Source: an uncultured marine group I thaumarchaeote (GTDB lineage Archaea > Thermoproteota > Nitrososphaeria > Nitrososphaerales > Nitrosopumilaceae). Taken from it: a stretch of DNA of 32,895 nucleotides. The notes beneath the pieces were generated by a model, which saw only the letters and a program-made list of their open reading frames with translations, was not told the origin of the DNA and did no database searches. The stretch spans positions 1 to 32,895 of the forward strand of contig CACLNC010000006.1 of assembly GCA_902608175.1 (NCBI GenBank), given 5' to 3'. Every line of letters starts with the position of its first letter. Within the stretch, counting starts at the first letter, position 1. Below are positions 1 to 32,895 of this stretch, piece by piece. The translations under genes and the position numbers were made by a program.

Positions 1-520
1 ATTTGTTAAACTGATCAATTAATTGTTTAATATCATCGTGATATTGTTTGAGAATTTGTAAATAGTTTTTAAATCGTTTTGCATATTTCTTTGCAAATAT
101 GTGTATAACTCGTGTATGTCTACCCAATACATCACCAAACTTTTTTAACATTTTATTTGACTGAGATTCAAAATTCCTAACATCATCATAGTCATCAACA
201 GAGACGAATTCACTTGAGTTATTTTGAATTGTTGATATGACCTCTTTTTTCCCTCTCTTAACTAAACCTTGTAAATGTGGATCCATTGAATCCATTTTCA
301 AGTCATCTTTTTCTAGATCATTTACTATGCGTAAAACTTCATTTTTTTCTGGCTCCATTTTATTTCTAAATACTTTTACCTCAGCAATCAAAGTTTTTTC
401 TCTTAGTTCATGTATATCTTCTAAAACTTTTTCAATTTCTGTAAACTTAATTTCTACATCTTTTCTTTCAATTTTTTCACTAGTATTCTGTTCCTGTTTT
501 TTACCCCAACCAAAAACCAT
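1..520 (-). CDS. Hypothetical charged, helical protein (partial, runs off left edge)
   Basis: An open frame begins with ATG at 520 and reads leftward without a stop to base 1, so at least 173 residues are present and the C-terminus is missing. It opens MVFGWGKKQEQNTSEK and continues as a highly charged Lys/Glu/Asp-rich chain that looks helical or coiled-coil, with a more basic second half (HTRVIHIFAKKYAKRF). There is no signal peptide and no clear membrane segment. I do not recognise a family. The regular codon pattern and lack of stops over 520 bases support it being real. It lies downstream of the DUF3892 gene on the same strand, 49 nt away, so the two may be cotranscribed. Function unknown. 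Confidence 0.75.
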   Translation of the reverse strand, partial: MVFGWGKKQEQNTSEKIERKDVEIKFTEIEKVLEDIHELREKTLIAEVKVFRNKMEPEKNEVLRIVNDLEKDDLKMDSMDPHLQGLVKRGKKEVISTIQNNSSEFVSVDDYDDVRNFESQSNKMLKKFGDVLGRHTRVIHIFAKKYAKRFKNYLQILKQYHDDIKQLIDQFNK

Positions 521-569
521 AACAAATAACTAAATTATTCATCATTAAATGTGTTGGATTGTATGATAT

Positions 570-875
570 CTAAATTTCTGGTATCTCGCCTAAATTATCA
601 GATGCAACAATATTTTTATCATTTCTGATATATGGTGTCCCATCTTTCAAAAATGTACTAACAGTATCACCTTTTCTCCAATCAATCTCATTGATCTTAT
701 ATACAGTCATGTATTTTTTCCCTTTTCGAATGTTATGTGCAACTTGAATTTTATCAACCAATTCAGGCTTACCAAATTCATTACCCTTATCCTCATGCTG
801 TTGAACTTGGCTGATTACACCAAGCCCAGAACCGCGCTTAAATGCTGTAATCACATAATCTGCCCACTTGTCCAT
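570..875 (-). CDS. DUF3892-family small protein
   Basis: This is a 101-residue protein. It starts MDKWADYVITAFKRG and ends NIVASDNLGEIPEI. The pattern 'ADYVITA ... EDKGNEFG ... GKKYMTVYK ... WRKGD-V ... YIRNDKN-ASDNLG-IPE' matches my memory of the DUF3892 family, whose members are about 80-100 residues long and have no established function. No transmembrane segment or signal peptide is visible. An AT-rich box (about 898-906, read on the minus strand) sits roughly 26 nt before the ATG, consistent with a leaderless transcript. It is divergent from the two-helix membrane protein at 954 and lies upstream of the coiled-coil gene on its own strand. The family call is fairly secure; the role is unknown. 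Confidence 0.8.
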   Translation of the reverse strand: MDKWADYVITAFKRGSGLGVISQVQQHEDKGNEFGKPELVDKIQVAHNIRKGKKYMTVYKINEIDWRKGDTVSTFLKDGTPYIRNDKNIVASDNLGEIPEI

Positions 876-953
876 AAAACATGAATTTTCCTAGTACAAA
901 ATAAATGTAAAGAAAATTGATAATCCTAAAATATTCTTAAGATGAATTAGAAT

Positions 954-1283
954 ATGAGCGATATACGCTTCATTATAGTTGGTGTTCTAACAATAACAAT
1001 TGGTTTTATTTTTCTTGGTGTATATGGTGAAGAATATACTGAATACACAGTACAATCAAAAGAATTTTCTGACTGCTATGAATTTCAAGATGAAAGCCAG
1101 CCATCTCAATTAGATTGTAATAAAATATTACAAGATAAGATTCTATTTTTTCTGGCGGTTATTGGTATTATTGCTGGTGGAATCCTAGCATTGATCAAGG
1201 GTATGAAAGGAAACTGGGATCAGAGGGTGAAACCAGAAGATATGGTTGGCCCAGGCGGATCAGATAAAACTGATTCTGACTAA
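954..1283 (+). CDS. Two-helix membrane protein, hypothetical
   Basis: This 109-residue protein has an N-terminal hydrophobic helix (about residues 5-24, FIIVGVLTITIGFIFLGVYG) and a second one (about 62-81, ILFFLAVIGIIAGGILALIK). Between them is an acidic loop of about 37 residues with two cysteines (C41, C55) that could form a disulfide if the loop is outside. The tail is charged and ends in Asp/Ser. It shows no similarity I recognise. An AT box near 927-936 lies about 24 nt upstream of the ATG, fitting leaderless transcription. It is divergent from the DUF3892 gene. Membrane location is inferred from hydrophobicity only. Confidence 0.65.
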   Translation: MSDIRFIIVGVLTITIGFIFLGVYGEEYTEYTVQSKEFSDCYEFQDESQPSQLDCNKILQDKILFFLAVIGIIAGGILALIKGMKGNWDQRVKPEDMVGPGGSDKTDSD

Positions 1284-1394
1284 TTCACTAGAAAATAATC
1301 TGATCGATATCAAAATTCACAATATTGCCAAAATGAACAAATAACTACTGTAAAAATAATAACTTCTACAAAATGTAATAATGAGATTAGTAGA

Positions 1395-1400
1395 GGAGGA
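1395..1400 (+). promoter_or_regulatory. Shine-Dalgarno-like GAGGAG for the 39-residue ORF
   Basis: GAGGAG lies one base before the ATG at 1402, and overlapping GA-rich sequence starts near 1392. It complements the anti-Shine-Dalgarno core CCUCC. It decides the choice of the 1402 start. The very short spacing is a weakness. Confidence 0.35.
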
Positions 1401-1401
1401 T

Positions 1402-1521
1402 ATGCCAAAAATTTTCAGATGGTTTGATGATACTTCAGATGAGCTATCTGACGTAGAAAAAGAGATTTGGAAAAAAATTACTAGTGAATCAATCAAAAAT
1501 GCAATGCTAAAAGATGATTAA
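1402..1521 (+). CDS. 39-residue acidic mini-protein
   Basis: A short frame starts at ATG 1402 (MPKIFRWFDDTSDELSDVEK) and stops at TAA 1519-1521, giving 39 residues. A strong Shine-Dalgarno-like GAGGAG at 1395-1400 lies directly upstream, which is why I chose this ATG over the in-frame ATG at 1381 (46 residues). The product is acidic and rich in Asp/Glu/Lys, with several aromatic residues near the N-terminus. It has no recognisable domain. It ends immediately before the 3' end of the convergent tRNA-Ser gene. The ribosome-binding site and compact length make it plausible, but there is no homology evidence. Confidence 0.45.
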   Translation: MPKIFRWFDDTSDELSDVEKEIWKKITSESIKNAMLKDD

Positions 1522-1620
1522 CGCCGGGAGAGGGATTTGAACCCCCGCGTGCAATGCACAGACGCTATCCTGTTATTTGATTTCGAGGCGTCCGCCTTAA
1601 CCAAGCTTGGCTATCCCGAC
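1522..1620 (-). tRNA. tRNA-Ser(CGA) with a 15-nt intron
   Basis: Read on the minus strand, the gene folds as a type II tRNA. The acceptor arm is GTCGGGA paired with TCCCGGC, followed by discriminator G at 1522. The D arm is GCC/GGC. The anticodon stem is GACGC (1592-1588) with GCGTC (1565-1561). A long variable arm is present, and the T arm is GGGGG-TTCAAAT-CCCTC. The loop reads C-T-CGA-A, then 15 bases, then A38. Removing 1567-1581 leaves a canonical seven-base loop with anticodon CGA (reads UCG codons). The intron lies at 37/38, the standard archaeal position, and would be removed by the tRNA splicing endonuclease. Discriminator G and the long variable arm support serine. CCA is not encoded. 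The mature length is 84 nt. Confidence 0.93.
1567..1581 (-). other. tRNA-Ser(CGA) intron, 15 nt
   Basis: Fifteen bases (minus strand ATCAAATAACAGGAT) interrupt the anticodon loop between positions 37 and 38. Their removal restores a seven-base loop. Placement is inferred from the tRNA fold and the canonical archaeal intron site. Confidence 0.85.
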
Positions 1621-1642
1621 GAATGATATTTGTAGTACCCCC

Positions 1643-1649
1643 TAATATA
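1643..1649 (-). promoter_or_regulatory. TATA box of tRNA-Ser
   Basis: TAATATA (minus strand TATATTA) lies 23-29 nt upstream of the mature tRNA 5' end at 1620. This is the expected spacing for an archaeal TBP site if transcription starts close to the mature 5' end. Confidence 0.55.
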
Positions 1650-1700
1650 GCAAATCTCAATAAACACTAAACACAAAAACCCGAATATCTAATCTAAAGT

Positions 1701-2726
1701 ATGGGATTAGATCTAAAACCATTACTAGTAAGAGACAAAACAAATCTAGAATCGTTTACAAATAAAATAATTGCAATCGATGCGTACAATGCAATTTATC
1801 AATTTCTGGCAATCATTCGTGGTCCAGATGGGTTAAACCTTACAGATTCAAAAGGAAAGGTCACAAGCCACCTCACTGGTTTGCTTTATAGAAACATCAA
1901 TTTTCTTTCACTTGGAATAAAACCAGTTTATGTTTTTGATGGTAAACCACCATCTCTCAAATCTGCTGAGATTGAAAATAGAAAAGAAATCAAAAGAGAA
2001 GCCACTATTAGATATGAAAAGGCAATATCACAAGGAAATATGGATGATGCTAGAAAATTTGCACAACAAACAACATCAATGAGAGATGGAATGGTAGATG
2101 ATTCAAAACATTTATTGAGTTTATTTGGTATTCCATATGTACAAGCACCATCAGAAGGTGAAGCAACTGCAGCAAGTCTCACTAACACTGGTCAAGCATT
2201 TGCAGCAGCTAGCCAAGATTATGACTCTGTATTATTCGGTGCAAAACAATTAGTTAGAAATTTTACAAACAGTGGAAGAAGAAAACTTCCTAGTAAAAAT
2301 ACATACATTGAAGTCATTCCGGAAATTATTGATTATAAAAAGAATCTTGAGTCACTCAAGTTAACACGAGAAGAATTAGTTGATGTTGGAATTTTGATTG
2401 GTACTGATTTTAATCCAAATGGATTTGAAAGGATTGGTCCAAAAACAGCAATCAAATTAATCAAAGAAAATGGAAAACTTGAAAATATATCTAAAATTCA
2501 GGAACAACTAGAGAGAATAGACTATAATACAATAAGAAAGATCTTTCTGGAACCAGAAATAGCAAAAGTAGACAAAATAGAATTCGATGATGTTGATTAT
2601 GATGGAATTGCAGAATATCTTTCAAATGAAAGAAATTTTTCTAGAGAAAGGGTTGACGCGTCACTTAATAGATTGAGAAAAAATTTAGAAAAAAAGAGTC
2701 ATACTTTAGAACAATGGTTTGAATAA
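1701..2726 (+). CDS. fen: Flap endonuclease 1 (FEN1)
   Basis: This 341-residue structure-specific nuclease removes 5' flaps during Okazaki-fragment maturation and repair. The N-terminal MGLDLKPLL resembles the FEN1 start. The metal ligands are visible: D27 in [10 protein letters not shown]80 in VYVFDGKPP, the acidic pair in [10 protein letters not shown] (near 150-160), the aspartates in [10 protein letters not shown], and GTDFNPNG in the helix-hairpin-helix region ([14 protein letters not shown]). The length is typical for archaea. The C-terminal SHTLEQWF resembles a PCNA-interacting peptide, although the usual first Gln is Ser. It is divergent from tRNA-Ser and 6 nt upstream of the exported protein gene at 2733, which may be cotranscribed. 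The identification is secure. Confidence 0.97.
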
Positions 2727-2732
2727 TAATAT

Positions 2733-3419
2733 ATGAAATCTGTAATTTTCATCATCATAATTTTATCTATTGGTGGATTCACAGTTTCTGAAAGTTTTTC
2801 TGAAATTCTTGTACACGAAGGTGGGGTAGGAATTATGACAGAGACGGGAAACTGGTATAATTTTTCAATACAGTATCCATTAGAGTGGGATGTCATACTA
2901 GATGAAAATGGTGTTGTTAATATTATGTCTGATAATACAGGGAAAAATGGTTTATACATTATTTTAAAATGTGAAATTATAGATTGGTCATTTTATGATC
3001 AATGTAATGATGAAAACCCATTAAATATTACTCAAGACGATGCAAAAGAATTTTGTACAAAATTAAATTTTGTGGAAAATAGCGTACTATGTGATAATTA
3101 TGAAATAATTGATATTTTTTCTTGGGAAATTAATGATAAACCATCAAATACAATGGTGATTAATTACAAATTTGATGAATATGATATGAATGTAAAACAA
3201 ATTACAAATACAATCACATACATTCATCATGGAAATGATATTTGGTCAATTGCCACATTCAACGAATCAGATAAATTTGATTTAGATGCAATAAAGAAAA
3301 TTACTTCCACATTAAAATTAGAAGATATTCATGATCAAGATGACATCTTTCAGATAAAACCAACATCGTGGTTAGATGAATTAATTAATATGATTAAGTT
3401 AGTTTTTAATTGGATATAG
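2733..3419 (+). CDS. Exported protein, PsbP-like fold suspected
   Basis: This 228-residue protein has an N-terminal signal peptide or anchor (MKSVIFIIIILSIGGFTVSE). The following 'NWYNFSIQYPLEWDVILDENGVVNIMSDN' pattern, a later strand with 'TITYIHHGNDIWSIATFNES' and 'ITSTLKLED' resemble the PsbP/DUF1795-like fold common in secreted thaumarchaeal and bacterial proteins, in which a Tyr-Pro-x-x-Trp motif is typical. Four cysteines (KCEI, DQCND, EFCTK, LCDN) could form disulfides outside the cell. The C-terminus (SWLDELINMIKLVFNWI) is an amphipathic or hydrophobic helix that might touch the membrane. It follows fen by 6 nt and converges with acs, with one base between the two stops. The substrate is unknown. 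Confidence 0.7.
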   Translation: MKSVIFIIIILSIGGFTVSESFSEILVHEGGVGIMTETGNWYNFSIQYPLEWDVILDENGVVNIMSDNTGKNGLYIILKCEIIDWSFYDQCNDENPLNITQDDAKEFCTKLNFVENSVLCDNYEIIDIFSWEINDKPSNTMVINYKFDEYDMNVKQITNTITYIHHGNDIWSIATFNESDKFDLDAIKKITSTLKLEDIHDQDDIFQIKPTSWLDELINMIKLVFNWI

Positions 3420-3420
3420 A

Positions 3421-5346
3421 TTAATTAGATTTATTTTCACCTATGGATTTTTTTAATTCTTCAAATGCAGACTGGACTTCGCTAACAGCAGTGCCATCTT
3501 CCAGTGTACTAACATCACCAATATTTTCACCACTTGCAATAGATTTTAAAAGTCGTCTCATGATTTTACCACTCCTAGTTTTGGGTAGCTTTGTAACAAA
3601 ATAGAATTGTTGTGGTGTAGCGATAGCACCAACATCATTTCGTATAATTTCCTTAAGTTTAATCAATAATTCATCACGTGACTCTGTTACATTCTCTTTT
3701 AAAACAACAAATGCTATTATCGATTCACCCTTAATTTCGTCAGGTATACCACATACAGCAGATTCTGCTACATTATGATATGATACTAAACTACTTTCAA
3801 GTTCTGCTGTTCCAATTCTATGACCAGCCACTTTAAGAACATCATCAGATCTTCCAAGTAGCCAAAGATATCCATCAGAATCTTTTATTGCATAATCACC
3901 AGGATAATACATCCCAGAAAACTTTGACCAATAGACATCATTATATTTTTCATTATCATTCCATAAGCCAAGTAACATTCCAGGCCACGGTTTTCTTATT
4001 ATCAATGAACCCTTTGTGTTTTCATCTACATCATTACCATTTTCATCAACTACAGTAATTTCTACACCTGGAATTGGTTTTGTTGCAGAACCTGGTTTTA
4101 ATGGAATTGATTCTAAACCTGGAAGTGAACTTATCATCATTCCACCAGTCTCTGTTTGCCACCATGTATCAATGATAGGGCATTTCTTTTTTCCAATAGT
4201 ATTAAAATACCACTTCCAAACTTCTGGATTTATTGGTTCGCCAACTGTCCCAAGTAATCGTAACGTTGTTAAATTAAATGAATTTGGTAGATCATCACCA
4301 AACTTCATAAACATTCTAAGTGCAGTTGGTGTTGTGTAAAATATTGTAACGTTGTATTTTTGAATTATCTCCCACATTCTTGATGCATTAGGGTAATCAG
4401 GTGCACCTTCATACATAACCTGTGTTGCACCATGTAAAAGTGGACCATACACCACATAACTATGTCCAGTAACCCAACCAATGTCAGCAGTACAGAAATA
4501 GATATCATTATCCTTGATATCAAATGCCCATTTGTATGTTGAATTAATGTGAGTTAGATAACCGCCAGTTCCATGTAGAACACCTTTCGGTTTTCCAGTT
4601 GTACCTGATGTATACAGTATGTAAAGTGGGTGCATACTATCCAATTCTTCAGCATCACAATCATCTGATGCATCACTCATTAAATTGGACCAAAATTTAT
4701 CTTTTTGATTTAATGTGATTTTCATCTTTGTTCTTTCTAGAATGATGATATGCTCAACAGAATTTACCGCTGCCGCCTTCTCATCTACAATTTCTTTGAG
4801 ATTAATTATTTTCCCTTTACGATAACCACCATCTGCGGTGATTATCACTTTAGATTGTGAATCCTCAACCCGATCTTTCAATGATATTGCACTAAATCCA
4901 GAAAAAACAACTGTATGTGTAGCCCCGATTCTTGCACAGGCAAGCATAGAAATTGGTAATTCTGGTACCATTGGAAGATAGATAGTAACCCTATCTCCTT
5001 TTTTTACGCCTAAAGATTTCAATACATTTGCAAATTTTTTGACATCTGTAAATAATTCCGAGTATGATATTTCTCTACTAGACCCATCTTCTCCTTCCCA
5101 GAAAATTGCTGTTTTTCTTGATTTAGAATTCTGATGTACATCTAATGCGTTAAATGATGCGTTGATTTTACCTCCTACAAACCATTTTGCAAATGGAGGA
5201 TTCCAGTCAAGTGTGTTTTCCCAATTCTTAAACCATGATAACAGTTTTGCCTGTTTATCCCAGAATGAGATGAAATCAGAATCTGCATTTCTTCTAATAG
5301 AGTGATCAGTATTACCTAAATTAATATCATAAATTTCTTTATGCAT
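3421..5346 (-). CDS. acs: Acetyl-CoA synthetase (AMP-forming)
   Basis: This 641-residue adenylate-forming enzyme makes acetyl-CoA from acetate, ATP and CoA. The Acs N-terminal domain is present (WFVGGKINASFNALD near 55-70). The P-loop-like YTSGTTGKPKG is at about 245-255, the DTWWQTETGG signature at about 395, and the small C-terminal domain carries the catalytic lysine in KTRSGKIMRR (K594). The Trp-Trp in the signature favours a small acyl group (acetyl, possibly propionyl). The length matches bacterial Acs. In a thaumarchaeon it could recover acetate or feed the hydroxypropionate/hydroxybutyrate cycle, but that link is inference. It lies 41 nt downstream of cdvA on the same strand and converges with the exported protein. 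Family assignment is firm; acetate rather than propionate is likely but unproven. Confidence 0.93.
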   Translation of the reverse strand: MHKEIYDINLGNTDHSIRRNADSDFISFWDKQAKLLSWFKNWENTLDWNPPFAKWFVGGKINASFNALDVHQNSKSRKTAIFWEGEDGSSREISYSELFTDVKKFANVLKSLGVKKGDRVTIYLPMVPELPISMLACARIGATHTVVFSGFSAISLKDRVEDSQSKVIITADGGYRKGKIINLKEIVDEKAAAVNSVEHIIILERTKMKITLNQKDKFWSNLMSDASDDCDAEELDSMHPLYILYTSGTTGKPKGVLHGTGGYLTHINSTYKWAFDIKDNDIYFCTADIGWVTGHSYVVYGPLLHGATQVMYEGAPDYPNASRMWEIIQKYNVTIFYTTPTALRMFMKFGDDLPNSFNLTTLRLLGTVGEPINPEVWKWYFNTIGKKKCPIIDTWWQTETGGMMISSLPGLESIPLKPGSATKPIPGVEITVVDENGNDVDENTKGSLIIRKPWPGMLLGLWNDNEKYNDVYWSKFSGMYYPGDYAIKDSDGYLWLLGRSDDVLKVAGHRIGTAELESSLVSYHNVAESAVCGIPDEIKGESIIAFVVLKENVTESRDELLIKLKEIIRNDVGAIATPQQFYFVTKLPKTRSGKIMRRLLKSIASGENIGDVSTLEDGTAVSEVQSAFEELKKSIGENKSN

Positions 5347-5387
5347 AAAATGTATTGAAATTACTAATTACTAAATGTTAGATTATT

Positions 5388-6197
5388 TTAACTAGAATGC
5401 ATGCGATTTAGCCAGTCTGATGATTCAACATTCTCATCGGGAGTATCATTTGTATCATGAGTAACAACAGATGTTTGGTTTGAATGATCAGAATTTACTT
5501 CCATAGTTGGTGGTTCAGGAAGATTTGGTTCAGGTACTTCATCATTTTCCATCTGCTTAGCACATGATGTATCAACAGCTTGATCTGGAACATCTGAACA
5601 AACACCATCTAATGTCATATTATCAATTTTTTCTCTTACCTTTTCAATTTCTGCTTTCTCATGTTGCATATGATGTAATAATTCATCTGTTTCATTTTGT
5701 ACCGAGTTAAATGTATCATGTGTTATTTCGTTACTTTTAGCCTGAACTTTTGCATCAAATAAAAGAATCTTTATTGATTGCTCTTGTTTAGTAATTTCCG
5801 TTATTCTATCCTCTAATTTTGATTTAATTGTAAATTCTGTCTCTTGTAATGAATTCCATTTTGATTTGTATTTTTCATGAATTATTTCTGCATCGCTTTG
5901 CATGTTACTATTTTCAGAGATAATTTGCATTAGTGCGGTAAGTTTACGGATTGTTAGTTCTTTTTCTCTAATCATTTTCTGTGCATCTAATCTCCATTCC
6001 GGTATGAATATTACAACATCAGGTTGAACCACTAATTGTTGGAATGGAATTTCTTTTAATCCTTCAGAACCACAGTTAATCCCTACAGTTTGTATAGTTC
6101 CATCGATCTCAGTTGTTGTCCCAAGGACTTTACCCATAGATGCACCATACATGTCCTTAACTGGCTTTCCAATCATCACAATATCATTTTGTGGCAT
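5388..6197 (-). CDS. cdvA: Cell division protein CdvA
   Basis: This 269-residue protein has the CdvA layout. An N-terminal PRC-barrel occupies about residues 1-75 (IGKPVKDMYGASMGKVLG, TTEIDGTIQTVGINC, VVIFIPEWRLDAQKM). A long Lys/Glu-rich coiled coil spans about 75-190. A Pro/Asp-rich linker (PEPNLPEPPTMEV) leads to a short C-terminal motif, SSDWLNRMHSS. In Crenarchaeota, CdvA forms membrane-bound filaments at mid-cell and recruits ESCRT-III (CdvB) through a C-terminal peptide; the terminal WLNRM segment is a candidate equivalent here (inference). cdvB and cdvC are not adjacent, unlike in Sulfolobus. The next gene downstream is acs. A TATAA-type box at 6216-6222 lies 19-25 nt upstream of the ATG. 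Confidence 0.85.
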   Translation of the reverse strand: MPQNDIVMIGKPVKDMYGASMGKVLGTTTEIDGTIQTVGINCGSEGLKEIPFQQLVVQPDVVIFIPEWRLDAQKMIREKELTIRKLTALMQIISENSNMQSDAEIIHEKYKSKWNSLQETEFTIKSKLEDRITEITKQEQSIKILLFDAKVQAKSNEITHDTFNSVQNETDELLHHMQHEKAEIEKVREKIDNMTLDGVCSDVPDQAVDTSCAKQMENDEVPEPNLPEPPTMEVNSDHSNQTSVVTHDTNDTPDENVESSDWLNRMHSS

Positions 6198-6215
6198 GCT
6201 ATTGTTTGACAGATC

Positions 6216-6222
6216 TATATAA
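6216..6222 (-). promoter_or_regulatory. TATA box of cdvA
   Basis: TATATAA on the plus strand (TTATATA on the minus strand) sits 19-25 nt upstream of the cdvA ATG at 6197. The position fits a leaderless or nearly leaderless transcript. Confidence 0.45.
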
Positions 6223-6329
6223 CCAACAAAGTGTTAACAAGGTTAGAATTTTTTGTGAGCATAAATTAACCCAGTCGTGATTTTGAAGGCTTTAGAAAAT
6301 TTAAAATTTGAATTAAAACCATGGTGTAT

Positions 6330-6641
6330 ATGATTGATAAATCAGAATTGGACCTAATTCTTAGCTATACCATCGAATATTGGAATAATTTACGAAATGA
6401 CCCAGAAAATGAGGCAGTGAAGATTCTTCCAAGCAAATTTTGGATGAAATCACTTGGTGGTCCAGTTGGAAATAAAGATAAACAAAAAGGAAGATGGGTT
6501 ACAACATTGATGTATACAGAAGATGATGGATTAGCGCAAGCATTCAAAGAAGTTTTGATGCGCTGGCAATCAAAAGGTCAACAACAGGGTATTGATCTTC
6601 CTACAAAATCACCCGATCTAATTAAAATCAATAGAGGATAA
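6330..6641 (+). CDS. Conserved-looking small protein, function unknown
   Basis: From ATG 6330 this frame gives 103 residues ([20 protein letters not shown]). An in-frame ATG at 6321 would add MVY. I prefer 6330 because the AT-rich box at about 6296-6308 is then about 28 nt upstream, the usual archaeal spacing, but this is not decisive. The protein is soluble-looking with no signal peptide. Its second half contains '[13 protein letters not shown]', '[23 protein letters not shown]' and a Pro/Lys tail. I recognise no domain. It is divergent from cdvA and lies about 20 nt upstream of the thyX-like gene on the same strand, so cotranscription is possible. Confidence 0.7.
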
Positions 6642-6663
6642 GATTAATTATCATTGTCAGGCT

Positions 6664-8277
6664 TTGTTTCCATTGACAAAGTTTTCTAAAAAAGAAAAAA
6701 AAATCTTATCAAATCACTTCTCTAATACAGATGATAATGTTTTTGCAATTATTAGCCCAAAGCAAGTAGATCGTGGTGCGTTAATGTCACGATACAGTAG
6801 AACCGATAAAAATATGCGCAGAGTATTTTTAGATGAATTTTTGAAAAATGAAAATCGTGGTGAAGAATTCTATACAAGAGTTCTGTTAGAATACGGTGAT
6901 GATTCAGTAGCAGAACTTGGTGGTGCACAAATTGCTATTGAAGGTTTATCAAATATTGCTGTAAAAAAAATTGAAGATAGAAGAATTGGTTTTTCATATT
7001 TAGAAAAATCATCAAGATATGTTTCATGGGATAAAAAAATTAATGGAAAATACAAATTTTATCGTGAACCAAAGATAATGAAATCGCGTTATAAAGAAAA
7101 ATATCTAGAATCGTGTAATCTTGACTTTGATGTATACTCAAAAAATATCAAACCAATGTTAAAATTAATACAAGAAAATGACCCAATTGAAAACTATAAA
7201 TTCAAAAATAACACTGGTGTTGAATGTAAATTTTCAAAATTAAAAACTTCTGATGATATAAAATCTGCAGATAGAATTTATCGTGCTGCAACAAAAGCAA
7301 AAGCATTAGATGCATTACGTAGTTTACTTCCTGCATCAACACTAACAAATGTTGGAATCACAGGCAATGGTAGAGCATTTGAATATTTACTTACATTGTT
7401 ATTTGGTTCACAGTTAGACGAAGAAAAACTACTCGCAGGAAAAATTAAGCATGAATTAGATACCACTATCAAATCATTTGTTAGACGTTCAAATGATAAA
7501 TATGGGAAAAAACTGCAAAAATACCTAGCAGATATCAATAAAATTTCTAAAAAAATAGCAAGTTCACGTGTGTCTGGGAGCCCAATTTCTGGTAGTAATG
7601 TAAAACTAGTTGGTTTTGATTCAGAAATAAAATCTATGAACAAAATTATCACTGCATTAATCTTTGAGAATTCACCAAGTATTTCTTTTGAACAAATTCA
7701 AAAAAATGTTAGAAAGATGAACTTGAAATTAAAAACTAAAATAATAAATGACTATGCTAATGCTAGAAAAAATAGAAGGCATAGACCACCAAGAGCATTT
7801 GAAATGGTCAATTATACATTTGATCTTATAACTAATTATGGAATGTTTAGAGATTTCCATAGACATAGAACATTAACATTAGAAAGGCAGTTGTTAACTA
7901 CTGATCATAGTTTTCATATGCCAAAAGAAATAATTCAATTAGGAATAGAGAAAGATTTTGAAGATTGTATGTATAAAACAAAAGATACTTTTCAAGTTAT
8001 GAGAAAATATCTTCCAGAACAATCACAATACGTTGTAAATTTTGCATATAACTATCCATATTTTATGAATTTTAATTTACGTGAAGCCACACATTTGATT
8101 GAACTTAGAACTGTTCCGCAAGGACACCAAGATTATAGATTAGTAGCGCAGAATATGTACAAATTGATTAATAAAAAACATCCACACCTAAGTAAAATAA
8201 TAAAATATGTTGATATGAATCAATATGATTTAGAACGATTTGAATCTGAGAAACGTACTGAAGAAAAAAGAAAATGA
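6664..8277 (+). CDS. ThyX-like protein with two ThyX domains
   Basis: This 537-residue protein contains two segments related to flavin-dependent thymidylate synthase (ThyX, which methylates dUMP with FAD and methylene-tetrahydrofolate). The N-terminal copy includes [20 protein letters not shown] (77-96) and [14 protein letters not shown] (106-119), matching the second half of the ThyX RHRxxSxxxxSxR signature. The C-terminal copy has [10 protein letters not shown], with RHR at 400-402, but lacks the following Ser/Arg pattern. Ordinary ThyX is about 220-250 residues, so this is a tandem form. Each copy keeps a different part of the motif; they may form one composite site, or the protein may have another role. 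The start is TTG at 6664; no in-frame ATG lies near it, and a TTG at 6673 is also possible. It overlaps msrB by 4 nt. Confidence 0.8.
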
Positions 8278-8669
8278 CTTACAAAGTTTCAAAGACAGAT
8301 GATGAATGGAAAAAACAATTATCACAAGAGGAGTATGATGTTTGTAGGCAGAAAGGAACGGAGGCTCCATTTACTGGTATGTACTGTGATTCAAAAGAGA
8401 AAGGAACATACAATTGCTTATGCTGTAATGCAAAGCTTTTTTCTTCTGACACAAAATTTGATTCTGGAACTGGGTGGCCAAGCTTTTACAAACCAATCTT
8501 AGAGGATAATATAGAATATGTTAGAGATTATGAGTTTGGAATGACACGAATTGAAGTCAATTGTAAAAACTGTGGAGCTCATCTTGGACATGTATTTGAT
8601 GATGGACCCACACCAACTAATCTTAGATATTGCATAAATTCAGTCTCATTAGAACTGGAAAAAAGTTAG
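8274..8669 (+). CDS. msrB: Peptide-methionine (R)-S-oxide reductase MsrB
   Basis: This 131-residue enzyme reduces methionine-R-sulfoxide in proteins, restoring oxidised methionine. Zinc-binding pairs are visible at C48/C51 ([11 protein letters not shown]) and C97/C100 ([12 protein letters not shown]). The conserved GTGWPSF follows, and the catalytic cysteine is C120 in RYCINSVSL. In E. coli-type MsrB the resolving cysteine sits inside GCGWPSF; here that position is Thr, so another cysteine (C24 or C38 are candidates) or direct reduction by thioredoxin would be needed. The ATG overlaps the stop of the ThyX-like gene (8274-8277), showing translational coupling. Homoserine dehydrogenase follows 30 nt later. 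Identification is secure. Confidence 0.95.
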
Positions 8670-8684
8670 ACTAAATAATAGATT

Positions 8685-8692
8685 GAGGGTGA
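8685..8692 (+). promoter_or_regulatory. Shine-Dalgarno site of hom
   Basis: GAGGGTGA lies 7 nt before the ATG at 8700 and complements the 3' end of 16S rRNA. Its presence on an internal gene of a cluster fits the archaeal pattern of leadered downstream genes and supports the 8700 start. Confidence 0.5.
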
Positions 8693-8699
8693 CGATACC

Positions 8700-9707
8700 A
8701 TGAGAATAATACTGTGTGGATTTGGTGTGGTTGCGCAAAGCTTTGCAAAACTTCTAGAATCTAGAACTGCTGAACTATATACTAAATATGGTTTAAAACC
8801 TAGAATTGTCGGAGTTTTTGATAGTAAAGGTAGTGCAACTGACTCATCTGGTCTAAACTTAAACAAATTACTAAGTGTGAAGAAAAAATACGGTACTGTA
8901 GGAAACTATCAAAAAAATTCTGAGAAAGGTGGTGTTAACATGATACATAGCATAGATGCTGATGTTCTAATTGAAACTACAGCTAGTAATTACAAGGATG
9001 CTGAACCTGGTTTATCACATATTACTGCTGCAATGAAGGCTGGGCTACATATAATCTCAGTTAATAAGGGTCCTCTTGCTCTTGCGTTTCCATCTCTTAT
9101 GGAATTAGCATCATATAATCAAGTTTTGATGCGTTTTAGCGGTACTGTTGGTGGTGGCACTCCAATTCTTGACTATGCAAAAAATAGTCTTAGTGGAGAA
9201 AGAATAGTATCATTTCAAGGAATTCTAAATGGTACAACAAATTATATTTTAAGTAACATGCACTCCGGAATGTCATTTGAGACTGCTCTTACTGATGCAA
9301 AAAAAAGAGGGTATGTTGAAGCTGATGAATCATTAGATCTAGACGGATTAGATGCAGCTGCAAAACTTGTCATATTAGCAAATTGGATAATGGGAATGAA
9401 AGTAACTATGCCTGATATTAAATTAACAGGAATTCGTAAAGTAAATGATGAAATAATAAAAAATGCAGAAAAGAATGCAACTGCAACAAAACTAATTGCC
9501 TCATGTAATGGTGGGCTTGAAGTATCACCCAAACAAATTCCAATAAATGACCCACTTTGTGTTAATGGAACGTTGAATGCGATATCATTCACATCTGAAC
9601 ATTCAGGTACACAGACAATTATAGGCAGGGGTGCTGGTGGAACTGAAACTGCTAGTTCTATTTTACGTGACTTGATAGATATTAGAAAAGAGATCTCAAG
9701 ATTTTGA
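8700..9707 (+). CDS. hom: Homoserine dehydrogenase
   Basis: This 335-residue enzyme reduces aspartate semialdehyde to homoserine with NAD(P)H, on the path to threonine and methionine. The N-terminal Rossmann motif is CGFGVVAQSFAKLL (residues 6-19). The catalytic domain shows SGTVGGGTPILDYAK and GILNGTTNYILSNM (near 160-185), then AKKRGYVEADESLDLDGLDAAAKL, the classic homoserine dehydrogenase signature with its Glu/Asp and Lys residues. There is no C-terminal ACT domain, so this is the short, probably feedback-insensitive archaeal form. Its stop overlaps the TTG start of the PUA gene by 4 nt. An SD at 8685-8692 precedes it. Confidence 0.95.
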   Translation: MRIILCGFGVVAQSFAKLLESRTAELYTKYGLKPRIVGVFDSKGSATDSSGLNLNKLLSVKKKYGTVGNYQKNSEKGGVNMIHSIDADVLIETTASNYKDAEPGLSHITAAMKAGLHIISVNKGPLALAFPSLMELASYNQVLMRFSGTVGGGTPILDYAKNSLSGERIVSFQGILNGTTNYILSNMHSGMSFETALTDAKKRGYVEADESLDLDGLDAAAKLVILANWIMGMKVTMPDIKLTGIRKVNDEIIKNAEKNATATKLIASCNGGLEVSPKQIPINDPLCVNGTLNAISFTSEHSGTQTIIGRGAGGTETASSILRDLIDIRKEISRF

Positions 9708-10180
9708 AATCTAATCTAATTTCTAAAAGTGAAACTGCATCTATAATGAAACAGATATCTGAAGAATGGAAAATTGAATTACCAAAAATAAAAAATCTAA
9801 GATTCTATCATATTAGTGACAATGAAATCATTATTACTGGTGACAGTATTACAGCAATAAAAATAGATGATAGATTCTTACCACATCTCTCAGAGATTGA
9901 ACTATTGAAAAAATTCCCTCACATTATAGTTGATATGGGTGCAATAAAGTTTGTTTGTAAAGGTGCAAATATTATGAGACCTGGGATTACAAAATTAACT
10001 GATTTTAATGATGGAGCAATAATATGTGTGGTTGAAGAATCTAATAATAAATTCCTCTCAGTTGGTATTGCAAAGATGTCTAGTGATAAGGCTAATTCAA
10101 CAAAAACTGGTATTGTAGTTGAAAATTTACACTATATATCAGACAAATTTTGGGAAACTAAAAAAGAAATTAAAGACTAA
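9704..10180 (+). CDS. PUA-domain RNA-binding protein (MCT-1/Tma20-like)
   Basis: This 158-residue protein starts at TTG 9704, which shares bases with the hom stop (TTGA). An N-terminal domain of about 75 residues (LPKIKNLRFYHISDNEIIITG) precedes a PUA domain of about 80 residues (VDMGAIKFVCKGANIMRPGI, then GAIICVVEESN and FLSVGIAKMSS). This order resembles the archaeal COG2016 proteins related to eukaryotic MCT-1/Tma20, which bind ribosomes and help initiation or recycling. A role in translation is therefore likely but inferred from the family. Its coupling to homoserine dehydrogenase has no obvious functional reason. The 3' end overlaps that of the convergent proteasome gene by 4 nt (10177-10180). 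Confidence 0.8.
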   Translation: MKSNLISKSETASIMKQISEEWKIELPKIKNLRFYHISDNEIIITGDSITAIKIDDRFLPHLSEIELLKKFPHIIVDMGAIKFVCKGANIMRPGITKLTDFNDGAIICVVEESNNKFLSVGIAKMSSDKANSTKTGIVVENLHYISDKFWETKKEIKD

Positions 10181-10773
10181 ATTTTTTCAGTAAATTCTTG
10201 TATACCGTCTTTTTTGACAACCATAACGTCTATTCCATCTCCACTAAATGAATCACGCATTGTTGCAGAGCGAACAGATTTTTTTGCTAAATCAACAGCT
10301 TCCTTCTCAGACAAATTTTCTTTAAACTGAGGATCTAATACACCAAGTGCCATTTCTGCACCAGTACCAACTGCTGCATACTCATCAGGTAAAACAGAAC
10401 CAAGTGGATCTAGTGTGTAAATTTTTGGTTTATCGGTAACACCGCCAACGATAACTTGTGTAAGTAATGGAAAGAATCTTCTTTCATACATCATGTTAGA
10501 CATCATTTTTGCAACAGAATTTGGTGGTACATCACGTTTCAATTCAAGTTTTCTAATTTTTGCTAATGCAGAAATCTGTAACGAAAGTAATTGCATATCA
10601 GCGACAAGACCAGCACATGTAGCGCCAACAAAATCAGTGATTGGAAAAGTCTTTTTTGTTGTTTTACTTACAAGAAAATTTCCATATGCAATTCTTCTTT
10701 CACTAGCAAATACCACTCCTTGATCAAATGTTATACCAACTGCAGTTGCACCAGGCATGTACATTGCACACAT
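10177..10773 (-). CDS. psmB: Proteasome beta subunit, catalytic Thr replaced by Ala
   Basis: This is a 20S proteasome beta-type subunit. From ATG 10773 it has 198 residues; a TTG at 10797 would add 8. I prefer 10773 because a TTTTA box at 10798-10802 lies about 27 nt upstream. After the short leader MCAMYMPG, the mature sequence would begin ATAVGIT. In active subunits such as Thermoplasma (TTTVGIT) the first residue is the nucleophile Thr1; here the codon at 10747-10749 is GCA (Ala). Glu17 (ASERR) and Lys33 (KTTKK) are kept, as is the SGDGIDVMVV region. The fold is intact, but this subunit is predicted to be inactive and its leader unprocessed, as in archaea with a second, active beta subunit, which must be elsewhere. 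It ends overlapping the PUA gene by 4 nt. Confidence 0.93.
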   Translation of the reverse strand: MCAMYMPGATAVGITFDQGVVFASERRIAYGNFLVSKTTKKTFPITDFVGATCAGLVADMQLLSLQISALAKIRKLELKRDVPPNSVAKMMSNMMYERRFFPLLTQVIVGGVTDKPKIYTLDPLGSVLPDEYAAVGTGAEMALGVLDPQFKENLSEKEAVDLAKKSVRSATMRDSFSGDGIDVMVVKKDGIQEFTEKI

Positions 10774-10797
10774 ATCGTTACCTGCTAAATAAGACAA

Positions 10798-10802
10798 TAA
10801 AA
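10798..10802 (-). promoter_or_regulatory. Candidate TATA element of psmB
   Basis: TTTTA on the minus strand is centred about 27 nt before the ATG at 10773. The spacing supports a leaderless start there and would place the alternative TTG at 10797 upstream of the transcript. Short and weak by itself. Confidence 0.35.
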
Positions 10803-10926
10803 GTCATTGCCAAAAAACGTGCGCAAAACAATTTGACAGAAATCAAAAAAATAGGAGACCGTTCTTTCAGCCGAGATACGCAATTGCGCTTTCACGCGGT
10901 TCGCACCGACTTTACAAACGATCTGA
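10803..10926 (-). other. Intergenic stretch, locally GC-rich and possibly structured
   Basis: This 124-nt gap separates the basic-protein gene from psmB. It contains a GC-rich patch (10855-10920) with self-complementary GCAATTGC at about 10879-10886 and neighbouring CGCG and GCGC words that could pair. No convincing ORF starts here, although a frame runs through it from the overlapping basic gene. It might be a structured 3' UTR of the basic-protein mRNA. Confidence 0.25.
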
Positions 10927-11280
10927 TTAACGACGTCTACGTTTCTTAGCTGGTGCTTTTCGTTTCTTAGCGCCGCCACGTTTCTTGGCTGGTGCTTTTC
11001 GTTTCTTAGCGCCGCCACGTTTCTTGGCTGGTGCTCTTCGTTTCTTGGCTGGGGCTTTTCGTTTTTTACCGCCACCGCCACCGCCACGTTTCTTAGCGCC
11101 GCCACGTTTCTTGGCGCCACCGCTACGTCGTTTTTTACCGCCACCTGCTGCTGCCTTTCGTTTTCGAGCTGCCTTTCGGGCAGATGCTGAACGTTTGGCT
11201 GCTAGTGCTGCGGCTTTTCGTTTGCGAGTGCGTGCTGCTTTTTTAGCTGCTGCGCGTCTCGCTGCTCTTGTCATAGCCAT
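10927..11280 (-). CDS. Lys/Arg/Ala-rich histone-H1-like basic protein
   Basis: This 117-residue protein is composed almost entirely of Ala, Lys, Arg and Gly with some Pro. The N-terminal half (MAMTRAARRAAAKKAARTRK) is Ala-rich and helix-forming. The C-terminal half is a Gly/Lys/Arg tail with a tandem 13-residue unit (KAPAKKRGGAKKR) repeated, encoded by a 39-nt DNA repeat. It resembles the tails of eukaryotic linker histone H1 and bacterial AlgP/Hc1-like proteins, so binding of DNA or RNA through charge is likely, but no folded domain is visible. The coding DNA is much more GC-rich than its surroundings because of GCN/CGN/GGN codons. It starts at ATG 11280 (or 11274) and precedes psmB on the same strand. 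Confidence 0.8.
   Translation of the reverse strand: MAMTRAARRAAAKKAARTRKRKAAALAAKRSASARKAARKRKAAAGGGKKRRSGGAKKRGGAKKRGGGGGGKKRKAPAKKRRAPAKKRGGAKKRKAPAKKRGGAKKRKAPAKKRRRR
10968..11060 (-). repeat. 39-nt tandem repeat inside the basic-protein gene
   Basis: The segment CGTTTCTTAGCGCCGCCACG recurs with a period of 39 nt (starting near 10963 and 11002), encoding repeated KAPAKKRGGAKKR units. Copies are near-identical, with variants such as TCTTAGC/TCTTGGC, so the array may change length by slippage or recombination. Boundaries are approximate. Confidence 0.6.
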
Positions 11281-11356
11281 ACATTCATGCGATGACTGTT
11301 ACGTGTTATATTGTGCAAGTTACTACTTTTTGTACACTTGGTGTAATTTTTTCAAG

Positions 11357-12730
11357 TTAATTTTTAGAATTTGATCGCGAAAACTCTTCCAACAAAACAC
11401 AAAAACATTTTGTTGTCTTTGATAATAGATCGATTTTTGCAAATTCATTTGGTGAATGCATACGACAAAAAACGTATGATGTGCCAATTGAGATACATGG
11501 AACGTGTAAATTGTTAACAAATGAATACATTGGACCGGTTCCAGCACTTGATACGTTCAAAATATAGTCACCAAAAATTTTTTTTGCACTGTTACATGTT
11601 ATTTTTACTATTTCTTCATTTGAATTTGTTCTTGCAGCAGCTTCTGCATTCAAAACATTGATCGTTATATCACCATAACCATTTGCTTTCAAATGTTTTT
11701 TTAACCGATTAACTTGTTTTTTTGGATCCATTTTTGGCACCAAACGAAAATCAATCTTTACTTTTGCAGTTGAAGGAAGTACTGTTTTAGAACCCTTTCC
11801 AGTATATCCTGATACTATACCTGCAATATTACATGTTACACCTGATACAAGTGCCTTCTTTGCTTCAAATTCATTTTTATCATTAACAAAATTTTTTATA
11901 CCATATTCTTTTTTGAATTCATTTGTATCAAATGGCTCTGATTTTATTATTTTCAAATCATTTTTTGATAATGGTAAAACATCATCATGCCAATTTTTAA
12001 TCAAAATTTTACCATTTTCATTTCGTAATGTTCTTAATGCATTAATTAATCTCCATGCTGGGTTTTTAATGATAACTGCAAGACTTGAATGTGCATCAAT
12101 ACGTGATTCTTTCGTTTCAAGTTCCACATACAGTAATCCCTTCATGCCAAGGCTAATCACTGGTCTATTTTTTGTATCAACATAACCAAATTCCCAAATC
12201 ACTCCATCACATGAAAATTTTTTCTTATATTTTTTTAGATACTGATCAATGTGTTCACTGCCATTTTCCTCTTCACCTTCGATAACGAATTTGATATTAC
12301 ATGGGACATCGCCATAAGTTTTTAGAAATGATTCAACAGCCTTGATACGTGTAATTAATTCACCTTTATCATCTGATGCACCACGACCATAAATTTTATT
12401 ACCAATTATTTTACCGCTAAATGGTTTGTTATCCCATAAATCAAATGGTTCAACAGGCTGTACATCATAATGATTATAAAATAATAATGTCTTGTTAGGA
12501 TTTTTTTTAGATTTAACTTCACCATAAACAAGTGGTGCGACATTTTTCTTTAATCGTAAAACTTCTGACTTAATCCCAGATTTTTTTAATATTTTAGAAA
12601 CAAGAACTGCACATTCTTCTATACCTTCATTCTTTGCAGAGATACTTGGTTGACGGATTAGTGTTTGTAGATCTTTTAAAAGATCTGGCATATTCTTGTC
12701 TACAAAATCTAAAGTTTTTTTTACATTCAT
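11357..12730 (-). CDS. M20-family metallopeptidase (dipeptidase-like)
   Basis: This 457-residue zinc hydrolase belongs to the M20 (ArgE/DapE/ACY1/CPG2) family. Metal and catalytic residues are visible: H87 and D89 in YNHYDVQP, D120 in GRGASDDKGE, and the Glu pair E153/E154 in EGEEENGS. A dimerisation domain lies in the middle and a metal-binding His near the C-terminus (RMHSPNEF). The sequence YNHYDVQPVEP with the long middle domain is most like M20 dipeptidases (carnosinase/CNDP type) rather than DapE, so it probably cleaves small peptides in the cytosol. The exact substrate is unknown. Its ATG overlaps the stop of nnrD by 4 nt (12727-12730), so the two are translationally coupled. The gene ends 77 nt before the basic protein's start. 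Confidence 0.88.
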   Translation of the reverse strand: MNVKKTLDFVDKNMPDLLKDLQTLIRQPSISAKNEGIEECAVLVSKILKKSGIKSEVLRLKKNVAPLVYGEVKSKKNPNKTLLFYNHYDVQPVEPFDLWDNKPFSGKIIGNKIYGRGASDDKGELITRIKAVESFLKTYGDVPCNIKFVIEGEEENGSEHIDQYLKKYKKKFSCDGVIWEFGYVDTKNRPVISLGMKGLLYVELETKESRIDAHSSLAVIIKNPAWRLINALRTLRNENGKILIKNWHDDVLPLSKNDLKIIKSEPFDTNEFKKEYGIKNFVNDKNEFEAKKALVSGVTCNIAGIVSGYTGKGSKTVLPSTAKVKIDFRLVPKMDPKKQVNRLKKHLKANGYGDITINVLNAEAAARTNSNEEIVKITCNSAKKIFGDYILNVSSAGTGPMYSFVNNLHVPCISIGTSYVFCRMHSPNEFAKIDLLSKTTKCFCVLLEEFSRSNSKN

Positions 12731-13590
12731 TTTATTTTATCAAATGGTTTTAGAACATATGGTAAGTTTTCAATTAGATCACTTGCAGTAATATGTAAAC
12801 CAAATTGCTTTTGAGTGATTTTACCAGATAATCCATTAACAAATGCAGAAGCGGATGCCGCTTCTAGTGAATTTCTATTTCTTGCTAGAAACCCTGCTGT
12901 TATTCCAGATAGCACATCACCAGTGCCACCAACCGTCATTGCTGGTGTGTTTTTTACATTTGTGAATGTTTTTACGCCATTTGAAATTATGTCGATCTCT
13001 CCTTTTAGTAGAATTGTAATTGAGTTATTTTTAGCGTGTTTCTCAACAGCTTGAGTTCGTTTAACTTTATTTTCTGATGGAATTTCACCAAATAATCTTT
13101 TGAATTCTCCTGTATGTGGTGTGACAACCACATTTTTGTTTGCAATTAATGGAAGAACTTCTTTTACAAGTGAACTGGCATCAAGTGATAAACGAACATC
13201 ACGATTAAGTAATGATTTTACAAGTAATTTCAATGCCTCAACATCTTGTATTGCAAGGCCCATACCAATTGTTGCTGAATCCAAATCTTGTGGTGCCTGT
13301 CCTAGTAGTTTATTCACAGTTCCACGAGTTAATTTAGAATCAGCCATAGGAATTACAATAAGATCAGGAGATATTGCACGAGTTGATTGCACATTTATTT
13401 TTGGAACTGCTGTATAGACTAAATCAGTTCCAGAACGTAATGCAGCTAATGAAGATAGTATAGGAGCGCCATGATACATATAACTTCCACCAACAACCAA
13501 CACTTTTCCATTATCACCTTTTCTAGAATTTGATTTTCTAGAAGGAATGAATTTCTTTACAAGTGATGAAGTTAGAGTTATAGTTTTCAA
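12727..13590 (-). CDS. nnrD: ADP-dependent NAD(P)H-hydrate dehydratase
   Basis: This 287-residue ribokinase-like enzyme converts the damaged cofactor NAD(P)HX back to NAD(P)H. Visible motifs are GKVLVVGGS (28-36), GAPILSSLAALRSGTDL (41-57), VVTPHTGEFKRLFG, and the nucleotide-binding TVGGTGDVLSGITAGFLARN near the C-terminus, with the catalytic Asp in GTGD. It is a standalone dehydratase: the N-terminal NnrE epimerase domain found fused in many bacteria is absent and not seen in this window. It lies 9 nt downstream of trmI and overlaps the M20 peptidase gene by 4 nt. Identification is secure; the cofactor-repair role comes from the family. Confidence 0.92.
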   Translation of the reverse strand: MKTITLTSSLVKKFIPSRKSNSRKGDNGKVLVVGGSYMYHGAPILSSLAALRSGTDLVYTAVPKINVQSTRAISPDLIVIPMADSKLTRGTVNKLLGQAPQDLDSATIGMGLAIQDVEALKLLVKSLLNRDVRLSLDASSLVKEVLPLIANKNVVVTPHTGEFKRLFGEIPSENKVKRTQAVEKHAKNNSITILLKGEIDIISNGVKTFTNVKNTPAMTVGGTGDVLSGITAGFLARNRNSLEAASASAFVNGLSGKITQKQFGLHITASDLIENLPYVLKPFDKIK

Positions 13591-13599
13591 TATAACACC

Positions 13600-14427
13600 T
13601 TATTTTTTTGTAGAATAAACCTTCTTTTTGGTTTGTCTTTTTGTTACCTTGTTAAAGAATACTTTTCTAGCGAATGCAAGATATGTTGTATGACCTACTC
13701 CTCTAAATGAATGTCTAGTTTTTCCTTCTCGTGCATCAATATGTCTTAGTATATGTTCAGTTGATTCAATATCTGAAAATTCATTTTTGACGAATGCAGC
13801 TGCAAGTTTTTCCAGCTGGTTCATAGTAGGGCAGATTGCCATAACTGTACCACCGCCTTTTAACATCTTTCTTACTTGTGGAATAACAGTCCATGGGTCA
13901 CCAAGATCAATTATAGCCAAGTCCACGTTTGTAACTGGATTTCTTTTTGCCTTCTTGATATCAAATTTTTTCATAGTAACAAACTCTGCCATTCCTGCTT
14001 TTTCGATATTTTTTTTGGCAATTTTCATAAATTTTGGTTCTACATCAAATGTATAGACATGACCTTTTGGGTTTACAATACTTGCCAAAAATGTTGTAAG
14101 TGATCCACTACCAGTACCAATTTCTACAACCTTTTGTCCCGATTGTAGACCTGTTCTAGCTGCAATGTAGCCTAAATCCTTTGGATAAACAATTTGTGTT
14201 CCATGTTGCATCTTCATAATATAATCATGGATGTTTGGAGGAAGTGCGTAAACATACTTGTCTTTGTTTGTAACAAGTCTAGAACCAAATTGTTTTCCTA
14301 TTGCATCAGAATGTTTTATGATACCAATATGAGAATGAAACTGCTCTTTCTTACTTACCTTCATTAACCATTTCTTTGAGTGATCATAGAAAAATAATAC
14401 AAAATCACCCGCTTTGATTTTTGCCAT
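13600..14427 (-). CDS. trmI: tRNA (adenine-N1)-methyltransferase TrmI
   Basis: This 275-residue SAM-dependent enzyme makes m1A at positions 57/58 of tRNA in archaea. An N-terminal beta domain (KAGDFVLFFYDHSKKWLMKV) precedes the Rossmann methyltransferase: VYPKDLGYIAARTGLQ, then motif I VVEIGTGSGSLTTFLA (about 100-115) and VYTFDVEPKFMKIAKKN. The DLAIIDLGDPW segment holds the catalytic Asp and D-x-x-x-P-W. The C-terminus has HTTYLAFARK and a Lys/Arg tail that may touch tRNA. The region order and the absence of other domains match archaeal TrmI. It is 30 nt downstream of queE and 9 nt upstream of nnrD, so this is a tRNA-modification gene pair. Confidence 0.93.
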   Translation of the reverse strand: MAKIKAGDFVLFFYDHSKKWLMKVSKKEQFHSHIGIIKHSDAIGKQFGSRLVTNKDKYVYALPPNIHDYIMKMQHGTQIVYPKDLGYIAARTGLQSGQKVVEIGTGSGSLTTFLASIVNPKGHVYTFDVEPKFMKIAKKNIEKAGMAEFVTMKKFDIKKAKRNPVTNVDLAIIDLGDPWTVIPQVRKMLKGGGTVMAICPTMNQLEKLAAAFVKNEFSDIESTEHILRHIDAREGKTRHSFRGVGHTTYLAFARKVFFNKVTKRQTKKKVYSTKK

Positions 14428-14457
14428 AGTACAAACTCGATATAACCTAACTTAATT

Positions 14458-15138
14458 CTATTTCCCTCGTTGGGTTCCCCATAATTTCACATGTAACCGT
14501 GAGGAGAATCCAAGATTGTTGGAGTTTGCTAGAGATGCGATACTTCCTTCAATTGTAGCTAATTCCTCTTTTGTTTGAGCCTGAGGCATCAAAAGTACTT
14601 GTTCATTTGATATACTATATTTTTTTACAAGTTTAGTAATTTCATCAATGTCACTTTTATTCTCAACTACAAACTTGAAAAAACAATTTTCACGATTAGA
14701 AAAAAATGTATAACACTCAGAGTCCTCACACATTTCAAGTGGATTGTTAGAGTTACTAGTTTTTGGTGAAACATTCCATTGATCAACAAGGTCAGTTAAC
14801 ATTTTTTTGGGTACAATTGTGCCGTTTGTTTCAACCTCAACATAATAGTCAGGTTTTAGAAATGATAGTAACTCTACTAAATCATCTGCCTGCATCATTG
14901 GCTCTCCACCAGTAATTACAAGGTGTTTGATGTTAAACTGTTCAATCTCATCCTTCACTTGATTTATAGAAAGTTCTTTGACCTCCTTTGAGTAATCATA
15001 ATTATCCCAATCCCAAGTGTATTTTGTATCACACCAAGAACATTTTAGATTGCACAATGCTGTACGTAAAAAAACTACGTCCTTTCCAGTGTTTATTCCC
15101 TCACCTTGGATTGATTTGAAAATCTCACTTATTTTCAT
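14458..15138 (-). CDS. queE: 7-carboxy-7-deazaguanine synthase QueE
   Basis: This 226-residue radical SAM enzyme turns 6-carboxy-tetrahydropterin into 7-carboxy-7-deazaguanine, the precursor that archaea use for archaeosine in tRNA. The N-terminus, MKISEIFKSIQGEG, is typical. The [4Fe-4S] cysteines are C29, C33 and C36 in ALCNLKCSWCDTKYTW. TGGEPMMQ (about 77-84) binds SAM, and VEVETNGT follows. The length is normal. It lies directly upstream of trmI on the same strand, both in tRNA modification. The AT box at 15161-15173 is about 28 nt upstream of the ATG and is shared with the divergent Cys-rich ORF. Identification is secure. Confidence 0.94.
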   Translation of the reverse strand: MKISEIFKSIQGEGINTGKDVVFLRTALCNLKCSWCDTKYTWDWDNYDYSKEVKELSINQVKDEIEQFNIKHLVITGGEPMMQADDLVELLSFLKPDYYVEVETNGTIVPKKMLTDLVDQWNVSPKTSNSNNPLEMCEDSECYTFFSNRENCFFKFVVENKSDIDEITKLVKKYSISNEQVLLMPQAQTKEELATIEGSIASLANSNNLGFSSRLHVKLWGTQRGK

Positions 15139-15160
15139 GATGTGTTAAACCAACTATTCA

Positions 15161-15173
15161 ATATATTTTAAAA
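15161..15173. promoter_or_regulatory. Shared, near-symmetric TATA box
   Basis: ATATATTTTAAAA is centred about 28 nt from the queE ATG (15138) and about 27 nt from the ATG of the 32-residue ORF (15193), on opposite strands. Both starts fit the normal archaeal TBP-to-start distance for leaderless mRNAs, so one box may drive both genes. Confidence 0.5.
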
Positions 15174-15192
15174 CTAACAAAAATAACACGTA

Positions 15193-15291
15193 ATGAGAAT
15201 GAAATGCATTATCTGTGGCTGTAAGGAACATAGATTAATTGGCTGTGTAAAACACAAGGCAAAAAAATGTAGTTGCTACAAATCAAATTAA
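15193..15291 (+). CDS. 32-residue Cys-rich mini-protein
   Basis: A short frame encodes MRMKCIICGCKEHRLIGCVK followed by HKAKKCSCYKSN, 32 residues with six cysteines (5, 8, 10, 18, 26, 28) and two histidines (13, 21). CxxCxC and CxC spacing suggests binding of zinc or another metal; the rest is Lys/Arg-rich, so nucleic-acid contact is possible. A good AT box (15161-15173) lies about 27 nt upstream. It is divergent from queE and its stop overlaps that of amrS (15288-15291). No family is recognised. The Cys pattern and promoter placement are the support; there is no homology evidence. Confidence 0.55.
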   Translation: MRMKCIICGCKEHRLIGCVKHKAKKCSCYKSN

Positions 15292-16346
15292 TGTACAAAT
15301 TGAAAGCGATTTTGTTTGTATCCTTTTTGCAGTTTTCCCGTAATTGGAATTAGATTACTACAATACTCACATCTATTGTTATCATCAAGATGCCACTCCT
15401 GAATATCAAATCCATATCGCTTTACAACAATTTTGTTACAAGCGGAACAGTAGGTATGTTCCCACTTATGACCTGGAACATTACCAAGATAGACATACTT
15501 CAATCCCTGACTTTTTGCAACCTCATAATGCTTTTCTAAAGTTTCTACTGGTGTACTAGGATATTCCATCATCTTGTAATCAGGATGGAATCTCAGGAAA
15601 TGTATTGGCATTTCCGGTCCAAACTCATCATAAACAAATTTTGAAAGTTTTTTTGCATATACTAGACTGTCCCCAACTTCTGGAACAATCAAATCAGTTA
15701 TTTCGACATGAATGTTTGTCTTATCTCTAATCTCTAGTAATGAATCAAAGATTGGCTGCGGATCAGGAACGCCAATAAATTTTCTCGTGAACTCTGGTTC
15801 TGCACTTCCCTTGAAATCAACTGTTATGCAATCAAGAAATTCACCCATCATTTTTACAGTTTCTGGTGTATCATATCCGTTTGAAACAAACGCGTTAAAC
15901 AATCCCTTCTTTCTTGCCGCAACTCCACAATCTCGTGCAAACTCTATGAATATTGATGGTTCGTTGTATGTGTATGCAATTCCATGTGCTCCATACTTTA
16001 CAGCAGTGTTTGCAACATCCTCAGGAGTCATGTCTATACCTTCAATCTTACGTCGTTGACTAATGTCAGAGTTTTGACAGTACTTACAAAGCCAGTTACA
16101 TCCTGTTGTAGCTATTGAGTAAATCTTACTTCCAGGCCAATAATGTATTACAGGTTTTTTTTCAATAGGATCAATGTGCCCTGAAATTACCTTACCATAT
16201 GCATAAAGTTGTAATTTACCGTCTTCATTTCCACGTATTGCACAAAGTCCAATCTGATTTTTTCCAATTTCACAGTATCTTGCACATGCAGTACACTTTA
16301 CTTTTTGATCAGGTAATTTTTCATAAAGAATTGCCTCTTTGGTCAT
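15288..16346 (-). CDS. amrS: Radical SAM enzyme AmrS (AMMECR1/MEMO1-associated)
   Basis: This 352-residue radical SAM protein is of the COG1180 type. An N-terminal Cys-rich segment (C18, C21, C25, C35) precedes the SAM cluster TTGCNWLCKYCQN with C83, C87 and C90. YNEPSIFIEFARD, VSNGYDTPE and the C-terminal zinc-like CSACNKIV...CEYCSN complete the pattern. Homologues accompany MEMO1 and AMMECR1 in the AmmeMemoRadiSam system, whose reaction is unclear; here neither partner is adjacent. Pyruvate formate-lyase activase is the main alternative, but no PflB-like gene is present and the C-terminal Cys domain favours AmrS. It lies upstream of, and partly overlaps at its 3' end, the small Cys-rich ORF. 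Confidence 0.85.
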   Translation of the reverse strand: MTKEAILYEKLPDQKVKCTACARYCEIGKNQIGLCAIRGNEDGKLQLYAYGKVISGHIDPIEKKPVIHYWPGSKIYSIATTGCNWLCKYCQNSDISQRRKIEGIDMTPEDVANTAVKYGAHGIAYTYNEPSIFIEFARDCGVAARKKGLFNAFVSNGYDTPETVKMMGEFLDCITVDFKGSAEPEFTRKFIGVPDPQPIFDSLLEIRDKTNIHVEITDLIVPEVGDSLVYAKKLSKFVYDEFGPEMPIHFLRFHPDYKMMEYPSTPVETLEKHYEVAKSQGLKYVYLGNVPGHKWEHTYCSACNKIVVKRYGFDIQEWHLDDNNRCEYCSNLIPITGKLQKGYKQNRFQFVH

Positions 16347-16386
16347 AAGTTATCTATGGAATTATGATATTTAGGATTTCCAAAGC

Positions 16387-16494
16387 TTACTTTGGTAAGT
16401 CCTTGAATGTTTTTCGTTTTTTTCTGCCAATCATGTAAACTACCCAACCAGCTGCAAGACATACAACACATAGAATGGCAACTAATTCATTCAT
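16387..16494 (-). CDS. 35-residue single-helix membrane protein
   Basis: From ATG 16494 the minus strand reads MNELVAILCVVCLAAGWVVY and continues MIGRKKRKTFKDLPK, then TAA at 16387-16389. It has one hydrophobic helix (about residues 4-21) and a strongly basic tail (RKKRK), which predicts the C-terminus inside the cell. It starts 10 nt after the stop of the MIP channel on the same strand, so it looks like the last gene of the DUF47-PiT-MIP operon. The size, tight spacing and charge pattern favour a real small membrane protein, perhaps a partner of the transporter; no homologue is recognised. Confidence 0.55.
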   Translation of the reverse strand: MNELVAILCVVCLAAGWVVYMIGRKKRKTFKDLPK

Positions 16495-16503
16495 ACCAAA
16501 TAT

Positions 16504-17187
16504 TCATTCTGCCTTGGTTAAAAATTTCTTCCTGTAAAATAGTCCAACTAGAATTGTTCCGATGAATGGAGTAGTCCAATATAGCCATAAATCATGTGGA
16601 ATTCCTGCTATAATTGCTGGTGCGAGTGAACGTATTGGATTCATTGATGCGCCAGAAATTTCACCAAAGAACAGTACATCAAGAGCAATAATTCCACCAA
16701 TCGCAACACCACTAAGTTTCGCAAGTTTCTTGTTACTTACTATGATGAAGATAACCCACATCAAGAATATTGTTGCCAAAATTTCTAACCCGATGATTGA
16801 TCCCCAGTCATAGTTGAGGTTTGGTGCGTTGGTTCCAATATTCGCATAGTCACCAAAGACAAATAGTACAAATATACTTCCCAAAAATGCCCCAACTGCC
16901 TGCGCGCCAAAGTATACTGGAAGTTGTTTTCCACTTACGTGTTTTGTCATGAAAAATGCTATTGTTACTGCTGGGTTAAAGTGAGCCATCGAATATTTTC
17001 CAAATGCATAGACAACAATTGTTAGTGCAACAAAGTGTCCTGCAGCAATAAAACTAATTCCATAAATTCCACCCAGTATTTCCTCATAAACTATGGAACC
17101 TGTTGCACCAACTACAAGTCCAAAAGTTCCGATTAGCTCCGCGATAAAGATTATTTTGTCTGATGAGGTCATTACTAACCTATACAA
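16504..17187 (-). CDS. MIP-family channel (aquaporin/glycerol facilitator)
   Basis: This 227-residue channel protein has six predicted helices with two half-helix signature loops: HFNPAVT after helix 2 and GASMNPIRSLAP after helix 5. The first has canonical NPA; the second is NPI, a common variant that may change the pore. Preferred substrates (water, glycerol, ammonia, arsenite and others) cannot be read from the sequence. The start MYRLVM at 17187 overlaps the PiT gene's end by 8 nt; ATG 17172 (MTSSDK) would give a 7-nt gap and is equally possible. It lies between PiT and the 35-residue membrane protein, so it is probably cotranscribed with the phosphate genes. Confidence 0.92.
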   Translation of the reverse strand: MYRLVMTSSDKIIFIAELIGTFGLVVGATGSIVYEEILGGIYGISFIAAGHFVALTIVVYAFGKYSMAHFNPAVTIAFFMTKHVSGKQLPVYFGAQAVGAFLGSIFVLFVFGDYANIGTNAPNLNYDWGSIIGLEILATIFLMWVIFIIVSNKKLAKLSGVAIGGIIALDVLFFGEISGASMNPIRSLAPAIIAGIPHDLWLYWTTPFIGTILVGLFYRKKFLTKAE

Positions 17188-18166
17188 ACAAATGGATTAT
17201 GTAAGTAAACGCAATTCCAAGTCCTGCAGCTCCTGGTATTGTAATCAACCAAGAAAATATTATCTGTCTGCTAACTTTCCATCGAACAGCACGTTTCCTT
17301 CGTGCTGCACCAGCCCCCATTATAGTACCTGTAATTGCATGAGTTGTACTGGCAGGGATTCCAAATATTGCAAAAATAGCTAACATCAATCCACCACCAG
17401 TTTCAGCTGCAAATCCTTGATATGGTTTCAATCTAGTGATTTTAACACCAAGTGTTTTGATAACTTTGTATCCTCCAAAGAATGTACCAAGACCCATTGC
17501 GCCAGCCGCTGCAAAGATTACCCAAAGTGGCATATGAATTTCAGAAATAAGATCAGCTGAAAATAAGATAAGAACAATTATTCCCATGGTTTTTTGTCCA
17601 TCGTTTGCTCCATGAGTAAGTGCAAACCAGGCAGATGATATTATTTGTAGCCTACCAAATGTTTTGTTTACTATAGCGGGTTTACGATTAGCAAGAAATA
17701 CAATTATCACTCCTGCCAAAGCTATACCAAAAACCATTCCACCAATTGGCGCGATTACTATTCCAGCAAAAACTTTGGTCAATCCACCATAAACAAGCTC
17801 TTCAAATCCTAATCCTGCAATACCAGCACCCATTATTCCACCAATCAAAGAATGGCTGTTGGAAATTGGTAATCCAAAATATGTACACAGTGTACTCCAA
17901 GTAATAGCCCCTGCTAAACCACCAATAATCATGTAGACAGTAATCTCATCAGGACTGACAATTCCTTTTGCAATAGTAGTTGCAACAGCTACTCCAAAGA
18001 TGAATGGTCCAGCAAAATTAGCAACCGCAGATATTGTAACTGCATGTATTGGTCTTAATACACGTGTTCCAATCACGGTAGCAACAGAATTAGCAGAGTC
18101 GTTGAACCCGTTTACAAAGTCAAAGATTAGCGCTATAATTATTGCTGCAATCGCTAACTCTAACAT
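17180..18166 (-). CDS. pit: PiT-family inorganic phosphate transporter
   Basis: This 328-residue membrane protein has about nine or ten helices. It carries the two PiT signatures, GFNDSANSVATVIGTRVL near the N-terminus and THGANDGQKTMGIIVL in the second half, which mark the inverted-repeat phosphate permeases that take up metal phosphate or Pi with H+ or Na+. The length fits archaeal PiT. It lies 6 nt downstream of the DUF47 gene, the usual partner, and just upstream of the MIP channel. Family and phosphate role are firm; low affinity is typical for the family. Confidence 0.94.
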   Translation of the reverse strand: MLELAIAAIIIALIFDFVNGFNDSANSVATVIGTRVLRPIHAVTISAVANFAGPFIFGVAVATTIAKGIVSPDEITVYMIIGGLAGAITWSTLCTYFGLPISNSHSLIGGIMGAGIAGLGFEELVYGGLTKVFAGIVIAPIGGMVFGIALAGVIIVFLANRKPAIVNKTFGRLQIISSAWFALTHGANDGQKTMGIIVLILFSADLISEIHMPLWVIFAAAGAMGLGTFFGGYKVIKTLGVKITRLKPYQGFAAETGGGLMLAIFAIFGIPASTTHAITGTIMGAGAARRKRAVRWKVSRQIIFSWLITIPGAAGLGIAFTYIIHLFV

Positions 18167-18172
18167 AAAATG

Positions 18173-18802
18173 TCACGTATATTTTAGAACTATATCTTCC
18201 ACCACATCAGCAACATCTACACATCTGTCTGATGCAGATTCCATTTTTTCATAGATATCTTTTAGTTTGATTATTTCTATTGGATCTTTACTCTCAAAGA
18301 GTTTGGATATAGCAGTTGAGTACAAATCATCTACCTTGTGTTCAATTGCGCTTGTATTTCTACAGTGTTCAATCATTGTAGAAGGGTTCTTAATATTTCG
18401 TAATTTTGATGTCATTAATTCTACTTCTTTTGTTGCATTCACCAATTCATTTGCCATATCCAATGCGTATGGAGGAGTAGTGGTTATTTTATAACTATGA
18501 AGTCTTGCAGATATCCCATCAATATGATCAATTGTATCATCTATTTTTGATGCAACCCTTTGCATGTCCTCACGATCTAGTGGTGTGATGAATGTACTGT
18601 TCAATTCAGAAAAAATATCTCGCACTAGTTTATCAGCCTCTGTTTCAATAGTATGTATTTTCTTGTGACATTCAGCATTTTTAAGATCTGATAACATGAT
18701 GACTAATTCTCCAGATATCTGAACAGCTTTTTTTGCCAAGTCATCTAAAGTTACTAAAATTTTCTTTTCATTTGATTTTACCCATGAAAAGAATTGCCCC
18801 AT
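18173..18802 (-). CDS. DUF47 (PhoU-like) phosphate-transport accessory protein
   Basis: This 209-residue, all-helical protein is of the DUF47/PhoU-like family. Typical features are the repeated acidic metal-binding helices (KIHTIETEADKLVRDIFSEL, PLDREDMQRVASKIDDTIDHIDG and YEKMESASDRCVDVADVVED). Such proteins are encoded next to PiT transporters and probably regulate them or coordinate metals. It starts at ATG 18802, directly after two direct repeats that might be an operator, and pit follows 6 nt downstream. It is divergent from the C2H2 protein gene. Confidence is high for the family, moderate for the role. Confidence 0.92.
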   Translation of the reverse strand: MGQFFSWVKSNEKKILVTLDDLAKKAVQISGELVIMLSDLKNAECHKKIHTIETEADKLVRDIFSELNSTFITPLDREDMQRVASKIDDTIDHIDGISARLHSYKITTTPPYALDMANELVNATKEVELMTSKLRNIKNPSTMIEHCRNTSAIEHKVDDLYSTAISKLFESKDPIEIIKLKDIYEKMESASDRCVDVADVVEDIVLKYT

Positions 18803-18836
18803 GAGTTACCCTGAAATGATTTGGAGTTAACCCTGA
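18803..18836 (-). promoter_or_regulatory. Tandem 12-13 bp direct repeat, candidate operator
   Basis: GAGTTACCCTGA (18803-18814) and GAGTTAACCCTGA (18824-18836) are near-identical direct repeats spaced 21 nt apart, directly before the DUF47 start codon. AT-rich boxes lie further upstream (about 18844-18866), so the repeats sit at or after the likely transcription start. Two turns of helix spacing suits a dimeric repressor. A phosphate regulator is a guess from the neighbouring genes. Confidence 0.45.
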
Positions 18837-18892
18837 TCAACATATTCTATATTGTAACTATATAGCATAATGGTAAACTTGTAATGTATTCT

Positions 18893-18906
18893 ATTAATTA
18901 AAATAT
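18893..18906 (+). promoter_or_regulatory. TATA box of the C2H2 protein gene
   Basis: ATTAATTAAAATAT is centred about 28 nt before ATG 18928, the spacing of a leaderless archaeal transcript. Confidence 0.45.
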
Positions 18907-18927
18907 CAACACGATCGGATACAAGAT

Positions 18928-19299
18928 ATGCTAATTATAGACTGTAAAGAAGTAGAATCAATCCAGCATGAACTTGCAGTTTACGTCTCAGATCAGGTTG
19001 GGGCTGTTCCAAACCTAAAGTATCATGAGTTTATTCTGTCACCAATTGAGGATGATGGGGTGATTGACACTAATCTTGTTGTCACATCAATCAAAGAATT
19101 CCTGGCTTCAATCGGTGAGACATACAACTTTGCTGTAATTTCAAAAGATGATACTATATCCATAGAATCTATTAGAGGAAAAGTGATTGAACGTCAACCA
19201 AAGCCAAAAGCTGACCTATTTTCGTGCCCACACTGTGGGTTTATGACTCAATATGAGGTGGAATATAATACGCATAAAAAAATCCATTATCTAGGATGA
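18928..19299 (+). CDS. C2H2 zinc-finger protein, archaeal
   Basis: This 123-residue protein has an N-terminal domain of about 95 residues (MLIIDCKEVESIQHELAVYV) that I do not recognise and a single C-terminal zinc finger: FSCPHCGFMTQYEVEY followed by NTHKKIHYLG, with C98-x2-C and H-x4-H spacing close to a classical C2H2 finger. Single-finger archaeal proteins of this size are usually DNA-binding or protein-binding, so a regulatory role is possible. A TATA box lies about 28 nt upstream. T-rich stretches follow its stop (19304-19322). It is divergent from the DUF47 operon and 36 nt before the DsbA-like gene. Confidence 0.75.
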   Translation: MLIIDCKEVESIQHELAVYVSDQVGAVPNLKYHEFILSPIEDDGVIDTNLVVTSIKEFLASIGETYNFAVISKDDTISIESIRGKVIERQPKPKADLFSCPHCGFMTQYEVEYNTHKKIHYLG

Positions 19300-19335
19300 A
19301 ATGATTTTTTAATAGAGTTTTTTGGAGAATAAACA

Positions 19336-20001
19336 ATGAAGACAAAACAAATTGCTGTAACTGCTGCTATAGCAGTTCTTGGAATTGCAATACTTGTTTC
19401 TGCTACAACTTATTGGAGTGAATTTCTTGTCATGCAAGAAAACAGAATAAAACCAATGGAGTACAACACCGCAATTGGTTCACCAATTTTTGGTTCTGAA
19501 ACTGCAACTGTAACAATATTAGAGTATGGTGATTATCAATGTGAAATGTGCAAACATTGGTTCCATAACACACGTTCGCAGATAATTGAAAATTATGTAG
19601 ATTCTGGTAAGGTAAATCTTTACTTTATGGATATCCCATTCTTAGGACGAGACTCTGCAAAAGCAGCTAATGCATCATATTGTGCAGAAGAACAAGGAAT
19701 GTATTGGGAGTATCACAGTATGTTATACGAACATCAAGAGGGTATCGACGATGGTTGGGCTAGTCCTGAACGACTAAAGTCATTTGCATTTAGTCTTGGT
19801 CTTAATGCTGATCAATTTTCAGAATGTATCGATCTACAAAAATACAAACAGAGAGTAAAGCTAAACTCAGATAAATCAGTTAGCCAAGGAGTACAGAGTA
19901 CACCATACTTTGTAATTATAAATTCAGATGGTGAACAGCAAAAAATATCAGGTGCACAACCATATTCTGTATTTCGACAAGTAATAGAATCGATGTTATA
20001 A
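19336..20001 (+). CDS. Membrane-anchored DsbA-like thiol oxidoreductase
   Basis: This 221-residue protein has an N-terminal signal anchor (IAVTAAIAVLGIAILVSATT, residues 6-25) and an external thioredoxin-fold domain. The redox motif is CEMC (C69, C72) in EYGDYQCEMCKHW. A DsbA-type helical insert (SAKAANASYCAEEQG) and the cis-proline loop STPYFVII (near 196-203) match the DSBA family (thioredoxin_4 type). It would make or rearrange disulfides in extracellular proteins, several of which in this window carry Cys pairs. It is followed after 1 nt by a membrane protein with a CxC motif, a likely partner. Confidence 0.88.
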   Translation: MKTKQIAVTAAIAVLGIAILVSATTYWSEFLVMQENRIKPMEYNTAIGSPIFGSETATVTILEYGDYQCEMCKHWFHNTRSQIIENYVDSGKVNLYFMDIPFLGRDSAKAANASYCAEEQGMYWEYHSMLYEHQEGIDDGWASPERLKSFAFSLGLNADQFSECIDLQKYKQRVKLNSDKSVSQGVQSTPYFVIINSDGEQQKISGAQPYSVFRQVIESML

Positions 20002-20002
20002 G

Positions 20003-20482
20003 TTGGCAAACAGCTTTAGGCTAGTCTTTTCAAATTTTAGGTATCTAATAGTTGCTATTGCAATATTCAAAGCAATGTTGATACCACTGTCATTGGTTTC
20101 AGAGTTTTTATTTTTTGAACCGTTTGTTATTTGGTATATTGCACCAGATAGAATTGTTAGTTTTGCATTGATCCTTGCTGTATCAGCACTTTCTGGTATT
20201 GTGATATCCATGAATATCTATAGAGTTAGATTACTAACAGTGAAAACGCGAAAAATTGGTGGAAGTATACTTGGCTCCTTGATCGGGGCATCTGCCGGGG
20301 CCTGCAGCTGTGGTCCAATAGGATTTACTGTAATCACTACTTTTGGAACTGCTGGAAGTGTTGCAACATCTTTTCTAACAGAATATGAGATTCCATTACG
20401 TCTTGCATCAATTGCAATCCTATTGATAGTGCTTTTTACCACAACCAGATCGCTTTCCTTTGAATGCAAGATCAAAAACTAA
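20003..20482 (+). CDS. Four-helix membrane protein with CxC motif, possible Dsb partner
   Basis: This 159-residue protein starts at TTG 20003, one base after the DsbA-like stop. It has about four hydrophobic helices (near 14-30, 51-70, 88-120 and 132-148). A distinctive loop, GACSCGPIGF, holds C101 and C103; a third Cys (C155) is near the end. I do not recognise a family. The tight coupling with the thiol oxidoreductase suggests a redox partner that recycles it, in place of DsbB or VKOR, but CxC differs from their CxxC, so this is inference. A poly-T run (20489-20495) follows. Confidence 0.65.
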   Translation: MANSFRLVFSNFRYLIVAIAIFKAMLIPLSLVSEFLFFEPFVIWYIAPDRIVSFALILAVSALSGIVISMNIYRVRLLTVKTRKIGGSILGSLIGASAGACSCGPIGFTVITTFGTAGSVATSFLTEYEIPLRLASIAILLIVLFTTTRSLSFECKIKN

Positions 20483-20488
20483 CCAGAG

Positions 20489-20495
20489 TTTTTTT
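20489..20495 (+). terminator. Poly-T terminator candidate
   Basis: Seven T residues lie just after the stop of the CxC membrane protein. Archaeal RNA polymerase often stops at such runs without a hairpin. Confidence 0.35.
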
Positions 20496-20747
20496 AGAAA
20501 TAAAACTTGATAACCAATTAGCCAAACATTTGTAACCAATGTGAATAACAGTGCTTTTTGATATACAAAATTGTGTCTATCATATACATCCCAAAAAGAC
20601 CAAACAAATCAACTCATTCTGATGATCTGGATGAGGAAGATTCAGAATAATAATTTCCTTTCTCTTTCTATTTTACCATCTGTAATGTTGTTGTCAAACT
20701 AATTTCCATAACCATGTTAATAGATAATGTAATCTCATCAGAAACTG
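20496..20747. other. 250-nt intergenic stretch without a convincing gene
   Basis: Between the CxC membrane protein and nreA I find no ATG-initiated ORF with good support. A 25-codon frame from GTG 20573 to TAA 20650 exists but lacks a ribosome-binding site. The segment near 20715-20735 (TTAATAGATAATGTAATC) is AT-rich and may hold the nreA promoter. Confidence 0.4.
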
Positions 20748-21905
20748 ATGCCACGAACTGGTCAGGATATTAGAAAATCAATAGAAGCAAACTGGAATGA
20801 ATATCTTTCAAAGTATGGAAATTTATTTTCATCTGACAGCATAAGTGGATCTAGTCCACCATCTGTCTTTGTTGGTTCTTATGGTTACCCAAAAGTTTGG
20901 GTTGGACCAATGGTGCCACCAATACATGGTGACACAACAGTACTAGATTCACCAGAACAATGGGTTGGCAAGTCACTTGAAGAGATAGTGAATTTTAGAT
21001 TAAATTTGGTTAGGGGAATTCAAAAGGTTGCGGTATCAAAACCTGAAGGAAGATATGTTGAAAACCTACAGGATGTTGCAATGTCATCTGGACCAATTGA
21101 CTCTGATATAGAATTTCAAAAAGATACAATTCCAATCACATCAATTGACGGTGAGAGTGCGCCCTTTGGTCCTATCGGTGAAGTAAAGAAAGCAAAGTAT
21201 TCACCAACATCAACAGTCCGCTCAATTGAAAAAGTATACTATGACAATGATCTAAAAGCAGCAGATGCGGTTCTTAATCTTTACAACAGCGGTGTTGAGA
21301 TTTCAAAGATTCAAAAATGTTTTAGTATTGGAATGCTTGGTAAAGAAAGAAAACTTGTTCCCACACGATGGAGTATCACCGCAACTGACGACATTATATC
21401 TAACTCATTAGTTTCACGAATATTAGATTATGACATGATTGATTCATGCCAAATGTTTTCTTTTGATCATCTTGGAAATATTTTTTCAGTTATTTTATTT
21501 CCACATAGATGGTTATTTGAAATGCAAGAAGCATGGCATGATGGCAACTCAATTGGTTTCGGTTCTGACTATGAAGATGCAAAAGGAATTGATCATCCAC
21601 CAGCAATCGCTGGAGCATATTTTGCGGCAAAGCTAGGAGTGGCAGAATATCTAGATAAGATACGTAAGCAAGCTGGCATTCTCATTCTGAGGGAAATTCA
21701 GCCAGAATATGCTGTACCAGTTGGTGTATGGCAAATACGTGAAGCCATAAGGGAAGCAATGAAACAAAAACCAATACTTACTGATACATTAGATAGTGCG
21801 GTGAGTCTATCTACAAAACGCATGAGTATAAGCAAATCAGAATGGTTTGCTCATGGAAAAATGCTAAAACTTCTGCGCCAAAAGTCAATTGAAGACTTTT
21901 TCTAA
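20748..21905 (+). CDS. nreA: Nre-family DNA repair protein
   Basis: This 385-residue protein matches the archaeal Nre family (COG1602), whose Haloferax members act in repair of alkylation or other DNA damage. Recognisable segments are VFVGSYGYPKVWVGPMVPP (40-58) and SPEQWVGKSLEEIVNFRLNLVRG (69-91), then VPTRWSITATDD and ILFPHRWLFEMQEAWHDG further on. The N-terminal Cys-rich motif present in some Nre proteins is not seen here. The C-terminus is QKSIEDFF, a near-perfect PCNA-interacting peptide (Q-x-x-I-x-x-F-F), a known trait of the family. The preceding 250 nt hold no clear gene; archaeosortase follows 12 nt after the stop. Confidence 0.9.
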   Translation: MPRTGQDIRKSIEANWNEYLSKYGNLFSSDSISGSSPPSVFVGSYGYPKVWVGPMVPPIHGDTTVLDSPEQWVGKSLEEIVNFRLNLVRGIQKVAVSKPEGRYVENLQDVAMSSGPIDSDIEFQKDTIPITSIDGESAPFGPIGEVKKAKYSPTSTVRSIEKVYYDNDLKAADAVLNLYNSGVEISKIQKCFSIGMLGKERKLVPTRWSITATDDIISNSLVSRILDYDMIDSCQMFSFDHLGNIFSVILFPHRWLFEMQEAWHDGNSIGFGSDYEDAKGIDHPPAIAGAYFAAKLGVAEYLDKIRKQAGILILREIQPEYAVPVGVWQIREAIREAMKQKPILTDTLDSAVSLSTKRMSISKSEWFAHGKMLKLLRQKSIEDFF

Positions 21906-21917
21906 AGACAATATTTA

Positions 21918-22883
21918 TTGAACATTCAGAGGATATTATTGTTGCAAAACCAAAGTATGATATTTGTAATTCTTCTTATTGCTAGCCCAATTCTATTTAC
22001 AATTGTTGCATACCCAGACACCTTCAGTCTAAGTTGGAATCAAGGAAGAGGTGGATTCCTATTTGCACTTGCATTCATTGTTGCTGAACTAGTCGGTTTG
22101 AAATTCACTGTATCAAAAACTCGACAACGTATGGTGTTACCACTAATTGGAGCAACTGTTGCATACTTTGTTGCATTAGATTTTGGACTGCATGATTACA
22201 TCATGAGTTTTGTTGACGTATTTGGAATTCTAAAATGGTCTTGGGAATGGCTATTTGATTTTGTTGTGATGACTGCCTTTGTAATTGGTGCACTTGTGAT
22301 AATGTTTGGTAAGAAGTGGATACGAATAGCACCGGCAGGACCAATATTTCTTGCTGGTAACGCAATGATACTTGCTTTAGATGCATTTTTCCCTTACGAT
22401 ACACTTGGTCCACTACAATACATTGTACCAACGTTAGTTCAAGCAAATGTTTGGGTGATAACTGCATTAGATCTTGGAGTTGCAACGGCTCGTGATAACT
22501 TGATGTTTCTTAATGGAGACTTTGGTCCATTTGCACTTCAAGTGTTTTGGCCGTCTGCTGGTGTACATAGCATAATTATCTATTCACTTGTAATGATGGC
22601 ATTCCTCATCAAGATGAGAATTGATAGAAATCGTAAGATTGTGTATTTTGTAATAGGAATTTTTGGAACAATATTTGTTAATATGATTCGTATATTCTCT
22701 CTTTCTGTATACGCACTAAAAGTAACAACAAACCCAGAGGCGTGGGAGGAATTTCATTCTGTTGCGGGAGAAATTATGTTCTTACCATGGCTCTTCATAT
22801 TCTTACTCGTAGTAACAGCGATTGAAACAAAACGTCTAAAGAGATTAGAAGAGGAAGAAAAAAAGAATACTAATGTCAACTGA
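21918..22883 (+). CDS. Archaeosortase-like transpeptidase with Ser at the nucleophile site
   Basis: This 321-residue integral membrane protein has about eight helices and the exosortase/archaeosortase pattern: FWPSAGVHSIIIYSL at 210-224, NMIRIFSLSVYAL with R258, and EEFHSVAGEI with H280. In bacterial and haloarchaeal relatives the nucleophile is Cys in a C-(S/T)-G motif; here S213 occupies that position. I recall thaumarchaeal sortases with PEFG-CTERM-type substrates having this replacement, but did not check. It would cleave C-terminal sorting tails and attach surface proteins to lipid. The TTG start (21918) follows nreA by 12 nt; ATG 21957 is possible. It overlaps the 39-residue membrane ORF by 11 nt. 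Confidence 0.8.
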   Translation: MNIQRILLLQNQSMIFVILLIASPILFTIVAYPDTFSLSWNQGRGGFLFALAFIVAELVGLKFTVSKTRQRMVLPLIGATVAYFVALDFGLHDYIMSFVDVFGILKWSWEWLFDFVVMTAFVIGALVIMFGKKWIRIAPAGPIFLAGNAMILALDAFFPYDTLGPLQYIVPTLVQANVWVITALDLGVATARDNLMFLNGDFGPFALQVFWPSAGVHSIIIYSLVMMAFLIKMRIDRNRKIVYFVIGIFGTIFVNMIRIFSLSVYALKVTTNPEAWEEFHSVAGEIMFLPWLFIFLLVVTAIETKRLKRLEEEEKKNTNVN

Positions 22884-22992
22884 TGATATTGAACAGCCAA
22901 AACCAAAATCAAGAAAATACTGGATAGGTTTAGCAATTTTTATTTCAATGATGACGTGGATTGCGTTTAACTATGATACAATATTTCCTTAG
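22873..22992 (+). CDS. 39-residue single-helix membrane protein
   Basis: This short frame starts inside the last codons of the archaeosortase gene (11-nt overlap). It reads MSTDDIEQPKPKSRKYWIGL then AIFISMMTWIAFNYDTIFP, ending at TAG 22990-22992. The N-terminal part is polar with Lys/Arg before a helix of about 19 residues (IGLAIFISMMTWIAFNY), predicting the N-terminus inside the cell. Overlap, shared strand and size suggest a partner of the archaeosortase, but there is no homology evidence. It ends 1 nt before the convergent Dpo4 gene. Confidence 0.6.
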   Translation: MSTDDIEQPKPKSRKYWIGLAIFISMMTWIAFNYDTIFP

Positions 22993-22993
22993 A

Positions 22994-24085
22994 TTAAAAA
23001 TAACTTGTAATACTGCTTTGACCTTCCAAATCAGAGAACTCTGAAACTTTTACACCTAATCTTCTTATTGGAATCTCTTGGTCATCTAGTGCCTCCCTAA
23101 GTAGTTCCGCAGAAATTTTTTCTAATTCCTCTAAACTACTAGTTGAATTCTTCAACATTCTTGATCTAGTCTTGTTTGTCATGTCTTGCTGAACAAATTG
23201 GATTCCAACAGATCTGAACAATTTATTTTTTTCAAGAACTATAATGTGAACCTGCTTACAAAGATCATTAAGGCTATGAAGAAGGAAGTCATATTCTTTT
23301 GAATCCTGTTTTAGTGTTGAAATCTTACTAATCTGAATTGTCTCTTGTTTTTCCTGAACTGGTTCATTATCAATTCCCTTTGATGCGTTAAATAACCAGG
23401 CTGCAGTTTTCCTACCAAACTTCTTATTCAATTCAAAAATATCAATTTTTGATAAATCCTCTATAGTTTCAAGCCCATCATCAAGAAAAATTTCTTCCGT
23501 TTTCTTTCCAATTCCTGGTATATCTCTCACTTTTAATGGATTCAAAAATTCTGACACTTGTTCAGGTTTTACTACAGTTAACCCATCTGGTTTTTGGAAG
23601 TCAGATGCAATTTTTGATACAAGCTTATTTGGAGAGATTCCAACTGAACATGAAAGTTTTATTTTTTCTCTAATCTGGTTCTTTAATTGCTGTGCAATAT
23701 GCGATGCTGTATCAAAATTATTCTCAGATCTATTTGTAACATCTAGATATGCTTCATCCCTACCAACATACTCGAAAACATCCCCAAATCCTTTGATAAT
23801 TTTCATTGCGTTAGATGATATCTCTGAGTAGAACTCAAAGTCAGCAGGAAGAAATATTGCATCTGGTTTTTCTTGCAGTCTTTGTTTTGCAAGTTTTATT
23901 GGTATGCCTGACTTTACATCAAACTTTCTTGCAGTATAATTTGCTGTGGCAATTGCTCCACTGTCACCACCTCTATCAGAGAATATGCATACAGCAACAG
24001 GTTTTGTTTTTAGTTCTGGTTTCCGAATCTCTTCACATTGTGCATAGAAATAATCAAAATCAATATGAAATACAACTCGTACCAT
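22994..24085 (-). CDS. dbh: DNA polymerase IV, Y-family (Dpo4/Dbh-like)
   Basis: This 363-residue translesion polymerase copies past damaged bases. The catalytic N-terminal HIDFDYFYAQCEE gives D9 and the steric-gate Y14 that excludes ribonucleotides. ATANYTARKFDVKSGIPI and VGRDEAYLDVT hold the other metal-binding acids. The thumb has KLVSKIASDFQKPDGLTVV and a helix-hairpin-helix (VRDIPGIGKKTEEIF). The little-finger domain follows. The length equals Sulfolobus Dpo4. The last residues QSSITSYF form a PCNA-interacting peptide. It is convergent with the archaeosortase cluster and divergent from the gene at 24291. Identification is secure. Confidence 0.95.
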   Translation of the reverse strand: MVRVVFHIDFDYFYAQCEEIRKPELKTKPVAVCIFSDRGGDSGAIATANYTARKFDVKSGIPIKLAKQRLQEKPDAIFLPADFEFYSEISSNAMKIIKGFGDVFEYVGRDEAYLDVTNRSENNFDTASHIAQQLKNQIREKIKLSCSVGISPNKLVSKIASDFQKPDGLTVVKPEQVSEFLNPLKVRDIPGIGKKTEEIFLDDGLETIEDLSKIDIFELNKKFGRKTAAWLFNASKGIDNEPVQEKQETIQISKISTLKQDSKEYDFLLHSLNDLCKQVHIIVLEKNKLFRSVGIQFVQQDMTNKTRSRMLKNSTSSLEELEKISAELLREALDDQEIPIRRLGVKVSEFSDLEGQSSITSYF

Positions 24086-24176
24086 TAAATCTATTTAGAA
24101 TAAATGTTTATTATAATTTCACTTTTTGAGCATAAAACGAGAAATGTTAGTCAAACTTTCGCTTAACTAACCATCT

Positions 24177-24206
24177 CATCGTCATCGACCCCAACGGATG
24201 AAGATG
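24177..24206. repeat. Imperfect 10-bp inverted repeat (hairpin)
   Basis: CATCGTCATC (24177-24186) can pair with GATGAAGATG (24197-24206), nine of ten positions, leaving a 10-nt loop GACCCCAACG. It lies in the 205-nt gap between dbh and the 128-residue gene, otherwise empty apart from a doubtful 25-codon frame. It may be an RNA hairpin or a protein site. Confidence 0.4.
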
Positions 24207-24290
24207 ACAATATGTATCATAATACCACAATTAAAAAATGTTGCAGTTAGACTAGAAATAGTTTTTACTGAATAGAGAAATTAATGGCAT

Positions 24291-24677
24291 ATGGGTGATG
24301 CTGAAACTTTTGGTGTTGAAAAAGGGTATGGAGAGAAAGTCATAGAATGGATAAATGCTGAATCAGAGAAGAAAAAAGTAAAGCTAGAGGCACGACTTTA
24401 TGGTTATGATATAACTACAGAAAATTTTGGAACATTTGAGATGTTTTCTTGGATGGGTGACGTTAAATCAGCGCGTAACATGATTGTGCGTGCAAGCAAG
24501 AAATTCAAGGTTCGCGTAATAGAAGGCGGTTATAAAACAAAAGATAAGACATACTCTACAAAAAAAACTGATTATGCCATGGTGAGAAAGGGAGAACGTG
24601 TAATTGGTCACTTGAAATTCTCTGCATCAAGATTAGGAAATCCATTTTGGAAACTAGAAGAGGAAGAGAGAAAATGA
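24291..24677 (+). CDS. Hypothetical protein, coupled to dehydrogenase
   Basis: This 128-residue, soluble protein has no signal peptide. It shows alternating helices and strands: EKGYGEKVIEWINAESEKKK, KLEARLYGYDITTENFG, SWMGDVKSARNMIVRASKKF. The C-terminus is Glu-rich (LEEEERK). It shows no family I recognise; a nucleotide or RNA-binding role would be a guess. The stop TGA overlaps the ATG of the dehydrogenase at 24674 by 4 nt, so the two are translationally coupled, and GA-rich sequence near its end acts as the ribosome-binding site of the next gene. Confidence 0.75.
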   Translation: MGDAETFGVEKGYGEKVIEWINAESEKKKVKLEARLYGYDITTENFGTFEMFSWMGDVKSARNMIVRASKKFKVRVIEGGYKTKDKTYSTKKTDYAMVRKGERVIGHLKFSASRLGNPFWKLEEEERK

Positions 24678-25549
24678 CTAAGATTGGAATAATTGGAACT
24701 GGTATGCTTGGTGAAGCAGTTGGTCTGCACCTTCTAAAATCTGGTTATGCACTTTCCGTATTCAATCGAACTAAATCAAAGACTGAAAATCTTGTAAAGA
24801 ATGGTGCAACAGTGGTTAATTCACCGATGGATATTGCAAAAAATTCAGATCTTGTAATTACAGTGGTAAAAGATGCAGCATCTGTAAAACAAGTTTCATT
24901 TGAAAATGATGGAATACTTGATGGTAATCATGATGGACTTGTAGTGGCAGATATGAGTACAGTTAATCCAAGTTCTGCAAAGGAAATTTCGAAGAAATTT
25001 CAAGAAAATGGGATTGATTTTGTGGAAATCCCGGTTATGGGTGGACCAAATGTTGCCATTGATGGAAAACTTGTCCTAATGGCATCAGGAAATAAAGATG
25101 CTTATGAAACACATAAGAATATCTTTGAAACTATTGCACACAAGAATTTTTTCCTCGGTGATAGTGGTGCAGCGCATTCGATAAAACTTGCAATGAATTT
25201 ACAGATTTCCATGTTAGCGCTTGCATTATCTGAAGGAATAACACTAACAAGAAAAGCTGGATTTGAACCGGAAAAGTTTCTTGAGATACTAAATTCTACT
25301 TACTTTAAGACTGGAATGAGTGAAAATAAAGCTCATAACATGATCAAAAATAGTTTTGAACCAACATTCATGCTGAAAAACATGACAAAAGATCTGGGAA
25401 TTATAAACGAAGCTGCAAAGTCATTCAATGCGGATCTACCAATGGCAAAACTTGCAAGTAAGGTTTACCAGGATGCAGTTGAGGATGGATTTGGTGAGAT
25501 TGACTATACTGGAATTCTTGCTTATTTAAAAAAAATCTCTGATAATTAA
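24674..25549 (+). CDS. 3-Hydroxyisobutyrate-dehydrogenase-like NAD(P)H oxidoreductase
   Basis: This 291-residue beta-hydroxyacid dehydrogenase has an N-terminal Rossmann domain (GIIGTGMLGEAVGLHLLKSG). The substrate loop is VEIPVMGGPNVAIDGKLVLMASG, and IKLAMNLQ carries the catalytic lysine of the family. The helical C-terminal domain has FMLKNMTKDLGI. I chose ATG 24674 (MTKIGIIGTG) over an upstream in-frame ATG at 24647, which would add residues encoded inside the preceding gene. Candidate substrates are 3-hydroxyisobutyrate, glyoxylate, succinic or malonic semialdehyde; the sequence does not decide. It is convergent with the DUF99 gene, with a 4-nt overlap at 25546-25549. Confidence 0.88.
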   Translation: MTKIGIIGTGMLGEAVGLHLLKSGYALSVFNRTKSKTENLVKNGATVVNSPMDIAKNSDLVITVVKDAASVKQVSFENDGILDGNHDGLVVADMSTVNPSSAKEISKKFQENGIDFVEIPVMGGPNVAIDGKLVLMASGNKDAYETHKNIFETIAHKNFFLGDSGAAHSIKLAMNLQISMLALALSEGITLTRKAGFEPEKFLEILNSTYFKTGMSENKAHNMIKNSFEPTFMLKNMTKDLGIINEAAKSFNADLPMAKLASKVYQDAVEDGFGEIDYTGILAYLKKISDN

Positions 25550-26112
25550 TCTAACATGGTTTTTGCTAGCAATTGTGCAACACGCAATGGTTCTGGAACA
25601 GAACCCTGTAATGTTATCTTGTTAAGCAACTGCTTACACTCTAAAACTGTACATCCTTCATTTCTCACATACAAATCAAATGATGTATCTAGAGAAATTT
25701 TTTCGCGCTCACCTAGCATTGAATACTTTTCAAGTTTCTCCTTATAGTCAGCAGGAAAATGCTTCTTGATTGTGTCTTCTAACCCTTCAGATTCTTTGTA
25801 TGTTATCCCAATTATAGGAATCTGAAATATATCATAAAGTTTCTTGATATCAATAATATTGTATAATGAAATTACCAAACCAGAAATTAAAACATATGAT
25901 ATGTCTGGGCGTTCTACTTTATTATACATGTCAATGATTGCTTCAGTTGCATCATCTCCTTTTAGTGTAGAATTACCGAAAACAAAACCATCAACTACAA
26001 AATCGTTTGACATTATGACACCAGAAAGAATTGATTTTTCAGAATTCTGTCTAAAGCTTTCCGCTATTGCAAGACCACGAATGCCTTTTTTTTCAAGATG
26101 AAGAGATCTCAT
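25546..26112 (-). CDS. DUF99 family protein (UPF0215, endonuclease V-like fold)
   Basis: This 188-residue protein (from ATG 26112, MRSLHLEKKGIRGLAIAESF) is of the DUF99 family, a set of archaeal proteins distantly related to endonuclease V and RNase H folds. GIRGLAIAESF, VDGFVFGNSTLKGDDATEAI, VLISGLVISLYNIIDIKKLY, PIIGITYKESEGLE and a C-terminal PEPLRVAQLLAKTML match the pattern. Nuclease activity is unproven for the family. An earlier ATG at 26145 would add 11 residues that lie inside the overlapping small membrane ORF; I judge 26112 likelier. It converges with the dehydrogenase. Confidence 0.85.
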   Translation of the reverse strand: MRSLHLEKKGIRGLAIAESFRQNSEKSILSGVIMSNDFVVDGFVFGNSTLKGDDATEAIIDMYNKVERPDISYVLISGLVISLYNIIDIKKLYDIFQIPIIGITYKESEGLEDTIKKHFPADYKEKLEKYSMLGEREKISLDTSFDLYVRNEGCTVLECKQLLNKITLQGSVPEPLRVAQLLAKTMLD

Positions 26113-26203
26113 TACGCTTATTCCTTGAATATGCACGATATGCAATACCAGTGACTATCATTAATGCTGCTGTTAACCCACACCAGATAGCGAATTCACT
26201 CAT
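26093..26203 (-). CDS. 36-residue single-helix membrane protein
   Basis: From ATG 26203 the minus strand encodes MSEFAIWCGLTAALMIVTGI and continues AYRAYSRNKRNEISSS, ending at TGA 26093-26095. One hydrophobic helix (about residues 4-22) is followed by a basic tail, the same layout as the 35-residue protein at 16387. It overlaps the start of the DUF99 gene by 20 nt on the same strand in a different frame. The layout and overlap favour translation, but without homology this is tentative. Confidence 0.5.
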   Translation of the reverse strand: MSEFAIWCGLTAALMIVTGIAYRAYSRNKRNEISSS

Positions 26204-26298
26204 ACTTGTATCATCCATATAATAAAATGGAATGAGAGTTAGATAAATCCATTTGATGAATCATTAGATTATTACGTTAATACCATTCACTGATAGTA

Positions 26299-27507
26299 TT
26301 GGTAAAAGAATTTGATTATGATTTGGTTGTTGTTGGTGCAGGACCAGCTGGCTCATCAGCTGCATACGCTGCCGCTAAAAATGGCTGTAATGTTGCATTA
26401 ATAGAGAAAGAAAAAGTGGTTGCGGAGACTGTTAGAACTAGTGGAGTAACATGGATTGATTATTGCAAAGAATTTGGGATACCTGAAGATTGTTACAATC
26501 CAATTCGCTCATACAAATTCTGCTCACCAAAAAATACAGCATCAATCAGTGAAGAAATCCCAAAAGCAGCAGTTCTTAATGTTAGAAAGACATACAGATT
26601 CCTTGCTGAACAAGCAAAAGAAAGCGGCGTTGATATTTTCCTTGATACAACTGTGAATGACATCATTAAAACTAATGAAAATATTTCTGGCGTAAAGGCA
26701 AATTCAAATAATGAGGAGTTACTTTTCCACTCTAAAATGGTCATCGACGCTAGTGGATTTGGTTCTGTTGTGGTAAAATCACTAGGGAAAGTAGAACAAT
26801 GGGAACGATTTGGAGTTGGTGCAGAATATGAAGTGGATGTAGAGCATGTTGATTCAGATTCATGGTGGCTAATGGTTGGTCAGATGTATTCACCAGCTGG
26901 GTATGCTTGGATATTTCCTGTGTCAAAAAATCGTGTAAGAATTGGTGTTGGCGTAGGTAAACCGGAGTCAGAAATTGATCCAACTAAAAGACTTGATGAG
27001 ATGATAAAAAATAAACTTGGACCTATCAAAGATCTTGGAAAACTATCGAACAAAGAATTTCATTATGGGTTAATACCTAATGAAGGTCTTACAAGAAAAA
27101 CTGTTTATGACAACTTGATTCTTGTTGGTGACTCTGCAGGAATGGCAAACCCACTTGTATTGGAAGGAATTCGTTATGCAATAAAGTACGGACGACTTGC
27201 TGGAAATATTTCAGCAACAGCACTTCATACAGGTAATACGTCAGAGAAATTTCTTGAAAGATATGAGCAAGTGTGGAAAAAAGAAATTGATGCAAAGATA
27301 AACTCTGCACATAAAGTTCAGAAACGCTGGCTAAATCTCACAGATGATGATTGGGATAAAGAAATCACAATAATTAGTGAGTTAACATCTGATGAATTTC
27401 TAGATTTTATTCGTGCTGATTTCTCTATATCAAAAATAATTAAACTCGCAACACATCATCCAAAACTTGCCGTACGACAACTATTCAATATTGTGAGAGG
27501 TGGATGA
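26299..27507 (+). CDS. Geranylgeranyl-reductase-family FAD oxidoreductase
   Basis: This 402-residue flavoprotein has an N-terminal FAD-binding motif, DLVVVGAGPAGSSAAYAAAK (8-27), and the C-terminal FAD signature LVGDSAGMANPLVLEGIRYA typical of geranylgeranyl reductases. In archaea such enzymes saturate the isoprenoid chains of membrane lipids; other members act on different polyprenoids, so the exact substrate is open. IDASGFGSVV is the usual third motif. It starts at TTG 26299. It overlaps the methyltransferase by 4 nt and is followed by birA. The GGR family is clear; the lipid role is inferred. Confidence 0.85.
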   Translation: MVKEFDYDLVVVGAGPAGSSAAYAAAKNGCNVALIEKEKVVAETVRTSGVTWIDYCKEFGIPEDCYNPIRSYKFCSPKNTASISEEIPKAAVLNVRKTYRFLAEQAKESGVDIFLDTTVNDIIKTNENISGVKANSNNEELLFHSKMVIDASGFGSVVVKSLGKVEQWERFGVGAEYEVDVEHVDSDSWWLMVGQMYSPAGYAWIFPVSKNRVRIGVGVGKPESEIDPTKRLDEMIKNKLGPIKDLGKLSNKEFHYGLIPNEGLTRKTVYDNLILVGDSAGMANPLVLEGIRYAIKYGRLAGNISATALHTGNTSEKFLERYEQVWKKEIDAKINSAHKVQKRWLNLTDDDWDKEITIISELTSDEFLDFIRADFSISKIIKLATHHPKLAVRQLFNIVRGG

Positions 27508-28139
27508 TGGACAAAACTGCAAGATATTTTGACAAATGGGCAACTATAGGAAGATCAGAAGATATGGAGATTGGTCATGGGTTAAATGTAAACAAATTTC
27601 TTGATAGTATTGATTTTGACAGAAAATTTAGTTTCTTGGATATAGGATGTGGTAATGGATGGGTAGTCAGAAAAATATCACATATTCCTAATTGTAAACA
27701 GGCTATAGGCATTGACAAAAGCAAAAACATGATAGAAAAAGCAAAAATGAAGAGAACTTCAAAAAAAGAGAAGTACTTTCAGGTAGAACTTGAATCTTGG
27801 AAAAACACTGTAAAATTTGATGTTGTTTTTTCTATGGAGTCACTATATTATTCAGTTCCAATGGAGCCCGCACTAGCTAAAGTTTACACCATTCTAAAAC
27901 CAGATGGAGTTTTTTACTGCGGTACAGATTTCTACAGTGATAATCATCTAACAACACGCTGGGCAAAAGACATGAAAATACCAATGGATTTACGTTCAAA
28001 ATCACAGTGGAAAAAGATGTTTGAGAAGATGGGTTTTACAACAAGAACAAAACAAGTCAAAGACCCAACGCACAAATCAAAATGGAAACGCGAATATGGA
28101 ACACTATTTGTAATTGGAAAAAAACAAAGTGTTGATTGA
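27504..28139 (+). CDS. Class I SAM-dependent methyltransferase
   Basis: This 211-residue methyltransferase has motif I FLDIGCGNGWVVRKI (about 44-58), an acidic SAM-ribose residue in AIGIDKSKNMIEKAK, and motif IV VVFSMESLYYSVP. The C-terminal region is Lys-rich (HKSKWKREYG). The substrate is unknown. Its ATG overlaps the stop of the reductase gene (27504-27507), so a shared pathway, such as lipid or quinone modification, is plausible but not shown. birA starts 7 nt after the stop. Confidence 0.85.
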   Translation: MMDKTARYFDKWATIGRSEDMEIGHGLNVNKFLDSIDFDRKFSFLDIGCGNGWVVRKISHIPNCKQAIGIDKSKNMIEKAKMKRTSKKEKYFQVELESWKNTVKFDVVFSMESLYYSVPMEPALAKVYTILKPDGVFYCGTDFYSDNHLTTRWAKDMKIPMDLRSKSQWKKMFEKMGFTTRTKQVKDPTHKSKWKREYGTLFVIGKKQSVD

Positions 28140-28145
28140 AAATTG

Positions 28146-29141
28146 ATGTATACATCTTACGACAATATTGGACTGCTAAAAGTTTTGAAGTTCTTAAAAT
28201 CACATGAAGATGATTTTTTATCAGGTCAAGATCTTAGTGATGTCTTGAAAATTAGTAGGGTTGCAGTATGGAAGCATATCAAGACAATAAAATCACTTGG
28301 ATATAAAATTGAATCAAAACAAAAGCTTGGTTATAGACTAGTAAAAAATTCTGAAAAACTACTTCCTTGGGAAATAACAGAAGGATTGAAAACACAAACT
28401 GTTGGAAAAAAAGTGTATTATTTTGACACGGTTGATTCAACACAAAATTATGCCATAGAAATATCAAAGAAAAAGAATGAAAGTGGTTCAGTAGTAATCT
28501 CACAGAGGCAAACCGCAGGACGAGGAAGAATGAACAGAAAATGGATCACCATAAAGGGTGGACTATCAATGTCTGTTGTTCTGCATCCAAAGTTTGATGC
28601 TTCAGTTAGTACATTATTCCCAATGGCGGCATCTCTTGCGTTAGCAACTGCAATTCAAAAAACTATCAATATAAAACCAAATGTAAAATGGCCAAATGAC
28701 GTTGTGATTAAAGGAAAAAAAGTTGCCGGGATGATTGTTGATGCAAGTATACAATCAAATTTGATTGAGAGTATGGTTCTTGGTGTTGGTATAAACTTCA
28801 AAGTAGATACAAAACATCTTGAAAGTCAGTTAAAAGGAACTAAAAATTTTTACGGTGTTGCATCATTGTTAAAAATTGATGATACTACTAATCCATTGAA
28901 GATAGTACAGAATTTTTTTTCTGAGTTAGAAAAAATAATTGTATTACTTGATCAAGGTGAAACTAGTAAAATAATTCAAAGATGGGAAAAAATTTCTAGC
29001 ACCATTGGGAAAAAAGTTTCTGTAAAAACAAATGATGGGATAATTACTGGACTTGCCAAAAAAATTAACAGTGATGGTTCGCTAAATATAGTAAAAAATG
29101 GGAAGGTCCAAAGACTTCTAGTTGGTGATATTTCCATATAG
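28146..29141 (+). CDS. birA: Biotin protein ligase with HTH domain (BirA)
   Basis: This 331-residue bifunctional protein has an N-terminal winged helix (LSGQDLSDVLKISRVAVWKH, 27-46) followed by a catalytic domain with QRQTAGRGRMNRKW and the WPNDVVIKGKKVAGM active-site region, then a C-terminal SH3-like domain (KVSVKTNDGIITGLAKKIN). It attaches biotin to carboxylase carrier protein; in thaumarchaea the target would be acetyl/propionyl-CoA carboxylase of the carbon-fixation cycle (inference), and the HTH suggests it also represses biotin genes. TTG at 28143 is a possible earlier start; ATG 28146 chosen. Confidence 0.94.
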   Translation: MYTSYDNIGLLKVLKFLKSHEDDFLSGQDLSDVLKISRVAVWKHIKTIKSLGYKIESKQKLGYRLVKNSEKLLPWEITEGLKTQTVGKKVYYFDTVDSTQNYAIEISKKKNESGSVVISQRQTAGRGRMNRKWITIKGGLSMSVVLHPKFDASVSTLFPMAASLALATAIQKTINIKPNVKWPNDVVIKGKKVAGMIVDASIQSNLIESMVLGVGINFKVDTKHLESQLKGTKNFYGVASLLKIDDTTNPLKIVQNFFSELEKIIVLLDQGETSKIIQRWEKISSTIGKKVSVKTNDGIITGLAKKINSDGSLNIVKNGKVQRLLVGDISI

Positions 29142-29200
29142 AATTGAAATATGTGTAGATAACTTTTAATTTAAATTCAAAATTAAATTCAAATAATTAC

Positions 29201-30694
29201 ATGATAAAAATTTCAATAAAAATTTCAATTTTGCTCATTACATGTGTATTAATTGCTAGCATTAGTTCAGTACAATCAATATATGGTCTAGACTCTGAGC
29301 AAATAACTGAAAAATTTGTAACTGCGGAGGAACATATGCTACATGGTGAATACAAACAAGCTGTAAAAATTTTTGATGATATGTTAGAAATGTCTCCATC
29401 AAATACTAAATTACTAAATCTAAAAGGTGTTGCACAAAGTAATTTGGGTTATCATAAACAATCAATGATTCAATTTTATAATGTATTAGAAATTGATCCT
29501 GATAACCTAACTGCATTAGCTGGTATGGGTGTTGGTTTTGCAAATTTTGGTGAGTATGTAGAAGCAAAAAAATACTTTGAAAAGGCATTAGAATATAATC
29601 CAAAAAATTATGTTTTGAATAATTATAATGTAATATTACAAAAATCAATTAGTAAATATCCTTATACACCAACTGAAAAACCGGAAATTTTAGAACAGAC
29701 AAAGAATGAACTACCAAACTGGATAAAAAACACAGCCGGATGGTGGGCAAACGATGAGATTGCTGATTCTGAATTTATTTCTTCAATACAATTTCTTATA
29801 AAAAATAAAATCATTAAGGTTGGTTTTGTAGAGTCAAATACTGATAATCCTAAAGGAATACCACATTGGGTAAAAAATAATGCAAAATGGTGGTCAACAA
29901 ATAAAATTCCTGACAAGGATTTTCTAATAGGAATAAAATATTTAGTTGAGAATGGAATAATTAGAGTTGATATCACTAAAGAATCAATTGAATATGATGA
30001 TGGGAAAAGGCAGTGGGAATTTGAGAGATATTTAGATAAAATAAACCGTAATGTCTCAAATGAAAAAAGATATGTTGAATATCCAAATCCTAGCGGCGAT
30101 GTAATTAAAAAATTCCTTAGAGATTATAAGAAATGGAATTTTGAACAGCAGATTGAAATTGGAAATCATAATTTTCCTGATGCAACGTATGAGATAATTG
30201 ATGGTACATATCACCTATACTATCGAGTTTACATTAATGAACAACCATCAGGACTACCATTAGATCATGTTAGTACTCTAGTTGATTCTTTTTCATATTG
30301 GGAAAACTCTGAACTAGGAAATGGTGAGGATGGGAATGATGTCAAAGTTCACTTCATACCAACCCAAAAGAAATCTGATTCAAATCTATGGGTCACATGG
30401 GTTGTCAGGGATCTTGGTGAGGGTGTATTAGGACATGCATTCTTGAATAAAGGTGTAGTTGAGGTAGCATTAGGTGGATATGCATGCGATGGTAGTTTTC
30501 AGCTTTTTGATGTTGATACTGTTGAAACAATTATGACTCATGAGCTAGGTCATGGTATTGGACTGAAACATAGTACAAACCCTATCAGTATAATGTACCC
30601 AACACTAAGTGAGACAAAATATGCATATTGTATGCTTGCTATAGAAAAAAATTCTAATGTAGGAACAATAGTGTTGAATGATTCAAGTACCTAA
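29201..30694 (+). CDS. Secreted TPR plus WW-repeat metzincin metallopeptidase
   Basis: This 497-residue exported protein starts with a signal peptide (MIKISIKISILLITCVLIAS). TPR-like repeats follow (about 31-145). Two copies of a roughly 37-residue repeat come next (171-207 and 220-256: PNWIKNTAGWW..., PHWVKNNAKWW...), a pattern common in secreted thaumarchaeal proteins. The C-terminal domain has the zinc motif HELGHGIGLKH (447-457) and the Met-turn SIMYP (M465), the hallmark of metzincins, nearest in layout to matrixins (M10). Two Cys (C429, C477) might pair. It therefore looks like a surface or extracellular protease. AT-rich sequence lies about 30 nt upstream (29163-29172). Its 3' end overlaps the convergent collagen-like gene by 12 nt. 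Confidence 0.85.
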   Translation: MIKISIKISILLITCVLIASISSVQSIYGLDSEQITEKFVTAEEHMLHGEYKQAVKIFDDMLEMSPSNTKLLNLKGVAQSNLGYHKQSMIQFYNVLEIDPDNLTALAGMGVGFANFGEYVEAKKYFEKALEYNPKNYVLNNYNVILQKSISKYPYTPTEKPEILEQTKNELPNWIKNTAGWWANDEIADSEFISSIQFLIKNKIIKVGFVESNTDNPKGIPHWVKNNAKWWSTNKIPDKDFLIGIKYLVENGIIRVDITKESIEYDDGKRQWEFERYLDKINRNVSNEKRYVEYPNPSGDVIKKFLRDYKKWNFEQQIEIGNHNFPDATYEIIDGTYHLYYRVYINEQPSGLPLDHVSTLVDSFSYWENSELGNGEDGNDVKVHFIPTQKKSDSNLWVTWVVRDLGEGVLGHAFLNKGVVEVALGGYACDGSFQLFDVDTVETIMTHELGHGIGLKHSTNPISIMYPTLSETKYAYCMLAIEKNSNVGTIVLNDSST

Positions 30695-32176
30695 TTTTTT
30701 CAAAAGTTTCTCAAACAAATCTTTTGGAATCAAATTATTATCGTTTAATTGATTTAAAATTTCTTTGATAACAGATTTTTCATCATCGTTAAGATTACCT
30801 CCCTGTGGACCTGGTGGACCTGGTGGACCTCTTGGTCCTTGCTCACCAATTGTTCCATGTTGCCCTGGTGGACCTTGTTCACCTTGTTGACCTTGAATTC
30901 CTTGTGGTCCTTTAGGACCTTCTTGTCCTGGTAGTCCCTGATTACCACGTTCACCCTGTGGACCCTGTAATCCTTTATCACCAGGTAATCCTCTTTGTCC
31001 AGTTAATCCTTTGTCGCCTTGTTGACCTTGTGGACCTGACGGTCCTTTCTCACCCTGTATACCTGGCGTACCAGTCATTCCTTTTTCACCTTGCGGACCT
31101 TGTGGACCTTTAGGACCTAATTCTCCAGGTCCTCCTGGTGGACCTTGTTTACCAGAATGGCCTTCTGGTCCTGGTGGACCTGTTAATCCTTTATCTCCAA
31201 CTATACCAGTTATACCAGCCTTACCTTGATCACCTTGCATTCCTTGTGGACCAGTTGGTCCCTTTTCTCCAGCTGGACCACTAATCCCTTTATCTCCTTT
31301 TAATCCTGCTTGACCTTGAATTCCTTTTTCACCTTGCGGACCTATTGGACCAGTTGTTCCTTTTTCACCTGGTGGTCCTGGTGGACCTGTTAATCCTTTA
31401 GATCCTGATTCACCGTCTTTACCTTTTCCGCCAATTGTACCTTGCGGACCTTGTGGACCTTTTTCACCTGTTGGTCCTCTATCACCAGTTATTCCCGGTG
31501 CACCAACAGGACCTTTCTCACCTTTTGGACCTGATGAACCTTTGTCACCTTTGTCACCTTTGTCACCAGTTAGACCTTTTGGTCCTAGTGGACCTTTGTC
31601 ACCACCTGGACCAGGTAATCCTTTATCACCTTTATCACCAGTTAATCCTGCTTGACCTTTTGGTCCTTTTTCACCTGTTGGTCCTGGTAGTCCTGCTGGT
31701 CCTTGTTCACCAACCAAACCACGAGGACCAGATGCACCCTGCTGTCCTCTAGAACCAGACAAACCCCTTTGTGGAACAGTAGCTTCTTTTTTATAACGTG
31801 GTGGTGTTTTTGCAAGACCAACAGTACTGCGTTTTTGTGGTTTTACAACTTCTGGTTCAGTAACTTTGAGATATTCAGGTATCTTAAATTCAAGTGCGAC
31901 TCCAGCTGATGAAAAATGATCAGTAATTACAATCCATACAACATCAACTTGTCTAACATGTTCAGGAATTGGATTTTCTGCACTCCCCAATGATTCCATA
32001 AAACGTCCATTTCTAACTCGCATGTGAAGATCTTGTTTCCATAATGCTGAGAAAGTTCGATGCTGTATTTCAGAAACAGATGGTTTGTCTTGACTTATTG
32101 CAATTTCAGCCTCATATGTTCCATCTTCTTTGTATGGTGACTCACCCTCAACCGCAAATGACAGAAATGATGGCAT
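30683..32176 (-). CDS. Collagen-like Gly-X-Y repeat protein
   Basis: This 497-residue protein has three parts. Residues 1-137 form a globular N-terminal domain and linker, with a pattern ([19 protein letters not shown], then [11 protein letters not shown]) like the beta-sandwich heads seen before repeat regions in other collagen-like or fibre proteins. Residues 138-458 are 107 uninterrupted Gly-X-Y triplets, with abundant GPP, GEK, GDK and GPQ; the charged pairs stabilise unhydroxylated collagen helices. The last 38 residues ([20 protein letters not shown]...) look like a helical trimerisation tail. There is no signal peptide, and an in-frame stop precedes the ATG, so secretion is unexplained. 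An AT-rich box lies near 32200. It converges with the metallopeptidase. Confidence 0.93.
30803..31765 (-). repeat. Gly-X-Y coding repeat region (107 triplets)
   Basis: A 963-nt, 9-nt-period region codes for 107 perfect Gly-X-Y triplets with no interruption. On the plus strand it shows recurring words such as CCTTGTGGACC and TTTATCACC. Its repeats may recombine or slip. Confidence 0.85.
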
Positions 32177-32298
32177 AATCAGGGATATAGACTAGAGTAT
32201 TTATTTCCATTTACGAGTAAAAACCGTCAAAAACATTACCTAAAAAGAAAGAATTAAGCAAATAGTATTTATCTAGATTATCAACCAACAAATCCTAG

Positions 32299-32895
32299 AT
32301 GGAAGAATTTGATAAAGAAAAAAATGAAATCTCTCTGAAAAAAAGTGATGAAGGTAAACTAATAAAACCTGATTTCCAAAGAAATAAGCTTTTCAAAAAG
32401 GGTGTACATCAGATGGCTGATGAGAAATTAGAAGAGGCTGCAAGAACATTTGAGATGATCTTACGAACAGATCCCAATGATGTTGAAGCATTACTAAAAC
32501 TCGGTTACTCTAGATTCCATTTGGATGACTTTTCTGAATCAATAAAGTCTTATGATAAAGTTCTTGATATTGATATTACAAATCAGGAAGCATGGAACTT
32601 AAAATCATTAGTTCATTATGAAAAAAAGAGTTATGCAAAGGCTCTAGACTGTGTTGAAAAAGCAATTGATTCAGATCCAACATATGGTATGGCTTGGTAT
32701 AACAAAGCATGTTATCTTTCACTACTTAACCAAGTTCCTGATGCACTTGATTCATTGAAACGTTCTATAGAAATTGATGTAAAAAATGCAAGAAAAGCAG
32801 TAAAAGATAGAGACTTTGTTAATGTAAGAGCAGAAGATGGATTCAAAAGAATAATTGAAGTTGTTATAATAGAATCACTACGACAAGGATATCAT
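32299..32895 (+). CDS. TPR-repeat protein (partial, runs off right edge)
   Basis: An open frame starts at ATG 32299 (MEEFDKEKNEISLKKSDEGK) and continues to the window end without a stop, so at least 199 residues. After a charged N-terminus, three or four 34-residue TPR units follow (for example VEALLKLGYSRFHLDDFSES, AWNLKSLVHYEKKSYAKALD, AWYNKACYLSLLNQVPDALD). No signal peptide. TPRs bind partner proteins; the partner is unknown. An AT-rich box at about 32263-32272 lies 27-36 nt upstream. It is divergent from the collagen-like gene. Confidence 0.85.
   Translation, partial: MEEFDKEKNEISLKKSDEGKLIKPDFQRNKLFKKGVHQMADEKLEEAARTFEMILRTDPNDVEALLKLGYSRFHLDDFSESIKSYDKVLDIDITNQEAWNLKSLVHYEKKSYAKALDCVEKAIDSDPTYGMAWYNKACYLSLLNQVPDALDSLKRSIEIDVKNARKAVKDRDFVNVRAEDGFKRIIEVVIIESLRQGYH

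Follow-up and report, generated by a model that had tools for sequence, protein, structure and literature searches.

We propose that a psmB-type gene in an uncultured marine thaumarchaeote, whose near relatives bear the name Candidatus Nitrosopelagicus, encodes a beta subunit of the Thermoproteota 20S proteasome that is structural and not catalytic, and that a second beta would do the proteolysis; we give this reading a probability of about 0.93. The gene lies in the window, by which we mean the whole analysed stretch of 32,895 nucleotides (contig C6). According to this proposal, the subunit would fold like any other beta and would build the inner rings together with the alpha rings. Because alanine replaces the Thr1 nucleophile, it would neither remove its own short leader nor cut peptides. 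Proteolysis would fall to a second beta (GTTTVG), which would take up part of the seven positions of every beta ring and whose gene would lie in a gap of this assembly. The features concerned are as follows.

10177..10773, minus strand: non-catalytic (Ala1) proteasome beta, psmB-type gene, 198 amino acids, stop codon included, ATG start at 10773
10750..10773, minus strand: leader MCAMYMPG, 8 residues ahead of Ala1, with Gly(-1) kept (alignment with relatives)
10747..10749, minus strand: Ala1 codon GCA, where active betas have the nucleophile Thr1 (sequence and orthologue alignment)
10699..10701, minus strand: Glu17 codon, kept (alignment; position by arithmetic from codon 1)
10651..10653, minus strand: Lys33 codon, kept (alignment; position by arithmetic from codon 1)
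9704..10180, plus strand: PUA-domain protein, convergent with the beta gene and overlapping its end by 4 bases (Pfam search and neighbourhood comparison)

The beta frame is open, and its product matches PF00227 along almost the whole protein (E 4e-48, 164 bits, with a cut-off of 22.4). The best NCBIfam match is arc_protsome_B (TIGR03634, E 3e-62), and its score of 209.7 bits is slightly under the equivalog cut-off of 224 bits. The protein is a beta and not an alpha: alpha profiles score far below the beta profile, the N-terminal helix extension is absent, and an 8-residue leader stands straight before the first strand. Its closest match (JAKUOP010000021.1) is 90% identical. An intact fold is predicted by homology; an AlphaFold model, built from a 40-row alignment of close relatives, had a mean pLDDT of 47 and was set aside. 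The start codon is most likely the ATG at 10773, which we prefer over the mechanical TTG at 10797 because relatives open with MSAMYMPG, MTAMYMPG or MSYMPG, and the reading here is MCAMYMPG-ATAVG. In yeast, a beta1, beta2 or beta5 subunit that carries T1A neither sheds its leader nor is active (PMC4792962), and by analogy the leader MCAMYMPG is predicted to stay attached to the Ala1 beta.

The sequence-only reading had described an ATAVGIT-type N-terminus with alanine in place of Thr1 and with Glu17 and Lys33 retained, and the alignment bears out both statements. Bases 10752-10738 of the minus strand read GGT GCA ACT GCA GTT, or Gly(-1)-Ala1-Thr2-Ala3-Val4, followed by Gly5. In the numbering of the Thermoplasma acidophilum beta, for which we used a reference sequence that agrees with PDB chain 1pma (itself matched by the beta protein), T1, T3 and S129 are replaced by A, A and T, respectively, and E17, R19, K33, G47, D51, D166 and S169 are kept. 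Of the residues expected of a catalytic beta, Thr1 of the Gly(-1)-Thr1 pair is replaced by Ala, and Asp/Glu17 and Lys33 are present.

The same reading had predicted that such a subunit must mix with an active beta, and had suggested looking for a second psmB. The assembly to which the window belongs comprises 0.8 Mb in 47 contigs and is estimated to be 65% complete. A PF00227 search of it returned two alphas and the Ala1 beta only, and no Thr1 beta. Taken at face value, this set of genes would fit a lineage that has lost its active beta in a streamlined genome, with the Ala1 protein as the sole beta of an inactive or non-proteolytic complex. We consider this highly improbable, given the incompleteness of the assembly and the presence of a second beta, reading HGTTTVG or HGTTTVA, in 19 of 24 congeners; completeness is 57-74% for the five in which it was not found. 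A single-contig congener (G136) has four PF00227 genes, including the Ala1 beta and, judged by score, a strong Thr1-type beta. Of 200 genomes from the phylum, about 195, among them every single-contig one, match the Thr1-beta profile strongly. The genomes that apparently have the Ala1 beta only (G054, G132, G185, G224 and perhaps G203) are all multi-contig drafts estimated to be 90-96% complete.

Synteny also points to an assembly gap. In G020, the closest of the syntenic relatives examined, the active beta is flanked by two genes that we take to encode glycerol-1-phosphate dehydrogenase and aCPSF1, both of which are expected in all archaea. The present genome matches this region up to base 4107 of the query on contig C10; the contig stops at 25,712, shortly after this match and about 5.8 kb short of the active-beta locus (9974 in the G020 query). 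Neither flanking gene was found in the assembly, in which the sole match to aCPSF1 is a distant paralogue with 31% identity. Because C10 stops short and the flanking genes are missing as well, the active beta of this organism most likely falls in the gap. The sequence-only reading had named a genome with only this beta as evidence against itself; the present assembly is formally such a genome, at 65% completeness and with the locus probably in a gap.

We also compared position 1 across orthologues, as had been suggested for related genomes. Among 165 distinct orthologue sequences, drawn from about 50 families of the phylum, 161 have alanine here; many of the sequences are from Nitrosopumilaceae and hence not independent. 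Threonine never occurs; the four exceptions are one Ser, one Gly and two sequences that lack one residue, which brings Gly to this position. The motif GATx(V/I/L)G is found in 160 of the 165, with the codons GCA (99), GCT (28), GCC (21) and GCG (12). Given that all four alanine codons are used, it is the amino acid and not merely the DNA that is conserved, though Thr is only one transition away. Orthologues from 19 other genomes of the genus and from each of the 17 families sampled within the order have the motif PGAT(A/V)(V/I)G, and the same Ala1 pattern holds beyond the order, where approximately one genome was sampled per further family of the phylum. The sequence with Ser1 (L312, G066:C13:41198-42000) also has Val for Glu17 (LPSTAVG...GAVRRLSY), which looks like either further decay or an independent change. 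Contigs carrying this archaeal beta are also filed under Phycisphaerae and Marinoscillum genomes (L236 and L282), a sign that these assemblies are contaminated or mislabelled.

Oddly, the framework around the replaced nucleophile is retained. R19, K33, G47, D51, D166 and S169 are kept in all 165 Ala1-type orthologues and E/D17 in 164, and Thr2 is invariant; the Thr1 paralogues vary, with Asn at position 166 in 34 and Thr at position 169 in 40 of the 56 compared. This framework would suit a subunit that is catalytic by another route, with Thr2, or an N-terminus processed after Ala1, acting as the nucleophile with Lys33 and Glu17. However, Thr2 is just as conserved in the Thr1 betas, so that no catalytic role is needed to explain why it is conserved. 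Furthermore, a leader-truncated form of the inert Sulfolobus beta, used with alpha, gave a 28-mer without activity (PMC4569737), and the T1A subunits of yeast are inactive (PMC4792962). We therefore regard such catalysis as very unlikely. The retention is stricter than a purely structural role would obviously call for, and it counts against our preferred reading of a non-catalytic structural subunit. The simplest reason for it is structural need, in the form of salt bridges around Lys33 and Asp166. A more speculative and rather improbable idea is that the dead site and the attached leader are themselves under selection, for example as a peptide-binding or regulatory pocket or as an assembly checkpoint for a fixed hetero-ring; if this were true, the Ala1 subunit would be more than filler. 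Finally, although a single transition (G to A at the first codon position) separates Ala from Thr, a sequencing or assembly error hiding a true ACN codon is already refuted by the recurrence of Ala1 in four different codons, and its probability is negligible.

With the conservation of Ala1 and the occurrence of a second beta in relatives both favourable, the interpretation of an inactive beta that mixes with an active one is supported, where the inactivity, the mixed ring and the retained leader are predicted by analogy with Sulfolobus and yeast. The phylogeny of the betas is in line with this division. In a quick, midpoint-rooted tree in which the position-1 column was kept, 83 Ala1-type betas were separated from 46 Thr1-type betas by a single branch (SH-aLRT 98, without bootstrap), and one change of label suffices on this tree. 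Provided that the dividing branch holds the root, this pattern is compatible with a single ancient duplication and a single, likewise ancient, loss of Thr1, both preceding the divergence of the sampled families. The best PDB match of the window beta by sequence is chain H of 6z46, which, from its sequence, we take to be Saci0662, the inert beta of Sulfolobus acidocaldarius. The sequence L313, from a genome of the phylum, differs from this chain at two of 189 aligned residues and reads LPATAIG, which places the same Ala1 ahead of the solved sequence. The window beta groups with the Saci0662-type sequences, apart from the Thr1 betas, and L313 lies on the same side.

The gene neighbourhood is shared as well. 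In the genus, and likewise in a second genus that was tested, the Ala1 beta is flanked by MsrB, homoserine dehydrogenase and the PUA protein on one side and by an M20 peptidase on the other. The PUA protein adjoins it across the family and in a genome of another family (G025), where homoserine dehydrogenase is also found beside it. Next to the beta gene in the window, positions 10927..11280 of the minus strand encode a 117-residue protein consisting almost wholly of Ala/Lys/Arg/Gly repeats (AKKRKAPAKKRGG...). It has no Pfam match and looks like a histone-tail-like DNA-binding protein.

Other proteasome genes were noticed during the analysis. The two alpha paralogues of the window genome (L001 on G000:C5 and L002 on G000:C15, the second with the sequence GYDMTPTMYSPDGRIYQVEYA), together with the four PF00227 genes in most of the complete relatives of the family, suggest that both kinds of ring in the particle may be hetero-oligomeric. 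In addition, five genomes (G031, G037, G028, G026 and G040, with loci L050, L051, L052, L053 and L079) contain a third, tandem beta/alpha pair. Its beta starts directly with Met-Thr1-Thr2, without a leader, and keeps D17 and K33; its alpha is divergent and short (YPFFYGPEGRLIQVDAALEAVRRG). The tandem-pair beta occurs in 26 of 120 genomes of the class, 11 from family f8, 13 from genus g25 and one each from g21 and g3. This beta appears to belong to a second, self-contained proteasome.

The window protein is thus an orthologue of an already known inert subunit that occurs throughout the phylum, and the finding is real but ordinary. It extends the arrangement of inert plus active betas to ammonia-oxidising archaea and to about 50 sampled families of the phylum, whereas in the literature we found this arrangement has been demonstrated biochemically in Sulfolobus only. 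In the literature searched, we found no explicit description of this subunit in Thaumarchaeota/Nitrososphaerota and no experiments on any Nitrososphaeria proteasome. Provided that the root separates the two groups of betas, the tree suggests a single, early origin of this division of labour in Thermoproteota. This bears on the origin of mixed beta rings, as in eukaryotes, and leaves the known picture unchanged.

Among known systems, the proteasome of S. acidocaldarius is the one to compare first. There, the inert Saci0662 and alpha form a 28-mer without activity, and Saci0909 does not assemble with alpha alone, joining the ring at a lower ratio to confer activity (PMC4569737). The window beta resembles Saci0662 as its orthologue by the tree, in Ala1-Thr2-Ala3 (PGATAVG, with PATAIG in Sulfolobus), in keeping E17 and K33, and in its probable coexistence with a Thr1 beta. 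However, S. acidocaldarius belongs to another class and the host of the window is marine, Gly is kept before Ala1 here where Sulfolobus reads Pro-Ala, and S129 is Thr here. S. acidocaldarius also has one alpha (PMC4569737), whereas the window genome has two alpha paralogues. The beta of the T. acidophilum 20S proteasome shares the fold family and the compared active-site residues save 1, 3 and 129, but it has Thr1 and forms a homo-heptameric ring of one catalytic beta. The non-catalytic betas of eukaryotes, such as beta7, are alike in principle in that an inert beta shares a ring with active ones; the inert Sulfolobus beta has been found to be more like yeast beta7, by BLAST only (PMC4569737). 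The engineered T1A mutants of yeast (PMC4792962) show the same single-residue loss of the nucleophile in an otherwise intact site, but they are artificial and concern a normally active subunit.
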